From: Gemmatimonadota bacterium
GTDB lineage: Bacteria > Gemmatimonadota > Gemmatimonadetes > Gemmatimonadales > GWC2-71-9
Length of the DNA stretch: 62,010 nucleotides
Reading direction: 5' to 3'
Assembly: GCA_020350425.1 (NCBI GenBank)
Contig: CP070716.1
Span: forward strand, 1,350,995-1,413,004
Made by a program: the position numbers and the translations under genes. Below, piece by piece: positions 1 through 62,010 of the stretch. Below the pieces are notes generated by a model. That model did not search any database. It was not told the origin of the DNA and saw only the letters and a program-made list of their open reading frames with translations. Positions within the stretch are counted from its first letter, which is position 1, and each line of letters starts with the position of its first letter.

Positions 1-1
1 C

Positions 2-784
2 GCGACCCGTGGCATCAAGCCCGTCGTGGAGATCCAGTTCTTCGACTACATCTGGCCGGCCTACCACCAGATCCGCAGCGAGATGGCCCTGCTCCGCTGG
101 CGCAGCAACAACGCGTTCAAGTGCCCAGCCGTGATCCGGGCCACGTACGGAGGCTACCTGAAGGGCGGAGCGGTCTATCACTCGCAGACGGGCGCGTCAC
201 TCTTCACTCACATACCGGGCCTGCGGGTGATATGCCCCGCGACGGCGCTCGACGCCAACGGACTGCTGCGGACCGCGATCCGATGCGATGACCCGGTGCT
301 CTTCTTCGAGCACAAGCATCTCTACCGGCAGACCTACAACAAGGCCGCGTATCCCGGTCCCGAGTTCATGATCCCCTTCGGGAAGGCCAAGGTCGTGCGG
401 GAGGGATCGGACCTGACGGTGATCGCCTACGGCGCGCTGGTGCAGCGATCTTTCGTGGCGGCCAAGGAGCTTGCGGAGAGCGACGGCGTCGACGTCGAGG
501 TGATCGACCTGCGATCGCTGAGTCCCGTGGACTGGACCACGATCAGCCAGTCGGTGCAGAAGACCAACCGCGTCATCGTGGCGTATGAGGATTCGCTGTC
601 GTGGGGCTATGGAGCGGAGATCGCGGCTCGTATCGGCGACGAGCTCTTCCCGTGGCTGGACGCGCCGGTGAGGAGGGTCGCGTCAACCGACACGTTCGTG
701 GCGTACTCGCCGGAGCTGGAGGATGTGATTCTGCCGCAGGTGGCGGACGTCACGGCTGCCATTCGAGAGCTGCACGCCTACTGA
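2..784 (+). CDS. 2-oxo acid dehydrogenase E1 component, beta subunit/domain (partial, 5' end outside window)
   Basis: Open from the window edge; in-frame coding continues upstream of the first GTG at 26, so the true start lies outside. The visible ~260 residues are the end of the transketolase pyrimidine-binding domain (the [12 protein letters not shown] stretch and the [14 protein letters not shown] region) followed by the transketolase C-terminal domain. This is the thiamine-diphosphate E1 beta of branched-chain or pyruvate dehydrogenase complexes, which decarboxylates a 2-oxo acid and acylates the E2 lipoyl group. It could be a free beta subunit or the C-terminal half of an alpha-beta fusion; the missing N-terminus decides this. 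Its stop sits next to the convergent stop of the kinase gene. Confidence 0.9.
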
Positions 785-2692
785 TCAGGCCTTCCCGAGC
801 GCTTCCTTGATCTCTCCCGCCGCGTCGATCGCCGCCTCGACGTCGATCCTGAGCGCTCGAGCCTGCTGCGTGGCGGATGTGAGGTCGCTGAGCACCTGAT
901 CCATGCCGGCGGAGCGCAACCGCAGTAGATCGAACCGCACGTTCTGCACGGCCAGCACGCACGAATCGAACTGTGACTCCACCTTGCCGCGCCGCTTGAT
1001 CAACTCCTGCAGAGCCGCCCGCTGGCGTTGCAGCAGCTCGAGGCGCCGTGTGCTGTCGGCGTCGGTGGGGCCACTCTCGAACTCCTGAATGCGCGCGTCG
1101 AGACGTGACAGCGCGTCGTTGTCTACGTCCCGGTCCATCGCCTGCAGCGTTCGCGCCAGCTCGACGGCGCGCTCCATGAGCGCGTTGACAGTCGGCACCA
1201 CCTCGGGCAGCATTTGCCGGTCGGCGTCCGGCAGTTTCTCCACCAGACGCGCGATGGCCGCGTGGTCCTTGCGCATCTGCTCGATCTGGCTGACCATCGT
1301 GCCGAACTCGCCGGAGGTGGGCTCCACCATGCTCGCCGGGAGCGCCGCCTTGGCCGAGCCGACTGCGCCCGGTCCCGGCAGCGCGTCGGGAGCCGGCGGG
1401 CGGTTGAGCACGTCCCGCATGCTGTAGCCGGCCGACCAGAGCTTCCCGTACTGTGAGCCGAGGCCGATACCCCAGCCGATCGCCGGGAAGAGGAACCACG
1501 GAGAGTCGATCCCGGTCACGACGTTGAGCAGCAGCAGGCCGCCGCATACCGAGACGTACGAGGCGAAGTTGGCCCGGAACTTCCGGACGATACCGGGCTC
1601 GCCCTGCTGGTCCCGCTTCTCAGGGCTCTTGCGTGCCTCCCGCCGCTCCAGCCGGGCCCGCGGCCGGCGTGCGGGGGCACGGCCTTCGGAGAACCAGTCC
1701 CACCACTCCGCGTCCTTCGGGCGCGCGGGTGGCCGATCGCGGCCCTCGGCCCGCTGCGATCGGGGCACCGGACGGCCGCCGCCGGTGCGGCTGGGCCGGC
1801 GGCTCAGCGCCGAACGAGGTCGGTACGGCCCCGACTGCCGGCTCTCCAGCGCCCGACGGAGCGCGTCTGCGGTGGGCCAGCGGTTTTCGGGATCCTTGTC
1901 GAGGCAACGCATCACGGAGGTGGCGAGCTCTTCGGGGCAGTCCGACCGGATGCTGCGGATTTCGGCCGGCACCTCGGTCACCTGCTTGAGCAACATGCCC
2001 GCCACCGTCGGCGCCTTGAACGGCAGGTCGCCGGTGAGCATCTCGTACGCGACGACGCCGAGCGAGTAGATGTCGCTGCGGGCGTCGATCTCCTTCTCAC
2101 CGCCGGCCTGCTCCGGACTCATGTAGGCAGGCGTCCCGATGGCCACGCCGGTGCCCGTCAGTGTCCCGCCGCCAGCGTCGGTGAGGGCCTTGGCGATCCC
2201 GAAATCCGTCACCATCACGCGGCGGCGGGTGCCCTCCAACAGGATGTTGTCGGGCTTGATGTCCCGGTGGATCACGCTCATGGCGTGGGCGAGTCCCAGG
2301 GCGTCGGCCGTCTCCTTCATGACCCGGCGGGCTTCCTCGGCGGGGAGTCGCTCCCGGCGCCTGAGACGCGCCGCCAGGGACTCGCCGTCCACGTACCCCA
2401 TGACGAAGTAGACCAGCCCCTCGTCCTCTCCGACGGCGTGGATGGGAACGATGTGCGGGTGGGAGAGGCGGGCCGCCGTTTGGGCTTCCCGCAGGAACCG
2501 CTTACGGATCTCTTCGCGGAAGGCGAGCTCGGGAGGGAGGACCTTGATGGCTACACGGCGCTTGAGCCGGACGTCGCGCGCGCTGTAGACGATGCCCATG
2601 CCGCCCCGACCGATCTCCCCCTCGATCTCGTAGGAGCCGGCTAATGCGTCGGCCAGGCGGGACGCGACAGTGCCCAAGTTCTTGGCTTCCAT
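785..2692 (-). CDS. Membrane-attached Ser/Thr protein kinase (PknB-like)
   Basis: 635 aa from the ATG at 2692 (the reading frame is open further upstream, but the kinase fold starts about 20 residues after this codon). Kinase domain about 20-290: glycine loop GRGGMG at 28-33, Lys50, HRDIKPDN at 142-149, and DFG with Asp163. All catalytic residues are present, so it should be active. An Arg/Pro-rich linker follows, then two short hydrophobic segments (around FASYVSVCGGLLLLNVV and FLFPAIGWGIGLGSQYG) and a C-terminal Glu/Arg/Leu-rich coiled-coil tail of about 200 residues. There are no PASTA repeats. The hairpin membrane domain plus coiled-coil tail probably gives a cytoplasmic kinase with a cytoplasmic sensory or assembly tail. 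Substrate unknown. Confidence 0.92.
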   Translation of the reverse strand: MEAKNLGTVASRLADALAGSYEIEGEIGRGGMGIVYSARDVRLKRRVAIKVLPPELAFREEIRKRFLREAQTAARLSHPHIVPIHAVGEDEGLVYFVMGYVDGESLAARLRRRERLPAEEARRVMKETADALGLAHAMSVIHRDIKPDNILLEGTRRRVMVTDFGIAKALTDAGGGTLTGTGVAIGTPAYMSPEQAGGEKEIDARSDIYSLGVVAYEMLTGDLPFKAPTVAGMLLKQVTEVPAEIRSIRSDCPEELATSVMRCLDKDPENRWPTADALRRALESRQSGPYRPRSALSRRPSRTGGGRPVPRSQRAEGRDRPPARPKDAEWWDWFSEGRAPARRPRARLERREARKSPEKRDQQGEPGIVRKFRANFASYVSVCGGLLLLNVVTGIDSPWFLFPAIGWGIGLGSQYGKLWSAGYSMRDVLNRPPAPDALPGPGAVGSAKAALPASMVEPTSGEFGTMVSQIEQMRKDHAAIARLVEKLPDADRQMLPEVVPTVNALMERAVELARTLQAMDRDVDNDALSRLDARIQEFESGPTDADSTRRLELLQRQRAALQELIKRRGKVESQFDSCVLAVQNVRFDLLRLRSAGMDQVLSDLTSATQQARALRIDVEAAIDAAGEIKEALGKA

Positions 2693-2774
2693 GTAGCATA
2701 TGGTCCAGACCCGGGGTAGATTAAAGGGCCGCAACCCCCTTGGCAACCTGAATGTACGCTATTCTGAGACCGAA

Positions 2775-3020
2775 ATGCGTTGGGTGACTGACGATGCCGG
2801 GCGCCGCTGGTCCGCCGAGCGGGTGGGCCGGACCTCGGGGATGGTCCCGTCCAAGAAGGACAAGCGTGCGTTTCCCGAGCCGGCCGACATCATACGCTTT
2901 GAGTGCCAGTCCGACCGCTCGGAGCCGTCGCGCGAGACGACCGCGCGCGCCGGGTTGCTCGAGCAGCTGACCGAGTCGGAACTCAGAGCCCTGCTCAACG
3001 TCGCCCCCAGGGCCCCCTAG
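2775..3020 (+). CDS. Small conserved-looking hypothetical protein (81 aa)
   Basis: 81 aa from the ATG at 2775 (MRWVTDDAGRRW...). The frame is open further upstream, but this start leaves room for a promoter divergent from the kinase gene. The composition looks like real coding: alternating charged and hydrophobic residues, a PADIIRF strand, and a C-terminal helix (LLEQLTESELRALL). There is no signal peptide or membrane segment. I do not recognise a named family. It reads like the short proteins that sit near protein kinases or Lon in Gemmatimonadota, but that is an impression from memory. It lies between the divergent kinase gene and lon. Confidence 0.6.
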   Translation: MRWVTDDAGRRWSAERVGRTSGMVPSKKDKRAFPEPADIIRFECQSDRSEPSRETTARAGLLEQLTESELRALLNVAPRAP

Positions 3021-3153
3021 CTGGAGATCGCCACGGACGAGGACCACCGGCCATATTGGCAGGCGGGTCCGCGCGCCCGCCCGCACCGGCAGGAACACGT
3101 GTCTCGAGGGGGGTGTTCAACCCGTGGGAAGCTGTGTTGTGCCGCCCTTCGCG

Positions 3154-3170
3154 TGGCACGATCCCTGCTT
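3154..3170 (+). promoter_or_regulatory. Candidate sigma-54 (RpoN) -24/-12 promoter of lon
   Basis: TGGCACG at 3154-3160, four bases, then CTGCTT at 3165-3170. The consensus is TGGCACG-N4-TTGCW, so only one base differs in the -12 element, and the GG and GC cores have the correct spacing. Transcription would start near 3180, leaving a ~30-nt leader before the lon ATG at 3210. It is the only match of this quality I noticed in an intergenic region of the window. I did not find an obvious upstream enhancer site. Confidence 0.6.
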
Positions 3171-3209
3171 TACGCCGAGTAGAACCCCTCGATGGGAGGG
3201 GAGGGCCAT

Positions 3210-5630
3210 ATGTCGGAGATAACGTCGACGCGCATGCGGCTCGCAGTGCTGCCGCTGCGAGAGACAGTCATGTTCCCGGGCGTCACGGCGCCCATCGGGG
3301 CGGGTCGCCCCGGCACACTGCGGGCCATCGAAGCCGCCCTCAAGGATGAGGAGCAGCTGATCTTCGCGGTCGCGCAGCGGGAGAACGTGGACATGGCCCG
3401 GCCGGAGGTGCTCTTCACCACCGGCACCGTGGCCCGCATCGGCCAGGTGCAGCGCGGCCTGGGCGGCATCCAACTCCTCCTGCAGGGGGAGTACCGGGCG
3501 ACCGTGCTCCAGTACTCCGCGGACGCCGGCTACATCGAGGCCGTCGTGCAGGAGGCGCCCGACCTCCCTCCACTGGACCCCCTGGACGCGGCGTTCGTCG
3601 CCCTGCACAAGGAGGTGCGGGAGCGGGCCGCCGAGCTGGGTGTGAAGACGGGGCTCCCCGAGGACGTCGTCACGCAGGTCCTCGACGGCGTGGAGGATCC
3701 CGGGCGCTTCGCCGATCTCGTCGCCGGCTACATCGACATCTCTCCTGCCGAGCGCCAGGCGCTGCTCGAGACGCGCGGCGTCGAGGAGCGGCTGCGGCGC
3801 GTGCTGATTCACGTGCAGCGGCAGCTGGAGTTGGCCGACGCGCAGGAGGAGATCAAGTCGAAGGTCCAGGAAGAGATCGGCGAGCGGCAGCGCGAGATGT
3901 TCCTGCGCGAGCAGATGAAGGCGATCCAGAAGGAGCTGGGCGAGGACGACTCGCAGGAGGTCGACGAGCTGCGTGAGCGACTGCTGGAGCTCGAGTTGCC
4001 CGAGGAGGCGCGTAAGGAGGTGGACCGGGAGCTCCGACGGCTCGCGCGGACGGGGAAGGACTCGATGGAGGCGCAGGTCATTCGCACCTTCCTCGAGACG
4101 GTGGCCGAGCTGCCGTGGAGCAAGCGCAGTGAGGACCACCTCGACCTGAAGGAGGCGGCCCAGATCCTCGACGAGGACCACTACGGCCTGCAGGACGTGA
4201 AGGACCGTGTGCTCGAGTTCCTGGCCGTGCGACAGCTGCGGCAGCAGCGTGACGTGCGCACCACCGGCGAGTTCGTAGGAAACGTCGACGACCGTCGCTC
4301 CAGGGGATCGATCCTCCTGTTCATCGGTCCGCCGGGCGTGGGCAAGACGTCTATCGCCAAGTCGATCGCCCGCTCCATCGGACGCCAGTACGTCCGCATC
4401 TCGCTCGGGGGCGCGCGTGACGAAGCGGACATTCGAGGGCACCGCCGCACGTATGTCGGTGCGATGGCCGGCCGCATCATCGAAGGGATGAAGCGAGCCG
4501 GGACCAAGAACCCGGTGTTCCTGCTGGATGAGGTCGACAAGCTCGGGGTGTCCTTCCAGGGCGATCCGGCATCGGCGCTCCTGGAAGTACTCGATCCGGC
4601 ACAGAACGACTCGTTCACCGATCACTATCTCAGCGTGCCGTTCGATCTCTCCGAGGTGCTATTCATCGCCACGGCGAACTTCCGGCAGATGATCCCGGCG
4701 CCGCTGCTGGACCGCATGGAAGAGGTGGAGTTCTCCGGCTACACCGAGAATGAAAAGCTCCAGATCGCGAAGCAGTTCCTGGTACCGCGGCAGCTTTCCG
4801 AGGCGGGACTCGCGCCCCGGGAGCTCGTATTGACGGAGGGCGCCATCCTCAAGGTGGTCTCCGGCTACACGCGGGAGGCCGGGGTGCGGCAGCTGGAGCG
4901 CGAGCTCGGCAGGATGGCGCGAAAAGTGGCCCGCAAGATCGCCGCTGGCGACGTGGAGCACCTGGAGCCGACGGAAGAGGACGTGGAGGAGTTGCTCGGT
5001 CGGCCCACGGTGTTTCCCGAGCGCCGGGCCGAGGAAGACACAGTCGGCGTCGCCACGGGGATGTTCTACACGCCCGTGGGCGGCGACATCATGTTCGTAG
5101 AGGTCTCAGTGATGAACGGGCGCGACAACCTCGTGCTCACCGGACAGCTCGGCGACGTGATGAAGGAATCGGCGCAAGCCGCGCTGACCTACGCCAAGTC
5201 CCACGCCGAGCAGCTGGGTATCGGAGAGGACTTGGCGGGCAAGGACTTCCACATTCACGTCCCGGCCGGGGCGATTCCCAAGGACGGCCCGTCGGCGGGA
5301 GTCACCATGGCGACGGCGCTGGTGAGCGCCCTGTCCGGCGTTCCCGTGCGCAGTGATGTGGCGATGACGGGAGAGATCACGCTGTCGGGCCGGGTGCTGC
5401 CGATCGGCGGGGTGAAGGAGAAGGTGCTGGGTGCCTGCCGGGCGGGGATCTCGAACATCATCCTTCCCAAGGAGAACGAGGCGGATCTGCGGGATCTGAG
5501 CGAGGACGAGCGGCAACACATCACGGTGTACCCGGTGGAACAGCTGAGTGATGTGCTCGATGTGGCGCTGGTGGGTGCTGGGGGCCGCAAGATGGAGGCG
5601 TCGGAGGAGCCCGCGGGCGTCACCAGCTGA
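3210..5630 (+). CDS. lon: ATP-dependent Lon protease
   Basis: 806 aa. The start is the ATG at 3210, preceded by GGGAGGGGAGGG (3195-3205); an earlier in-frame start at 3192 has no such site. Order: N-terminal LON substrate-binding domain (about 10-205), coiled coil, AAA+ module with Walker A GPPGVGKT at 373-380, and serine protease domain with catalytic Ser695 in GPSAG and Lys738 in the KEK motif. These are 43 residues apart, as in E. coli Lon. It degrades misfolded and regulatory proteins in the cytoplasm. A strong candidate sigma-54 promoter lies just upstream, which is not the usual heat-shock control. The end overlaps the convergent TetR gene by 11 bp. Confidence 0.98.
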   Translation: MSEITSTRMRLAVLPLRETVMFPGVTAPIGAGRPGTLRAIEAALKDEEQLIFAVAQRENVDMARPEVLFTTGTVARIGQVQRGLGGIQLLLQGEYRATVLQYSADAGYIEAVVQEAPDLPPLDPLDAAFVALHKEVRERAAELGVKTGLPEDVVTQVLDGVEDPGRFADLVAGYIDISPAERQALLETRGVEERLRRVLIHVQRQLELADAQEEIKSKVQEEIGERQREMFLREQMKAIQKELGEDDSQEVDELRERLLELELPEEARKEVDRELRRLARTGKDSMEAQVIRTFLETVAELPWSKRSEDHLDLKEAAQILDEDHYGLQDVKDRVLEFLAVRQLRQQRDVRTTGEFVGNVDDRRSRGSILLFIGPPGVGKTSIAKSIARSIGRQYVRISLGGARDEADIRGHRRTYVGAMAGRIIEGMKRAGTKNPVFLLDEVDKLGVSFQGDPASALLEVLDPAQNDSFTDHYLSVPFDLSEVLFIATANFRQMIPAPLLDRMEEVEFSGYTENEKLQIAKQFLVPRQLSEAGLAPRELVLTEGAILKVVSGYTREAGVRQLERELGRMARKVARKIAAGDVEHLEPTEEDVEELLGRPTVFPERRAEEDTVGVATGMFYTPVGGDIMFVEVSVMNGRDNLVLTGQLGDVMKESAQAALTYAKSHAEQLGIGEDLAGKDFHIHVPAGAIPKDGPSAGVTMATALVSALSGVPVRSDVAMTGEITLSGRVLPIGGVKEKVLGACRAGISNIILPKENEADLRDLSEDERQHITVYPVEQLSDVLDVALVGAGGRKMEASEEPAGVTS

Positions 5631-6246
5631 GCGAGCGCGCCAACAGGCTCGACACCTCGTTGAGCCATGCGGCCCGGCGGCCCTCCGCCGGGCCGTTCTG
5701 CATGAGCGACCCCTCGAGGGCGAAGTAGCCGAGAAGCAGCACCACGGCCTGGCGGGCCACCGACTGCGGATCGGCGTCGTCCCGGTAGTGCCCCAGGCCC
5801 TGGCCATCCGACACCGCCTGGGCCAGCCGGTTCGCGAGGTTGCGGGTGGGGAGGTCGGCGGCGGCGTCTTCCTCTCGGTCGAACGCGCCCCGGACCAGCA
5901 ACCTCGCCAGGTCGGGGGCATCGGCCAGAGCCTCAAACGCCGACCTGAGTTCCTCTCTGAGTCGTCCCGCCGCGTGCTCCGGCGCGTTCCTGACATTTCT
6001 GGCCGCACGGTCAAGTTGCGTGACGGCCTCATCCATGACGGCGCGGTAGAGGCCAGCCTTCGACCCGAAGTAGTAAAACAGGAGCTGTTTGTTGACGCCG
6101 GCTCGTCTGGCGATGCGGTCGGTGCGAGCTCCGGCATACCCATGCTGCGCGAACTCGGGGATCGCGGCCTCGATTAAGAGCCTAGGAGAATTGCGGTTAG
6201 CGGAATCACGGGCCACGGCGTCAACCGGGTGGTTGAGGCAGGCCAT
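5620..6246 (-). CDS. TetR/AcrR family transcriptional regulator
   Basis: 208 aa from the ATG at 6246. The N-terminal helix-turn-helix is about residues 20-65 (AGARTDRIARRAGVNKQLLFYYF, with the usual YYFGSKAGLY end). The C-terminal helical ligand domain is unassigned. A TTGACA box and a weak -10 lie so close to the ATG that transcription may begin inside the annotated frame. A GTG at 6216, ten codons in and still before the helix-turn-helix, is a possible alternative start. The target is not evident: neighbours are lon (convergent) and a TrmB regulator. Confidence 0.88.
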   Translation of the reverse strand: MACLNHPVDAVARDSANRNSPRLLIEAAIPEFAQHGYAGARTDRIARRAGVNKQLLFYYFGSKAGLYRAVMDEAVTQLDRAARNVRNAPEHAAGRLREELRSAFEALADAPDLARLLVRGAFDREEDAAADLPTRNLANRLAQAVSDGQGLGHYRDDADPQSVARQAVVLLLGYFALEGSLMQNGPAEGRRAAWLNEVSSLLARSLSW

Positions 6247-6275
6247 ATACTCGGTGTCGCGGTGTCGCTTGTCAA
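6247..6275 (-). promoter_or_regulatory. Candidate promoter/operator of the TetR gene with tandem GCGACACC repeat
   Basis: Read leftward: TTGACA (complement of 6270-6275), 17 bases, then GAGTAT (complement of 6247-6252). The spacer holds two perfect adjacent copies of GCGACACC (plus-strand GGTGTCGC at 6253-6260 and 6261-6268). The -35 box is perfect and the -10 weak. The direct repeat between the boxes is a plausible repressor site, perhaps for autoregulation. Confidence 0.4.
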
Positions 6276-6292
6276 GACACCAAGAAGGCTGG

Positions 6293-6985
6293 TCAGGCGG
6301 TCAAAGCAGCGAGACAGGCGCTTGCGGCGCCCCGGAGGATGGGGTCCGACGACCAGTAGCCCGACAGGGAGCCTTCGCGCGCAGTGGCCAGGACGGTGGC
6401 GCCGGGTGCCAGCAGAATGGTGGCCGGCGCTCCGAAGTGCCGTTCCAGGGCATCGGCGTCCACCGTGCCCTTTATCGTGAGGGGAAACCCCTTCGGTCGA
6501 GCGCCAGCCACCCACAGCTCGGTGTCGGCCCCGTCCGCGGCCCGCTTGCGCCAGACAGGCAGCAGCTGTGAGATCTGTCGCTCCGTCCCCAGAAACGAGA
6601 CGGGGCCCGCCGCCCGCGCGGCCGTGCGCAGCACCAGCTCCTGGAGCTCTCGCTCACCCCGAATTGGGACGATCGCTGGTTCGCCTGCGCTCCCTCGGTC
6701 GCGCAGCTGGCGCTCGAGCCGGTCGAGCTGCCGGGCCTGGCCCCGAGCCACCAGAGCGAGCAGGGCGTCGGGGGCCACTGCCCGAAACACCCTGGGCGTC
6801 TCCTCTCCGGCTACGGCCGCCCCCTTGGCCACGAGTCCGTTCAAGGCCTGGTAAGTGTTTGCTCTGGCAATGCTTATGGCCTTGGAGAGCCGATACCCGG
6901 ACGACGGACCCCGCTCCAGGAGCGCCTCGTAGACCAGGCTCTCGGTTGGGGTGAATCCGAACGGTGTGAAGTCCAGGGATTCCAT
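6293..6985 (-). CDS. TrmB family transcriptional regulator
   Basis: 230 aa, ATG at 6985. The N-terminal winged helix is about residues 8-75 (FGFTPTESLVYEALLERGPSSGYRLSKAI then ARANTYQALNGLV), the TrmB layout. It is followed by a helical linker rich in Arg/Leu (residues 85-100) and a C-terminal sensor domain of the phospholipase D-like TrmB type (GPVSFLGTERQISQLLPVW...). TrmB proteins are sugar-responsive repressors in archaea and are also widespread in bacteria. A perfect inverted repeat covers the bases directly before the start codon, suggesting autorepression. No obvious target gene is adjacent. Confidence 0.85.
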   Translation of the reverse strand: MESLDFTPFGFTPTESLVYEALLERGPSSGYRLSKAISIARANTYQALNGLVAKGAAVAGEETPRVFRAVAPDALLALVARGQARQLDRLERQLRDRGSAGEPAIVPIRGERELQELVLRTAARAAGPVSFLGTERQISQLLPVWRKRAADGADTELWVAGARPKGFPLTIKGTVDADALERHFGAPATILLAPGATVLATAREGSLSGYWSSDPILRGAASACLAALTA

Positions 6986-6987
6986 AG

Positions 6988-7007
6988 GTAGTAGCTGGCG
7001 CTACTAC
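6988..7007. promoter_or_regulatory. Perfect inverted repeat GTAGTAGC-TGGC-GCTACTAC before the TrmB gene
   Basis: Eight-base arms (6988-6995 and 7000-7007) with a four-base centre, ending two bases before the TrmB start codon at 6985. It occupies the place of the ribosome-binding site or a leaderless 5' end. That position suits an operator bound by the TrmB protein itself. A hairpin in the mRNA is the alternative. Confidence 0.45.
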
Positions 7008-7087
7008 TATTGCCCTTTTGGTGCCGCGGCGCAAGCTGGGGATCGCCGGGAGGGGTCCCCGCCGAGCCTGGACTGGGCCGCAGCCGG

Positions 7088-8194
7088 CTAGGTGTACTCC
7101 AGTTCCCAGCCCGCGAGCTTGGCGATCAGCGCCAGCCGGAACGTCACGTCGGCCTTGCGCCGCTCGGCGGTCTTTCCGTCCACCTCAAGCGGGAACGCGA
7201 AATCCGCGAGCCGGGAGCTGCTCTTGGGCAGGGCCCGGAGGTTCCTCGGGTTCCACACGCCCAGCTCGTCGCAGTCCCGGATCAGACGGCAGAGAATCCG
7301 CTGCGCCGTGGTGGATACGCCCAGGACTCCGAGGCGCGCGAGGATCTCGATCCAATACAGTGCAAACGGCAGGTCCTTCGGGTTGCCCGAGGAGTCGGCC
7401 TTGAGCGGGTCACCGAGCAGTTGGAACGTCGGCCTGATGATCTTGCGCCCGACCTGAATCACATAGGTGCGCTTGGGTGCCGCCTGCACCAGGTACGCGC
7501 CCAGGCGGTCCACGAACCCGGCCCGCTCTCGTTGCAGGTTGGGCATGTAGGCGACGATCGCGACGGAGAAGACCGTCGGGGGGTACGCCTCCGGGTGCAG
7601 AATGTTGCGGGACCCCGACCGCTTGATCGGCTTGTCGGAGATCTCGCTCCTCAGGAACTGCGAAACCCGGGACGAGATCTTGTGCGCGGCGCCCCGCACC
7701 CGGGGGTCGTCGATGTTGCCGGCGTGGGCCAGCGCCACCGCAGCGGCTTCCCGCATCAGGTCGCGGGCCCACACGCCGAGCTCCGGATTCGCCTTCGCAG
7801 CCTTCTGGTACTCGAACAACAGCGCCGGGTCCTCGTCCCGCGAGAGGAGCCGGTGGAACACCCGCTCCGTCATCCGGTACGCGCGCTCTCCCTGCGGGTA
7901 GCCCAACTCGACCAAGTGACGGTATTGCGCCACTGTCCCGACATCTTTGATCCCCTGCGCCTTCGCCTGTGTGAGGCCTAGGATGTTGCCCGCCCAGATC
8001 CCGCTCGCGTTCTGCTTTCGTAATGTCTGCGTAACGCCTTTATCGGCAAGGACTTCCGTACGCAAGGCGTGCACGTCGGCGGGGGTAGCTGAGCCGGGGG
8101 GGAGAATCTCGGTGAGCGTGCGCCAGCGGATCGGAGCACAGGCATGTTCTCTGATCCAGCTGACCGGAACCCGGTGTGTAGTCGGCAGATCCAG
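7088..8194 (-). CDS. Unknown all-helical protein, probable CTG start
   Basis: 368 aa if it starts at the CTG at 8194; the first conventional start in frame is a GTG at 8074. Reading upstream of 8074, the frame stays open to a stop at 8294-8296 and the residues look like protein (VPVSWIREHACAPIRW, then RTLTEILPPG). There is no ATG, GTG or TTG in that stretch. An AAGGAG site (complement of 8203-8208) lies exactly 8 nt before the CTG. The protein is rich in helices with Arg/Leu/Ala, has no signal peptide or clear membrane segment, and carries a C-terminal GVWNPRNLRALPKSS...FPLE region. I do not recognise the family and assign no function. Confidence 0.7.
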   Translation of the reverse strand: MDLPTTHRVPVSWIREHACAPIRWRTLTEILPPGSATPADVHALRTEVLADKGVTQTLRKQNASGIWAGNILGLTQAKAQGIKDVGTVAQYRHLVELGYPQGERAYRMTERVFHRLLSRDEDPALLFEYQKAAKANPELGVWARDLMREAAAVALAHAGNIDDPRVRGAAHKISSRVSQFLRSEISDKPIKRSGSRNILHPEAYPPTVFSVAIVAYMPNLQRERAGFVDRLGAYLVQAAPKRTYVIQVGRKIIRPTFQLLGDPLKADSSGNPKDLPFALYWIEILARLGVLGVSTTAQRILCRLIRDCDELGVWNPRNLRALPKSSSRLADFAFPLEVDGKTAERRKADVTFRLALIAKLAGWELEYT

Positions 8195-8293
8195 GGGATC
8201 GTCTCCTTGAGGAGCCGGGATGGGCCGGAAAATCGGGCGGGAACATACCCACTTTAACCCGTTTCGGCCAGGGGCAGAACGGGGGCAATACCG

Positions 8294-9976
8294 CTAGTGA
8301 GTGGTTTCTCGCAACCGCCTCAGCCGCAGCTGCTCGCCCGCCGGCCGGAACTCGGAGTCCCTATTCCAGGCCGGGAAATCGGCCGTAGCCGCCAGATCCC
8401 AGGCCAGCCGCACCATCAGGCGCACCTGCTGCAGCAGGCCCTGGTAGTTGAAATCGTCCCGAAACTCGTCGCTTGGCTGGTGATAGCGATGCGCCACGTA
8501 CTCCCGCTCCTGTGCGGCGCCCCAGTCCGCGGGCTGGTCGGCGAAGGCTGAGCCGGGCCGGAGCGAGACCACCGGAATCCCGGCGCGCGCGAAGGCCAGG
8601 TGGTCGGAGCGATAGAATTGCCCGGCGTGCGGGTTGGGGTCCGGGGAGAGCCCTACGCCTTCCGACGCCCAGGCGCGCTCCACGTAGGCGAGGATTGCCG
8701 AGCGTTCGGCCCCCAGCGCCACCGCATCCCTCGTGGGCCCCCGCACATTGGCACGATCGATGTTGATTGCCGCCGCGGTGTGCTCCAGCGGAACCGGCGG
8801 CGCCTGCGTGTACGCCTGCGCCCCGAGCAGGCCCGACTCCTCTGCGGTCGTGGCCACCAGGAGGATCGAGCGACGGGGGAGAGGGCCGGCGCCGGCCAAT
8901 CCCGCACCCACGGCGAGCAGCGCCGCCACGCCCGACGCGTTGTCCTGGGCCCCATTGTAGATGGAGTCACCCGCAACCGGGATTCCTGTGCCGAGGTGGT
9001 CGTAATGCGAGGTCAGGACGACCGCTTCCTGGCTGCCCTCGGGGTCTCCTCCCGGCACCCGTGCCACCACGTTGAAAGACTGAATCCGCCGCACCCGGTT
9101 GCGGATGTGCACCACGGCGTGCGCATCGAGAGCCATGGGTCGGAACTGCCGCTGTTGCGCCCTGCGCACCAGGAGGTCGTAATCCCGGCCGGCCGCCGCC
9201 ATCATCGAGCGGGCGGCCTCCTGCGTGATCCACGCCCCGAATCGCAGCGACTCGTGCGGTGCGCGGTCGAGTTGGATCTGCTCGCCCGACCAGGAGTTCC
9301 GCACCACGCTCCAGGGATAGGTGGCACTCTCGTCCGTGTGAATGAGAATGGCGCCAACGGCTCCGAGCCGGGCCGCCTGCTCCAGCTTGTAGGTCCAGCG
9401 GCCGTAATACGTGAGCGCACGGCCGTTGAACCGCGAGGAGTCGGTCAGGCCCGGGTCGTTCACCAGCATCAGCAGGATCTTGCCCGTGAGGGAGGTGCTC
9501 TTGTAGTCATCCCACCCCCACGCGGGCGCCTCGATCCCGTAGCCCACGAACACGACGTCGCCATCCACGGTGACCGACTCCTCGGGTCGCGCAGACCAGG
9601 CGACGAACTCCGTGAGGTAGTCGAAGCTCGTGGTTCGGGGGCCGACGCCGAGCACCAGCGACGGCTCGGGTGTCGTGCCGATCAGGTTCACGGGCTGGAG
9701 GTAGCTCCCGTCGGGCGCACCCGGCTCGAGGCCCAGGAGCTCGAACTGGGACGCGATATACCGGGCGGCAATCTCGGCGCCCGGAGTGCCGGGAGCCCGT
9801 CCTCCAAGCAGGTCGTGCGAGAGAAACCGGAGGTGCGCGCGCGCCATGCTGGCCGTGGGCGCGGTGAGAGCGCGACTCGGCGCGGCGGTCGGCTGTTGCG
9901 CCCCCGCCTCGGCCACGAGGAGCAGGCCGGCCAGGAGGCACAGGGTGGTCGCTACTCGTGCTCGCTGCGAGCTCAC
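8294..9976 (-). CDS. Secreted M28 family zinc aminopeptidase
   Basis: 560 aa from the GTG at 9976, which follows GGAGGG by 6 nt and overlaps the upstream stop as GTGA. There is a signal peptide (VATTLCLLAGLLLVAEAGA). A PA domain is inserted in the first half. The M28 metal site follows: SHYDHLG, QDNASGVA, TAEESGLLGA, INIDRAN and the last ligand in HRYHQPSDE. The family removes N-terminal residues from peptides using two zinc ions, in the periplasm or outside the cell. It is translationally coupled to the exported propeller-like protein upstream. Confidence 0.93.
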   Translation of the reverse strand: MSSQRARVATTLCLLAGLLLVAEAGAQQPTAAPSRALTAPTASMARAHLRFLSHDLLGGRAPGTPGAEIAARYIASQFELLGLEPGAPDGSYLQPVNLIGTTPEPSLVLGVGPRTTSFDYLTEFVAWSARPEESVTVDGDVVFVGYGIEAPAWGWDDYKSTSLTGKILLMLVNDPGLTDSSRFNGRALTYYGRWTYKLEQAARLGAVGAILIHTDESATYPWSVVRNSWSGEQIQLDRAPHESLRFGAWITQEAARSMMAAAGRDYDLLVRRAQQRQFRPMALDAHAVVHIRNRVRRIQSFNVVARVPGGDPEGSQEAVVLTSHYDHLGTGIPVAGDSIYNGAQDNASGVAALLAVGAGLAGAGPLPRRSILLVATTAEESGLLGAQAYTQAPPVPLEHTAAAINIDRANVRGPTRDAVALGAERSAILAYVERAWASEGVGLSPDPNPHAGQFYRSDHLAFARAGIPVVSLRPGSAFADQPADWGAAQEREYVAHRYHQPSDEFRDDFNYQGLLQQVRLMVRLAWDLAATADFPAWNRDSEFRPAGEQLRLRRLRETTH

Positions 9977-10905
9977 TGGCTTCCCTCCGGCCCGGGCGTT
10001 GGACACCGCACCAGGGCAATCGAGCCGCGCCCGTTGGGCGGTGCCTCGCTGGTGAGGACCAGGAGGTCCTCGTCCCAGAAGTCCACCGCCTCGCCCTGCG
10101 GCTCCCGAAGCCCGAGCCAGCAGGGGCGACCTTCGCGCACGATGGCGTCGGGTCCTCTCCAGTAGAAATCGATCTCCGTGTACGTACGGACCACCAGCCG
10201 GCGGCCGCTGGGAGAGACGGCCGCCCCCGTCACGAGCCGTCCCAACATGCGCTGCGGCACGATGTCGAGGACTCCCTGGTCTACGGCCATGACCGACGTG
10301 TCCCGCGATCTTCCGATCGGGACGCGGAACCGCCTGATCCGCCCCTGCTGACCCTTGGTGATGAGAAGGACCTCGCCGTCGGGAGCGACGGTCAGCGCCT
10401 CCACGTCGAACGGCCCGCCGGGGTAGCGTACCCTCACGCGGCCCGCCTGCAGTCGTCCCTCGGCTTTCTTGCCCGGCGGTGGCAGCACCGCGGGCTCCTC
10501 GACGATGTAGATCGCGGCCTCGCGTCGGCGGTACAGGTTGTCGCCGGTGTCGGCGATGTAGAGACAGGTGGTGGGGACGTCGGGGCAGGGGCCGAGCGCG
10601 ATGTCCTCCCAGTCGCGCGCGTCCGCGCCGGCGATGCGGTAGTGACCCAGGTCCTCGCCCAACAAGTTCGTCGCGTAGAGCCACGGTTCGTGGCCCCCGT
10701 CGTTGTGCGTCCAGAGCACGCCCGGGTGTCTCCTGCTCACTGCCACGCCCGAGCTCTCGATGAGTCGCGCCTCCGCGAACTCCCCGGTCGCGCGGTAGAA
10801 CGTCGGGAGGACCCACTGTCCGCCGACGGGTTCTGCCCACGCCACGACCCCGGCGATCGCGAGCGGGCCGGCGATGGACATCAGGCGAGCGGTGGCGGCG
10901 GCCAT
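9973..10905 (-). CDS. Exported beta-propeller-like hypothetical protein
   Basis: 310 aa, with an N-terminal hydrophobic signal segment (RLMSIAGPLAIAGVVAWA). The rest is strand-rich with repeated blade-like motifs: SSGVAVSRRHPGVLWTHND, WEDIALGPCP, LYIADTGDN, VEALTVAPDGEVLLITKG and VTGAAVSPSGRRLVVRTY. This resembles the periplasmic six-bladed propellers annotated as hypothetical or SdiA-regulated-like. Two cysteines (GPCPDVPTTC) may form a disulfide. No catalytic motif is evident. Its stop overlaps the start of the M28 peptidase by 4 bp, so the two are co-translated. The 59-bp gap to the divergent aconitase gene must hold both promoters. Confidence 0.75.
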   Translation of the reverse strand: MAAATARLMSIAGPLAIAGVVAWAEPVGGQWVLPTFYRATGEFAEARLIESSGVAVSRRHPGVLWTHNDGGHEPWLYATNLLGEDLGHYRIAGADARDWEDIALGPCPDVPTTCLYIADTGDNLYRRREAAIYIVEEPAVLPPPGKKAEGRLQAGRVRVRYPGGPFDVEALTVAPDGEVLLITKGQQGRIRRFRVPIGRSRDTSVMAVDQGVLDIVPQRMLGRLVTGAAVSPSGRRLVVRTYTEIDFYWRGPDAIVREGRPCWLGLREPQGEAVDFWDEDLLVLTSEAPPNGRGSIALVRCPTPGPEGSQ

Positions 10906-10964
10906 CGCCCAATTCTACATGCCCGCTTGCCACAAAGAAACGGAACCGGCAACTTTCGGCCCCT

Positions 10965-12986
10965 GTGATCGAAAGTATCAAGTCGAGACCGGTGGCGCGG
11001 CGACCCGACCGCGTGCGATTCGACGGCCGGATCCTGTTCTTGGTTGACGATGCCGAGCTCTTGCGCCGGCAACTCGCCGGAGAGGACCTCGAGTGGCCCG
11101 TCGGCGTGCCGCTGCGCGACAACATCTCCACCGACGAGATCACGCCCGCTTACATCTGCTACTACTACGATGAGACGCTAGGGGACTTTCCCTACCTCGG
11201 GCTCCAGGCAGGTGACGAGTTCCCCGTCACGCGCGGGAGCGTGCGAGGCGGCGGCTTCGCCTGCTCGGTCAGTGGCAAGCGCCGCGGCAAGGGCTCGTCT
11301 CGGGAGCAATCTCCCTACGCCGAGATGATGGCGGGCATCCGGCTCATCGTCGCCGAGAACATCGAGCGTATCTATCGTGAGAACTGCCAGAACCTGGGCG
11401 TCCTCACGAGCACCGACTTCTCGCTCATCGAGCGTGTGCGGCGCGGGGAGGAGATCCCGCTCAGCGTGTTCACCGAGGGCGAGGGAGAGATCACGCGCGG
11501 GATCATCGAGCACGGCGGCCTCTTCGACTACAACGTGGCGCGGATTCAGGGCAAGGTGCAGGTGCCCGGCGTCGCAACCGCCGAGCGGCCCATGACCCTC
11601 GCCGAGAAGATCGTTGCCCGCCACTGGGTAACCGACCTGTCGCGCGACGAGGTCGGCGTGGCGCACGTGCGACCCGGCGACGAAGGCTTCACCCGCACGG
11701 ATATCCGGTTCAGCCACGAATACGTGACGCCGATGGCGGCGATCTTCTGGCGGGACTACGTGGGTGAGGATGAGGGGATCGTGGATCCCGAGTCGGTGTT
11801 CTTCTTCCGCGATCACCTGACGTTTCTCGAGATTGCCATGACCGAGGAGCGTAAGGCGCAGGGCCTGCTCGACGTCGCCCTCGAGCTCAAGGCGAAGCAG
11901 GAGAAGTTCGCCGAGCAGCAGGGTGTCCGGCTGTACGGCGAGCTGCCGCGCCTCGGACCACACATGGCGGTCGTCGGATCCGAAGCCATCTGCCACTCGA
12001 AGATCCTGGAGCAGCACGCCCTCCCCGGCCAGCTCATCATCGGAACCGATTCCCACACGCCGCACGCCGGCGCGATGGGCGCGGTGGCGTTCGGGGTCGG
12101 GACCACCGCGATCTTCAACTCCTGGCTCACGAAGGACGTACGCATCAAGGTGCCGCCCTCGGTGCTCGTGCGGGTGAACGGACGGAAGCCGGAGAACGTC
12201 ACGGCCAAGGACTTCATGCTTCAGATCCTGCGGCACCCGTACGTGAAGAACGGAAACGCGATCGGGAAGATCGTGGAGTATGCGGGTGCGGCGGTGGAAG
12301 CGCTGTCAATCGACGAGCGCGCCACCATGACGAACATGGCGGCCGAGGTTGGAGCGTTCACCGGCATCGTGCGACCCGACGAGAAGGCCGTCGAGTTTCT
12401 GGCGCGCGAGCGCGGGCTCGACCCCGAGGAGGTCAGACCGTTGCTGGACGGGCTCTTCTCCGATGATGGAGCGGAGTACGAGACCCTGATCGAGTTCGAT
12501 GCCGGCGAGCTCGAGCCCATGGTGGCGCTCCCGGGGGACCCGGGAAACGGGCTGTTTCTGCAGGAGCTGGGCGGGCCGGTGAAGATCGATATCGCCTACG
12601 CAGGGTCCTGCACGGCGGGCAAGAAGTCGGACATGGACATGTACGCCCGTGTGTTCAAGGAGGCGCTCGAACGGGGCGAGCGCGTGCACTCCGACGTGAA
12701 GTGCTTCATCCAGTGCGGCTCACAGGAGGTGAAGCGCTACTGTGAGAGGGAGGGCTATCTCGAGATCTTCCAGGAGGTCGGAGCGGAGTTCATTGAACCG
12801 TCGTGCGGCGCCTGCATCAACGCCGGCCCCGGCGTGTCCTACGACCGCGAAACCGTCACGGTGAGCGCGATCAATCGAAACTTCCCCGGGCGGTCCGGTC
12901 CGGGGCAGCTCTATCTGGCGAGTCCGTACACGACGGCGGCCAGTGCCGTCGCGGGCCGGATCGTGGGTTGGGAGCCGAGCTCCTAG
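10965..12986 (+). CDS. Aconitase-family hydratase with N-terminal swivel domain
   Basis: 673 aa, GTG start. The first ~200 residues are the swivel (LeuD/aconitase domain 4) part, with LRDNISTDEITPA and GGGFACSVSGKRRGKGSSREQSP. The rest is the [4Fe-4S] catalytic part (domains 1-3), with GTDSHTPHAGAMGA and cluster ligands Cys549 (AGSCTAG), Cys614 and Cys617 (PSCGAC). This is the AcnB order (swivel before catalytic part) without the AcnB HEAT domain, and opposite to AcnA. It may be the TCA-cycle aconitase or a related dehydratase such as isopropylmalate or homoaconitate. The sequence alone does not settle the substrate, so I give no symbol. Confidence 0.92.
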   Translation: MIESIKSRPVARRPDRVRFDGRILFLVDDAELLRRQLAGEDLEWPVGVPLRDNISTDEITPAYICYYYDETLGDFPYLGLQAGDEFPVTRGSVRGGGFACSVSGKRRGKGSSREQSPYAEMMAGIRLIVAENIERIYRENCQNLGVLTSTDFSLIERVRRGEEIPLSVFTEGEGEITRGIIEHGGLFDYNVARIQGKVQVPGVATAERPMTLAEKIVARHWVTDLSRDEVGVAHVRPGDEGFTRTDIRFSHEYVTPMAAIFWRDYVGEDEGIVDPESVFFFRDHLTFLEIAMTEERKAQGLLDVALELKAKQEKFAEQQGVRLYGELPRLGPHMAVVGSEAICHSKILEQHALPGQLIIGTDSHTPHAGAMGAVAFGVGTTAIFNSWLTKDVRIKVPPSVLVRVNGRKPENVTAKDFMLQILRHPYVKNGNAIGKIVEYAGAAVEALSIDERATMTNMAAEVGAFTGIVRPDEKAVEFLARERGLDPEEVRPLLDGLFSDDGAEYETLIEFDAGELEPMVALPGDPGNGLFLQELGGPVKIDIAYAGSCTAGKKSDMDMYARVFKEALERGERVHSDVKCFIQCGSQEVKRYCEREGYLEIFQEVGAEFIEPSCGACINAGPGVSYDRETVTVSAINRNFPGRSGPGQLYLASPYTTAASAVAGRIVGWEPSS

Positions 12987-12993
12987 GCGGGGT

Positions 12994-14325
12994 CTACCGC
13001 TCGGGGTCGTTCGGGCTCGCGATGGGACCCAGCACCGCATCCGACGACCGAAGATCCGATCGCAGGGCGGCGGCGGGGTACCTTCCGCTCGCGTTCCAGA
13101 GCACCCAATCGGTGAGCCCCACGTCCTCAACGGCCTGAATCTGCGCTCGCACTTCGGCAGCGGTGTAGCGCGGGCGCCTCAGGGTGAACGCCTGGAGGTA
13201 CGGCCGGATGCGAGCCGGGTCGCGCAGTCTCTGTGAGCGCAGCACGCCGTCTTCCAGCGCGCGGCGCACCACGAGGTAGGGCTCGGCGTTGGGATAGGGA
13301 ATGCCGTACGAGCCGCGCGGGTAGTGGCTCGGGTACACCATGGGGAGCAGCACGTCGGCCAGCTCGGAGAGATCATCCCAGTTCTGGCCGATGCCCATGC
13401 TGCCGCCGGCGCTCGTGGTGAGGCCGAAGACGTCGAGCGTAAACGGCACGCCGAGCCGCCCCACCTCTTCCTTCAAGAGAGCTACCTGCCGTCGCACCGC
13501 CGCCCGTTTGCTCTCCTGGCCCATGCGTGCGGGGAACATGGCTCGCTCCATGCGCTCCCGGGGCTCGTCGGGGAAGCGCACGTAATCGAACTGGATCTCC
13601 TTGAAGCCCATCAGGACGGCTTCGGCCGCTATCTCAGCCGCGTAGATCCACACCGAGTCGTGAAACGCGTCTACCCACGGTTTGCCGAGGCCGTCCCGCC
13701 AGAGGCCGCCGTTCGTGTCATGGACCGCCCACTGCGGCTTGCCGCGCGCCAGGAGCGGGTCACGCGCCACCACGATTCGGGCGATGGCGTGAATGCCCTT
13801 CGCCTCGAGCAGCGCGAGCCGGGCTCTGGGATCGGCCACCCGCACCAGATCGTTCGCGCCAATCGCCACAGCCGTTGGAACGGCAGACCGGTAGCTGAGG
13901 AACCCGGTCGCGTCCTTCACGTCCATCACGAGCGCATTCACCTCGGTCGTGTCGGCGAGGGCGACGAGGTCGTAGAATCGTCGCGACCCGAACACCCAGG
14001 CGTTCAGATAGAGGCCGCGCACCACCGCAGGAGGCCGTCCCGGCGGTGGAGCCGGAAGCGTGATGGGCCTGGGCTCCGGCACGCCGACCCACGCGAGGTA
14101 GTCGGGAGAAGGCTCGGTGTGCAACAGCATCGCCAGCTTCGGCACCTCGATGGGCGGAGGGGGCACGCGGATCGCGGCGACGTCGGCCATCAGCATGTCG
14201 CGCAGGTAGTCGGGCACCGACTCCTGGTGCGGCGGTACGACGCGCACCGCCGCGTCTTCTTGTGCCGCAACGGGCGGGCTCAGCGCGAGCGCGCCGGCCA
14301 GGAGGAACCAGCCGCTCCGCTTCAT
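12994..14325 (-). CDS. Exported DUF4015 glycoside hydrolase-like protein
   Basis: 443 aa from the ATG at 14325, which overlaps the upstream TGA as ATGA. There is a signal peptide (MKRSGWFLLAGALALSPPVAA). A Pro-rich stretch follows, then a TIM-barrel-like DUF4015 domain from about residue 105: VRGLYLNAWVFGS, EVNALVMDVKDATGFLSY, GIHAIARIVVARDPLLA, IQFDYVRFPD and DVFGLTTSAGGSMGIGQ. In this family Asp in the MDVKD and FDYVRFPD strands are the likely active-site acids. The family is thought to act on polysaccharides, but its substrate is unknown. It is co-translated with the M14 peptidase. Confidence 0.9.
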   Translation of the reverse strand: MKRSGWFLLAGALALSPPVAAQEDAAVRVVPPHQESVPDYLRDMLMADVAAIRVPPPPIEVPKLAMLLHTEPSPDYLAWVGVPEPRPITLPAPPPGRPPAVVRGLYLNAWVFGSRRFYDLVALADTTEVNALVMDVKDATGFLSYRSAVPTAVAIGANDLVRVADPRARLALLEAKGIHAIARIVVARDPLLARGKPQWAVHDTNGGLWRDGLGKPWVDAFHDSVWIYAAEIAAEAVLMGFKEIQFDYVRFPDEPRERMERAMFPARMGQESKRAAVRRQVALLKEEVGRLGVPFTLDVFGLTTSAGGSMGIGQNWDDLSELADVLLPMVYPSHYPRGSYGIPYPNAEPYLVVRRALEDGVLRSQRLRDPARIRPYLQAFTLRRPRYTAAEVRAQIQAVEDVGLTDWVLWNASGRYPAAALRSDLRSSDAVLGPIASPNDPER

Positions 14326-16646
14326 TGTGCCGATCCCGTGAAGGCGTTGAAGACCAGGGGGTAGGTCGCCAGCGTCTGGGCGCGGTACTGCGGGCGGAAG
14401 CCGTAGAGAATGACGCGTCCCTGGCCGACCGACACTTCCACCATGGCCGCCCTCCCCGCCACTTCCTCGGGTCGCAGCACCCAGCCCGACATCAGCACGC
14501 GGTCGGGATCGGCCGCCCAACGGCCGATCACGCGAGCGCGGCGCGTGCGTTCTACCTCGAACGCGGGGCTTCGCTCGAACCACGCCGCCACCTGCCCGGG
14601 CATGCCGCGGGCGAGTGGGTGATCGGTGTCGAGATCGAGGCGGAACAGGCTCCCCGGCGCGAAGAACTCCTCGTTGCTCTTCCCTGCGAGGGCGTTCTTC
14701 ACCGGCAGGTCGAGTGCGCCGATCGCGAAGATCGAAGCGTCGTTGAAGGCCAGGAGCGTGCCGCCCGCTTCGACGAACTGGTTGAGCGCGACGATCCCCG
14801 CGACGCCGATACCGCCGGCGTATGGTGCTGGATACCGCGACGTGGGGAGACCCTTGATGATCGTAGAGTCCCTCATGTCGGGCAGGATGATGACGTCGAA
14901 GCGTTCTTGCAGGTTACCTGCCTGGACTACCGAATCGACGAGGGAGGTGTAGGGAACGCCCCACGTGTCGAAGATCCAGCGGGTCCATCCCTCGTCCATG
15001 GAGGCGGCGTAGCTCTTGTACAGTGCCACGCGCGCGTGTTCCTGGCTTGCAGTCACGCCCGGGTAGTCGTACCGCGGGAGCGGTATGGCGACCGGTTCCG
15101 AGAGGGAGACGTCCACGCTGTCCTTGAGCAGCGCCACCTGCACCTGCATGAGCAACGGGAGCGTGTGCGCGGTGACGTCGTACGGCGGCTGCGGCGGTCC
15201 CCCGTCATAGAGCCGCAGGTCCGGATACACCTGCTCCTCGAGCATCGCCTTGGCGAAGGCGGCGTACGGCTGGCGTAACACGACGACGTAGGAGCCGGCG
15301 GGGTATTGTTCGCCGTCGGCCGCGACGGCGGACCGGGCCGTGCGGATTTCGACCTGGCCCCGCTGCAGAATGCCCAGCATCGTGCTGAGTCGCGCGGCGT
15401 CCTGCCCGTCGCGTGGGATCACGTAGGCGTAGGGCCATCCCTCCCAGCCGCGCACCGCGCGCTCGCCAATGCGGACGAAGTTGCCGAGCCACAGCTCGCG
15501 GTTCACCGCCGCGTTTCGGAGCAGCGCAAACGCGCCGGCGGTCATGTAATCCACGATGTCGCCCAGGCCCCAGCGGCCACCCGGCCATGGCGCCGGAAAG
15601 TTCCAGGTCGGCGTCGTCGGGTCGGAGCCGCGAACACGACCGGCGAGGTCTTCGATCCCCAACCGCAGCGGCGTCGCGAGCTCAGCGCTGGCGGTTTCCG
15701 AAAGGATTCGCACGCCGGCATGGTAGTGTTGGTAGGCGCGCGCCGGCGTCCAGGCGTCGTAGCGGGCGCTCACGATGACACCGGTCTTGCCCTGGCCGAG
15801 CAGCTCCCAGGCGATCGACGTACCGAGGGCGCTGTAGCCCTGCACGATGAGGGGGTCGACGTTGGGCTCGAACGGGTCGATGTAGGGCGGGACGAAATAG
15901 CGCGCGCCCCGAGCGCTCGTCTGATGGATGTCGTGCACGATCTGCGGATGCCACACGTTGTGCAGGCTGTCGACCGTGAGCTGCGTCTCGACCTGCGTGA
16001 AGGCATACCAGTCGCGGTTGTTGTCGTGACCGACATAGTGGTGGTAGAGCTCGGGCGGACCGGCGCCCTCGGCCTTCGTGCCCAGCGTCTCGTTGTACCA
16101 CCGGGCGACGATGCTGACGCCGTCGGGGTTGAGCGAAGGGACCAATAACAGCACGGTCTCATCGAGGATACGGCGCACCGCGGGGGAGTTGTCGCTCGCA
16201 AGAGTGTGCGCGATGATCGCCGGGGCGAAGTGCCCTCCCACCTCGGTGGAGTGAATGCTCGATGTGATGAGCACGATGGCCCGGCCCTCGCGGATCAGTT
16301 GCTCTCGCTCCGCGTCGGAGGCGAGGAGCCTGGGATCAGCCAGCTTCTGATTCGCGGCGCGGATCTCGTCGAGCCGTGCCATGTTCTCGGCGCTCGAGAC
16401 GACCAGCGCCACGAACGGCGCGCCGAGCGTCGTCTTCCCGAGCTCGCGGTACTCCACGCGGTCGCTCGCGGCGGCGAGTTGCTGGTAGTACTCCACCAAC
16501 ACCGGCCACTCCACGAGCTTGCGGTCGGTTCCGGGAACGAAGCCGAGCACCGACTCGGGCGTCGGGATGGATTGCGCCACCAGCGGGACCGTCGACATGA
16601 GGACCGCGAGGAGTGCGATGGGTGACGCGGTGACGACTCGGCGCAT
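14322..16646 (-). CDS. Secreted M14 family zinc carboxypeptidase
   Basis: 774 aa with a signal peptide (ASPIALLAVLMSTVPLVAQ). The M14 domain is about residues 40-400: HSTE zinc motif in SSIHSTEVGG, then LLLVPSLNPDGVSIV with the NPDG signature, the HDNNRDWYAF substrate loop, and third ligand His in HDIHQTSARG. The long C-terminal part (about 400-774) contains a glutamine-amidotransferase-like fold (FDVIILPDMRDSTI, GGTLLAFNDAS, GRVILYGFRPQYRAQTLATY), as in many large Gemmatimonadota and Bacteroidota M14 proteins. It probably degrades peptides outside the inner membrane. It is first in an operon with the DUF4015 protein. Confidence 0.93.
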   Translation of the reverse strand: MRRVVTASPIALLAVLMSTVPLVAQSIPTPESVLGFVPGTDRKLVEWPVLVEYYQQLAAASDRVEYRELGKTTLGAPFVALVVSSAENMARLDEIRAANQKLADPRLLASDAEREQLIREGRAIVLITSSIHSTEVGGHFAPAIIAHTLASDNSPAVRRILDETVLLLVPSLNPDGVSIVARWYNETLGTKAEGAGPPELYHHYVGHDNNRDWYAFTQVETQLTVDSLHNVWHPQIVHDIHQTSARGARYFVPPYIDPFEPNVDPLIVQGYSALGTSIAWELLGQGKTGVIVSARYDAWTPARAYQHYHAGVRILSETASAELATPLRLGIEDLAGRVRGSDPTTPTWNFPAPWPGGRWGLGDIVDYMTAGAFALLRNAAVNRELWLGNFVRIGERAVRGWEGWPYAYVIPRDGQDAARLSTMLGILQRGQVEIRTARSAVAADGEQYPAGSYVVVLRQPYAAFAKAMLEEQVYPDLRLYDGGPPQPPYDVTAHTLPLLMQVQVALLKDSVDVSLSEPVAIPLPRYDYPGVTASQEHARVALYKSYAASMDEGWTRWIFDTWGVPYTSLVDSVVQAGNLQERFDVIILPDMRDSTIIKGLPTSRYPAPYAGGIGVAGIVALNQFVEAGGTLLAFNDASIFAIGALDLPVKNALAGKSNEEFFAPGSLFRLDLDTDHPLARGMPGQVAAWFERSPAFEVERTRRARVIGRWAADPDRVLMSGWVLRPEEVAGRAAMVEVSVGQGRVILYGFRPQYRAQTLATYPLVFNAFTGSAQ

Positions 16647-16675
16647 TCCGGAATCTCCCCTTCACGAGGCGGCAG

Positions 16676-16726
16676 AGGGCGGCTGAGGGGCGGTAGGGAA
16701 AGTCCCTACCGCCCCTCGGCCGCCCT
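16676..16726. terminator. 24-bp stem-loop, probable terminator of the OmpA gene
   Basis: Arms at 16676-16699 and 16703-16726 pair over 24 positions with a single G-T wobble (16684/16718), around a three-base loop. The inner 15 pairs are perfect. It lies between the OmpA stop (16795) and the M14 start (16646), both on the minus strand. No T-run follows on either side, so it may be a Rho-type or processing hairpin rather than a simple intrinsic terminator. Confidence 0.55.
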
Positions 16727-16794
16727 GTCATCTCCCGTTGTCTCTTGCCGCCCTTGCCCTTACAGCTCGAGACCCACCCTACCCTACTGTCTCA

Positions 16795-18285
16795 CTACTG
16801 CGATGGACCGCCCGATAGCAGCTTCAGCTCGACGCGTCGGTTCTGCGCCCGCCCGTCCTCCGTGCCGTTGTCCGCGATGGGCACGTCGGGGCCGTAGCCG
16901 CGCGTCTCCATGCGTGAGGGATCCACGCCCATACGCGCCAGGTATGCCTTCACCGACTGCGCTCTCTGCAAGGAGAGCCGCATGTTGTACGACCTCCGGC
17001 CCACGCCGTCGCTGTGTCCGCCAATCTCAATTCGCACGTCGGAGTGCGCCAGCAGTGACGCTGCCACCTCGTCGAGGATCGGCCGCGAATCCGGCGTCAG
17101 AGCGGAGCGGTTGAACTCGAAGTGCACGCCCCGCAGCACCAAAGGTCGGGTGACTCCCTGTTCGATCACGAACAGGACGGCGCAGCCTACGGCGTCCACG
17201 GCCACGCCAGCCGCGGTGCCCGGACAGCGGTCCTGGTCGTCCAGTACGCCGTCGCCGTCGCTGTCATACACGACCACCGGTGGCTGACAGCCGGTCTCGT
17301 CCACCGTCTCGCCGGCCGGCGTGTCCGGACACTGATCCAGGCCGTCGTAGACGCCGTCGGCGTCGCCGTCGAGCGGGCAGCCGTCCGTGTCGACCGTGGC
17401 GCCGAGCGGCGTATCCGGACACAGATCGAGTCCGTCGAAGACGCCGTCCTGGTCTGCATCCAGCGGGCACCCATTCTCGTCGACCGTGGCGCCTGCAGGC
17501 GTGTTGGGGCAGACGTCGATGCCGTCGAACACCGTGTCGTTGTCGCTGTCCGTTGGGCAGCCGGCCTCGTCCACGAACGCGCCCGCGGGCGTGTCGGGAC
17601 ACTGATCGAGCCCGGCGAACACGCCGTCGCCGTCGTAGTCCTGCGGGCAGCCCACCTCGTCAACCTGCGCGCCCCGCGGGGTATCGGGGCACTGATCCGA
17701 CGCGTTCGCCACGCCGTCGTGGTCCGCGTCGCGCGGCGGGCCGCCGAACGCGAAGATCGAGATCATGGCCGCGGCGCCGAAGTTCAGTGCACCTTGCCCG
17801 CCGGCCGAGAGCGAGGACTTGGGCAGCCAGTCGAGGTGCCCCTGGATGCGCAGCGCGGCGCGCCCGCCCAGCGAGAGGCGGTCGCCCAGAATCAGCTGGA
17901 CCTTGTTGTCCGTCGTATCCACCGCTCCGGCGTAGAACACCCGTGTGTAGCCAACGCCCACGTACAGGCTTCCCAGGATCGTCGGTCGCGTGTGTCCGAA
18001 CAGCGTTCCGCCGACGTTCGTGACCTTCACGTCCTGACCGGTGGCCGTTGCCGTGGTCGTCGTGTGGTCCGCGAACGCCTCGAGCGAGAACGTGCGGGTG
18101 AAGTAATAGCCGAGCAGGCCGCCGGCCCCGATCTTCGACTCCAGGCCCACGGCCTCACCGTCGTAGGCGGTCACGAGCCCGTAGATGCCGAGCTCGACCT
18201 GCCCCTTCTCGCCGGACTGGGCCCAGGCGGCGCTGCTCAAGCAGGCAGCCGCCAGCGACGCCAGCAAGGTCACCTTGATCCGCAT
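16795..18285 (-). CDS. OmpA family outer-membrane protein with six thrombospondin type 3 repeats
   Basis: 496 aa from the ATG at 18285 (MRIKVTLLASLAAACLSSAAWA signal peptide). An eight-strand-like barrel region (about 25-180) ends with GFGAAAMIS-type strands. Six calcium-binding TSP3 repeats follow, each with DxDxDGV..GLDQCPDTP and a paired Cys. The C-terminal OmpA domain has HFEFNRSALTPDS, GGHSDGVGRRSYNMRLSLQRA and GYGPDVPIADN, the peptidoglycan-binding signature. It should tether the outer membrane to the cell wall, with the repeats as a rigid calcium-dependent spacer. It is monocistronic, with a strong hairpin downstream. Confidence 0.94.
   Translation of the reverse strand: MRIKVTLLASLAAACLSSAAWAQSGEKGQVELGIYGLVTAYDGEAVGLESKIGAGGLLGYYFTRTFSLEAFADHTTTTATATGQDVKVTNVGGTLFGHTRPTILGSLYVGVGYTRVFYAGAVDTTDNKVQLILGDRLSLGGRAALRIQGHLDWLPKSSLSAGGQGALNFGAAAMISIFAFGGPPRDADHDGVANASDQCPDTPRGAQVDEVGCPQDYDGDGVFAGLDQCPDTPAGAFVDEAGCPTDSDNDTVFDGIDVCPNTPAGATVDENGCPLDADQDGVFDGLDLCPDTPLGATVDTDGCPLDGDADGVYDGLDQCPDTPAGETVDETGCQPPVVVYDSDGDGVLDDQDRCPGTAAGVAVDAVGCAVLFVIEQGVTRPLVLRGVHFEFNRSALTPDSRPILDEVAASLLAHSDVRIEIGGHSDGVGRRSYNMRLSLQRAQSVKAYLARMGVDPSRMETRGYGPDVPIADNGTEDGRAQNRRVELKLLSGGPSQ
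17182..17730 (-). repeat. Six in-frame TSP3 repeats (about 90 bp each) inside the OmpA gene
   Basis: Each unit encodes about 30 residues: an Asp-rich calcium loop, CPDTP or a variant, then VDExGC. The third unit has N for D in DNDTVFDG, and the last has CPGTAAG plus a short Pro/Val insert before it. The units have diverged at DNA level, so recent expansion is unlikely, but copy number could still vary between strains. Confidence 0.9.
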
Positions 18286-18332
18286 GGGCTCCAATCTACA
18301 CCCCCTCCTACCCCCTGCCACTGTGGCCTAAA

Positions 18333-20501
18333 TCACTGGTTCTCTGTGTGATGGCCCTCGACGAAGCGGCCACCCCGGCGCAGCTGCTCGGCCGTCCGGC
18401 TCAGCTCCGCGGCCCCCCGGACCAGCTCGGCCAGGGCCCGAAGCTGCTCCTTGCTGGCCGCCGCCACCGCTGCCGCCTCCTTGGCGGAGCCGCCCGCGGC
18501 GTCCCTCGCGTCCCCCAGGACCTGCTTGGCCTCCTCGGCCAGGTCCCGGTTGCGCCGCGGCCCGTCGGCCATGCGCTCGCCGGTCCGCTGGGCCGCCTCC
18601 GCCGCGGAGACGACGTGGTCCAGCTCGGCCGTCCAGGCCTCCGAGGCTTGGGTCACGGCCTTGAGCTGCTTGTTCATCTCCTCCAGGATGCGGACCGCGC
18701 GGTCGATCACGCGCCGCGTCTCCTGGGCGCCACGACCCATGTTCTGGGCCGCTTGGGCGCTCTGCTCGGCCAGCTTGCGCACCTCGTCGGCCACGACCGC
18801 GAACCCCTTGCCGTGCACGCCCGTCCGGGATGCCTCGATGGTCGCGTTGAGGGCGAGGAGGTTGGTCTGGTTGGCGATCAGGGCGATCGCCTCGGAGAAC
18901 GCCTCGACGTCGGCCGCCGCCTCCTTGAGGCGGCTCACCTCGGTGGCTCCTTCGGCGATCGTGGAAATGAGCGTGCCCATCTGGTCCACCGCGCGCCCGC
19001 TCGCATCGCGCACGCCGAGAGCCGACTCGGCCGTTACGCGGTTGGCGTCCTGTGTCTCCCCGGCGGCTTCCAGGGTGGTCGCTATGCTCTCCTCCAGCTG
19101 GCGCAACGAGTCCGCCACCAGCTCCACCCGCTCGGAGGCGCGCTGCGCTTCGGCTTCGGCCCGTGACGCGCCCTGGGACATCGCCTCGGCGGCCCGCTGG
19201 ATCCGGTCGCTCGCTTCCGCGAGCTGAGCCACGTATGCGGAGGTGCGCTGCGATGACTCGGTCAGCGGCTTCATCAGAGCGCTCACCGAGAGCGAGAGTG
19301 CGAGTTGCGGCGCGAGGAGATCGAGTAGTGCGCCGTCCGCGGGGCGGTACATGGAGGGATCGGAGTGGCGCACACTCCACAGGCCCACCAGCTGGTCGCC
19401 GTGGAACAGCGGCACGAGGATCTCGGATCCCGGGGACTCGCCCTCGGGCAGCACCATGTCCGAGCGCGTGAGCACGTTGGCCACGACGGGCTGCTCGGTA
19501 CTCACGGCCTCGGCAATGAGGCCGCTCTGGGTGTCGAACCGGAGATGCTCCGAGGTGGATGTGTCCACCAGAATCACCATCTCGTGCTTGGCCGCGTCGT
19601 GTCGCGCGAACCCCATGTGCTGCCACGGCACGAGCTGGCGGGTGAGCTGCTGGATCTGCTCGAAGTTCCGCTCGATGTTCACCTCGGCGGCCACGGCTCT
19701 CCCGAGCCCCTGCACCAGGGCCAACTCGTCGGCCCGGACGGCCGTCTGGATGAGCCACCAGACCAGCCATGCGGCCGCGATCAAGGCGGCCACGAGAAAG
19801 GCGGTCGCGTTGGGTGTCAGCGCGGCCGTGAGCAGGCTTACCCATCCCAGCGCGAACGCCGCCCCGGTGGCCGAGACGACGGCCTCCCAGCGCAGCGTGA
19901 GGTTGACGTCTACTTTGGGGAGCAGCCCGGCCAGGGCGAGCTCCAGGTAGAAGCTCATGTTGGCGAGGGCTGGCGGCAGCAAAACGGCGGCCGCGGCCGG
20001 AACCAAGTTGCCGGCTTCCACCGATCCAGCCCCGACCTCCCCGCCGAGCGCGTCGTACAGCAGGCCGACCAGGCCGGTCGCCACCACCACGTGGCCCAGC
20101 GTAACCAGGCTGTCCCTGATGCGGAGGCGCCGCAGCAGCGTGTCGCCCGCCGGGACGCCAATCGCCGCCACCAGCACAGCGAACTGCCATCCTCGAAGGA
20201 GGAGCGACAGGATCACGATGCCCATGACGAACGACGCGAATCCCTTCCCTGGAAGGGCGATGCCGAAACGGCGGCTCAACGCCGCCGCGGTGGCGAGCAG
20301 GATGAGGTTGAGTCCGAACGATCCCTGTCGCAGGTCGGGGCGCGCTGCGACGGTGGCCACCGCCAGCACGAAGAACGCGATGCCGGCGGCCGCTATCGCG
20401 AGGCGAAGCCACCGTGCGAGCAGTCGGGTGTCCACAGTGGGCACGGCAGGCACCGGGTTGTAGTCGAGCGAAGGGTAAGCGGCGGGAATGTCGTAAACCA
20501 A
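18333..20501 (-). CDS. Methyl-accepting chemotaxis-like protein with integral-membrane sensor and GAF domain
   Basis: 722 aa. Residues about 28-265 form six to eight hydrophobic segments (for example [20 protein letters not shown] and [18 protein letters not shown]), a MASE-like membrane module rather than a periplasmic ligand domain. A GAF-like domain follows (about 290-410: [37 protein letters not shown]). The C-terminal MCP signalling coiled coil (about 420-710) has its hairpin tip at [16 protein letters not shown] and [12 protein letters not shown]. There are no che or flagellar genes nearby, so its output may be pili or another Che pathway. It is divergent from the selenoprotein operon. 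Confidence 0.9.
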
Positions 20502-20614
20502 TCGACAAACTGCAAGCCGGAGGACAGCCGGACTCGTGGCGGCCGGGCCGGCCGCGGCCTAACTTTCGGGCGGCCCACGACGAATCGCCCACTGATACTG
20601 ATGAGGAGGAGTGT

Positions 20615-20848
20615 GTGCAGGTCTCGATCGAATACTGCGGTGTTTGAGGCTACAAGCCACGGGCCGCCGGTCTGGCGGCCGAGATTCGGAAGGCGTATGC
20701 CGACAGCCGCGTGGAGCTGATCGAGTCGTCGGGTGGTGTCTTCGAGGTGGAGCTCGACGGTGATCTGGTCTTCTCCAAGCGTGAGCTCGGTCGCCATGCG
20801 GAACCGGGCGAGGTCATGGGACTGATCCAGGAACGGATGAGTTCCTAG
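20615..20848 (+). CDS. Rdx-family (SelW-like) selenoprotein with in-frame UGA read as selenocysteine
   Basis: 77 residues. The start is the GTG at 20615, five bases after AGGAGG. It reads VQVSIEYCGV, then TGA at 20645-20647 (Sec11), then GYKPRAAGLAAEI and on to a TAG at 20846. The Cys8-Gly-Val-Sec11 redox motif, the GGVFEVELDG strands and SKRELGRH at the end match the Rdx thioredoxin-like family (SelW/SelT/SelH relatives), whose members use CxxU or CxxC. Coding quality is equal on both sides of the TGA and a bacterial-type SECIS hairpin follows it. The protein is probably a small cytoplasmic thiol/selenol oxidoreductase. It is six bases ahead of the phosphofructokinase gene, so probably co-transcribed. 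The sel genes are not in this window. Confidence 0.88.
20645..20680 (+). promoter_or_regulatory. Bacterial SECIS element (UGA plus downstream hairpin)
   Basis: UGA at 20645-20647, 14 spacer bases, then GGCCGCC (20662-20668), loop GGUCU (20669-20673) and GGCGGCC (20674-20680): seven G-C pairs, no mismatch. The first loop base is 21 nt after the UGA, inside the range known for bacterial SECIS elements. GG at the loop start is what SelB recognises; the GGUCU sequence also occurs in the E. coli fdhF SECIS loop. Confidence 0.82.
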
Positions 20849-20854
20849 AGGTAG

Positions 20855-21940
20855 ATGTCGGTGCGTGTCGCGATATCCACGGGGGGCGGGGACGCTCCTG
20901 GACTGAACGCCGTCATCCGAGCGATCGTGCTCTCCGGGCTGCGCCGCGGGTGGGACGTGTTCGGGGTCGAGCGCGGCTACGCCGGGCTGCTCGGCTCGGC
21001 ACGCTTCATCACGATGGATCGCGAGAGCGTGAAGGGAATCGTGCGCTTTGGCGGCACCATTCTCGGCACCACCAACCGGGGCAATCCCTTCCGCTGGCCG
21101 GTCCGCCAGGCCGACGATACGTGGATCGAGGTCGATCGCTCCGACGAGGTCATCGAGTCGTTCAGGCAACTCGCCCTCGATGCGCTCATCGTGGTGGGCG
21201 GTGACGGCAGCTTGCACATCGCGCACCAGCTCTGCCAGAAGGGGCTGCCCATCGTCGGCGTGCCGAAGACGATCGACCGCGACGTGAGCGGCACGGTGAT
21301 GACGTTCGGCTACGACACCGCAATCCAGACCGCGACCGATGCCATCGACAAGTTGCACGCCACGGCGGAGTCCCATCAGCGAGTAATGGTGGTGGAGGTG
21401 ATGGGGAGGAACTGCGGGTGGATCGCCCTGCACTCCGGCCTCGCGGGCGGCGCCGACGTGATTCTGATTCCCGAGATCCCCTACGACATGGAGCGTGTCT
21501 ACCGCAAGATCCGGGAGCGTGAGGCCGAGGGACGCCACTTCAGCATCGTCGTGGTCTCGGAGGGGGCGAGACCGAAGGAGGGCAAGGTTACGGTGAAGGC
21601 GGCGGCGCAGGTGGGTGGCGCGGAGCGCCTGGGTGGTGTGGCCGAGGTGGTGGCGGCACAGATCGCCGAGGGGACCGGCAAGGAGACGCGCTCGCTCTCG
21701 TTGGGGCACCTGCTGCGCGGCGGGTCGCCGACGACATTCGATCGCGTGCTCGGCCAGCGGTTCGGGACGGCCGCGGTCGAGGCCGTGGCCGACGCGCGGT
21801 GGGGACACATGGTGGCGCTGGATCCTCCCGACATCGTCCTGGTCCCGTTGGAGGCCGTGACCGGAGCGCCAAACCAGGTCCCTCCCGATGCCGACTCGGT
21901 GAAAACGGCGCGCGCACAAGGCATCTGTCTGGGTGACTGA
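20855..21940 (+). CDS. 6-phosphofructokinase (PfkA family, ATP-type)
   Basis: 361 aa, ATG at 20855 with GAGG just before it. The fold is clear: STGGGDAPGLNAVIRA nucleotide loop, VVGGDGSLHIA, catalytic PKTIDRD, MGRNCGWIALHSGLAGGAD, LGHLLRGGSPTTFDR. It phosphorylates fructose 6-phosphate in glycolysis. Gly in GGDG predicts ATP rather than pyrophosphate as donor. Lys in PKTID is shared with pyrophosphate enzymes and actinobacterial-type group III ATP enzymes. The usual TIDND reads TIDRD: both Asp are kept, Asn is changed to Arg. It is translated just after the selenoprotein and overlaps the helicase start by 8 bp. Confidence 0.95.
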   Translation: MSVRVAISTGGGDAPGLNAVIRAIVLSGLRRGWDVFGVERGYAGLLGSARFITMDRESVKGIVRFGGTILGTTNRGNPFRWPVRQADDTWIEVDRSDEVIESFRQLALDALIVVGGDGSLHIAHQLCQKGLPIVGVPKTIDRDVSGTVMTFGYDTAIQTATDAIDKLHATAESHQRVMVVEVMGRNCGWIALHSGLAGGADVILIPEIPYDMERVYRKIREREAEGRHFSIVVVSEGARPKEGKVTVKAAAQVGGAERLGGVAEVVAAQIAEGTGKETRSLSLGHLLRGGSPTTFDRVLGQRFGTAAVEAVADARWGHMVALDPPDIVLVPLEAVTGAPNQVPPDADSVKTARAQGICLGD

Positions 21941-24479
21941 GCGGCACGTCCGCGACCACTTCCTCCCCCCCGACCGGGAAGCGTTCCTCCAGGCCGAGCC
22001 GCCCACCGGCCGCGTCATCGTCATTGCCCCCACGAGAGCCGCCTGCGAGACGATCGAGCGCGCCTGCCACCTCAACATCGAGACGGTGCTGGAACGCGAC
22101 CACGGAGTGGAGATCCGGAGCCTCGCACGACGCGGATCCGGGTTCGGGATCGTGGCCGGCACCGGCACGGGGAAGACGCTCGCTATTCGCCCCGTGGCCG
22201 AGGAGACCCTGAGGGCGCCGCTCAAAGTCGGGGTGGTCAACCGCGAGCGTGAGGCGACCCCGGAAACGCCGACGTGGAACGTCGTGATCGTGACGACGGG
22301 CATCGCGCGGCGCTGGTTCCAGGACGAGCTGATCGATCCGCAAGACACGCTGGTGGTGGACGAGATCCATCAGACGTCGGCGGAGCTGGAGCTGTGCCTC
22401 GCGCTGGGCAAGCGTGTCGGCTGCCGTTTCATCTGGCTCTCCGCCACCGTCGATCCGAAGTTCTACGCGCGATACCTCGACTCCGCCGAGGTGCTCGAGA
22501 CGACGGCGTTCGATCCGTCCCTCTCGGCCAAGGTGCAGACCCTGCGGCGGAATCCCGTCGAATTCCTCGATGACCGCTTCGTCCGACGCAGCATGAAGCA
22601 GCGCCGTGGCGTGGCGGTCTTCCTGCCGACGCGGGCAGAGGTGGAGAAGGCGGCCGCGGAGCTGGGTAAGCGTTGGCCACGCCTGAACGCGGCATTCTAT
22701 CACGGGGGCGAGCCGATCCGAGTGATCCGGCCGTTCCTCGATGGTGAGGCCGAGAAGCCGTTCCTGCTCGCCATGACGGCGGCGGGCCAGTCGGCGCTCA
22801 ATATCCGCGGCCTGGATACGGTGGTGATCCTCGACTCGCGCTTCAGCAACGTCGTGCAGCGCGGGCGCAACGTGCTCACGCGGCTCTATCTGGGTCCCAA
22901 CGAGATCCTGCAGATGGCGGGCCGCGTCCACGGGCGGGTGCCGCAGGGCGAGGTCTACATCCTCACCGATCGGGACATCGACTTCTTCTCACTCGAGCCA
23001 GGGCCCCCAGAGTTCCAGCTCGCGGGCGACAGCGAGCGGGTGGCGCTCACGGCCGCCGCGCTGGGAGTGGATCTGCGCGACCTGGAGCTCCCGGTGCCGC
23101 TCGACCGAGAGGCGTACGCCGACGCGGTGGAGCGCCTGGTGCGCCGCGGCATCGTGAGCGACGGTCGCCTCACCGCGTACGGGAGGGACGTGGAGGCGAT
23201 GCCGGTGGATCGACCGTGGGGCGAGATGCTGGTCCACGCCGACGAGGAGCTGATTCCCTACGTGGCGGTCGCCGCCAACGTGGATTCACTGCATCGCATG
23301 ACCCGGGACGACGCCGATCTCTCGGGGGTCGTGGTCTACGGGAGCGATCACCTGACGGCCTACAACCTCTACGCCGAAGCCGTGAACCAGTACGGCTACC
23401 TCGGCGAGGTGTACGGGCTCTCACGACACCTCCTGGTGGACGAGGTGAGCGACTGGGCGGAGGACCGCGGCGTGCCCGTGAAGGCGATCGAGGACGTGGC
23501 GCTGGGCATGGCCTCGGTGTACCGCACGCTCGAGCTGCCCCTGCCGCGGGAGCTCCCGTACGCCGACCGCAAGGTACTGCATGCGTTTCAGGAGCTCGTG
23601 GCGCGCATCATGCCGTTCGACCTCACGATCGATGGGGAAACGGCCGGGGGGGAACGGGCGCGTCTCTCCGACTCCTCGATGTGCACGCCGAGCGGCGCCA
23701 TTGCCGGTTCCATCCGCTTCTTTGCCGACCGCTTCGGCGTGCCGCGCGGCGCGATGGAGGGTACGAACGTGCCGTTCGCCCTCATCAAGCGGCACGCCCA
23801 GCGGCTCGAGCCGGTCGTCGAGTTCCGGGAGGGACGGCGCAGCGGTCTCGTGGTGACCCGTGGCACGGAGTATTTCGGATTCGTTTTGGACCGGGAGCGC
23901 AGCCCCCTCAAGGGGCGGTTCCCGGCCGCACTGGAGGCGAGCGCACGCGACGCGCTCGCGCGTGCCCTCCTGCGCGGCGTGACGCCCCACCGCGATCAGC
24001 GCGGCGTGGCGCGAGCGGCCTCCCGACTCGACGAGTACTGGCGCCGCTCGGGCGGCGAGCTCGCTGCCGTGGGCCCGGCGGCGCTGCGCGAGCACCTGGC
24101 AGCGCAGCTTTCCGACGTCGTCAGCTGGGAGGCGTTCCTGAAGACACCGGTGGCCCTGGACGTGGCCGCACTCGTGCCGAAGGAGACGCGCGCCGATCTC
24201 GACGCGCTGCCCGGCTCGGCCCAGGTGTTCGGGGATCGCGTGCCGCTGCTGTACGATCTGGAGGGTGGGGAGGGGGTGGTCTGCCTCCGCCTGAGAGAGA
24301 AGCAGGCTCAGCGGTTGCGTGAGCGGGATCTACCGGACGTGGACCGGCCCCTGAGGTTCAGCGTCCATCGGGGCAATCGGGAGGTCGTGCGCGCCGCGAC
24401 GCTCGACGAGGTGCGCGAGCGGCTGCGTGTGCTGGCGCGGCGCTCCGGCGAGCGCCGCAGTCGGCGACGGTATCGCTAG
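21933..24479 (+). CDS. SF2 DExH-box helicase-like protein with long unassigned C-terminus
   Basis: 848 aa, GTG start overlapping the phosphofructokinase stop. Walker A is AGTGTGKT at about residue 74 and Walker B is DEIH at about 141. Motif III is SAT (WLSATVDP). A helicase C domain has FLPTRAEVEKAA and motif VI-like QMAGRVHGR, more diverged than the usual QRxGRxGR. Unusually, an APTRAACETIE stretch precedes Walker A. Residues 360-848 are conserved-looking but carry no domain I can name; I do not see the OB fold of HrpA/HrpB. It is probably an RNA helicase or nucleic-acid ATPase. Its stop shares CTAG with the convergent TetR gene. Confidence 0.85.
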   Translation: MTERHVRDHFLPPDREAFLQAEPPTGRVIVIAPTRAACETIERACHLNIETVLERDHGVEIRSLARRGSGFGIVAGTGTGKTLAIRPVAEETLRAPLKVGVVNREREATPETPTWNVVIVTTGIARRWFQDELIDPQDTLVVDEIHQTSAELELCLALGKRVGCRFIWLSATVDPKFYARYLDSAEVLETTAFDPSLSAKVQTLRRNPVEFLDDRFVRRSMKQRRGVAVFLPTRAEVEKAAAELGKRWPRLNAAFYHGGEPIRVIRPFLDGEAEKPFLLAMTAAGQSALNIRGLDTVVILDSRFSNVVQRGRNVLTRLYLGPNEILQMAGRVHGRVPQGEVYILTDRDIDFFSLEPGPPEFQLAGDSERVALTAAALGVDLRDLELPVPLDREAYADAVERLVRRGIVSDGRLTAYGRDVEAMPVDRPWGEMLVHADEELIPYVAVAANVDSLHRMTRDDADLSGVVVYGSDHLTAYNLYAEAVNQYGYLGEVYGLSRHLLVDEVSDWAEDRGVPVKAIEDVALGMASVYRTLELPLPRELPYADRKVLHAFQELVARIMPFDLTIDGETAGGERARLSDSSMCTPSGAIAGSIRFFADRFGVPRGAMEGTNVPFALIKRHAQRLEPVVEFREGRRSGLVVTRGTEYFGFVLDRERSPLKGRFPAALEASARDALARALLRGVTPHRDQRGVARAASRLDEYWRRSGGELAAVGPAALREHLAAQLSDVVSWEAFLKTPVALDVAALVPKETRADLDALPGSAQVFGDRVPLLYDLEGGEGVVCLRLREKQAQRLRERDLPDVDRPLRFSVHRGNREVVRAATLDEVRERLRVLARRSGERRSRRRYR

Positions 24480-25063
24480 CTCGGGGTAGCCAGCGACAGG
24501 ATCCCGAGCCACGCGGCGGCGTACGCCCCTTCCAACTCCTCCTGATCGGCACCGCTCAGGAGCTCGAGCCCCATGCCGTGAACGACCGCTCCCAGCAGCC
24601 AGCCGTTCTCCTCGGGCAGGATCGTGGGTTCCAGGTCCAGGTCCCGCAGCAGCTCGTCAGCCGCCCTTCCCAGCGCGCCCGCGAACTCCTCGATCGACTT
24701 CCTGACCGTCTGTTCAGGAATGACCCCTCCTTGACCGAACATCGAGGTCCAGGCCCTGATGGTCCCGTCCACTGACTCTCTGGTCAGCAGGCTCCAGCTC
24801 TGGTCGATCGCGCCCTTGGGTGTGGGGGCCCTGAAGGCGGCCACCCACGCTTCGGTGCGGCTCGCCGCGACGTGTTGCGCCACGGCCTCGATCACGCCGC
24901 GCTTGGTCTTGAAGTGATAGTGGACCAGACCCTTGGCGCATCCGGCCTCCTTGGCGACCTGATCCACAGTGATGCTGGCCGCTCCCTTGCGCCGGATCAG
25001 GGTGTCGGCAGCCGCAACGATCGTCTCCTTCGACCTCTCCGAGTTGGTCCGCTTCTTTGGCAT
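24476..25063 (-). CDS. TetR family transcriptional regulator
   Basis: 195 aa. The N-terminal helix-turn-helix is about 10-58 (ADTLIRRKGAASITVDQVAKEAGCAKGLVHYHF), followed by a helical ligand-binding domain (WLLGAVVHGMGLELL near the end). Ligand and targets are unknown. A perfect palindrome lies about 12 bases upstream of the start codon, a typical place for an autoregulatory operator. It may also control the divergent PAS-Fis gene. Confidence 0.9.
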   Translation of the reverse strand: MPKKRTNSERSKETIVAAADTLIRRKGAASITVDQVAKEAGCAKGLVHYHFKTKRGVIEAVAQHVAASRTEAWVAAFRAPTPKGAIDQSWSLLTRESVDGTIRAWTSMFGQGGVIPEQTVRKSIEEFAGALGRAADELLRDLDLEPTILPEENGWLLGAVVHGMGLELLSGADQEELEGAYAAAWLGILSLATPS

Positions 25064-25072
25064 GGCTCACTC

Positions 25073-25088
25073 GACTGTCCGGACAGCC
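25073..25088. promoter_or_regulatory. Palindrome CTGTCCGGACAG, candidate TetR operator
   Basis: A perfect 12-bp palindrome at 25075-25086; the outer pair 25073/25088 (G/C) also matches after one mismatch. It lies in the 185-bp gap between the TetR gene (start 25063, minus) and the PAS-Fis gene (start 25249, plus). TGTCCGGACA-like cores occur in several TetR operators. Confidence 0.5.
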
Positions 25089-25248
25089 AAATGTAAGAGA
25101 TGTGCTTCGCTAGCGCGAGAGTTCTGCTCACACGGGCCACTACTGTCCCGCCGGTCAGTGTCGCATGGACTGCGCCGGGGCCGAAACGGCTGGCGCGATA
25201 TGAAACCTTGCCCCCCTGAGAAGCGTAAAGCGAACAGGATACGGAATC

Positions 25249-25692
25249 ATGGTTGAGCGCCTACCTGCCGCATTCTCCCCGCTTGCCCGGGCGATCCTCG
25301 AATCGTTATCGGAGGGCGTCCTAATCCTCGACACCGCGGGGGAGGTCGCCTACGCGAATCGCGCGGCGCGCTCCGTGCTGCGCGACGTCAACGGCAACGA
25401 TCCCCAGACCCTGCTGCCCCAGCTCGCCCGCATCGGTGCCAGGATTGCCCCGCTCTGGATCGGTGGCGCAAAACTGGGCGAGGCCGTCTACCTGCCGCCG
25501 CAGGACGACGCGGGGAAGAGCACGCTCGCCGAGCGTGAGCGCCACGCGATCATCCTCACGCTGGAAGCCACTGGCTGGAAGCTCACCGAGAGCGCCCGCC
25601 AGTTAGGCATCTCGCGCACCACTCTCTGGCGTCGCCTGCGGGCGTACGGGCTGGAGCGCGATAGTCGCGGCAGATGGTCCAAGCCTTCTTAG
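25249..25692 (+). CDS. PAS domain protein with Fis-type helix-turn-helix
   Basis: 147 aa. The N-terminal half is a short PAS-like domain (ILESLSEGVLILDTAGEVAYANRAAR). The C-terminal half is a Fis/HTH_8 DNA-binding motif (ERHAIILTLEATGWKLTESARQLGISRTTLWRRLRAYGL), as at the end of NtrC-type activators. There is no AAA+ domain between them, so it cannot activate sigma-54 promoters by itself. It could be a small sensor-repressor. The last 19 bases overlap the start of the outer-membrane barrel gene. Confidence 0.85.
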   Translation: MVERLPAAFSPLARAILESLSEGVLILDTAGEVAYANRAARSVLRDVNGNDPQTLLPQLARIGARIAPLWIGGAKLGEAVYLPPQDDAGKSTLAERERHAIILTLEATGWKLTESARQLGISRTTLWRRLRAYGLERDSRGRWSKPS

Positions 25693-27908
25693 CCGCGCTC
25701 CTCGCACTCTCTCTCCCTCAGGACACAGCGACCTTTCGCGACGCCGCGGCGGCGGAGACGTACGCACGCGCTCGCGTGCGCCACATTCGGCAGGACTCCC
25801 TCGTGCGCGACTACCAGGCCACGGTGCGCACCCGACTCGACGCGACCGCCGGGCGGGGGCGGTTCGCGCGCCTCACCACCCTGCTGGCCCACGAGTCGGT
25901 GGCGGAGGTGACCTGGAGGGCGCCCAACGATCTCATGGTGAGGGTGATCGGCGCTCGCGTCCGGGCACCGCTCATCGGGATGCTGCAGGGGTTGGGCGAG
26001 GACTTCGGGATGAAGGAGGCCGCCGAGTTCGACGAGGAGGCCGCGCGCGAGGTCGAGGCCGAGCTGCGGCAGGAGCTCGTGATGGACCGTCCCTGGTTCA
26101 TCCCGCGCGCGTTAGGCGACAGCATCCGTCTCATGGGTGTGCCCGACCACGCCGCCCTCCACCCGCTGGCCGACGGCGCCACCGCCTACTACCGGTTCGC
26201 CCTCACTGACTCGGTCACGCTGATCCTACCGGGCCGGACGGTGCGCGCCGTGAAGATGGAGGTGCGGCCCAAGGCGTTCGGTCCGGCCCTCGTCTACGGC
26301 GACATGTGGCTCGATCGGGAGACGGCCGATGTCGTGCGCCTCACGGTGGTCTTCATCGGCCAGTACCTGTGGGAGCGACCCAACCGCGGCGCCACGGCGG
26401 AGGACAGCGCCAGGGCGCGGCAGGAGAGCAAAGACGCCGACCGGTATCTCAGCGTCGAGGCGGATGTCGAGTACGCCCTGATCGACAACCTCTACTGGAT
26501 GCCGCACCGGCAGCTCCTCGCGATCACGGCGGAGATTCCCTGGATTCTCAACCTCGCGATCCCGGCGAGGGCGATCACGACGTTCAGCGACTACCGGGTG
26601 AATCGCTCGCCCGCGATCGAGTTCAGGGTGGAGGTGAGCGACTCGATGCCGCCCGAAGGGATTCGCCGTCGCTCGGTGCGCACGCGCCGCCGCAGCGACC
26701 CGAGCGACACGACCGAGCTCGATCACCGTACGCTGCAGGAGGAGGGCTACGCCAGCGCCGGCGTGTGGAGCGGCGGACGGTGGGAGGTGGACGTGCCGCC
26801 GGCGGATTCCCTGGCGGAGCACCAGTGGGACACGGAATTCCAGGTGGACCTCGACCCGCTGGAGGAGCGGCAGATTCGGGAGTCGTTCGCGCGCATGTCG
26901 GAGCTGGAGTACGAGTTGCCGCCCGAGTGGACGGGGAAGCGCAAGCTCGCGCTCGCGTGGGAGCGCTTCGCCGACATCGTGCGGTACACCCGAACCCAGG
27001 GACTCTCGCTCGGGCTGGGAGCGCGCCTCCGTCCGGGGCCGAAGTTCACGACCCTGTATGCCGAGGCTCGGTTCGGAATCGCCGACCTCAGGCCAACCGC
27101 GCTCGTGGCTTGGCGCCGTGACGGCCCGAGCGGACTGCTGGACATCAGTGCCTACCGCACGGTGCACGAGGCCGAGCCGTGGACCCAGGGCCTCACGATC
27201 GGGAACTCGCTCAACGCGTTCTTCACCGGACACGACGACGCCGACTACTACCTGGCGTCGGGCGGCGGGATCTCCTACACCGTGAACCACGGCACCCTGC
27301 GGGATCTCGAGATCGGAGCGTACGCCGAGTACCACGAGAGCATGCAGACCGAGACGAACGTCTCGCTCCCCGACCTGTTCGGCGACTTCAGCTTCCAGGA
27401 GAACCCGCCGGCCGCCGAAGGCTGGTTCGCGCGCGGCGCGCTCACGCACCGGACGAGAATCGGCCCCGCCACGCTGCGCGACGGCGCCGACGTGCTCTGG
27501 GGCGACTCGCTCGCGGCGGGAAGGTTCTGGGGGGCGCTCTTCGTTCCGTTCAGGGTGCTCGACCGCGCCGCGCGAGTCACGCTGCGCGCGGGTGTCACGG
27601 GCGGGGATGCCATCGAGCAGTTCCTCTTCCGGGTGGGCGGGCAGCAGACGGTGCGGGGCCACACCTACGGGACGAAGCGCGGCACCGAGTTCTACGCCGC
27701 GCAGCTCGACGTCACGCTGAACAAGAGCTCGTCCCTTTGGACACCGGTGCTGTACGCCGACGTCGGCGACACGTTCGCGGGCGACCCGCTCGTGGGTATC
27801 GGCGCCGGTCTCGCGTTGCTGGGAGAGACGCTGCGGATGAACCTGTCGTGGGGCCTGAACCCCGACGTGGGCGCCCGCTTCGACATCCTGATCAGGGCCC
27901 CCCGCTGA
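25674..27908 (+). CDS. Exported outer-membrane barrel protein (Omp85/BamA-like C-terminus)
   Basis: 744 aa. A short N-terminal hydrophobic leader (VQAFLAALLALSLP) is followed by a ~440-residue strand-rich periplasmic part and a C-terminal barrel of about 300 residues. The end carries GGQQTVRGHTYGTKRG, a variant of the Omp85 VRGY/F motif (His for Tyr), then VLYADVGDTF and a final strand ending in Arg. It resembles the large DUF5686-like surface proteins in which an N-terminal module is fused to an Omp85 barrel. Function unknown; transport or surface display is a guess. Translation is likely coupled to the upstream regulator (19-bp overlap). Confidence 0.78.
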   Translation: MVQAFLAALLALSLPQDTATFRDAAAAETYARARVRHIRQDSLVRDYQATVRTRLDATAGRGRFARLTTLLAHESVAEVTWRAPNDLMVRVIGARVRAPLIGMLQGLGEDFGMKEAAEFDEEAAREVEAELRQELVMDRPWFIPRALGDSIRLMGVPDHAALHPLADGATAYYRFALTDSVTLILPGRTVRAVKMEVRPKAFGPALVYGDMWLDRETADVVRLTVVFIGQYLWERPNRGATAEDSARARQESKDADRYLSVEADVEYALIDNLYWMPHRQLLAITAEIPWILNLAIPARAITTFSDYRVNRSPAIEFRVEVSDSMPPEGIRRRSVRTRRRSDPSDTTELDHRTLQEEGYASAGVWSGGRWEVDVPPADSLAEHQWDTEFQVDLDPLEERQIRESFARMSELEYELPPEWTGKRKLALAWERFADIVRYTRTQGLSLGLGARLRPGPKFTTLYAEARFGIADLRPTALVAWRRDGPSGLLDISAYRTVHEAEPWTQGLTIGNSLNAFFTGHDDADYYLASGGGISYTVNHGTLRDLEIGAYAEYHESMQTETNVSLPDLFGDFSFQENPPAAEGWFARGALTHRTRIGPATLRDGADVLWGDSLAAGRFWGALFVPFRVLDRAARVTLRAGVTGGDAIEQFLFRVGGQQTVRGHTYGTKRGTEFYAAQLDVTLNKSSSLWTPVLYADVGDTFAGDPLVGIGAGLALLGETLRMNLSWGLNPDVGARFDILIRAPR

Positions 27909-27977
27909 CCCTTCGGCAGCGGGGTCGCACCGCGCTCCCCTACCGCCTCCGATTCTGAGCCTCTAGGTTGCGGCCGT

Positions 27978-28667
27978 ATGAGGCAGAGTGTGGCGACCCT
28001 CCTGTGTGCGCTGGGGTGTGCGACCCTGATCGCCGCGTGTGGCGGCGAGCGGGGTGATGAGACCGTCGCGGCGGAATCCCGCGACGCCGAGCAGCGGGTG
28101 CCTCTGGTGGTGCCCGACTTCGGCGACTCCCTCGAAGCCGAGGAGCAGGAGCTCCTGGTGATGCCCGACTATCCGGAGCCGCTCAGCGGCCACTTGGTCA
28201 CGCGCAGTGCCGGGGCCGATGAGATCGCCGGCGAGTGGCCGGCGCGGGTGGGAAGCTGCGAGGACTCCCGGACCCTGCAACTGTTGGCGACCGGAGAGCG
28301 CACGGGGGCTTTCCTCCTGTTCTACCGCGTGCCGGCGGGCGATGAGGCGTTCGTCTATCCGGTGGTGCCCGTGGACAGCACGAGCCCGGAGCCGCCCGCG
28401 GTGCGCATCGGGGTGCAGTTCCTCGGTGACCGCATGGGCGACTCCTTCCAGGGGGTCGAGGGGATGGTCGAGCTCACCGCGCTCGATGACCATGTGAGCG
28501 GCCGGTTTGCCATCCCCCTGATCAACGTGGAAACCGACGATACGGTGCTCTACGCCGGGGTGTTCGAACAGGTGCGGGTGCGGCCTTCGTCGCCGCTGGA
28601 ATGTCGGCTGTTCGAGGAGAGCGAAGAGCCTGCTGACACGCTTCTCCCCGCAGACTCGCTAGATTAG
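27978..28667 (+). CDS. Lipoprotein of unknown function
   Basis: 229 aa with a lipoprotein signal: MRQSVATLLCALGCATLIAAC, Cys21 being the lipidated residue. The mature part is acidic (Glu/Asp-rich ends) with a strand-rich middle (TGAFLLFYRVPAGDEAFVYPVVP, VRIGVQFLGDRMGDSF, GRFAIPLINVE). No known domain is evident. It is eight bases ahead of ispH, so it may share a transcript with it. Confidence 0.8.
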   Translation: MRQSVATLLCALGCATLIAACGGERGDETVAAESRDAEQRVPLVVPDFGDSLEAEEQELLVMPDYPEPLSGHLVTRSAGADEIAGEWPARVGSCEDSRTLQLLATGERTGAFLLFYRVPAGDEAFVYPVVPVDSTSPEPPAVRIGVQFLGDRMGDSFQGVEGMVELTALDDHVSGRFAIPLINVETDDTVLYAGVFEQVRVRPSSPLECRLFEESEEPADTLLPADSLD

Positions 28668-28675
28668 GCGGCTCA

Positions 28676-29875
28676 ATGGCGCAGACGTACTACAGGAAGG
28701 GATTCGGCCTCAAGCGGCAGATCGAGGGTGACCTCGCGAAGGACTACCACAGCCAGTTGGTGGACCGCATTCGTGAGGGAGGCCATGTGCTGGAGGTGGA
28801 CGACCTCACGTTCCGCCTGGCCAAGGAATTCGGGTTCTGCTACGGTGTGGATCGCGCCGTGGAATACGCCTACGAGAGCCGCACGAAGTTCCCCGACAAG
28901 CGGATCCACCTGGTGGGGGAGATCATCCACAATCCCCACGTGAACGAAAAGCTCGAGGCGATGGGGGTCACGATCATCCGGCCGGGTGACGATGGCCAGT
29001 TCGACTTCTCGAGCGTGCGGCCGGAGGACGTGGTGCTGATCCCCGCTTTCGGGCTGCGCTACGCCGACTTTCAGCACCTGCGCGGGCTGGGATGCGTGCT
29101 GGTGGATACGACGTGCGGCTCGGTGCTCAACGTGTGGAAGCGGGTGGAGCAGTACGCGCGGGACGGATTCACCGCCGTCGTCCACGGCAAGTACTTCCAC
29201 GAGGAGACCAAGGCCACCACGAGCCAGGTCACCAAGCACGAGGGCGGCCGGTACATCATCGTGCGGGACATGGGTGAAACGGAGCTGCTCTGCCGGTTCA
29301 TCCAGGGCGAGGCGACGGTCGCGCAAATGCAGGAGGCGTTCGGGCACAAGGTCTCCGACGGATTCGATTTTGCGCGCGACCTCATCCGCATGGGCGTTGC
29401 CAACCAGACCACGATGCTCGCCAGCGAGTCACTCGCCATTGCCGAGCGCATCGCGGAGGCGCTGACCGAGCGCTTCGGTGCGGCGCACCTGGAGACGCAC
29501 TTCCGTACGTTCGACACGATCTGCTCCGCCACGCAGGAACGGCAGGACGCGATTCTGGAACTCATCGAGGAGCCGCTCGACGCGATGATCGTGATCGGCG
29601 GTTACAACTCCTCCAATACGAACCACCTCGCGAAGATCTGCACCAAGAAGGTCACCACCTACCACATCTCCGACTCAAAGTGCATTCTGCCGGAGTCGGG
29701 GGCCGTCCGTTACAAGCCGGTGGACGGCACCGAGGAGGTGCAGCGGGAGGACTGGCTGGAGGGCGTGAAACGCATCGGCATCACGGCTGGAGCGTCGACG
29801 CCCAACAACAAGATCGGCGAGGCGATCGAGCGGATTCTGGAGACCAAGGGGCTGGTGGTGCCGGCGCAGCGATGA
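28676..29875 (+). CDS. ispH: 4-hydroxy-3-methylbut-2-enyl diphosphate reductase
   Basis: 399 aa, the long form typical of cyanobacteria and plants rather than the ~315-aa E. coli form. The iron-sulfur ligands are Cys55 (FGFCYGV), Cys147 (TTCGSV) and Cys283 (TICSAT). The substrate motif GGYNSSNTNHL is intact. It makes IPP and DMAPP, the last step of the non-mevalonate isoprenoid pathway. It overlaps the next gene as ATGA. Confidence 0.97.
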   Translation: MAQTYYRKGFGLKRQIEGDLAKDYHSQLVDRIREGGHVLEVDDLTFRLAKEFGFCYGVDRAVEYAYESRTKFPDKRIHLVGEIIHNPHVNEKLEAMGVTIIRPGDDGQFDFSSVRPEDVVLIPAFGLRYADFQHLRGLGCVLVDTTCGSVLNVWKRVEQYARDGFTAVVHGKYFHEETKATTSQVTKHEGGRYIIVRDMGETELLCRFIQGEATVAQMQEAFGHKVSDGFDFARDLIRMGVANQTTMLASESLAIAERIAEALTERFGAAHLETHFRTFDTICSATQERQDAILELIEEPLDAMIVIGGYNSSNTNHLAKICTKKVTTYHISDSKCILPESGAVRYKPVDGTEEVQREDWLEGVKRIGITAGASTPNNKIGEAIERILETKGLVVPAQR

Positions 29876-30540
29876 ACGAGCGACGCCACGTTTTCAGCTT
29901 CGTGGACCCGAACCGGCGGCTCCCTCCCTCGGCCGTCGTTCTCATAGTCGCAAACTTCGTTCCCATCTACGGTGTGGCGTACCTCGGCTGGGAGGTGTTC
30001 CCGGTCATCCTGCTGTTCTGGTTCGAGAACGTGGTGATCGGGTTCTACAACGCTCTCAAGATGGCGTTCGCCAGCCCCGGCGACATCGCGCGGTGGCTCG
30101 GCAAGCTCTTCATGATCCCGTTCTTCGCCGTTCACTACGGGCTGTTCTGCTTCGTGCACGGGATCTTCGTGGTCGTGCTGTTCGGCCGGGGGACGGTGGA
30201 ATCGCTCGACAATCCGGGTGTGGGGATGTTCGTGGGTGCGCTGACCGCCGCGGGCGTGACCTGGGCGGCGGCAGCCCTGTTCGTGAGCCATGGCTTCTCG
30301 TTCGCCTGGAACTACGTGGGGAAGGGCGAGTACCGCCGCGCGGGGCTGGAGGAGCTGATGACGCAGCCGTACGCCCGCGTGGTGGTGCTGCACCTGGTGC
30401 TCCTCACCAGCGCCTTCCTGGTCATGACCCTCGGCCTGCCGGCCATCGGGCTGGTGCTCCTCGTGCTGCTCAAGATCGGCGTGGACTTGAACGCGCATCT
30501 CAAGGAGCGCGCCAGGTTCACGGACAAGAAGGAGGAGTAA
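29872..30540 (+). CDS. DUF6498-type integral membrane protein
   Basis: 222 aa from the ATG at 29872 (overlapping the ispH stop). It has five to six hydrophobic segments, including PSAVVLIVANFVPIYGVAYL, VFPVILLFWFENVVIGFYN and VVVLHLVLLTSAFLVMTLG. The WFENVVIGFYN and HYGLFCFVHGIF motifs suit DUF6498. Role unknown. The C-terminus (DLNAHLKERARFTDKKEE) is hydrophilic and cytoplasmic. It is convergent with dnaE2, only 6 bp apart. Confidence 0.82.
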   Translation: MNERRHVFSFVDPNRRLPPSAVVLIVANFVPIYGVAYLGWEVFPVILLFWFENVVIGFYNALKMAFASPGDIARWLGKLFMIPFFAVHYGLFCFVHGIFVVVLFGRGTVESLDNPGVGMFVGALTAAGVTWAAAALFVSHGFSFAWNYVGKGEYRRAGLEELMTQPYARVVVLHLVLLTSAFLVMTLGLPAIGLVLLVLLKIGVDLNAHLKERARFTDKKEE

Positions 30541-30546
30541 GGGGCG

Positions 30547-33500
30547 CTACCCCCAGCTCTTTGCCGGAGGGGCGCTCTGCCTGAGCTGCTTGAGGAACTT
30601 GTAAGGTGAGTCGGGCGTGCTGCCGTCCGGCAGCGCCGCGATGAGCTTCTCCCGCCGGTAGCCGCCTTTTGCCGTGCGCTCAGGGCGGGCGCCATTGGAT
30701 TTCCGCAGCTTGAGCGGTCGTACGTGCTCCGCGATGAGGTTCACCGTCCCGTCGTCCTTCGCCAACGTGCCCAGAATCCAGAGGAACGGCTCCCCACGGA
30801 CCGCGACGCGGTCACGCTCATACACCTCGGGCCGGACGATGGCGTTGATCATGCCCGCCTCGTCCTCCATAAGGACGAAGGTGTAGCCGCGCGCCGTCTC
30901 CGGTCGCTGCCGTGCCACCACCAGCCCGGCGACCTCCACCTTTTCCCCGTGCTCCAGCTCCCCGAGGCGGTCACTGCGCAGTACCCGGAGTGGCAACGCC
31001 TCGCGCATCGTGGAGAACGGGTGCCCGCTCGCCGAGAATCCCAATACGTCGTACTCGGCCACGAGACGCTCGTCGCCCGTCACGCCGCCGAAGCGCAGCT
31101 GCTCGTAAGGGTGCACGAGGGGAAGCTCGAGCTGGCGCCGCACGCGCCCGGGGTGGGTTTGGCCGGTCTTGGGTGGGAGCCAGAGGCCCACCTGCCACAG
31201 GAGCTCTCTGCGGGTGAGCCCGAAGCTGTCGCAGCCGCCTACCCACACCAGGTTCTCGATGGCGTCGCGCGAGAGCCTGGGCGGCGCGCGCCGCACCAGC
31301 TCCCCGAGGCTGCGGTAGGGACCGTTCCGCTCCCGCTCGGCAACCACTTCCTCGGCCACGTCCCAGCCACAGTCGCGGATGAACCCCAGCCCGATGCGGA
31401 GGTCGCTCTGCTCGACGGTGCAGTAGACGTTGCTGCGGTTGATGTCGGGCAACCGAATGTCCACGCCGTGCCTCGCGGCGTCGCGCCCCAACGCGTCGAG
31501 CGAGTAGAACCCCATCGGCTGGTTGTTGAACAACGCCGTGTAGTACTCCACCGTGTGGTAGTACCGGAGCCACGCCGATTGGTAGGCGAGCAGGCCGAAC
31601 GCCGCAGCGTGCGATTTGGGGAAGCCGAACTCGGAGAAGGCCACGACCTGCTCGAACACCTTGCGCGCGGTGGCATCGGGAACGCCACGCGCCCGCGCGC
31701 CCTGGAGAAACTCCTCCCAGAAGCCCTCCATCAGATCGCGCGACCTGCGACGGCTCATGGCGCGGCGCAGCGCCTCCGCCTGACCGGACGTGAAGCCCGC
31801 CAGCGCCTGGCACACCTGCAGCACCTGGTCCTGGTAGATAATGACGCCCAGCGTGTCGCCCAGTGCTTCCCGCAAGAGCGGGTGATCCACCGGTGGCTCG
31901 TACGGGAGTCCGCGTTCTGCGGCGTGTCGCTCGGCCTCGCGGCGCCGCACGTAGGGATTCACGGCGCCGCCCACGATGGGGCCGGGCCTGACGATCGCCA
32001 CCTCGACGGCGAGGTCGTGCAGGTCACGCGGCCGGGTGCGGCGGATCATCTGGATCTGTCCCCGGCTCTCGATCTGGAATAGCCCGACCGTATCGCCGGC
32101 GCAGATCTGGTCGTAGACCTTCTCATCCTGGAAGTCGATGCGCGAGAGATCGGGCGGCTCGTCGTGCTTCTCCGCCACCAGCTCCACGCACTCCTCGACG
32201 GCCGAGAGCATTCCCAGCGCCAGGAAATCGATCTTGATGAACCGCGCGTCGTCACAGGAATCCTTGTCCCACTGGCACACCACGCGGTCGGGCATGGCAG
32301 AGCGCTCCAACGGCACCAGCTCCACCAGCGGGCGGCTGGAGATGATCATGCCGCCCACGTGCTGCGAGACGTGTCGCGGCAGCCCCGCGATCTGCTCCGC
32401 CAGCTCACACAGGTCGCGCCATAGCGGCGCGTTTACCTTGTTTGCGAAGCCGGGGAGCCTCTGGAGCTCCTCGCGCAGTGCTGCGGCCGAGCGGTGCTCC
32501 GCCAACTTGGCTACCTGTTCCAGCTCGCCGATGGGCAGGTCGAGCGCCTTGCCCAGCTCCCGCACCGCCGAGCGCAAGCGATAGGTCGGAAAGGTGCAGA
32601 CGAGTCCGGTGTGCTCCTCGCCGTAGCGCTGGTACACGCGGCGGATCAACTCCTCTCGGATCTCGCGGGGAAAGTCGAGGTCGATGTCGGGGACGGAGGC
32701 CAGTGTCTCGTTGAGGAACCGCCCCAGGAAGAGACGGTTGCTCACCGGGTCGATGTGGGAGAGGCCGAGGAGGTAGCAGATGATCGAGGACACCGACGAG
32801 CCGCGCCCCCGTCCCGGGAGCAGGTTCGCTCTCGCGCGCCGAGTGCCGCGCCGCACGTCGACACCGACCTCGCGTGCCAGATCGAAGAGATCGTGATAGA
32901 CCAGGAAGAAGCCGCACAATTCGTGATGCTCGACCAAACGGAGCTCCTCCTCGAGACGGCGCTCGGCCTCGTGGCGGTGTGAGGAGCCGGGCGGGTAGAG
33001 CTCCTCGAGCTTCACACGGCAGAACTCGGCCAGGGCCTGCGGGGCGGTGCGTCGGTCGCTGCCGCGGAAATCGGGAAACGTGTAGCCCAGGTCTCTGGTG
33101 AGGTCGAACGAGCGGCAGCGCTCGGCGATCACGCGGGTGTTCGCGATGGCGTCTGGGCGGTCGCGGAACAGCGACTCTACTGCGGCCGGGGACCTGAGAT
33201 AGAACTCGCTGTTGGGCTTCCGCAGGCCATGCGAGCCATCGAGCGAGGTACGGTTGCGGATGGCTACCAGCGCGTCGTGCAGCCGGTGTCCCTCGCGCCG
33301 GTGGTAATGCACGTCTCCAGTGGCGACCAGCGAGAGTCCGGTGCCGTCGGCGACGTCGGCGAGCGTGCGCGTGAGGCCCACGTCACCTTGCACCGCGTTG
33401 CGCTCGAGTTCCACGAAGAAGCGATCTCTCCCGAACACGGCGCGACAGCGCTCGGCGAAACGACGCACGGCGCCCCTCCCTTCGCGCTGGAGCACCGTGG

Positions 33501-33888
33501 ACAGCAGCCCGTTGCGGCACCCCGACAGCACGATCAGACCCTCGTGCCGCGCTTCCAGCGAAGCGAAGTCGAGGCGGGGATCGCGACGATCCTCCCGGCC
33601 GAGGTGCGCCTCGGTGATGAGCCGGCAGAGATTGGCGTAGCCCGCGGGGGTTTCGGCGAGCAGCGTGACGTGTGAGCCATCGAGCAGCGTCACCTCGGCG
33701 CCGGTGATGGCCTGCAGCCCGAGGTCCTTTGCTGCCTGGGCGAAGGCCATCGAGCCGTACACGCCGTTGTGATCGGTCAGGGCGAGAGCGGAGTACCCCA
33801 GGTCGATGGCCTCGAGGACCAGTTGCTCGGGGAGCGTGGTGCCGTCGAGGAAGGAAAAGGCCGAGTGGCAGTGGAGCTCGATGTACAT
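30547..33888 (-). CDS. dnaE2: Error-prone DNA polymerase III alpha subunit (DnaE2)
   Basis: 1113 aa from the ATG at 33888 (MYIELHCHSAFSFLDG); ten codons upstream in frame do not fit the family. Order: PHP domain (about 1-210, ELHCHSAFSFLDG and LTDHNGVYG), C-family polymerase palm with PDIDLDFPR (Asp metal ligands), finger domain, helix-hairpin-helix, and C-terminal OB fold (VEVAGLVVARQRPETARGYTFVLMEDE). The error-prone assignment rests on length, the missing tau-binding tail and the adjacent imuB. It carries out translesion synthesis after DNA damage. Last gene of the leftward mutagenesis operon. Confidence 0.95.
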   Translation of the reverse strand: MYIELHCHSAFSFLDGTTLPEQLVLEAIDLGYSALALTDHNGVYGSMAFAQAAKDLGLQAITGAEVTLLDGSHVTLLAETPAGYANLCRLITEAHLGREDRRDPRLDFASLEARHEGLIVLSGCRNGLLSTVLQREGRGAVRRFAERCRAVFGRDRFFVELERNAVQGDVGLTRTLADVADGTGLSLVATGDVHYHRREGHRLHDALVAIRNRTSLDGSHGLRKPNSEFYLRSPAAVESLFRDRPDAIANTRVIAERCRSFDLTRDLGYTFPDFRGSDRRTAPQALAEFCRVKLEELYPPGSSHRHEAERRLEEELRLVEHHELCGFFLVYHDLFDLAREVGVDVRRGTRRARANLLPGRGRGSSVSSIICYLLGLSHIDPVSNRLFLGRFLNETLASVPDIDLDFPREIREELIRRVYQRYGEEHTGLVCTFPTYRLRSAVRELGKALDLPIGELEQVAKLAEHRSAAALREELQRLPGFANKVNAPLWRDLCELAEQIAGLPRHVSQHVGGMIISSRPLVELVPLERSAMPDRVVCQWDKDSCDDARFIKIDFLALGMLSAVEECVELVAEKHDEPPDLSRIDFQDEKVYDQICAGDTVGLFQIESRGQIQMIRRTRPRDLHDLAVEVAIVRPGPIVGGAVNPYVRRREAERHAAERGLPYEPPVDHPLLREALGDTLGVIIYQDQVLQVCQALAGFTSGQAEALRRAMSRRRSRDLMEGFWEEFLQGARARGVPDATARKVFEQVVAFSEFGFPKSHAAAFGLLAYQSAWLRYYHTVEYYTALFNNQPMGFYSLDALGRDAARHGVDIRLPDINRSNVYCTVEQSDLRIGLGFIRDCGWDVAEEVVAERERNGPYRSLGELVRRAPPRLSRDAIENLVWVGGCDSFGLTRRELLWQVGLWLPPKTGQTHPGRVRRQLELPLVHPYEQLRFGGVTGDERLVAEYDVLGFSASGHPFSTMREALPLRVLRSDRLGELEHGEKVEVAGLVVARQRPETARGYTFVLMEDEAGMINAIVRPEVYERDRVAVRGEPFLWILGTLAKDDGTVNLIAEHVRPLKLRKSNGARPERTAKGGYRREKLIAALPDGSTPDSPYKFLKQLRQSAPPAKSWG

Positions 33889-33928
33889 CGAACGATGCAA
33901 GGAAGAGCGGAGCAAGCCGGACGGCTTC

Positions 33929-34213
33929 CTACGGCTTCTGGATGTACCACTGCTTGGCGGTCAGATCTTCGAACAACACCACGTGACCTCCTCCTTCCAA
34001 AACGACCTCCACGTATTGCCGGATGATCGGCTCGCGCCACCACTCGTCGTCGATGCGCCACGCCTCGAGGATCTCGTCGATCGTCCGCTTCCCGTCTCCA
34101 TCGTCCACGGCGAAGGGGAATCCCTGAGCGTCGAGCTCGACGGCGACCGGTCGCGGGACGTTCAGAGCTCGAAGTCGATCAGCGCGTAGCGGCGTTCGGG
34201 TATGCGTGACCAC
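33929..34213 (-). CDS. DUF6504-like small protein of the mutasome operon
   Basis: 94 aa from a GTG at 34213 with GAGG about 7 nt before it; it overlaps the 3' end of imuB by 52 bp. Motifs: RPVAVELDAQGFPFAVD, EILEAWRIDDEWWREPIIRQYVEVVLEGG, then LFEDLTAKQWYIQKP. This strand-rich pattern (W-rich middle, W-Y at the end) is the DUF6504 family, which I recall beside dnaE2/imuB genes in actinobacteria. Function unknown; the position between imuB and dnaE2 suggests an accessory mutasome part. Confidence 0.78.
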   Translation of the reverse strand: MVTHTRTPLRADRLRALNVPRPVAVELDAQGFPFAVDDGDGKRTIDEILEAWRIDDEWWREPIIRQYVEVVLEGGGHVVLFEDLTAKQWYIQKP

Positions 34214-35469
34214 GGTTGCACCTCGATGATGTGATGGAGCATCGGGCGCCTCAGTCGGGTCTGGATCTCGTGTGCCGCGGCGTGCAGTGCACGGCGGCGA
34301 CCGGCCCGGGCCGCTGCGCTGGCGTCACGTGCGAAGAGCTGCAGCTCGTCGGTGCCACGGGCGAAGGCGGTGAACTCCACCGCCAGATGCTCGACCGCCC
34401 CGTTCGGCGGCGTTTGCTCGAGGCGCGCCACGAGCGGTGCCGCGATGTGATCGCGGTCGGCCGATGGATCCTTGAGCGTCGCGCCGATCATCCAGGAGGC
34501 GCCGTGCTCCAGGGCCGCCCGCACCCGTACCACGTGTACCCGCCACCCGGTGCGCCGTGGATGCTTGAGAGCGCGCTCGATGAGCTTGCCCAGTGCGTGA
34601 ACCAGCATTGCGCGGTCGCCGACCGGTGCGGGGAAGTCGATGGCGGCGACGATCGGCTCGGGGCGTTCCTGTCCGGTGACCGGGTCGTCGGCATTGCCGG
34701 CGGCGAGCTGCCACGCACGGCTGCCCTCGCGGCCGAACTGGGAGGTGAGCGCCGCTTCGGGGAGGCGCGCGACGTCGGCCAGCTTCTTGATCCCCAGTTG
34801 CCACAGTCGGCGATGCGTATCGGGCGAGACGGGAAGCACGGCAACGGGCTGGCCTGCGAGGAACGCGCGGCGCTCGCCGTTGGCGACGATCACGGCGTCG
34901 CCCGGCTTGGCCCGGGTGGCCGCGACCCAGGAGACGAACTTGCCCTTCCCCCAGCCAAGCCGGGCCACCTCCGCCCAGCCCCGCCGCCTGCGGTGAGGGG
35001 GGAATGGGGAAGCGGGGAGGGTACGACCGTTCGGCGTCCGTCGCTTCGCTCTGGTACCGCTTCTCGGACCCGCAACCGTCCTAGTGATCACCTCCACCAC
35101 CCTCCCCGGCTTCCCGTACAATCCCTCCAGGCCATCCACCCCGATGAACACCCGTCCCAGCTCCGCCGGCTCGATCACCGGACTCACATCACCCAACGCG
35201 AGCAGCAGGCGGGCGAACTGCTCGTCGTAGTAGACGGGGTCCGGCTCGCACAGGGTGAGTGAGGGGCAGAGACCGATGGCTTGGCTCACGGTCATCCCCG
35301 CCCGCACGCCCATGCGTCGCGCAGTGGGCGCGACCTGCCACAGCCGGCGGGCGTCGTCGGGCGAGAGCAGAGCGGCAGGCTGCCCGGCGAGCCCGGGCCG
35401 GCGACGCTCCTCGCACCGCAGGGGGAAGAGCGGGATCCAGAGGCACACGGCCACGTCGCTGCTCAGCAT
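34162..35469 (-). CDS. imuB: ImuB-type inactive Y-family polymerase
   Basis: 435 aa. The Y-family fold is recognisable: helix-hairpin-helix region LWQLGIKKLADVARLPEAALTSQFG, little-finger part GDRAMLVHALGKLIERAL. However, the catalytic acids are gone: the usual DxDxFFASVE near the N-terminus reads CLWIPLFPLRCEE, and the SxDE motif reads AELGRVFIGVDG. That is the ImuB signature of a non-catalytic adaptor linking DnaE2 to the beta clamp. A basic, low-complexity insert (RSGTRAKRRTPNGRT) lies near residue 140. It overlaps the radical SAM gene by 7 bp. Confidence 0.9.
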   Translation of the reverse strand: MLSSDVAVCLWIPLFPLRCEERRRPGLAGQPAALLSPDDARRLWQVAPTARRMGVRAGMTVSQAIGLCPSLTLCEPDPVYYDEQFARLLLALGDVSPVIEPAELGRVFIGVDGLEGLYGKPGRVVEVITRTVAGPRSGTRAKRRTPNGRTLPASPFPPHRRRRGWAEVARLGWGKGKFVSWVAATRAKPGDAVIVANGERRAFLAGQPVAVLPVSPDTHRRLWQLGIKKLADVARLPEAALTSQFGREGSRAWQLAAGNADDPVTGQERPEPIVAAIDFPAPVGDRAMLVHALGKLIERALKHPRRTGWRVHVVRVRAALEHGASWMIGATLKDPSADRDHIAAPLVARLEQTPPNGAVEHLAVEFTAFARGTDELQLFARDASAAARAGRRRALHAAAHEIQTRLRRPMLHHIIEVQPWSRIPERRYALIDFEL

Positions 35470-36566
35470 CGCTCGAATCCTCCGTCCTCTTCGCCCGGCC
35501 AGTTGGCGAACAGGTTGAGCTGCGCTGCCCGCGCGGCGTGGTGTGTCGCCTCCTCCTCTCCCTCAGCGGCGGATTCGGGAATGCCGTAGATCGACGCGAT
35601 CCGGTGGAACCGCTGCCTGAGTGCGGTGACGTACTCCTCCGGCGCGTTCCAGGTACTCCCGTAGGCGGTGCGGTACCGCGAGGCGAGGTCGGGGTAGTGC
35701 CGCTCCACCAGGGGGAGGAAGCGGCGCTGCACGTCGGGATAGAGCCTGAGCGGGATGGGAACGACGAACTGCGCCCCCGCCGCCTTGGCGGCCCGCATGA
35801 GGGCGTCGATCTGCGGCACGGTGTCGGTGATCCCGGGAAGGATCGGCGCCACGATGAGCCCGGCACGGATGCCCGCCCCGCTCAGCCGCTCGAGCGCCCT
35901 GAGCCTGGCGTGCGGCATGGGCGAGCGCGCCTCGAAGATCTTGATCACCCGCACGTCGACGCACGTGAGGGAGACGTACACCGAGAGCCAGTGCCGGCGC
36001 GCCAGGTCACGCAGGATGTCGATATCGCGGGTGACCAGCGGACTCTTGCTGATGATGCCGATGCGAAAGCCCCGCTCGCCCCGCAGGCGGGCCAGGACCG
36101 TACGGGTCACCTGGTACTGGCGCTCGGCCGGCTGGTAGGGATCGGTGCCGCTGCCGACGACAATGCTCTGCGGGCCGTCGAGCGTGGTGCGGCGTCTGAC
36201 ACGGTTGAGGTCGCGGTCGAGCGCGGAGAGTACGGCGTCACGCGACTTCACGAAAATGCGGTGCTCGAACGGCTCCAATCCGCGCGGGTGTTGCAGGTCG
36301 GCGAACTCCACGTCGGTGATGCGGCCGTCGTCGTGCGCCCGCTCGACCACGTAGCGGTGCGCGTAGCGGGCGTAGCAGTAGGTGCACCCGAACTCGCAGC
36401 CGACGTAGGGATTGAGGGACCAGAACCCCATGCGGGTGGATTCGGGGGAGTTGATGACCGACCTGGGCGGGAGCTCGACGAACTTGGTGCCGCGCCGCCG
36501 CCGGTCGAGTACCGGCAGCGCCCCGCCGTTCCCCTTCGTGGCGCGGTGGCTTCCCGTTCCCCTCAT
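35463..36566 (-). CDS. Rv2578c-type radical SAM protein
   Basis: 367 aa from the ATG at 36566, which has GGAGGT 7 nt before it and shares an A with the stop of the zinc-ribbon gene (TGATG). The iron-sulfur motif CEFGCTYCYAR (C-x3-C-x2-C) sits near residue 60, followed by a TIM-barrel body (SIVVGSGTDPYQPAERQYQVTR, RIGIISKSPLVTRDIDIL). It resembles the SplB-like Rv2578c family. The reaction is unknown. Its place at the head of an imuB-dnaE2 operon suggests a DNA-repair or nucleic-acid-modifying role, which is inference. Confidence 0.88.
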   Translation of the reverse strand: MRGTGSHRATKGNGGALPVLDRRRRGTKFVELPPRSVINSPESTRMGFWSLNPYVGCEFGCTYCYARYAHRYVVERAHDDGRITDVEFADLQHPRGLEPFEHRIFVKSRDAVLSALDRDLNRVRRRTTLDGPQSIVVGSGTDPYQPAERQYQVTRTVLARLRGERGFRIGIISKSPLVTRDIDILRDLARRHWLSVYVSLTCVDVRVIKIFEARSPMPHARLRALERLSGAGIRAGLIVAPILPGITDTVPQIDALMRAAKAAGAQFVVPIPLRLYPDVQRRFLPLVERHYPDLASRYRTAYGSTWNAPEEYVTALRQRFHRIASIYGIPESAAEGEEEATHHAARAAQLNLFANWPGEEDGGFERC

Positions 36567-36736
36567 CACCCACACCTCCCCCACCCGCAAGAGGGGCAGA
36601 ACTCGCATCCCGAGGCGTGGACCAGCGGCATCTCGCACTCCGGGCAGGGGGCGCCCTGCGCCTGTGCTGTAACCCCTTGGAAAACAATAGTTTGACAAGG
36701 GCGGCAGGAGGACGTTTTCGGCGTTTGTTCGGTCAT
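36566..36736 (-). CDS. 56-residue zinc-ribbon protein
   Basis: MTEQTPKTSSCRPC opens the protein; a zinc ribbon follows with Cys31/Cys34 (CPEC) and Cys47/Cys50 (CPSC), then GWGRCG at the end. The pattern resembles the C-terminal ribbons of some ribonucleotide reductases and radical SAM partners. Start ATG at 36736; the frame is open upstream, but that part overlaps a good promoter. The stop and the radical SAM start overlap as TGATG, so the two are co-translated and probably work together. Confidence 0.72.
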   Translation of the reverse strand: MTEQTPKTSSCRPCQTIVFQGVTAQAQGAPCPECEMPLVHASGCEFCPSCGWGRCG

Positions 36737-36746
36737 GGGGATACCG

Positions 36747-36774
36747 AATATAACCCGAAAGCGGGCTGGAGCAA
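36747..36774 (-). promoter_or_regulatory. Promoter of the zinc ribbon-radical SAM-imuB-dnaE2 operon
   Basis: Leftward: TTGCTC (complement of 36769-36774), 16 bases, TATATT (complement of 36747-36752), then 10 bases to the ATG at 36736. Transcription would start within a few bases of the ATG, so the message may be leaderless. The spacer contains CCCG-AAAG-CGGG (36754-36765), a small inverted repeat that could bind a repressor. I could not identify a clear LexA box. Confidence 0.5.
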
Positions 36775-36970
36775 GGGGGCCCTTCCCCCCTCCCAAACAG
36801 CTCGGGGAACGGCACCCGATCCAGCCCTTTGAGCACACCCGTGGCGCCCACCGCTGGGGCAAGAGCGAGGGCAGATTCCCACTTGCCCCACCGCCACCCA
36901 TTCGTGACATTCCCACCCGATTTGCCGGCAGGCGGTTCCAGACCTCGAACCCCCACGGTCGAGCGTTCAC

Positions 36971-38143
36971 TTGAGTCCCATTGTACCGCCACTTCCGAAG
37001 ACCCTCACCGCCGTCGTCTCCCATCCATTGACGCGCGCCGTTGCCGTGCTGGCACTGCTGTTCGTGTTCCTGCTCGGCGTGAACGGCTTAGGCGACGGGT
37101 TCAAGTCATTGGGGCGGGACGCGCTCGAGGCGTTCTTTGCGGCGACCGAGAACCCCTTCATGGGGCTCATCGTCGGCATCCTGGCCACCACCCTGGTGCA
37201 GAGCTCCTCGGTCACGACGTCGCTCATCGTGGGGCTCGTGGCCGCGCCCGAGAACCCGCTGCCCATTGCGAACGCCGTGCCGATGGTCATGGGAGCGAAC
37301 ATCGGCACCACCGTGACCAACACCCTGGTCTCGCTCGCCTACATGGGGCGGAGGGAGGAGTTTCACCGCGCCTTCGCCGTCGCCACCTGCCACGACTTCT
37401 TCAACTACATGGCGGTGGTGCTGCTGCTGCCGCTCGAGATGCTGACCGGCTACTTGCAGAAGGCTGCCACGAGCCTCGCCCATCTCCTGACGGGGATGAG
37501 CGGCGTGAAGTACGACAGCCCGATCAAGGGGGCGCTCAAGGGGGCGTTCCAGCCGATCAAGGACGTCGTGCATGCGCTCACCGACTCGCCACGGTTCCAG
37601 GCGATCATCCTGATCCTGGTGTCGGGGGTCCTCATCTACGTCGCCCTCATGCTGCTCGTGAGGGTCATGCGCCAGGCGATGTCCTCGCGGGTGGAAACGA
37701 TCGTGACCCGCGGCCTCCACCAGGCCCCGGTGTTCGCGATCCTGGTGGGGGTCCTGGTGACCGTCATGGTGCAGTCGAGCTCCATCACGACGTCGCTGCT
37801 GGTGCCACTGGCCGGGGCCGGCTTGATCACGCTGGCACAGGCCTTCCCCATCACGATCGGCGCCAACATCGGTACCACGATCACGGCGCTACTGGCCGCC
37901 CTGGCCGTGACCGGCCCGAACGCGGAGGCCGGCATCGTCATCGCGCTGGTGCACCTGCTGTTCAATATGAGTGCTACGCTGGTGATTTACCCGGCAAAGA
38001 GAATCCGGGGGATCCCGCTGAGGGCCGCTACACGGCTCGCCGACCTTGCGATCAGATCCCGTCGGTGGGCGTTCTTCTACGTCGTGCTCCTGTTTTACGG
38101 TCTGCCCACGGTGTTGATCGTACTGCACGAGCTTCTCGGGTAG
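36971..38143 (+). CDS. Na/Pi cotransporter family protein
   Basis: 390 aa with a TTG start and a weak ribosome-binding site; start uncertain. There are about nine membrane segments with the two inverted PNaS repeats, each containing QSSSVTTSL or QSSSITTSL and GANIGTT. These are the sodium and phosphate-binding signatures of NptA/PNaS proteins. There is no fused PhoU tail; instead a PhoU-like protein is encoded next. First gene of a four-gene phosphate block. Confidence 0.92.
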   Translation: MSPIVPPLPKTLTAVVSHPLTRAVAVLALLFVFLLGVNGLGDGFKSLGRDALEAFFAATENPFMGLIVGILATTLVQSSSVTTSLIVGLVAAPENPLPIANAVPMVMGANIGTTVTNTLVSLAYMGRREEFHRAFAVATCHDFFNYMAVVLLLPLEMLTGYLQKAATSLAHLLTGMSGVKYDSPIKGALKGAFQPIKDVVHALTDSPRFQAIILILVSGVLIYVALMLLVRVMRQAMSSRVETIVTRGLHQAPVFAILVGVLVTVMVQSSSITTSLLVPLAGAGLITLAQAFPITIGANIGTTITALLAALAVTGPNAEAGIVIALVHLLFNMSATLVIYPAKRIRGIPLRAATRLADLAIRSRRWAFFYVVLLFYGLPTVLIVLHELLG

Positions 38144-38158
38144 CCGCGGAGGCCGCCT

Positions 38159-38854
38159 ATGCTTCGTGAATTGCTCAGCCTGTTCCGTTCCGACACGCCG
38201 CTCGCAGCGATGGGGCAGAACTTCGCTCAGATGCTCGCCGTCGCCCACGACATGACGCTGAAGGCGGGCGAGATCTACTTCTCGGCGGAGCCAGCGGCGC
38301 CTGACGAGCGGACGCAGATCTACAAGAGCGACGTCCAGGTGAACAAGCTGCAGCGGACCATTCGCAAGCAGGTGATCGCCCATCTGTCGCTCGGCAAGGA
38401 TCCGCCGTCGCTGCCGTACTGCCTGCTGCTCATGAGCCTGGTGAAGGATGTCGAGCGGATGGGCGACTACGCCAAGAACCTGTCCGAGGTACGGGAGCTG
38501 CACCCGGCCCCGCTGCCGGACGACCAGATCCTCGCCGAGCTTCAGGAGATCCGGCGTGGCGTGGAAACCGCGTTCTCAGCCTCGGCCACGGTGTTTGAGA
38601 CTTCCGACCAGGAGCGGGCGATGATGCTCATACGTCAAGGACGGGACCTCACACACCGCTGCGACGCGCTCGTGGAGCGGGTGGCCCGCAGCAGCTATGG
38701 CGCGCGCTCGGCCACTGCCGTCGTGCTGGGCGCCAGGTTCTACAAGCGGATCGGTGCGCACGTGCTCAACGTGCTGTCGAGCGTCGTGATGCCGCTCCAC
38801 AAGCTGGATTACTACGACGAGAGATACTTGGGTACCGACGAGGACGACTCCTAG
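38159..38854 (+). CDS. PhoU-domain protein
   Basis: 231 aa, mostly helical. The central part is a PhoU bundle (YKSDVQVNKLQRTIRKQVIAHL, LLLMSLVKDVERMGDYAKNL with the E-R-x-x-D motif). The N-terminus (MLRELLSLFRSDTPLAAMG) is typical of the PhoU tails fused to Na/Pi cotransporters in other bacteria. Here the two are separate genes 15 bp apart, so it probably regulates the cotransporter upstream. Not the classical Pst-associated PhoU. Confidence 0.85.
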   Translation: MLRELLSLFRSDTPLAAMGQNFAQMLAVAHDMTLKAGEIYFSAEPAAPDERTQIYKSDVQVNKLQRTIRKQVIAHLSLGKDPPSLPYCLLLMSLVKDVERMGDYAKNLSEVRELHPAPLPDDQILAELQEIRRGVETAFSASATVFETSDQERAMMLIRQGRDLTHRCDALVERVARSSYGARSATAVVLGARFYKRIGAHVLNVLSSVVMPLHKLDYYDERYLGTDEDDS

Positions 38855-38871
38855 CCGTCGAGAGGACGTTT

Positions 38872-39486
38872 GTGAGGCTGCTGCCGAGACAAGAAGAGTT
38901 CTTCGACCTGTTCGTCGAAGTAGCGACGCGGTCGCACGAGGCCGCCAAGCACATGCTCGAGCTTTTTACCGGCCCACTCGACCGGAGAGAGTACCACGTT
39001 GATGCGATCAAGCGGCTCGAGCATGAGGCCGACGAGGTCACTCACGAGGTCGTCCGCCGACTGGACCGCACCTTCATCACCCCGATCGACCGCGAAGACA
39101 TCCACCTGCTCGCCTCCGATCTGGACGACGTCGTAGATCGCATCGATAGCACGGTGCGGCGTGCGCAGATATTCCGGGTGGGCGCGACGCAGGAGGGGAT
39201 CAAGGAACTCTGTGAACTGATCGTGCAGATCACCGCCGAAATGGCGAAGGCCGTGGAGAAATTGCGCGGGCGGGACGACGTGATCAAGCACTGCATCGAG
39301 GCCAAGCGGCTCGAGGAAGAAGGTGACGCCGTCTACCACACCATGCTCGGCCGAATGTTCGAGCGGGAGAGCGACCCCATCGTCATCATCAAGTGGAAGG
39401 AGATGTTCGACAATCTCGAGGCGGCGCTCGATGACTGCGAGGACGTGGCCAACGATCTTCAGTCGATCGTCCTCAAGAACGCTTGA
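38872..39486 (+). CDS. DUF47 (PhoU-like) Pit accessory protein
   Basis: 204 aa, all helical, N-terminus LLPRQEEFFDLFVEVATRSHEAAKHMLELF as in the YkaA/DUF47 family. Acidic clusters (EHEADEVTHEV, DREDIHLLASDLDDVVDRID) are the likely metal-phosphate sites. These proteins are nearly always encoded next to pit and are thought to control the transporter. The stop overlaps the pit start as TGATG, which supports that here. Confidence 0.93.
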   Translation: MRLLPRQEEFFDLFVEVATRSHEAAKHMLELFTGPLDRREYHVDAIKRLEHEADEVTHEVVRRLDRTFITPIDREDIHLLASDLDDVVDRIDSTVRRAQIFRVGATQEGIKELCELIVQITAEMAKAVEKLRGRDDVIKHCIEAKRLEEEGDAVYHTMLGRMFERESDPIVIIKWKEMFDNLEAALDDCEDVANDLQSIVLKNA

Positions 39487-40520
39487 TGCTCGAGTCCCTC
39501 TGGTTCGTCCTGGCGATCGTCGGGATCGCCCTCATCTTCGACTTCATCAACGGATTTCACGACAGCGCCAACAGCATCGCCACCATCGTCTCGACGCGGG
39601 TCCTCCCCCCCTCCCTGGCCGTTGCCTGGGCAGCGTTCTTCAACTTCGTGGCGGCCTTCGGGTTCGGGACCGCCGTCGCCAAGACCGTCGGCAGCGGCCT
39701 GATCGACATCTCCATCGTGGATCCGCTGGTGATCCTGGCCGGGCTCCTCGGCGCGATCGCGTGGGACATCGTCACCTGGTATTATGGCATCCCGTCGAGC
39801 TCGTCTCACGCCCTGATCGGCGGCTACGGCGGAGCGGCGGTGGCGAAGGCAGGAATCAATGCGCTGATCCTGGGCGGGTGGGTGAAGCCGCTGCTCTTTA
39901 TCCTCGTGGCTCCGCTGCTCGGGATGTTGTTGGGGCTCGCGCTGATGGTGGCCACGGCATGGTCCTTTCGCCGAGCCAGGCCACGCTCCGTGGACAAGTA
40001 CTTTCGCCGGCTTCAGCTCGTCTCAGCGGCGGCCTACAGCCTGAGCCACGGGACCAACGATGCCCAGAAGACGATGGGGATCATCGTAGGCCTGCTGGTG
40101 TCGTCGCAGCACCTTTTTCGTGAGTTCCCCATCCAGGCTTTTCACCTGACCGACGCGACACAGATCCCCACCTGGGTGATTCTCTCCGCGCACGCGGCAA
40201 TCGCGGCTGGGACTGCAGCTGGCGGCTGGCGCATCGTGAAGACGATGGGATCGCGCCTCACCAAGCTCAAACCGGTGCATGGATTCTGCGCAGAGACCGG
40301 CGGCGCGATGTCGGTCTTTTTGGCTTCCGCCATGGGTATTCCCGTCAGCACCACGCACGTGATCACTGGCGCGATCGTCGGGGTGGGATCGGCTCAGCGG
40401 GTGTCCGCAGTGCGGTGGGGACTCGCGGGACGGATCATTTGGGCGTGGATTCTGACGATCCCGGCGTCGGCGGGCATAGGCGGGATCGTCTATCTCGGCC
40501 TGCACATCGTGATTCGCTAA
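39486..40520 (+). CDS. pit: PiT family inorganic phosphate transporter
   Basis: 344 aa from the ATG at 39486. It has 10 or so membrane segments and both PiT signature motifs: FDFINGFHDSANSIATIV near the N-terminus and YSLSHGTNDAQKTMG in the middle, plus GIPVSTTHVITGAIVG. It takes up metal-phosphate by proton symport. It is co-translated with DUF47. The stop shares TAA/CTA bases with the convergent kinase-like gene. Confidence 0.95.
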   Translation: MLESLWFVLAIVGIALIFDFINGFHDSANSIATIVSTRVLPPSLAVAWAAFFNFVAAFGFGTAVAKTVGSGLIDISIVDPLVILAGLLGAIAWDIVTWYYGIPSSSSHALIGGYGGAAVAKAGINALILGGWVKPLLFILVAPLLGMLLGLALMVATAWSFRRARPRSVDKYFRRLQLVSAAAYSLSHGTNDAQKTMGIIVGLLVSSQHLFREFPIQAFHLTDATQIPTWVILSAHAAIAAGTAAGGWRIVKTMGSRLTKLKPVHGFCAETGGAMSVFLASAMGIPVSTTHVITGAIVGVGSAQRVSAVRWGLAGRIIWAWILTIPASAGIGGIVYLGLHIVIR

Positions 40521-41254
40521 CCGGTGTCGGAGGATCGGGCGCCGCGGGCATCTCCTCGGGCCGGTGGCTCGGAGCCCTCTCGCTCTCGTGCCGCACTCAG
40601 GTCCACCATCTCGACCGAACCGGCGTACGACTTCACCGGCGCGTCGGCGAGACGGGTGATCTTGCGAACGCTCGCGGCCACCCGCATGGCTGCTGCGTGG
40701 ATATTCTCGGCAGACAGCTTCTGTTCCTCGGTCAGGTCGGGTTCGCTCTCCGACAGGAGCTGGCTCTCCGTCACGATGGCAGTGAGCCCATTGTTGATCT
40801 CGTGCCGCACCATGACGGCGAACTGCCCGATGGCCGCCATCCGCTCGTTCGACAGAGTGCGCTGGTAGAACCCGTGCAGCTGCTCCGAGAGCCAGCCGAC
40901 GCTGATCGCCAGGGCGCCGTACGCCACGTAAATGGGAACCGTGATGCGCCAATCGTCGGGTGTGAAGTTCAGCGCGACGACGAGCTGCACCACTACGAAG
41001 AGGGCAGTCCCGAGGATGAGCGCCACGAAGGCGCCCCTGAGACCGTAGTGGAGCGAGAGAAAGAACGCCGGCGCGAGGGTAATGAGCCACACCAGTTCGT
41101 CCGTGAGTCCCGGATCCTCCGGGAGGACGACCTGAATGACCACAGGCATCACGAATGCGGCGGCCGAGTAGATCCAGAACCGCGGCGAGAGCGGCGGTCG
41201 GTGTGCCATCGGCTCGAGGCCGGTGACGTCGATGAGCCAGCGGCGAAAGGACAT
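40517..41254 (-). CDS. Membrane histidine-kinase-like protein without an ATPase domain
   Basis: 245 aa. Four or five membrane segments (residues about 27-122) are followed by a HisKA-type dimerisation helix with the phospho-acceptor His151 in MVRHEINNGLTAI. The second helix ends near residue 205, and the chain stops at 245 with an Arg/Ser/Gly-rich tail. There is no HATPase_c domain (no N, G1, F or G2 box), and downstream DNA is the oppositely directed pit gene, so this is not a simple frameshift. It may be phosphorylated by another kinase or act as a decoy. Convergent with the phosphate block. Confidence 0.75.
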   Translation of the reverse strand: MSFRRWLIDVTGLEPMAHRPPLSPRFWIYSAAAFVMPVVIQVVLPEDPGLTDELVWLITLAPAFFLSLHYGLRGAFVALILGTALFVVVQLVVALNFTPDDWRITVPIYVAYGALAISVGWLSEQLHGFYQRTLSNERMAAIGQFAVMVRHEINNGLTAIVTESQLLSESEPDLTEEQKLSAENIHAAAMRVAASVRKITRLADAPVKSYAGSVEMVDLSAAREREGSEPPARGDARGARSSDTG

Positions 41255-41330
41255 CAGAATGCCCCTGAGAGGGTGAGGATGCGGCTGCTCTGAACATGAG
41301 AGATCTGGGTGGGACGGGAAAGGCGGCTCG

Positions 41331-41855
41331 TCACGACTGCCCTTTCAGGGCGCGTACCTGCTCCAGGCCGACGTCGCGCACGATCGGCGGAGGCCACGCG
41401 GCCTGCGCCACCTGGAGGTCGATGAGGGAGCGCTCGTTCCGGATCCGCTTCGCGGTGGCGGCATCGACGATCCCCGACCGCCTGGCCGCGCTGAGCTCAT
41501 CCTCGTCCAGCCACCGTGCCTCGCCGCCCACCGGCTGCCACAGGTCCAGGAAGAGGTCCCGGCCCACCCACCGGTCGTCGTCGATCTCCACTGGCATACA
41601 TAGATTGGTGTAGAAGCCCGTGAGAGATCCGTCACACAGGTGGAACCGGGCGACGTCGTGCCACTTCGCCGGGAAGACATACCACACGGCCGGCGCTCCG
41701 CGCTCGAGCATCGTGTGGCCGGCCACCTCGAGGTCGGGCCCTGCGTACTCTTGGAGCAGCACCTTGGCGTCGGGCCGGTCCAACACCAGCCACTCCTCGT
41801 AGACCTGGACCGGCTTTCCCGGCCGGCGGTACTCGTAGCGGATCAGTCTGGTCAT
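41331..41855 (-). CDS. DUF402 domain protein
   Basis: 174 aa. The DUF402 core is visible as WLVLDRPDAKVLLQEYAG, VWYVFPAKWHDVARFHLCDGSLTGFYTNLCMPVEID and DLFLDLWQPVGG..WLDEDEL. Members of this fold include nucleoside di/triphosphate hydrolases and RNA-associated proteins; the D-D/E pattern for metal binding (DDRW, DLFLDLW, DEDE) is present. Substrate unknown. It stands alone, divergent from a small membrane protein. Confidence 0.87.
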   Translation of the reverse strand: MTRLIRYEYRRPGKPVQVYEEWLVLDRPDAKVLLQEYAGPDLEVAGHTMLERGAPAVWYVFPAKWHDVARFHLCDGSLTGFYTNLCMPVEIDDDRWVGRDLFLDLWQPVGGEARWLDEDELSAARRSGIVDAATAKRIRNERSLIDLQVAQAAWPPPIVRDVGLEQVRALKGQS

Positions 41856-41932
41856 GCCTCCCCCTCCCGTGCCCTGCGCCCGACCTGCCTTCTGCTGCAG
41901 AAGGTAGTGGATCGGCTATATTCACGGCACTC

Positions 41933-42352
41933 ATGACGACCGTGCGAAACAGGATGGCGCTCGCCATATCCGCGCTGCTCGCGCTGGGCGCGGTCGCGAC
42001 GGTCGCCATGACCGTGTACCTGACGCGGGTGATGGTCGGCAATATGCCCGACGCGAATGTGGGTGACGTCGTGCTCGGGCTCGTGCCGCCGACCTTGGCC
42101 GGCCTCGTCCCCTACGGCCTGATGGCCGTGACGCACCGTCGCCTCGGGGGCGGCATACTGCCGGACACGGTACTGCTCATCGGTGCCGTGGGACTGGTCG
42201 TCTTCGCCGCCTGGGCCTACTTCCCGATGTACGGTGGCACGCCGGGACATGGAAGCTACAGCTTCTATCTCGTGCCGGTCTTCCAGTGCATCGCGGTGGC
42301 CGTGATCGCCGCCATCGCCTGGGCGGCGCGCCAGATCGAGGGCGCCGGCTGA
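41933..42352 (+). CDS. Small four-helix membrane protein
   Basis: 139 aa with four hydrophobic segments: LAISALLALGAVATVAMTVYL, VVLGLVPPTLAGLVPYGLMA, TVLLIGAVGLVVFAAWAYF and YLVPVFQCIAVAVIAAIAWA. A short PMYGGTPGHGS loop lies between the last two. No family recognised. It precedes a small exported protein on the same strand by 67 bp. Confidence 0.75.
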   Translation: MTTVRNRMALAISALLALGAVATVAMTVYLTRVMVGNMPDANVGDVVLGLVPPTLAGLVPYGLMAVTHRRLGGGILPDTVLLIGAVGLVVFAAWAYFPMYGGTPGHGSYSFYLVPVFQCIAVAVIAAIAWAARQIEGAG

Positions 42353-42419
42353 GCCCGACTGCTTGCGCCGACCAGTCGTGCGGATAGGTTCACTCGTCCC
42401 GCAGAACTGGAGGCGCAAG

Positions 42420-42827
42420 ATGCGTCGCATCGTCCTCGCCGCGGTCCTCCTCTTCGTCGTAGCACCCGCGGCACACGCTCAGACCCTCGTCGTGTCCCAG
42501 AACAAGTGCAAGTACGACAAGATGGGAGAGATCCGGGCCTTCGCTGATTCGGCCTGGATTCCCATCGCCCAGGAGCTGGTGAACGAGGGGAAGTTCATCG
42601 CCGCGGGCTCGGCGTTTCACGCTTGGGGGGACGAGTGGAACGTGCTCTACTGGTACACCGCCGAGAGCATCTCCGTGTTCCTCGAGGGTTGGAGCGAGCT
42701 GTTCTCCCGCTCCAACGAGCGGTACCCGGCCGGCATGCAGATGTTCTACGACTGGTGCTGGGAGCACAAGGACAGCATGTACACCGCGGGGGGGATGACC
42801 CAGCCGCCGGCTGAAGAGGGGATGTAA
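42420..42827 (+). CDS. Small exported protein of unknown function
   Basis: 135 aa from the ATG at 42420 (GGAGG just upstream; an in-frame TTG at 42363 is less likely). The signal peptide is RIVLAAVLLFVVAPAAHAQ. The mature chain is short and aromatic-rich (DEWNVLYWYTAESISVFLEGW, YDWCWEHKDSMY) with two cysteines that could pair. Secreted, no family recognised. Followed at once by a clear terminator. Confidence 0.72.
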   Translation: MRRIVLAAVLLFVVAPAAHAQTLVVSQNKCKYDKMGEIRAFADSAWIPIAQELVNEGKFIAAGSAFHAWGDEWNVLYWYTAESISVFLEGWSELFSRSNERYPAGMQMFYDWCWEHKDSMYTAGGMTQPPAEEGM

Positions 42828-42833
42828 CGCCGC

Positions 42834-42861
42834 AAGCGCCCGGCCGCAGAGCCGGGCGCTT
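42834..42861. terminator. Terminator hairpin between convergent genes
   Basis: AAGCGCCCGGC (42834-42844) pairs perfectly with GCCGGGCGCTT (42851-42861) around CGCAGA, with TTT at the right edge. It lies between the stops of the exported protein (42827) and the LapA-like gene (42873), so it may work in both directions. Confidence 0.8.
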
Positions 42862-42872
42862 TGCCGTTGAAC

Positions 42873-43244
42873 CTACTCTCTCGGCTTCGGCGCCCGTTCC
42901 TTGTCGGCGGCCGGCTGGGCGGTGGGTTCGGGTGGCGGCAGTTGCGCGGCCGCCGCCCTCTCCTCTGCCGCAGCCTTGTCGGCGAGCGCCCGCGCGCGGG
43001 CCTTGCGCTCGCTCCAGAAGCGCCCCTTGTAGTAGAACGTCGTCACGCCGCCAACGATCAGTCCGACGAGGAACGAGCCGAGGACGAGCAGGGACGCGCT
43101 CGCCCCGACCTGCCAGAGAACGATGTCGATCCGCACCGTGTGCAGATTCTGCAGTGCAAACAGCAGCACGAGGGCGGTCATCACTGCCACCAGCACCAGC
43201 CGTACCCGGTCCCATAGCTCTATGATGCGCCGTTTGAGTCCCAT
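42873..43244 (-). CDS. LapA-domain membrane protein
   Basis: 123 aa from the ATG at 43244. Two membrane helices (VRLVLVAVMTALVLLFALQN and ASLLVLGSFLVGLIVGGV) form the LapA/DUF1049 domain, with LQNLHTVRIDIVLW between them. A cytoplasmic coiled-coil tail rich in Ala/Glu/Arg follows and ends in a Pro-rich stretch. In Gram-negatives LapA-type proteins help assemble lipopolysaccharide export. It lies 10 bp downstream of the S9 peptidase and may be in its operon. Confidence 0.85.
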   Translation of the reverse strand: MGLKRRIIELWDRVRLVLVAVMTALVLLFALQNLHTVRIDIVLWQVGASASLLVLGSFLVGLIVGGVTTFYYKGRFWSERKARARALADKAAAEERAAAAQLPPPEPTAQPAADKERAPKPRE

Positions 43245-43254
43245 GTGCGTCGCC

Positions 43255-45111
43255 TCAGGTTGAGTCGGCCTCGCCGTCCCCGTCTTCGTACCGTCCTCCG
43301 AGTTGCCGCGCCAGGAACCGCTCGGCCGCTGCATAGAACTTGAGTCGGTTCTCCGGCTTGGCAAACCCGTGCCCCTCGTCTTCGAACAGCAGGTACTCGT
43401 GCTCGATTCCCTTCTCGCGCATGACCGCCACGATCTGTTCCGACTCCGCCTGCTTCACCCGCGGGTCGTTGGCGCCCTGCGCGATGAGCATCGGGATCCG
43501 GATGTCGTCCACCCGGTAGAGGGGCGAGCGCGACTTGAGGAACTCCGCGTCGCCCGCGGGCTCCCCGACCCGGTCGTGCAGCATCTCCAGGTACGTGGAC
43601 CAGTAGGGTGGAATGGTCTCGATGAAGGTGATCAGGTTGCTCGGTCCTACGATGTCCACGGCGCAGCAGAACAGATCGGGCGTAAACGTGGCTCCCACGA
43701 GCGCCGCGTAGCCGCCGTATGATCCCCCATAGATGGCGATCCGCTCCGCGTCGGCGTAGCCCCGCTCGACGGCGAAGTGCACGGCGTCCACCAGGTCGTC
43801 GTGCATCTTGCCGCCCCACTCCCGATCTCCCGCGTTGAGGAAGCGCTTCCCGTAGCCGGTGGAGCCGCGGAAGTTGACCTGGAGGCAGGCGTAGCCGCGG
43901 TTGGCGAGCCACTGAGACTCCGGGTCGTATCCCCACGTGTCGCGGTGCCACGGGCCTCCGTGCACGTTGAGCACCATGGGGAGCGGCCCTCGCGCGCCCG
44001 GGGGCAGCGTCAGGTAGCCGTGAATCGTGAGGCCGTCTCTCGCCTCGAACGATATCGGCTCCATGTGGGCCAGCGCGTACTGGGCGAGCGCCGGCCGGCT
44101 GTAGAACAGGAACTCGGCGCGCCGCTGCGTGCGGTCGTACACGTAGTACGACACCGGGTGGTTGTCCTCGGTGTATGCCACCACCCACACATCGTCGCCA
44201 TGGGTGCGGCTCACCAGCTCGAAGTCACCCGGATTCAGCTTGGCGATCTCCTTGAGGTCGGCCTCCACGGCCGCATCCAGAGCGACCCAGTCGGTCCGCG
44301 CCCGGGTGAAGGCGACCATCTGGATCTCCTTCGTGTCGGGGTGCACCACGGCACCGCTGACGTCGTATTCGGGATCCTCGGCCAGCACGTCGATCTCGCC
44401 GCTGGCGATCGTCATTCGCACCAATCGTGCCGTGTTCGAGCTCCTGGAGTCCACGAGATAGAGAGACTGGCCGTCGAGCGTGAATCCGTACGGCGCGCTC
44501 GTGAGAGCATCTTCGGGGCTCCAGGTGAGGAGGCTGCGCCAGCCATCCTCCGGCTCGTCGCGCACCAGCAGCTCGGTCCCGCCCTTGGGCGTTGCCGCCA
44601 GGGCCGCCCGCACACGATGGTCCGCGTCGGCCACCCACCCCATGACGCTGCCGGGGTTCTTGACCACGAGCTCGAGCCGCCCGGTGCCGAGATCCAACCG
44701 ATAGACGTCGTGCAGGCGCTGGTCGTCCTTGTTCATGGCGAGCAGCAGCTCATCGGGGTGGCGCTTGTCGTGCGCCAGTACCTGCACCTGCACGTTCTGA
44801 AACGGGGTGAGGTCCTCCACCGTGCCGGACGCGAGGTGCACCTTGTGGAGGCGCCAGTTCTCGTCGCCGCCTACATCCTGCAGGTACAGCAGATGCTGGC
44901 CGTCGTGCGCCCAGAAGTAGATGCGCACCCCCCGGTCGCGATCGCGGGTGACGGGGCGGTACTGCTCGCCGCCGACGTCCCCGACCCAGACGTTGAGGAC
45001 GCCTTCGTCGGGAGCGAGGTAGGCCATGCGGCTTCCGTCGGGGGAGATCTTCGCGTCGGCCCGCTCCGGGTTGCCGAAGATCACCTCTCGCGGGATCAGC
45101 GGTACGTTCAA
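43255..45111 (-). CDS. S9 family prolyl oligopeptidase-like peptidase
   Basis: 618 aa from the TTG at 45111 (LNVPLIPREVIFGNPERADAKISPDG), which overlaps the symporter stop as TTGA. A seven-bladed propeller (about 10-350) is followed by an alpha/beta hydrolase domain with nucleophile Ser in GGSYGGYAAL, Asp in GANDPRV and His in DEGHGFAKPEN. There is no signal peptide at this start, so it is probably cytoplasmic. It cleaves short peptides or acylpeptides. The start codon is inferred from family N-termini; the ribosome site is weak. Confidence 0.9.
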   Translation of the reverse strand: MNVPLIPREVIFGNPERADAKISPDGSRMAYLAPDEGVLNVWVGDVGGEQYRPVTRDRDRGVRIYFWAHDGQHLLYLQDVGGDENWRLHKVHLASGTVEDLTPFQNVQVQVLAHDKRHPDELLLAMNKDDQRLHDVYRLDLGTGRLELVVKNPGSVMGWVADADHRVRAALAATPKGGTELLVRDEPEDGWRSLLTWSPEDALTSAPYGFTLDGQSLYLVDSRSSNTARLVRMTIASGEIDVLAEDPEYDVSGAVVHPDTKEIQMVAFTRARTDWVALDAAVEADLKEIAKLNPGDFELVSRTHGDDVWVVAYTEDNHPVSYYVYDRTQRRAEFLFYSRPALAQYALAHMEPISFEARDGLTIHGYLTLPPGARGPLPMVLNVHGGPWHRDTWGYDPESQWLANRGYACLQVNFRGSTGYGKRFLNAGDREWGGKMHDDLVDAVHFAVERGYADAERIAIYGGSYGGYAALVGATFTPDLFCCAVDIVGPSNLITFIETIPPYWSTYLEMLHDRVGEPAGDAEFLKSRSPLYRVDDIRIPMLIAQGANDPRVKQAESEQIVAVMREKGIEHEYLLFEDEGHGFAKPENRLKFYAAAERFLARQLGGRYEDGDGEADST

Positions 45112-46364
45112 GTCAGGGCCGGGTAGAGGTTCGTTTCGCCCTCGCTCTTCGCCACGATCACCGCTCCCACGCTGTCGCTGAAGATGTTGATCATGGTGCG
45201 GAACATGTCGATCGGTCGGTCGACCGCGAGCATGGTGCCGATGATGAGCCCCACTTGTGCGTCGGTGAAGCCGATGGCCTGCGTGACGATGAAGATGACG
45301 ACCACCCCGGCAGCCGGTATGCCGGCCGCGCCCACGGCCGAGAGCAGCGCGGTGAGCACGATGAGAAATTGCTGCGAGACGTCGAGCTGCATCCCGAGGA
45401 CCTGGCTGATGAAGATGACGCCGGCGCACTCGTAGAGTGCCGTGCCGTTCATGTTCACCGTGGCGCCCATGGGCAGTACGAAGCTGGAAATCGTGTTGGA
45501 GACCCCCGCTTTGTTCTCGACGTCGCTCATGGTGACGGGCAGGGTGGCGTTCGACGAACAGGTCGAGAACGCAGTGACCATGGCGGAGCTCATGGCCCTG
45601 AAGTGGTAAACGGGGTTGATCCCGGTTCCGAAGTAGAAGAGCAGGGGCAGCACGACGAACAGGTGGATGAGGAATCCGGTGAGGATCGTGATCATGTAGA
45701 GGCCGAGGGTGATGAACAGTCCGATCCCGGCCGACGCCACCGTCGCGACGATCAATCCGAAGACCCCGAACGGCGCGAAGCTGATCACGACCTGTGTGAT
45801 CTTCATCATCGCCTCGAAGAACGCCTCGAAGAACCCCTGCAGCGTGCCACGGCTCTTGTCACCGATTCTGGTGATCGCGAAGCCGAGAAAGATCGAAAAG
45901 AAGATGATCCCCAGCATGTGGCCCGACGACATCGCCTCGATCGGGTTCAGGGGGATCATGTCGATGAGGATCTGGCCGGCGGACCGCGGCGTGCTCAACG
46001 TGGAGGGGTCGAACTCCTCGCCCACCGGGATGTTGGCGCCCACGCCCGGCTTGAAGGCGTTGGTGACGACGATGCCGATCAAAATGGCGAGCAGGCTGGA
46101 GATGAAGTAGTAGGCGAACGTCTTGGCGCCGAGCCTGCCGATGCGCTTCCCCTCGCCGACGCTCGCCACCCCGCTGACGATCGAGCTGAAGATCAGCGGT
46201 ACGATCACCATGCGCAGGAGGTGAATGAAGATCGTGCCGAGCGATACGATGGCGCCGAACAGCCAGCCCGTCGGCTCGCCGTCGTACACGATCTGGAAGA
46301 CGACGCCGACGATGACGCCCACGACCATCGCGATCAGGATCTGCCAGTGCAGCTGCAGCTTCAT
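45108..46364 (-). CDS. Dicarboxylate/amino acid:cation symporter (DAACS)
   Basis: 418 aa with eight membrane helices and two re-entrant loops. Signatures: serine-rich AFSTCSSNATLPVTM, NMNGTALYECAGVIFI, and AAGIPAAGVVVIFIV. It takes up glutamate, aspartate or C4-dicarboxylates with Na+ or H+. Coupled to the S9 peptidase downstream, suggesting peptide/amino acid use, and 101 bp after the DUF2784 gene. Confidence 0.95.
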   Translation of the reverse strand: MKLQLHWQILIAMVVGVIVGVVFQIVYDGEPTGWLFGAIVSLGTIFIHLLRMVIVPLIFSSIVSGVASVGEGKRIGRLGAKTFAYYFISSLLAILIGIVVTNAFKPGVGANIPVGEEFDPSTLSTPRSAGQILIDMIPLNPIEAMSSGHMLGIIFFSIFLGFAITRIGDKSRGTLQGFFEAFFEAMMKITQVVISFAPFGVFGLIVATVASAGIGLFITLGLYMITILTGFLIHLFVVLPLLFYFGTGINPVYHFRAMSSAMVTAFSTCSSNATLPVTMSDVENKAGVSNTISSFVLPMGATVNMNGTALYECAGVIFISQVLGMQLDVSQQFLIVLTALLSAVGAAGIPAAGVVVIFIVTQAIGFTDAQVGLIIGTMLAVDRPIDMFRTMINIFSDSVGAVIVAKSEGETNLYPALT

Positions 46365-46465
46365 GTCACCTCCGCTGAGGAGCCTTCGCCGCCCATCGGA
46401 CAGAAGAATCTACCTACGCAGGGCCGCGTTGGGGGAAGGGCTCGGCGGCGGGTGCGCGTCCCCGA

Positions 46466-46831
46466 TCAGCCCCGCCGCCGGGTCCGAAAGTAGATGGCAT
46501 AGGCGAACGCGTTGAGCCCGACGAGGAGCAGGCCGAGCACGATCTGGATCGCCGGCGTGAGGCCGCCGGGATAGACGATCGGCAGGATGTAGTGCTCGAT
46601 GAAGCCGCCCTCGTACCCGGCCTGTCCGGCCTGCCGCCGCAGCGCGACCTCCAGCGGGGTGAGTGGACAGACCCACCCCATGAGCTCGATCGCCGCCCCC
46701 CACAGGGCGCACGGAATGTGTGCCCACGCCACCCAGCGCCAGCGCCAGGCGAGGAAGCCACCGGCGATCACGAACACGATGAACGCGAGGTGGAGAAGTA
46801 CCAGGACGTCGGCGGCGAGACGGGACAGCAT
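46466..46831 (-). CDS. DUF2784 membrane protein
   Basis: 121 aa from the ATG at 46831. Three membrane helices (VLVLLHLAFIVFVIAGGFLAW, WAHIPCALWGAAIELMGW, IQIVLGLLLVGLNAFAYAIYF). The motif CPLTPLEVALRRQAGQAGYEGGFIEHYILPIVYPGGLTP is characteristic of DUF2784. Function unknown. It starts two bases after the stop of the second symporter. Confidence 0.92.
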   Translation of the reverse strand: MLSRLAADVLVLLHLAFIVFVIAGGFLAWRWRWVAWAHIPCALWGAAIELMGWVCPLTPLEVALRRQAGQAGYEGGFIEHYILPIVYPGGLTPAIQIVLGLLLVGLNAFAYAIYFRTRRRG

Positions 46832-46833
46832 GG

Positions 46834-48060
46834 CTATGTGTCGCCTCGCCGAGCCTCCCAGCGATCGATCACGAGGGTGGCGGCCAGCGTCCCGGTGACG
46901 TTCGTCGCGGTGCGGGCCATGTCGGGGATGCGGTCCACGCCGAGCAACACCGCCAGTCCCGCACCCGGAATGCCGACCGCGTCCATGGCCGGCGCTGCGC
47001 TCAACACGCTGCCGCCGGGAATGCTCGGCACGGTGAACGACACGATGAACGTCGCGAGCAGCGCAGCTCCGATGGCCGTGACCGGAATGGGCACACCGTA
47101 GAGCCACGCCAGGAACACGATGCCCGCGCCCTGGAACAGGGCGGAGCCCGCTCGCCCGAGCCCGGCTCCCAGGGAGATCACCAGTCCCGCCACCACGGAC
47201 GAGCAGCGAAACTCCTCGTCGGCCGCTTCCAGCATGGCCGGAACGGTGGCGGGAGAGCTCACCGTGCTGGCCGCGATGAGCTGGGGCGTTACGCAGCCCC
47301 TCAGAAAGGTCCTGACCGGTACCCGCGCCACGAACTTCACGACCGGCACGTAGACGACCGCGATGAAGACGATCTCACCGACCAGCACGGCCACTACGAA
47401 GATCGCGAGACTCTGGAGCATGGCCCAGCCGGCTCGGGCGGTGACCGGTGCGGCGAGCGCGAACACCCCGATCGGCGCGACCAGCAGGATCCAGTGCACC
47501 AGCTTGATGAGCGCTGCCGAGAGGGCGGTGGCCAGGGAGAGCAACACCCCCTTCTGTTCTGCGGGCAGCACGCTGGTCGCGGCCGCCAGGAAGATCGTGA
47601 ACACGATCAGCGGCAGGAGCGCGCCCTCGGCCGCCGCCGCGAACGGGTTCGCCGGGATGAGGCCGAGGAGGAACTCGAGGGGGCCCGGGAGCTCAGGAGC
47701 CTGAGCGGCGTCGGCGCCGACAGCGCCGGTCAGGGATTCGCTGGCGAAGGGGAGCAGCGCCTTCATGATCCCCATTCCCAGGAGCACGCTGATCACGGTC
47801 GTCGCGGCGAAGAAGACCAGGGTGGCGGAGCCCAGGCGTCCCAGCTTGCCGAGGTCGCCCATGGTGGCGACGCCCACGAAGATCACGGAGGTGACCAGCG
47901 GTATGACGACCATCTTGAGCAGGTCGACGAACGCATCCCCCAGGGGCTCCACACCCAGGGAGATCGCCATGAGCGCCGGCGAGCCCGTGATCGAGGCCAC
48001 CAGCCCCAGCAGCAGGCCCGCCACCAGGCCCGCCGCGATGGCGATGTTCAGCCGCATCAT
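46834..48060 (-). CDS. Second DAACS-family symporter (divergent)
   Basis: 408 aa, DAACS topology. Motifs: FVDLLKMVVIPLVTSVIFVGV, IAASTVSSPATVPAML in place of the usual serine-rich motif, SFTVPSIPGGSVLSAAP, and a C-terminal VDRIPDMARTATNVTGTLAATLVI. It is less like GltP than the neighbour at 45108, so its substrate may differ. The start overlaps the acyl-CoA dehydrogenase stop as TGATG. Confidence 0.92.
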   Translation of the reverse strand: MMRLNIAIAAGLVAGLLLGLVASITGSPALMAISLGVEPLGDAFVDLLKMVVIPLVTSVIFVGVATMGDLGKLGRLGSATLVFFAATTVISVLLGMGIMKALLPFASESLTGAVGADAAQAPELPGPLEFLLGLIPANPFAAAAEGALLPLIVFTIFLAAATSVLPAEQKGVLLSLATALSAALIKLVHWILLVAPIGVFALAAPVTARAGWAMLQSLAIFVVAVLVGEIVFIAVVYVPVVKFVARVPVRTFLRGCVTPQLIAASTVSSPATVPAMLEAADEEFRCSSVVAGLVISLGAGLGRAGSALFQGAGIVFLAWLYGVPIPVTAIGAALLATFIVSFTVPSIPGGSVLSAAPAMDAVGIPGAGLAVLLGVDRIPDMARTATNVTGTLAATLVIDRWEARRGDT

Positions 48061-49223
48061 CAGTCCTTGGCCATGCTCTCCTTGAGCAGATTCGCCGCGA
48101 TGACGTTGCGCTGAATCTCGTTCGACCCCTCGTAGATCTGCGTGATCTTGGCGTCCCGCAACAGCTTCTCGACGGGATACTCCTTCATGTAGCCGTACCC
48201 GCCGAAGATCTGCACGCCGTCCACGGTCACCTTCATCGCGGTGTCGGAGGCGTGTGTCTTACAGATGGCCGACGCCATCGAAATGTTCTTCGCCCCGGTG
48301 TCGATCATGCGAGCGGCGGAGTAGACCAGGGCCCGAGATGCCTCGACCTGTATCGCCATGTCCGCGAGCATGAATTGCACTCCCTGAAACGAGGCAATCG
48401 GGTGGCCGAACTGCTTGCGGACCCGGGCATAGTGGGCTGCCTCGTCGAGCGCCCGCTGCGCAATGCCGACGGCCTGTGCCGCGACTCCCGGGCGCGCCTG
48501 GTCGAACGTCCGGAGCGCCACAATGAACCCCATGCCTTCGCGCGCCAGGAGGTTTTCCTTCGGCACCGGGCAGTCGTTGAAGATCACTTCGCGTGTCGAC
48601 GACGCCCTGATGCCCAGCTTGTTCTCCTTCTTTCCGAACTCCAGGCCAGGCGTGTCCTTGTCCACGATGAAGCAGCTCGCGCCGCGGGCACCCTTCTCCT
48701 TGTCGGTGAGCGCGATGACGGTATAGACCTCGGCTTCGCCGCCGTTGGTGATCCACTGCTTGGTGCCGTTCAGCAGGTAGTGGTCACCGTCCCTGGTGGC
48801 CGTCGTGCGGATGCGGGCGGCATCGGAGCCCGCGTCGGCCTCGGTGATGGCGAAGGCCGCGAGCTTCTCACCGCGCGCGATGGGCGGCAGGTACTTCTGC
48901 TTCTGTTCCTCGTTGCCGAACAACAGGATTGGAAAGGTTCCGAGTCCGGTCCCGCCGAACGCGAGCGCGATACCGGCACAGCCCCAGGAGAGTTCCTCGG
49001 TCACGAGGGCCGTTTCGAGCACGCCGCCACCCATCCCGCCGTACTGCTCGGGGATCGGCACAGAGAAGACGTCCGAGTCTGCCAGGATCTTCACGATGTC
49101 CCATGGGAACTCGCCGGTCTCGTCGTACTTGGCCGCCGCGGGCTTGATCTGCTCCTCTGCGATCTGGTGGCAGAGGTCCTTGATCATCCGCTGCTCTTCG
49201 GTGAGGAGGTAATCGATGCTCAT
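48060..49223 (-). CDS. Acyl-CoA dehydrogenase
   Basis: 387 aa from the ATG at 49223 (MSIDYLLTEEQRMIKDLCHQ). All parts of the flavoprotein fold are present: FAITEADAGSDAARIRTTA (FAD/acyl contact), IFGGYGYMKEYPVEKLLRDAKITQIYEGSNEIQRNVIA with the catalytic Glu in YEGSNE. It introduces the 2,3 double bond in short- or medium-chain acyl-CoA. Operon with the second symporter and DUF2784. Confidence 0.96.
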   Translation of the reverse strand: MSIDYLLTEEQRMIKDLCHQIAEEQIKPAAAKYDETGEFPWDIVKILADSDVFSVPIPEQYGGMGGGVLETALVTEELSWGCAGIALAFGGTGLGTFPILLFGNEEQKQKYLPPIARGEKLAAFAITEADAGSDAARIRTTATRDGDHYLLNGTKQWITNGGEAEVYTVIALTDKEKGARGASCFIVDKDTPGLEFGKKENKLGIRASSTREVIFNDCPVPKENLLAREGMGFIVALRTFDQARPGVAAQAVGIAQRALDEAAHYARVRKQFGHPIASFQGVQFMLADMAIQVEASRALVYSAARMIDTGAKNISMASAICKTHASDTAMKVTVDGVQIFGGYGYMKEYPVEKLLRDAKITQIYEGSNEIQRNVIAANLLKESMAKD

Positions 49224-49475
49224 CCGCGTCCAGCTCCTCTCGGCGCTCGGGCCACGTGTGCGAACGGGGCAGCAATGCTCGACCCATCCCATGCTCCGGT
49301 GCCGTGGGAGGGCGGGATCGGTGCCGATCGCGGAGCCAAGGGATGGGTCGGATACCAACCTATCGAGGATGGCCGGGGGAGGCCAGCCGGAGGGCGGTCG
49401 CGAAGGCATGGCGGGAGACCCCGAGTTGGGCTAGGTTGTATCCCTTTCCTGACGGCACTGTGACCGGAGGACGCC

Positions 49476-50273
49476 GTGCGACACGCACAGAGAACGGTAC
49501 CGCGCTGGGCGCTCATTCTGGGGGCGTCGAGCGGATTCGGTGAAGCTACAGCCCGCGAGCTGGCGAAGGCCGGGTACGACATCTGCGGCGTGCACCTCGA
49601 CCGGGGCGCCGGGAAGCAACGCGCCAAGGACATTCAAGAGGACATCGAGGCGACTGGTCGGCGGGCGCTGTACTTCAACGTGAACGCCGCCGATGACGAG
49701 AAGCGCAACGAGGTGCTGAATGCGCTGGTGGACGATATCAACAAGAACGGCGGCACGGTGGCCGTGCTCATGCACTCGCTGGCCTTCGGTACGCTGAAGC
49801 CCTACATCGCCGACGACGCGGTTACCAAGCGCGGGATGAACATGACGCTGGACGTCATGGCCCACTCGCTGGTCTACTGGGCGCAGGAGGTGGTGGCACG
49901 CAACCTGATGACCGAGGGTGGACGCATCTTCTGCATGACGTCATCGGGCTCCAACCGAGTCATCCCGTCCTACGGCGCAGTGTCGGCCGCCAAGGCCGCG
50001 CTCGAGTCGCACGTGCGGCAGCTCGCCGTGGAGCTCGCTCCTCACGGCGTCACGGTGAACGCCCTGCGCGGCGGAGTCACCAGGACGCCGGCCGCCGAGC
50101 GCATTCCCGAGAGCGATGCCCTGTTCGTGGAGGCCGTACACCGCAACCCTCACAAGCGACTCACCACGCCCGACGACATCGCCCATGCGGTGGTGGCACT
50201 GTCGAAGCCGGGAACCGATTGGATCACCGGCAACGTCATCAATGTCGACGGCGGGGAGGAAGTCTCGGGCTAG
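49476..50273 (+). CDS. FabL-type enoyl-ACP reductase (SDR family)
   Basis: 265 aa, GTG start with GGAGG ahead. The Rossmann motif GASSGFGEA is at 16-24. The active-site spacing is Tyr166-x6-Lys173, characteristic of enoyl-ACP reductases (FabI/FabL) rather than the Y-x3-K of ordinary SDRs. VNALRGGVTRTPA and the ITGNVINVDGGEEV end fit FabL. It reduces trans-2-enoyl-ACP, the last step of fatty-acid elongation. No other fab gene is adjacent. Confidence 0.85.
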   Translation: MRHAQRTVPRWALILGASSGFGEATARELAKAGYDICGVHLDRGAGKQRAKDIQEDIEATGRRALYFNVNAADDEKRNEVLNALVDDINKNGGTVAVLMHSLAFGTLKPYIADDAVTKRGMNMTLDVMAHSLVYWAQEVVARNLMTEGGRIFCMTSSGSNRVIPSYGAVSAAKAALESHVRQLAVELAPHGVTVNALRGGVTRTPAAERIPESDALFVEAVHRNPHKRLTTPDDIAHAVVALSKPGTDWITGNVINVDGGEEVSG

Positions 50274-50279
50274 GGAAGG

Positions 50280-50852
50280 TCAGACGCTCCGCTGGCGTAG
50301 CTGCGCCAGCTCCTCTTCGAGCGACTCCAGGCGCCGCAGGACCTCGTCTTCTTCCGGCTCGGACGCCACGATGGGCACCCCACGGCGGTTGAGCAGGGTC
50401 TCCACCAGGGCATCGGTGTATCCCACAACGGCGTGCGAGATGCCGCGATCGAGAATGCGGTTGAGCCGGAGTACTGCCGCCATCGACTGGCGGGCCGGGA
50501 GCGTCGCGATCGGCTCCGAGAGGAAGTGGATCAGGATCTCCCGGAGCTGCTGCAGCTCCTCCACCACTTCGCCGGCGGCGAGGCCGCGGTTGGCGGCGGT
50601 CTGACCGTAGACCTCGCTGGCCGTGAACCACAGCTCGGCTACCTGGCGCCGCAGCGGCCCGGCAGATTCGATTAGGATGTCGACCAGGAGAGCGAGGTGC
50701 CGCTCGACCGTGGGCGTGCGGACGTGGGGGGCTTCCTGCACGCGGCCAATGACCCACTTAGACCACTGCTCAACGAGTAGGTCGCGGCTTCCGCGAAGCG
50801 AGCGGCTGACGGCCTGGAGGGCCGGGTTGGACGGCCGCATGGTCAGGCCCAT
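50280..50852 (-). CDS. RsbRD-like N-terminal sensor domain protein
   Basis: 190 aa, all helical, start ATG at 50852 or four codons further in. The LLVEQWSKWVIGRV opening and the HFLSEPIATLPARQ.. ILDRGISHAVVGY region resemble the RsbRD sensor domain found before STAS domains in stress-response proteins. Here no STAS domain follows; the chain ends in a Glu/Leu/Arg coiled coil (EPEEDEVLRRLESLEEELAQL). Function inferred only; it could be a free signal-sensing module. Confidence 0.65.
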   Translation of the reverse strand: MGLTMRPSNPALQAVSRSLRGSRDLLVEQWSKWVIGRVQEAPHVRTPTVERHLALLVDILIESAGPLRRQVAELWFTASEVYGQTAANRGLAAGEVVEELQQLREILIHFLSEPIATLPARQSMAAVLRLNRILDRGISHAVVGYTDALVETLLNRRGVPIVASEPEEDEVLRRLESLEEELAQLRQRSV

Positions 50853-50880
50853 GCCGCGGATTCCTGCATGCTATGCACGA

Positions 50881-50903
50881 GGCACGAAATCTACTTTCGT
50901 GCC
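50881..50903. promoter_or_regulatory. Perfect inverted repeat GGCACGAAA/TTTCGTGCC before the hydrolase gene
   Basis: Nine-base arms (50881-50889, 50895-50903) around five bases, ending a few bases before AAGGAGGT of the alpha/beta hydrolase gene. It lies in the 73-bp gap with the divergent RsbRD-like gene. Either an operator or an mRNA hairpin that hides the ribosome-binding site. Confidence 0.45.
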
Positions 50904-50925
50904 CTCAAGGAGGTCAAAGCAGCGC

Positions 50926-51774
50926 ATGGCAACCGTTACCAAAACCCCGTTCGAGCTGGTAGGCGCCGACGCCGGCCCGCTGCGTGGCGACGTTCGCACG
51001 CAGGAGCACGGCAGGGGCCGGCCAGCGGTCATCATCTGCCACGGATTCAAGGGCTTCAAGGACTGGGGCCATTTCCCCCACCTCGCCGACCGATTGGCCC
51101 GTGCCGGCATGACCGCCGTCTCGTTCAACTTCTCGGGAAGCGGCGTGGGCCCCGACGGCGAGTCGTTCTCCGAGCCCGAGCGGTTCGGGCACGCCACCTA
51201 CTCCAACGACCTGGCCGATCTGGAGACCGTGGCGACCGCATTGGAGGCGGGCACGCTGCTCGAAGGCCTCGCCAAGCCGACCGCCCTCGGCGTGTTCGGC
51301 CACAGCCGCGGCGGCGGGCTGGCGGTGCTGTTCGCCGCGGGCAACGCCAAGGTGAAGGTCCTGGTGACGTGGGCCGCCATTGGGAAGCTGATTCGCTGGG
51401 ATGACGGCATGCTGGACCGGCTGCGGCAGGAGGGGAGAGCCGACGTGGTGAACATGCGCACCGGGGAGGTCTTGCCGCTCTACACCGACGTGCTGGAGGA
51501 TTTCGAGCTGCACAAGGACGGGAAGCTCGACCTCGACGCCGCGGCCGAACGCATTCGGGTGCCCTGGCTCATCGTGCACGGCGCGCAGGACGAGGCGGTG
51601 TCGCTGTCGGATGGGGAGAGGCTGTACACCCTCGCGCAGGGCTCGGCCAGGTTGGAGATCATCCCCGGCGGCACGCACACGCTCGGCGCACGCCATCCGT
51701 GGGCGGGCTTCACTCCTGAGTTGGAACGGGGGATGGACCTGACGACAGAGTGGTTCACCCGCCACCTGACGTGA
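50926..51774 (+). CDS. Alpha/beta hydrolase
   Basis: 282 aa from the ATG at 50926 behind AAGGAGGT. Catalytic Ser in GHSRGGG, Asp in VHGAQDEAV and His in PGGTHTLG complete the triad; the oxyanion strand is ICHGFKGFKDW. There is no signal peptide. The family has broad esterase/acylase activity; substrate unknown. A hairpin terminator follows the stop. Confidence 0.9.
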   Translation: MATVTKTPFELVGADAGPLRGDVRTQEHGRGRPAVIICHGFKGFKDWGHFPHLADRLARAGMTAVSFNFSGSGVGPDGESFSEPERFGHATYSNDLADLETVATALEAGTLLEGLAKPTALGVFGHSRGGGLAVLFAAGNAKVKVLVTWAAIGKLIRWDDGMLDRLRQEGRADVVNMRTGEVLPLYTDVLEDFELHKDGKLDLDAAAERIRVPWLIVHGAQDEAVSLSDGERLYTLAQGSARLEIIPGGTHTLGARHPWAGFTPELERGMDLTTEWFTRHLT

Positions 51775-51790
51775 CGGGTGGATGTGCAAC

Positions 51791-51817
51791 CGGGCGGCCC
51801 CTCGGAGGAGCCGCCCG
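51791..51817. terminator. Terminator hairpin after the alpha/beta hydrolase
   Basis: CGGGCGGC (51791-51798) pairs with GCCGCCCG (51810-51817) around an 11-base loop that can fold further. It lies exactly between the plus-strand stop at 51774 and the minus-strand stop at 51825, as a convergent terminator would. Confidence 0.65.
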
Positions 51818-51824
51818 GCGCGCC

Positions 51825-52007
51825 CTACAGTCCGGCCGCGTAGAGTGGGTCTACGGTTTGTGCTCGACCGGCGCGCACTGCCACCGGACGACGGCGGCGC
51901 AGAAGCAGACTGGCTGCCGTGGCCGCCGCGACCGTCGCAAGCGCGAGGAGTCCGACACCAAAGCTTCTGATAGGTACCTCCCTGAGAGTGTGGCGCGTCG
52001 CGACCAA
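51825..52007 (-). CDS. Possible small single-pass membrane protein
   Basis: Up to 60 aa from a TTG at 52007 with no ribosome-binding site. The chain has one clear membrane helix (VGLLALATVAAATAASLLL) followed by RRRR and a short tail. A strong AGGGAGGT lies inside the frame, five bases ahead of an ATC codon, which would give a 48-aa protein with a rare non-AUG start. The terminator just beyond its stop supports a real gene, but no family is recognised. Confidence 0.35.
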   Translation of the reverse strand: MVATRHTLREVPIRSFGVGLLALATVAAATAASLLLRRRRPVAVRAGRAQTVDPLYAAGL

Positions 52008-52153
52008 GGGCTGTCGCTCGCAGACAATATAGTGATCTACGCAATACTTCTTACCCCGTTGTGTATTGTTCGGTTCGCGTGGCTGTCACCGGTTCGTCGC
52101 ACCGCACGCGTCCGGGCAGCCCCTGGTACGAATCGTTCCACTCTTCGCGCCGC

Positions 52154-52726
52154 ATGACACACTCGAAGCTCGAGCGCCTGCGTGAGCGCCTCGTCACTCA
52201 CGCTCCCGAGCGCGCCACCGGTCCCGGCAGGATCGAGGCGGCCGTTGCGATCGTGCTGGTGCCCACCGGGACGCACGACCTGGAGCTCCTGTTCATCAAG
52301 CGCGCGGAGGAGCCTGGCGATCCGTGGTCGGGACAGATGGCGTTGCCGGGTGGCCGGCGCGAGGAGGGCGACCCGGACCTGTTCACCACCGCCACGCGCG
52401 AGACCTACGAGGAAACGCACGTGGCGTTGCCGCAGGAGAGCCTGTTGGGCGAGCTGGACGACCTGGCTCCCGTGACCCCCGTACTCCCGCCCGTGGTGGT
52501 GCGTCCCTTCGTGTTCGGGCTGGAGGAGAAACCGCCGATCACCCCGAGTCGCGAGGTCGCCCTCCACGTCTGGACCTCCCTGGGAGAGCTGGGCCGCAAA
52601 GCCGCCGAGAGCCGGGTGACGGTCCGAGGGGTCGAGCTCACGGTGCCGTCCTACCGGATTGGCCCGCACGTCGTGTGGGGCATGACGCACCGTATCATCA
52701 GCCGTTTCATAGATTTAACGCGCTGA
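52154..52726 (+). CDS. Nudix hydrolase (CoA pyrophosphatase-like)
   Basis: 190 aa from the ATG at 52154 (MTHSKLERLRERL). The Nudix box runs from LPGGRREEGDPDLFTTATRE through TYEET, with the extended spacing and early Gly-Arg-Arg typical of CoA diphosphatases; metal ligands are in RETYEE. It would hydrolyse CoA or acyl-CoA to phosphopantetheine and ADP. Substrate not certain from sequence. Confidence 0.88.
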   Translation: MTHSKLERLRERLVTHAPERATGPGRIEAAVAIVLVPTGTHDLELLFIKRAEEPGDPWSGQMALPGGRREEGDPDLFTTATRETYEETHVALPQESLLGELDDLAPVTPVLPPVVVRPFVFGLEEKPPITPSREVALHVWTSLGELGRKAAESRVTVRGVELTVPSYRIGPHVVWGMTHRIISRFIDLTR

Positions 52727-52785
52727 CCCGCAAGGGGAGCTTGATTGCGCCAGCCCCGATTCGCAGATTTAGGCACGCGTAATTC

Positions 52786-52800
52786 CGGGATTCAATCCCG
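52786..52800. promoter_or_regulatory. Palindrome CGGGATT-C-AATCCCG upstream of the DtxR-type gene
   Basis: Seven-base arms around one base, ending 24 bp before the start at 52825. A TTTAGGC half-site (52768-52774) resembling a DtxR box half lies just upstream. Candidate autoregulatory operator. Confidence 0.4.
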
Positions 52801-52824
52801 AGAAACATCTCCCCGGCAGGGCCC

Positions 52825-53526
52825 ATGAGCGCAGAAGCCAACGCCAGCGGATACAGCCGGTCCACCGAGGACTACCTCAAGGTCATCTACGAGCTCGAGG
52901 GGCGGGGTGCCCCCGTGCAGACCAGAGCCATCGCCGAAGCGCTGGAGATCGCGGCCCCGTCGGTGAGCGGCATGGTCAAGCGGCTGTCGGAGTCGGGGCT
53001 GGTGGAGCACGTGCCGTATCGAGGGGTGCGGCTCACCGGCTCGGGTCGTCGCGCGGCGCTCAAGATGGTGCGGCGCCACCGCATCGTGGAGACCTACCTC
53101 ACGCAGAAGCTGGGGTACGACTGGGACTCGGTGCACGACGAGGCGGAACGGCTCGAGCATGCGGTCTCCGATGAGCTCATCGGGCGCATGGCCATGGCGC
53201 TCGGCAACCCGCGCTACGATCCGCACGGCGCGCCGATTCCCACGAAGGACGGACAGATCGAGGAGCAGGAGCTGCTGCCACTCTCCGAGGTGCCGGTCGG
53301 GAGCATGGCGGAGCTGCGGCTCGTGAGTGACCGGGATCCCGAGCTGTTGCGCTACATCGCCTCACTCGGGCTCAAGGTGGGTGTCGCGTTCGAGGTGATC
53401 GGCCGCCAGCCGTTCAAGGGGCCCGTCACGATCAGACTGCCCGGCAAGCCGCCGCGCGATGAGAACCTCGGCCATGAGCTGGCGGCCGCGCTGCAGTGCT
53501 GGGAGCGGGAGGGGGAGGTCGGGTAG
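52825..53526 (+). CDS. DtxR/MntR family metal-dependent regulator
   Basis: 233 aa. Winged helix at about 10-75 (STEDYLKVIYELEGRG, AEALEIAAPSVSGMVKRLSESGLVEHVPYRGVRLT). Dimerisation/metal domain (RRHRIVETYLTQKLGYDWDSVHDEAERLEHAVSDELIGRM) carries the metal ligands His/Glu in DEAERLEH. The C-terminal SH3-like FeoA-type domain follows (LPLSEVPVGSMAELRLV). The full three-domain layout suggests an iron- (DtxR/IdeR) or manganese-responsive repressor. A ferritin gene lies 2.5 kb downstream. Confidence 0.93.
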   Translation: MSAEANASGYSRSTEDYLKVIYELEGRGAPVQTRAIAEALEIAAPSVSGMVKRLSESGLVEHVPYRGVRLTGSGRRAALKMVRRHRIVETYLTQKLGYDWDSVHDEAERLEHAVSDELIGRMAMALGNPRYDPHGAPIPTKDGQIEEQELLPLSEVPVGSMAELRLVSDRDPELLRYIASLGLKVGVAFEVIGRQPFKGPVTIRLPGKPPRDENLGHELAAALQCWEREGEVG

Positions 53527-53542
53527 ACCCCGCCCGAGGAGC

Positions 53543-54493
53543 CTAGGCCTCCTTGGACCGCTCCAGTCCCCACAGGATCCCGGCGAGCCGCTTGTCCCGG
53601 GCGGGTTTGATCACGTCCACCTGCTCCTTGTAGGTCCGCTCGATCATGTGTATCAGGCGGCGCTGCTGCTCGGGCTCCAGCCGGGACCAGGTCGGCAGGT
53701 CGTCCCAGATCGTCTCGAAGGTCTGCAGCAGCCGCTGCAGAAAGCCGGCCACGCCGCGATTCCCGGCGGCGAGATGATAGGTGAGGTGGGGCCCGGCCGC
53801 CGCCCAGCCCAGTGCCGGGCCGAGCGAGATCGCCCGGTCCAGATCGTCGATGTCGATCACCCCGTTGAGCACCAGGTCGATGGCCTCGCGCCAGACCGCC
53901 GCCGCGATGCGGTTCGCCACGGCGCCAGGTACCTGCTTCCTGATGACGACCGGGATGCGCCCGAGGGCGTAGAGCCATCCCTTGACCAGCTCCACGGTGG
54001 CCTTGTCGGCGTCCGGACCGGGGACGACCTCCACCAGGGGGATGAGCTCGGGTGGATTCAACGGATGGGTGGTGAAGCAACGCCCCTTGCGACGGCAGCG
54101 AGCGGCGATGTCGCTGGGCGCGAGGCCGCTCGATGAGCTGGTCACGGCTCGGGCCCCCCCCGCCACCGACTCGACCGCCTCGAACATCTTCTGCTTGGTG
54201 CCCAGGTCTTCGGGACCGGCCTCGATCACCCACTGAGCCTGGCCGCAAGCCTCCAGGAGCGAGCGGCCCAGATGCAGGCTCGAGATGCCGGTCTCGACCG
54301 TGTTTGCGTCGGCACGCTTGAGCAACGAAAGGGAGCGCGCGCGCGCTACCACCTCCTCTTTCGCGTCGAGCAACGCGTTCATCTCGACGTCGTACAGCGA
54401 GACCGGCCATCCGTGGGCGACGCACAATGCCGCCCATCCCCGTCCCACACTGCCGGCCCCGACCACCGCGACACGAACCTGCGCGTCAGCCAT
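53543..54493 (-). CDS. 3-hydroxyacyl-CoA dehydrogenase family protein
   Basis: 316 aa from the ATG at 54493; the frame is open upstream but that stretch is the reverse of the next gene. Rossmann motif VVGAGSVGRGWAALCVAHG, then SSSSGLAPSDIAARC and catalytic His in THPLNPPELIPLVEVVPG. It resembles the lambda-crystallin/L-gulonate dehydrogenase branch as well as beta-oxidation enzymes, so the substrate is open. Overlaps the nucleoside hydrolase stop by 8 bp. Confidence 0.9.
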   Translation of the reverse strand: MADAQVRVAVVGAGSVGRGWAALCVAHGWPVSLYDVEMNALLDAKEEVVARARSLSLLKRADANTVETGISSLHLGRSLLEACGQAQWVIEAGPEDLGTKQKMFEAVESVAGGARAVTSSSSGLAPSDIAARCRRKGRCFTTHPLNPPELIPLVEVVPGPDADKATVELVKGWLYALGRIPVVIRKQVPGAVANRIAAAVWREAIDLVLNGVIDIDDLDRAISLGPALGWAAAGPHLTYHLAAGNRGVAGFLQRLLQTFETIWDDLPTWSRLEPEQQRRLIHMIERTYKEQVDVIKPARDKRLAGILWGLERSKEA

Positions 54494-55421
54494 CTGTCTC
54501 CTCCATGAACACGCGCCCCAGCAGTCCGCGCATCGTGGGGACGTCCACCCCGACCGCGACCTGCGTCGGCGCACCCGCCGGGCTCTCCACCGTGTGCCCC
54601 CGGTGCTCGCCGTCCTCAAGGTTCACGTCGAGCCGCAGTTGCGCCAGAGTGAGCAGTCCGGGCGCCAGCAGCTCACCTACGGGGAGCACGTCGTTCACCA
54701 CACACCCCTGGAGCCGCTCCTGGGCGCAGTGGAACTCCACGTAGAAGCGCAGGGCCTGCGCGAGCCACGCGGTGAGCGGATCGGCCGATTCGGCGAGCCG
54801 CGCCACCTCCGCCGCGGTGAGGGTCATTCGGCGGGTGACGTCGAGTCCCACCATGACGGTCGGAAGACCGGAGCGCAGCACCCGGTCGGTTGCCTCCGGG
54901 TCGCTCCACGCGTTGAAGTCGGCCCAGCGATTGGTGTTTCCCCGCTCGCTGACGTTGCCGAACATCCCGAGATGCCGGCAGACGCGGGCGCCGACCAGGT
55001 CGGCGTCGGCCTCGAGAGCGTGCGCCAGGTTGGTGAGGGGACCCAGGGTCACCAGCGTCACCGGCTCCGAGCACGACTGCAGCACGTCCAACAGCACGGT
55101 GGGGGCCGGAACCACTGGCGGGGCCTCGGGCACCGGGGCGTACCCGACACCGTTCGGGCCGTGGGTTTCGGGGGCCGTCGTCAGGTCGCGCTCGAGCGGC
55201 CGCTCGGCGCCCGCGCGGATGGGAATGTCCGCGCGGTCGGTCAGCTCCAGCAGCACGCGGGCGTTGCGTGTGGTCGCGGCAAGGGTGGCGTTCCCGTAGG
55301 TTGTCGTGACCGCCCGCACCTCGAGCTCGGGTGAGCGAACCGCGAGCGCGAGCGCCACGACGTCGTCGATCCCGGGGTCGGTGTCGATGACGATCGGCAG
55401 GCTCGATTGGCTGGCGGGCAT
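54486..55421 (-). CDS. Nucleoside hydrolase (IunH family)
   Basis: 311 aa. The calcium-binding DTDPGIDDVVALALA motif is at 13-27, with VTTTYGNATLAATTRNA, VTLVTLGPLTNLA and the active-site WADFNAWSDPEA region. It splits ribonucleosides into base and ribose for salvage. Co-translated with the dehydrogenase downstream. Confidence 0.95.
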   Translation of the reverse strand: MPASQSSLPIVIDTDPGIDDVVALALAVRSPELEVRAVTTTYGNATLAATTRNARVLLELTDRADIPIRAGAERPLERDLTTAPETHGPNGVGYAPVPEAPPVVPAPTVLLDVLQSCSEPVTLVTLGPLTNLAHALEADADLVGARVCRHLGMFGNVSERGNTNRWADFNAWSDPEATDRVLRSGLPTVMVGLDVTRRMTLTAAEVARLAESADPLTAWLAQALRFYVEFHCAQERLQGCVVNDVLPVGELLAPGLLTLAQLRLDVNLEDGEHRGHTVESPAGAPTQVAVGVDVPTMRGLLGRVFMEETDG

Positions 55422-55482
55422 CTTCGCCTAAGATATGTTATGCGGGAGCGCGAGGCGTCCCGACCATCCACCGGAGGAAACC

Positions 55483-55992
55483 GTGCGCCAACGCCACCCA
55501 GTCGTCTTCCTGTCGCTGACCGCCGTCGTTGTCGGCTGCGCGCCGACGGCCTCGACGCAGCTCGAAGCCAACAAGGAGGTCATCCGCCGGTTCGCCGAGA
55601 TCACCAACGCCGCCGATTGGGACGCGTTGGACGAGGTGATGACCGAGGACTTCCGTCGCCACAGCCAGGCGACCGCCGGCCCGCCGGTGACGTCCCGCGA
55701 AGAGTTCATACAGCTGCAGCAGTCGTTCCTCGTGGGCATGCCCGACCAACGCGTCGACATCGAGATGCTCATCGCCGAGGGCGACAAGGTGGCGATCTAC
55801 GCCACCTACTCCGGTACCCATACCGGACCCATGGGCGAGTTCCCGCCCACCGGCAGGCGGGCCGAAAGCAAGTTCCTCGCCATCTTCCGGTTCGAGGACG
55901 GCAAGATCGCGGAGCTCTGGGCCGAGTGGGACAACCTCGCCATGCTGGCGCAGCTCGGCCTGCTGCCGCCGCCTGCTCCGGCGGGTGGGTGA
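55483..55992 (+). CDS. SnoaL-like (ester cyclase fold) lipoprotein
   Basis: 169 aa from the GTG at 55483 behind GGAGGA. Lipoprotein signal VVFLSLTAVVVGC. The SnoaL/NTF2 fold follows: NKEVIRRFAEITNAADWDALDEVMTEDFRRH, FLVGMPDQRVDIEMLIAEGDKVAIYATYSGTHTG, FLAIFRFEDGKIAELWAEWD. Related proteins are often annotated as ester cyclases; periplasmic function unknown. Confidence 0.88.
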   Translation: MRQRHPVVFLSLTAVVVGCAPTASTQLEANKEVIRRFAEITNAADWDALDEVMTEDFRRHSQATAGPPVTSREEFIQLQQSFLVGMPDQRVDIEMLIAEGDKVAIYATYSGTHTGPMGEFPPTGRRAESKFLAIFRFEDGKIAELWAEWDNLAMLAQLGLLPPPAPAGG

Positions 55993-56062
55993 GGTCGCCG
56001 GAATTCACAAACGAGCTTGACGACGACCAGGGACGGACGTCCCCGATGATGGGAGGGTGAGT

Positions 56063-56560
56063 ATGCACGAGAAGAGCATCGAGCTCCTCAACAAGGCGAT
56101 AGCGGACGAGCTGTCCGCCGTTCATCAGTACATGTACTTCCACTTCCACTGCGACGACCAGGGATACGATCTCCTGGCCGGATTGTTCAAGAAGACTGCC
56201 ATAGATGAGATGATCCACGTGGAGGTGGCGGCCGAGCGCATCCTCTTCCTCGGTGGCGACGTCGAGATGAAACCCGCAGAGCAGACCGAGAAGATCCGGG
56301 ACGTGCGCAAGATGCTCGAGCGCGCGGCCACGATGGAGCACGAGAGCGCCAAGGAGTACAACGAGTGGGCCAACGAGTGTAGCGCGAACGCGGACTCCGC
56401 CTCGAAGCGCATCTTCGAGGACCTGGTCGCCGACGAGGAACGCCACTACGACCAGTTCCAGACGGAGATGGAGAACATGGACAAGTTCGGCGAGAATTAC
56501 CTCGCCCTGCAGTCCATTGAGCGCAGCAAGAGCGTGGCGGCAAAGCCGGCGGCGAAGTGA
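56063..56560 (+). CDS. Ferritin-like bacterioferritin
   Basis: 165 aa from the ATG at 56063 (GGGAGGG ahead). Four-helix bundle with di-iron ligands in [33 protein letters not shown] and [10 protein letters not shown]. Stores iron or oxidises Fe2+. The C-terminal AKPAAK tail is short and basic. It is followed by the pyrophosphatase with a GTGA overlap. Confidence 0.92.
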
Positions 56561-57171
56561 GCTTCCCGCGGCCCTTCTACCGCTGGCGGCCGCACCCCTG
56601 GCACGGACTTGAGGTGGGGCCGAACCCGCCGGCGCTGGTGCACGCCTACGTCGAGATCTCCCCGTTCGATCTGGTGAAGTACGAGGTGGACAAGGAGACG
56701 GGCTACCTGCGGGTGGACCGGCCGCAGCGCACGTCCTCGCAGCATCCGACCCTCTACGGGTTCATTCCGCGCACCTACTGCGGCGAGAGGGTGCGCGGCC
56801 TCATGAAGGGCGCCAAGCGCGGCGACGGCGACCCGCTCGACATCTGCGTGGTCAGCGAGCGTCCGATCGCGCGGGCGGAGGTGATCGTGAACGCCCGGGT
56901 GGTGGGTGGGCTGCCGATGCTGGATCACGGCGAGGCCGACGACAAGATTGTCGCCGTGCTGGAGAACGATCCGGTCTGGGGCGGAGTCGAGAGCATCGAC
57001 AGGATGCCGGAGGCGCTCGTGAAGCGGCTGCGCCACTACTTCATGACGTACAAGTCGATGCCGGGTGAGCCCGCCGATGTCTCCATTGGCGAGACGTACG
57101 ACCAGAACCACGCCAAGAAGGTGATCCGGGCGGCGATCGAGGACTACGAGGCGGAGTTCGGAGGCGAGTGA
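56557..57171 (+). CDS. ppa: Inorganic pyrophosphatase (family I)
   Basis: 204 aa, GTG start. Family I signatures: [31 protein letters not shown], and the metal-binding [20 protein letters not shown] and a C-terminal AIEDYEAEF follow. It splits pyrophosphate to drive biosynthesis, with Mg2+. Co-translated with the ferritin. Confidence 0.96.
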
Positions 57172-57180
57172 GGCGCGGGA

Positions 57181-57558
57181 ATGCCTGATGACGCAAGGGC
57201 CCACTATGCCGCGCTGATTGACGCGTTCGGCAAGGGCTGGGAGGAGGGCGACGCTGAGCGCCTGTCGGACCTGTTCACGGAGACAGCGGTGTTCCTGCCC
57301 GATCCCTTTGCCAAGCCGCTCACGGGGCGCAAGGCCGTCGCCGAGTACTGGAAGGACATCCCGTACGAGCAGTCGGAGATCAAGTTCCTGTCAGGCGAGG
57401 TGTATGCCGCGGGGCCCTGGTTCGGGGTCGAATTCAAGTGCACCTTCAGGCGCCGGCGCACCGGCGAGCCGGTCGACGTCCGCGGTGCGCTCTTCTGCGA
57501 AACCGAGGGGGGAAAGATCTCGGAGATGCGGATGTACTGGCACCGGGTGAAGGGGTGA
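57181..57558 (+). CDS. SnoaL/NTF2-like protein
   Basis: 125 aa, ATG at 57181. NTF2-like fold: AALIDAFGKGWEEGDAERLSDLFTETAVFLPDPF, GRKAVAEYWKDI, WFGVEFKCTFRRRRTG, GGKISEMRMYWHRV. Cytoplasmic; substrate unknown. Stop overlaps the DUF72 gene as GTGA. Confidence 0.88.
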   Translation: MPDDARAHYAALIDAFGKGWEEGDAERLSDLFTETAVFLPDPFAKPLTGRKAVAEYWKDIPYEQSEIKFLSGEVYAAGPWFGVEFKCTFRRRRTGEPVDVRGALFCETEGGKISEMRMYWHRVKG

Positions 57559-58370
57559 CCGTGGAGCTGCTGATCGGTACGCAGGGCTGGGAGTACGGTG
57601 CCTGGGTGGGACCGTTCTACCCCCGGGGGACCAAGCCGGGAGAGATGCTCGGCGTCTACGGGCGGGCCTTCCCGACCGTTGAGGTCGTCTCGACGGCCTA
57701 CGGCCTGCCGTCGGATCCGGCCGTCGCGGGCTGGCGCCGTGACACGCCGCCCGCCTTCGAGTTCGCGCTGCGGCTCCCGCAGGTCATTACCCACGAGCGG
57801 CGCCTCACCGACGCCGACAAGCTGGTCCGGCGGTTCGTGGACAGGGTGAGCCCGCTCGAGGATCGCCTGGGGCCGATCCTCATCCAGATGAGTCCGGCGT
57901 TCAAGGCCGGCGGTGGCAATCAGACGGTCCTGGAGAAGTTTCTCGGGGAGCTTCCGTCGGGGTTCCGCTGGGCGGTGGAGTTCCGGGATCCCGGATGGAC
58001 GACCCCGGCGGTGAGCGATCTCTTGCGGCGGCGGAACGTAGCGACCGTGCTGGCCGACGGCCGGTGGATTCGGCGCGAGCAGATGATGGAGCTGGCCATC
58101 GAGCCCACCGCGGACTTTGCCTACGTACGGTGGCTGGGGGCGGGAAAGCGGCTGGTTGATTTCTCGTACGTGCAGCTCGAGCGCGAGCGGGAAATCGAGA
58201 CGTGGGCCGACACCGTGCGCACGCTCGCAAGCAGGGTGGGCAAGATGTACGGCTATTTCAGCAACCACTTCCAGGGACACGCGCCACAAAGCGCTCGCGC
58301 GCTGCAGCGGCTGTTGGGGCAGGAGGCAGTGAGCCCCGATGCATTGCGCGAGCAGGCCGAACTCTTCTAA
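57555..58370 (+). CDS. DUF72 (YecE-like) TIM-barrel protein
   Basis: 271 aa from the GTG at 57555 (a second GTG lies two codons on). The DUF72 start IGTQGWEYGAWVGPFYPRG is clear, then ALRLPQVITHERRL, GPILIQMSPAF, FRWAVEFRDPGWT and YGYFSNHFQGHAPQSA. TIM-barrel fold; suggested roles in nucleic-acid metabolism are not proven. Co-translated with the SnoaL-like gene. Confidence 0.93.
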   Translation: MTVELLIGTQGWEYGAWVGPFYPRGTKPGEMLGVYGRAFPTVEVVSTAYGLPSDPAVAGWRRDTPPAFEFALRLPQVITHERRLTDADKLVRRFVDRVSPLEDRLGPILIQMSPAFKAGGGNQTVLEKFLGELPSGFRWAVEFRDPGWTTPAVSDLLRRRNVATVLADGRWIRREQMMELAIEPTADFAYVRWLGAGKRLVDFSYVQLEREREIETWADTVRTLASRVGKMYGYFSNHFQGHAPQSARALQRLLGQEAVSPDALREQAELF

Positions 58371-58397
58371 TTAGGGCACTTTGCCAGAGAGAAGGTC

Positions 58398-58985
58398 GTG
58401 GCGCCTCGATCCGTCCTATTCATCGATGACGACCCCGACGTCCTGCGCACGCTCGGTGACTACTTCGAGCGGCTCGGTCACGTCGTGCACCGTGCGTCAT
58501 CGGGCAAAGAGGGCATCGACCTGTGGAAGCGCGTCCAGCCGGACGTCACCGTGCTGGACCTCTACATGCCGGAGATGAACGGGCTCGAGGTGTTGGAGCA
58601 GCTGCGCCATCGGCAGGCCATGGTGATCATGTTGACCGCCTACGGCGACGTGGAGTCGGCGGTCGAGGCGATGCGACTCGGGGCGGAAAACTTCCTCACC
58701 AAGCCCATCGACATGTCACACCTGGTGCAGGTCGTGAAGAAAGCGGGGGAGAAGAGCAGCCTGCATCGCGAGGTCGTCGAGCTGCGCGAGCGCCTGACCC
58801 CCAACATCAGACGCCGTCTCTTTCGCGTAGCCCTGCTGCTGATCCTGATCGTCATATCGGTGGCCCTCGGCCGCTGGATCGGGGATGCGGGCGAGGACGC
58901 CCGGCCGCGCGAGCCGATCCCGGTGCCCATCGATTCGAGCCCCAACCCCGCACCGACGCCCAACGACGGGCTCGACTGGGAGTAG
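58398..58985 (+). CDS. Membrane-anchored single-domain response regulator
   Basis: 195 aa, GTG start. Receiver domain 1-115 with FIDDDPD, phospho-acceptor Asp54 (VLDLYMPEMNG), Thr80 and Lys102 (LTKPID), all intact. A short linker helix is followed by one membrane helix at about 141-159 (LFRVALLLILIVISVALG) and a Pro-rich periplasmic tail. It has no DNA-binding or enzymatic output. No kinase is adjacent. The anchor would hold the receiver at the membrane, as a phosphate sink or partner of membrane proteins. Confidence 0.82.
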   Translation: MAPRSVLFIDDDPDVLRTLGDYFERLGHVVHRASSGKEGIDLWKRVQPDVTVLDLYMPEMNGLEVLEQLRHRQAMVIMLTAYGDVESAVEAMRLGAENFLTKPIDMSHLVQVVKKAGEKSSLHREVVELRERLTPNIRRRLFRVALLLILIVISVALGRWIGDAGEDARPREPIPVPIDSSPNPAPTPNDGLDWE

Positions 58986-59033
58986 GGCAGGCGTCTGGCG
59001 ACGCGGGGTACCGCGACGCTTTCTTCTCTCCGT

Positions 59034-59867
59034 ATGCTCCTCGGCATGCTGCAACGGCTCGGGTCGGTAGGGCTGGTGCTGGCCTCGTTCCTGCCCGGCA
59101 GACTGCCGGCGCAGGCTCCCGCCGACGCCGAGGTCGTGCTCGCCACGACCACGTCGGTACGTGACGCCGGATTGCTCCAGGCGATCCTCCCGCCGTTCGA
59201 GCGCGCGAGCGGGTACCGGATCAAGGTGATCGCGGTCGGCAGCGGCCAGGCCATGGAGCTGGGACGGCGGGGCGAGGCCGACATTCTCATCGTGCATGCC
59301 CCCGAAGAGGAGCGCGAGTTCTTGCGAGCCGGGTTCGGCGTTGAGCGAGACGCGTTCATGCGGAACGCGTTCGTCATCGTGGGACCGGCCGCCGATCCCG
59401 CGCGCGCGAGGGGATCGAATCTCACCGCGGCCCTGCGCTCGATCGCGGCGGGCGATGCGCTGTTCGTGTCGCGGGCCGACCGCTCCGGCACGCACCTCAA
59501 GGAAGCGGCACTGTGGCGGCTCGTGGGCGTGGAGCCCGACCGTTCGTGGCACCGCGAGTCGGGACAGGGGATGAGCGCCACCCTCCAGATCGCCAACGAG
59601 CTGCAGGCCTACACCCTCACCGACATCGGAACGCTGCTGAGTCACGAGTACCCGCTGGATCTCGAGGTCCTGGTGGAGGGCGACTCGCTGTTGGCGAACC
59701 CCTACCACGTGGTGCTCGCCAGTCCGCAGCGGTTTCCCTGGCTCAACTCTGCTGGCGCCCGTGCGCTGCGGGACTATCTCGTGTCTGTCGACACCCAGCG
59801 CGCCATTGGCGCGTTCGGCCGAGAGCGCTTCGGGCGGGCGCTGTTCGAGCCGGCAATGGAGTTCTGA
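59034..59867 (+). CDS. TupA-like tungstate/molybdate-binding protein
   Basis: 277 aa with a signal peptide (GSVGLVLASFLPGRLPAQA); the start could be the second Met. ATTTSVRDAGLLQAILPPFE is the oxyanion-binding TupA signature. VIAVGSGQAMELGRRGEADILIVHAP, SRADRSGTHLKEAALW and YTLTDIGTLL follow. It is the periplasmic receptor of a TupABC ABC importer, but no permease or ATPase is adjacent here. Confidence 0.9.
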   Translation: MLLGMLQRLGSVGLVLASFLPGRLPAQAPADAEVVLATTTSVRDAGLLQAILPPFERASGYRIKVIAVGSGQAMELGRRGEADILIVHAPEEEREFLRAGFGVERDAFMRNAFVIVGPAADPARARGSNLTAALRSIAAGDALFVSRADRSGTHLKEAALWRLVGVEPDRSWHRESGQGMSATLQIANELQAYTLTDIGTLLSHEYPLDLEVLVEGDSLLANPYHVVLASPQRFPWLNSAGARALRDYLVSVDTQRAIGAFGRERFGRALFEPAMEF

Positions 59868-59948
59868 GGGACAAGAACGGTCACCAATGGCGCAGCCGTT
59901 CGGCCGCCTGAAACGTTGTACAGGTGACACCGACCTCCGGAGGCCGTG

Positions 59949-60479
59949 ATGCGCATGAGCCTCTTGTTCCTCCTCCTGACCCCGCCGGCCGTTGCGGTCG
60001 GCCTGCTCAAGTACCGCAGCGACTACCGGCGATACGGCAAGACGACGGTGCTGGGTGTGATTCTCCTGCTCGCCGCGTGGTTCATGCCGATGTGCGTGGT
60101 GGGCTACGCCTACCGGTGGGTCTTCCCGCCCGAGACTACGATGCAGCACGTGGGGTGGGGGATCTTCGTGCTCGCGCTCGTGTTCTGCGTGATCCCGCTG
60201 CACCGGTTCCGGCGTGGGATGTGGATCGGTAGGAACGTCGGTAAACTCGTCACCGACGGCGTGTATCGCTACAGCCGCAACCCGCAGTACGTCGGCGCCG
60301 CACTGATGCCTCTCGGATACGCGCTGACCGGCTGGTCCATCTGGGCGTGGGTGGGGGTCGCGGCCATGTGGCTCACGATCCACCTCACCGCGCTGGTGGA
60401 GGAGGAGCACCTCGAGCGCACGTTCGGCGACGAATACCGGCACTACAAGGAGTCCACGCCGCGGTATCTGTTCGTGTGA
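59949..60479 (+). CDS. Isoprenylcysteine methyltransferase-like membrane protein
   Basis: 176 aa from the ATG at 59949 (GGAGG 6-7 bases ahead; an adjacent GTG at 59946 is possible). Four or five hydrophobic segments. The SAM-binding C-terminus LVTDGVYRYSRNPQYVGA ... VEEEHLERTFGDEYRHYKESTPRYL is the ICMT/PEMT signature. A bacterial ICMT homologue; substrate is probably a lipid or thiol rather than a prenylated protein. Confidence 0.88.
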   Translation: MRMSLLFLLLTPPAVAVGLLKYRSDYRRYGKTTVLGVILLLAAWFMPMCVVGYAYRWVFPPETTMQHVGWGIFVLALVFCVIPLHRFRRGMWIGRNVGKLVTDGVYRYSRNPQYVGAALMPLGYALTGWSIWAWVGVAAMWLTIHLTALVEEEHLERTFGDEYRHYKESTPRYLFV

Positions 60480-60555
60480 GGCCTTGCTCGACTCACACGG
60501 CCGTCGGGGTGCACGACGTACCGCGCTCACCCCATTCCGCCTATCTTCTTACCCC

Positions 60556-62010
60556 ATGCCCGGTCTCCACCTCCTCGTGGCCCAGACGAGCCCCCGCAAG
60601 GGGGAGTACGCCGAGAATCTGCGGCAGGTGGGGGCGGTGCTCGGGCAGGCGGCGGCGATGGACGACCAGCCCGGGCTGATCGTGTTCCCCGAGACCGCCC
60701 TCACCGGCTACTTCCTCGAGGGGGGCGTACGGGAGCTCGCCGTCACCGCGGGGACGCTGTTCCGTGACCTCACGGCACAGCACTCCCTCTCGGGAGCCGC
60801 CCCCGTCGACGTGGCGATCGGGTTCTACGAGGAGTTCCGCAATCGCTACTACAACTCGGCATTGTACGCGTCGTTGGGGGGACCAGAGCCGGGTATCCGC
60901 CACGTGCACCGAAAGGTGTTCCTGCCCACCTACGGCCTGTTCGACGAGGAGCGATTCGTGGATCGCGGCCATTCGGTCCACGCGTTCGACACGGTCTTCG
61001 GCAGGATGGCCCTCGCGATCTGCGAGGATGCCTGGCACTCGATCGTGCCGATGTTGGCGGCGCTCGACGGCGCCCAGCTGCTGATCGTCCCGAGTGCGTC
61101 GCCGGCCCGCGGTGTGGCGCCCGACGGCGAGCGCGGGGACGATCCGGAGAGCCGCCCGGCCAGCGTGCGGCGCTGGGAAATCCTCGCCCGCCAGATCGCC
61201 AACGAGCACGGGATCTACGTCGTCTTCGCCCAGCTCGGTGGGTTCGAGGGGGGCAAAGGCCTCCAGGGAAGCTCCCTCGTCGTCGGGCCGCAGGGCAACG
61301 TGCTGGTGCGCGGGCCCCTGTTCGATGAGGCACTGGTCTCCGCCCGGCTAGAGTACGACGAGATCACGCGGGCGCGGTCGGAGCAGCCGCTGCTCGCCGA
61401 CCTGGAGCTCCAGTTGCTCAACCTTCTCAACGCGACCGAGTCGCCCCCTCCCGACTTGGAGTACGACCCCGAGGACGAAGGCCCGCATCCTGCGAGGCCC
61501 GCCAAGCCCGCCAAGCACGCGGTGCACGTCGAGGCGCGCTCCGGTGATCCGATGACCATCGATCCCGTTCTCACGGAGCGTTGGCTGGTGAGCTTCCTGC
61601 GAGACGAGGTGGTGCGTCGTCGCGGGTTCGAGAAGGGAATCGTGGGGTTGTCGGGGGGCGTCGACAGCTCGGTCGCGGCCGCCCTCGCCGCGCGCGCGTT
61701 GGGCAAGGAGAACGTGATCGGCGTGCGCATGCCATATCGCACGTCGAGCGCCGAGAGCCTGGAGCATGCGGAGCTCGTGGCGCGGGAACTCGGGATCGAG
61801 TTGTCGACGGTGGAGATCACGGGAGCCGTGGACGGGTACGTGGACGCCGCCGACCCGGACGCCGATCCTTCCCGCCGCGGCAACGTGATGGCGCGGATGC
61901 GGATGATCACGCTGTTCGACCTCTCGGCGAAGCACCGGGCGCTCCCGCTGGGCACGGGAAACAAGACCGAGCGACTGCTCGGGTACTTCACCTGGCACGC
62001 CGACGATGCG
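60556..62010 (+). CDS. nadE: Glutamine-dependent NAD+ synthase (partial, 3' end outside window)
   Basis: 485 codons visible from the ATG at 60556 to the window edge, with no stop. The nitrilase-type glutaminase domain has triad Glu46 (PETALTGY), Lys120 (HRKVFLPTYG) and Cys156 (ICEDAWH). A short linker (EYDPEDEGPHPARP) leads into the synthetase domain with the pyrophosphatase loop SGGVDSS at 366-372 and the LPLGTGNKTERLLGYFTWHADDA stretch at the end. It makes NAD+ from deamido-NAD+, glutamine and ATP. Confidence 0.97.
   Translation, partial: MPGLHLLVAQTSPRKGEYAENLRQVGAVLGQAAAMDDQPGLIVFPETALTGYFLEGGVRELAVTAGTLFRDLTAQHSLSGAAPVDVAIGFYEEFRNRYYNSALYASLGGPEPGIRHVHRKVFLPTYGLFDEERFVDRGHSVHAFDTVFGRMALAICEDAWHSIVPMLAALDGAQLLIVPSASPARGVAPDGERGDDPESRPASVRRWEILARQIANEHGIYVVFAQLGGFEGGKGLQGSSLVVGPQGNVLVRGPLFDEALVSARLEYDEITRARSEQPLLADLELQLLNLLNATESPPPDLEYDPEDEGPHPARPAKPAKHAVHVEARSGDPMTIDPVLTERWLVSFLRDEVVRRRGFEKGIVGLSGGVDSSVAAALAARALGKENVIGVRMPYRTSSAESLEHAELVARELGIELSTVEITGAVDGYVDAADPDADPSRRGNVMARMRMITLFDLSAKHRALPLGTGNKTERLLGYFTWHADDA

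Follow-up and report, generated by a model that had tools for sequence, protein, structure and literature searches.

Selenoproteins of the SelW-like family, which carry a CxxU motif and are among the commonest in bacteria, were described from bacterial sequences in 2005-2008; they form the most abundant selenoprotein family in marine samples and their Cys homologues are very rare or absent in organisms that use selenocysteine (Sec) (PMC1088965, PMC1794560, PMC2398784). That SelW genes are missed by annotation was also known before (PMC4607533). We analysed a stretch of 62,010 nucleotides from a Gemmatimonadota genome (the window), and conclude that its positions 20615-20848 almost certainly hold a bacterial SelW-like (Rdx) selenoprotein gene, here called selW, whose UGA is decoded as selenocysteine. 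It shares with the described bacterial SelW-like genes (SELENOW-like, PF10262) the domain, the Sec position, a downstream bacterial SECIS, and the scarcity of Cys forms; it differs from them in belonging to Gemmatimonadota and in adjoining a phosphofructokinase gene, neither of which appears in the literature searched.

Among relatives of known structure, the Cys-type Rdx proteins 2fa8, 3dex, 2oka, 2obk and 2p0g have just 24-39% identity to the selW product and share the fold of its model (TM-score about 0.85, rmsd about 1.5); in the 2fa8 and 3dex alignments a Cys stands where the window protein has Sec. Mouse SelW (2npb) has family and fold in common with selW at 23% identity. It carries a CxxU motif, and eukaryotic SECIS elements differ in type and sit elsewhere in the mRNA. 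The closest curated model is NCBIfam NF041051 (SelTWH_Campy), whose name points to Campylobacter-type members, a different phylum from that of the window.

The gene and its read-through product

Direct reading places selW on the forward strand at 20615..20848, with a GTG start (20615-20617), 77 codons and a TAG stop (20846-20848). A Shine-Dalgarno sequence, AGGAGG, lies at 20604..20609 (+), 5 nt 5' of the start codon, and codons 8-11 read C-G-V-TGA, an N-terminal CxxU motif with the TGA at 20645..20647 (+) encoding residue 11; the sequence-only reading had described just this gene, motif and ribosome-binding site. The read-through product of 77 residues begins MQVSIEYCGVUGYKPRAAGLAAEIRKAY... 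It had also been anticipated that ordinary gene calling would miss selW, and the standard ORF list indeed does not show it: the part before the TGA sits within a meaningless 77-aa ORF (20414-20647), and the part after the TGA has no in-frame ORF of at least 60 aa. A promoter and terminator scan at selW found none, with no sigma-70-like promoter upstream; promoters of Gemmatimonadota may differ.

With the TGA read through, the product matches Pfam Rdx PF10262 at 72.1 bits (cut-off 22.6) over model positions 1-73 of 74, effectively the whole length of the domain, NF041051 at 103.5 bits (cut-off 88), and TIGR02174 at 61.4 bits (cut-off 34.2), and it is the sole Rdx match in its genome. The homology runs on both sides of the TGA to the domain end, as claimed, so a lack of homology downstream, which had been named as a possible refutation, does not arise. 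An AlphaFold2 model of the product (pLDDT 96, pTM 0.84) predicts a thioredoxin-like SelW fold, its best Foldseek matches being the bacterial SelW-related structures 2fa8, 2obk, 2oka and 3dex (TM about 0.85), with MIEN1 and mouse SelW ranked lower.

Relatives of selW were found in 194 of 395 Gemmatimonadota genomes, including both sampled genomes of the same genus, and among the matches listed (E to about 4e-22) every one has exactly one TGA. A further 27 loci from public species genomes (Gemmatimonadota, Acidobacteriota, Deltaproteobacteria, Chloroflexi, and others) all have TGA at this codon; the nearest named relative of the product, from a Gemmatimonadales bacterium, is 81% identical, in agreement with the window's phylum. 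Because the Rdx score of 72 bits extends across the TGA and homologues keep the TGA at the same codon, selW is beyond what chance would produce. The same conservation bears on the suspicion, raised with the original claim, that a TGC or TGT at 20645 was misread or misassembled as TGA and the protein is an ordinary CxxC Rdx. Such an error would fit a source genome that is a scaffolded draft with gaps, and Cys-type Rdx proteins do exist, five of them in Gemmatimonadota (L080-L084). These five are a distinct subfamily, however, with the motif CxxCRW, about 30-37% identity to the selW product, and no matching hairpin; the window contains no N, and genomes assembled independently, two of them of the same genus, have the TGA at this codon too, as do genomes from several other phyla. 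Since every match listed has one TGA, we regard an error as wildly improbable. The Cys-type subfamily occurs in some genomes of the class, three of which carry the Sec form as well.

A gene in decay, with translation genuinely ending at the TGA and only a relic beyond it, is very improbable too, if a shade less so. Decay does occur in this family of genomes, as a genome of the same family (G013) holds a SelW copy with a central internal deletion (L098); in the window, by contrast, the frame, the domain and the terminal stop are intact, and both the TGA and the hairpin described below are conserved. Where relatives differ beyond the TGA, most of the changes are in the third base of a codon (24-27, with 6-7 in the second; for locus L038, 9, 6 and 24 at codon positions 1, 2 and 3), an excess which argues that the part after the TGA is translated. 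As a separate matter, G013 is 99% complete and keeps selA and selB despite its decayed SelW copy, behind which the phosphofructokinase and helicase genes still follow.

Two further Rdx-like frames among the Gemmatimonadota genomes have two in-frame TGAs each. One, a second Rdx protein in G146 (L102:623-865, + strand), begins MADKVRVLIEYUAEUEYQSHAARV... and has a UxxU motif; AGGAG lies upstream, and a hairpin, CCGCC-CGTGT-GGCGG, 16 nt past the second TGA. SelW-like proteins appear in reviews as CxxU only, and a search of the 395 genomes gave no UxxU Rdx relative besides this one. The other (L097, in G382) has the motif CKTUASYRPR...FTVUV, a CxxU site with an extra residue following; its second TGA, about 35 codons after that of the CxxU site, may be a second Sec, an error or a sign of decay.

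A hairpin downstream of the TGA

The 7-bp all-GC hairpin that the sequence-only reading had placed 14 nt past the UGA is found at 20662..20680 (+), and its folding and covariation identify it as a bacterial SECIS hairpin. The stem GGCCGCC (20662-20668) and its partner GGCGGCC (20674-20680) enclose the loop GGTCT (20669-20673; GGUCU in the RNA), the hairpin begins 14 nt past the UGA, and the distance from UGA to apical loop is 21 nt. The published bSECIS model specifies a loop of 3-9 nt with G in the first two loop positions, a spacing of 16-37 nt, and an MFE <= -7.5 kcal/mol (PMC13188914); with its GGUCU loop, 21-nt spacing and MFE of about -21 kcal/mol, the selW hairpin lies within all of these bounds.

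Folding statistics from a single sequence are weak in GC-rich sequence, and the case for the hairpin therefore rests on covariation. Taken from the window sequence only, the hairpin is moderately unusual for GC-rich sequence (folding z -1.87); synonymous recodings retain the 7-bp stem in 8.4% and the stem together with the GGUCU loop in 0.7%, and 53 of 500 recodings fold equally well. We aligned 62 distinct homologous sequences without gaps and compared them with shuffled controls. Pairing holds in 88.7% of the cells of the seven stem pairs, and changes on both sides occur in five of the seven pairs, in 24 cells as against a shuffled mean of 5.8. The covariation score of 0.202, compared with 0.093 in shuffles, is reached by none of 500 shuffles, and shifting the stem partners by 1-3 columns abolishes the covariation. 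GGUCU is the commonest loop among the homologues; the inner five stem pairs are the strongest, and the outer two are absent from part of the homologous sequences. It is this comparative evidence that makes the hairpin convincing. Nothing in the window reached the gathering threshold in an Rfam scan, a result that does not weigh against the hairpin.

Selenocysteine machinery and spread in Gemmatimonadota

All four genes for Sec decoding, whose presence had been proposed as a check, are found in the source genome, a single 2.87 Mb scaffold estimated to be 75% complete with gaps as runs of 100 N. SelA scores 527 bits, SelB 261 bits (above cut-off), and SelD 359 bits; selC is a tRNA-Sec gene at 75.7 bits, which ARAGORN calls tRNA-SeC with anticodon TCA. 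The selB gene, 65% identical to that of a same-genus genome, sits on a piece of ~3 kb flanked by two 100-N gaps. There are two selA copies, 57% identical (L010, G000:C1:986626-987690; L009, G000:C1:2301460-2302764), the first of which is broken by a 100-N gap and is possibly a duplication or a misbinned piece. Since selB and this gap-broken selA lie beside assembly gaps, both could in principle be pieces misbinned into a scaffolded, 75% complete genome, although a same-genus genome does have the related selB noted above. The selD gene (L018, G000:C1:1925081-1926007) is itself a selenoprotein gene, with an in-frame TGA in the motif GAG-U-ACK.

This machinery also bears on whether TGA might be reassigned genome-wide (e.g. 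to Trp), or be passed by the ribosome with no selenocysteine involved. An internal stop codon would in principle agree with that, and we found no specific support for it. Four of seven nearby genes (the phosphofructokinase gene, the MCP-like gene, and two others) end normally in TGA, which argues against general reassignment; the genome has a tRNA-Sec with a TCA anticodon along with the other sel genes, and the TGA falls at the catalytic chalcogen site of the CxxC/CxxU family. We consider reassignment or Sec-free readthrough exceedingly unlikely.

With UGA decoded as selenocysteine, translation of selW would start at the GTG downstream of AGGAGG. SelA would turn Ser-tRNA-Sec into Sec-tRNA-Sec using selenophosphate supplied by SelD, and SelB would bind the GGUCU hairpin immediately downstream of the UGA and deliver the Sec-tRNA-Sec, so that selenium is inserted at codon 11 and translation runs on until it meets the TAG, 6 bp short of the phosphofructokinase start codon. 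The predicted product is a 77-residue thioredoxin-like oxidoreductase, in which the Cys-Gly-Val-Sec motif probably makes and breaks a selenenylsulfide bond, exchanging with a thiol partner.

Across the 395 Gemmatimonadota genomes selA was detected in 282; Rdx and selA occur together in 177, Rdx alone in 17, selA alone in 105, and neither in 96, an association (Fisher p 1e-18) that is descriptive, the genomes being related and phylogeny not corrected for. Nearly all members of one genus (g4) are without both the Rdx match and selA. The 17 SelW-positive genomes without detected selA comprise one with a Cys form, five with selB, and 11 others; because just one has the Cys form and five have selB, the missing selA points to draft incompleteness and not to real absence.

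Roughly half of the genomes sampled from this common, little-cultured phylum thus carry a selenoprotein that routine annotation overlooks, alongside the Sec machinery. No work on selenoproteins of Gemmatimonadota turned up in the titles and abstracts of the open literature searched, and the selenoprotein reviews and surveys consulted make no mention of the phylum. As far as the literature was searched, therefore, the spread of SelW in Gemmatimonadota and its conserved neighbourhood are provisionally new, in line with the earlier suggestion that gene, neighbourhood and phylum may be undescribed; the word is provisional because subscription journals and preprints lay outside the search. The family itself, as had been recognised, is already in the literature as bacterial SelW-like CxxU proteins. 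The finding leaves the picture of that family unchanged: it is ordinary in kind and comes from a hitherto undescribed lineage.

Gene neighbourhood

As predicted, the next gene begins 6 bp past the selW stop, where the ATG of a 6-phosphofructokinase gene (20855..21940, +; PF00365 350 bits, TIGR02483 PFK_mixed 436 bits, above cut-off) stands at 20855. Its end is overlapped by a DEAD/DEAH-type (HrpB-like) helicase gene (21933..24479, +), which matches PF00270 and PF00271 above cut-off and the HrpB model TIGR01970 below that model's cut-off. The proposal of an operon of selW with these two genes holds as gene order, here and in relatives; selW may be co-transcribed with these neighbours. Counted by hand from tables, with one duplicate locus removed, phosphofructokinase lies near the Rdx gene (within about 1.5 kb) in 32 of 39 loci of the same order, and the helicase is nearby in all seven of those that are without phosphofructokinase. 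In other families of the class neither gene is present at any of six loci, one of which is truncated by a contig end. Judged by gene order, the selW-phosphofructokinase-helicase arrangement is an order-level trait.

This conserved neighbourhood is an indirect lead to the function of bacterial SelW, and may hint at a link with glycolysis. It is conceivable, if rather improbable, that SelW serves the adjacent phosphofructokinase specifically, as its redox partner or its regulator, tying selenium status to glycolytic flux across one order of Gemmatimonadota. Because all seven loci without phosphofructokinase keep the helicase, the adjacency may merely reflect an old gene cluster. Upstream of selW lies a divergent, chemoreceptor-like gene with GAF and MCP-signal domains (18333..20501, - strand; PF00015 85.6 bits, PF13185 36.1 bits), whose start codon is uncertain.
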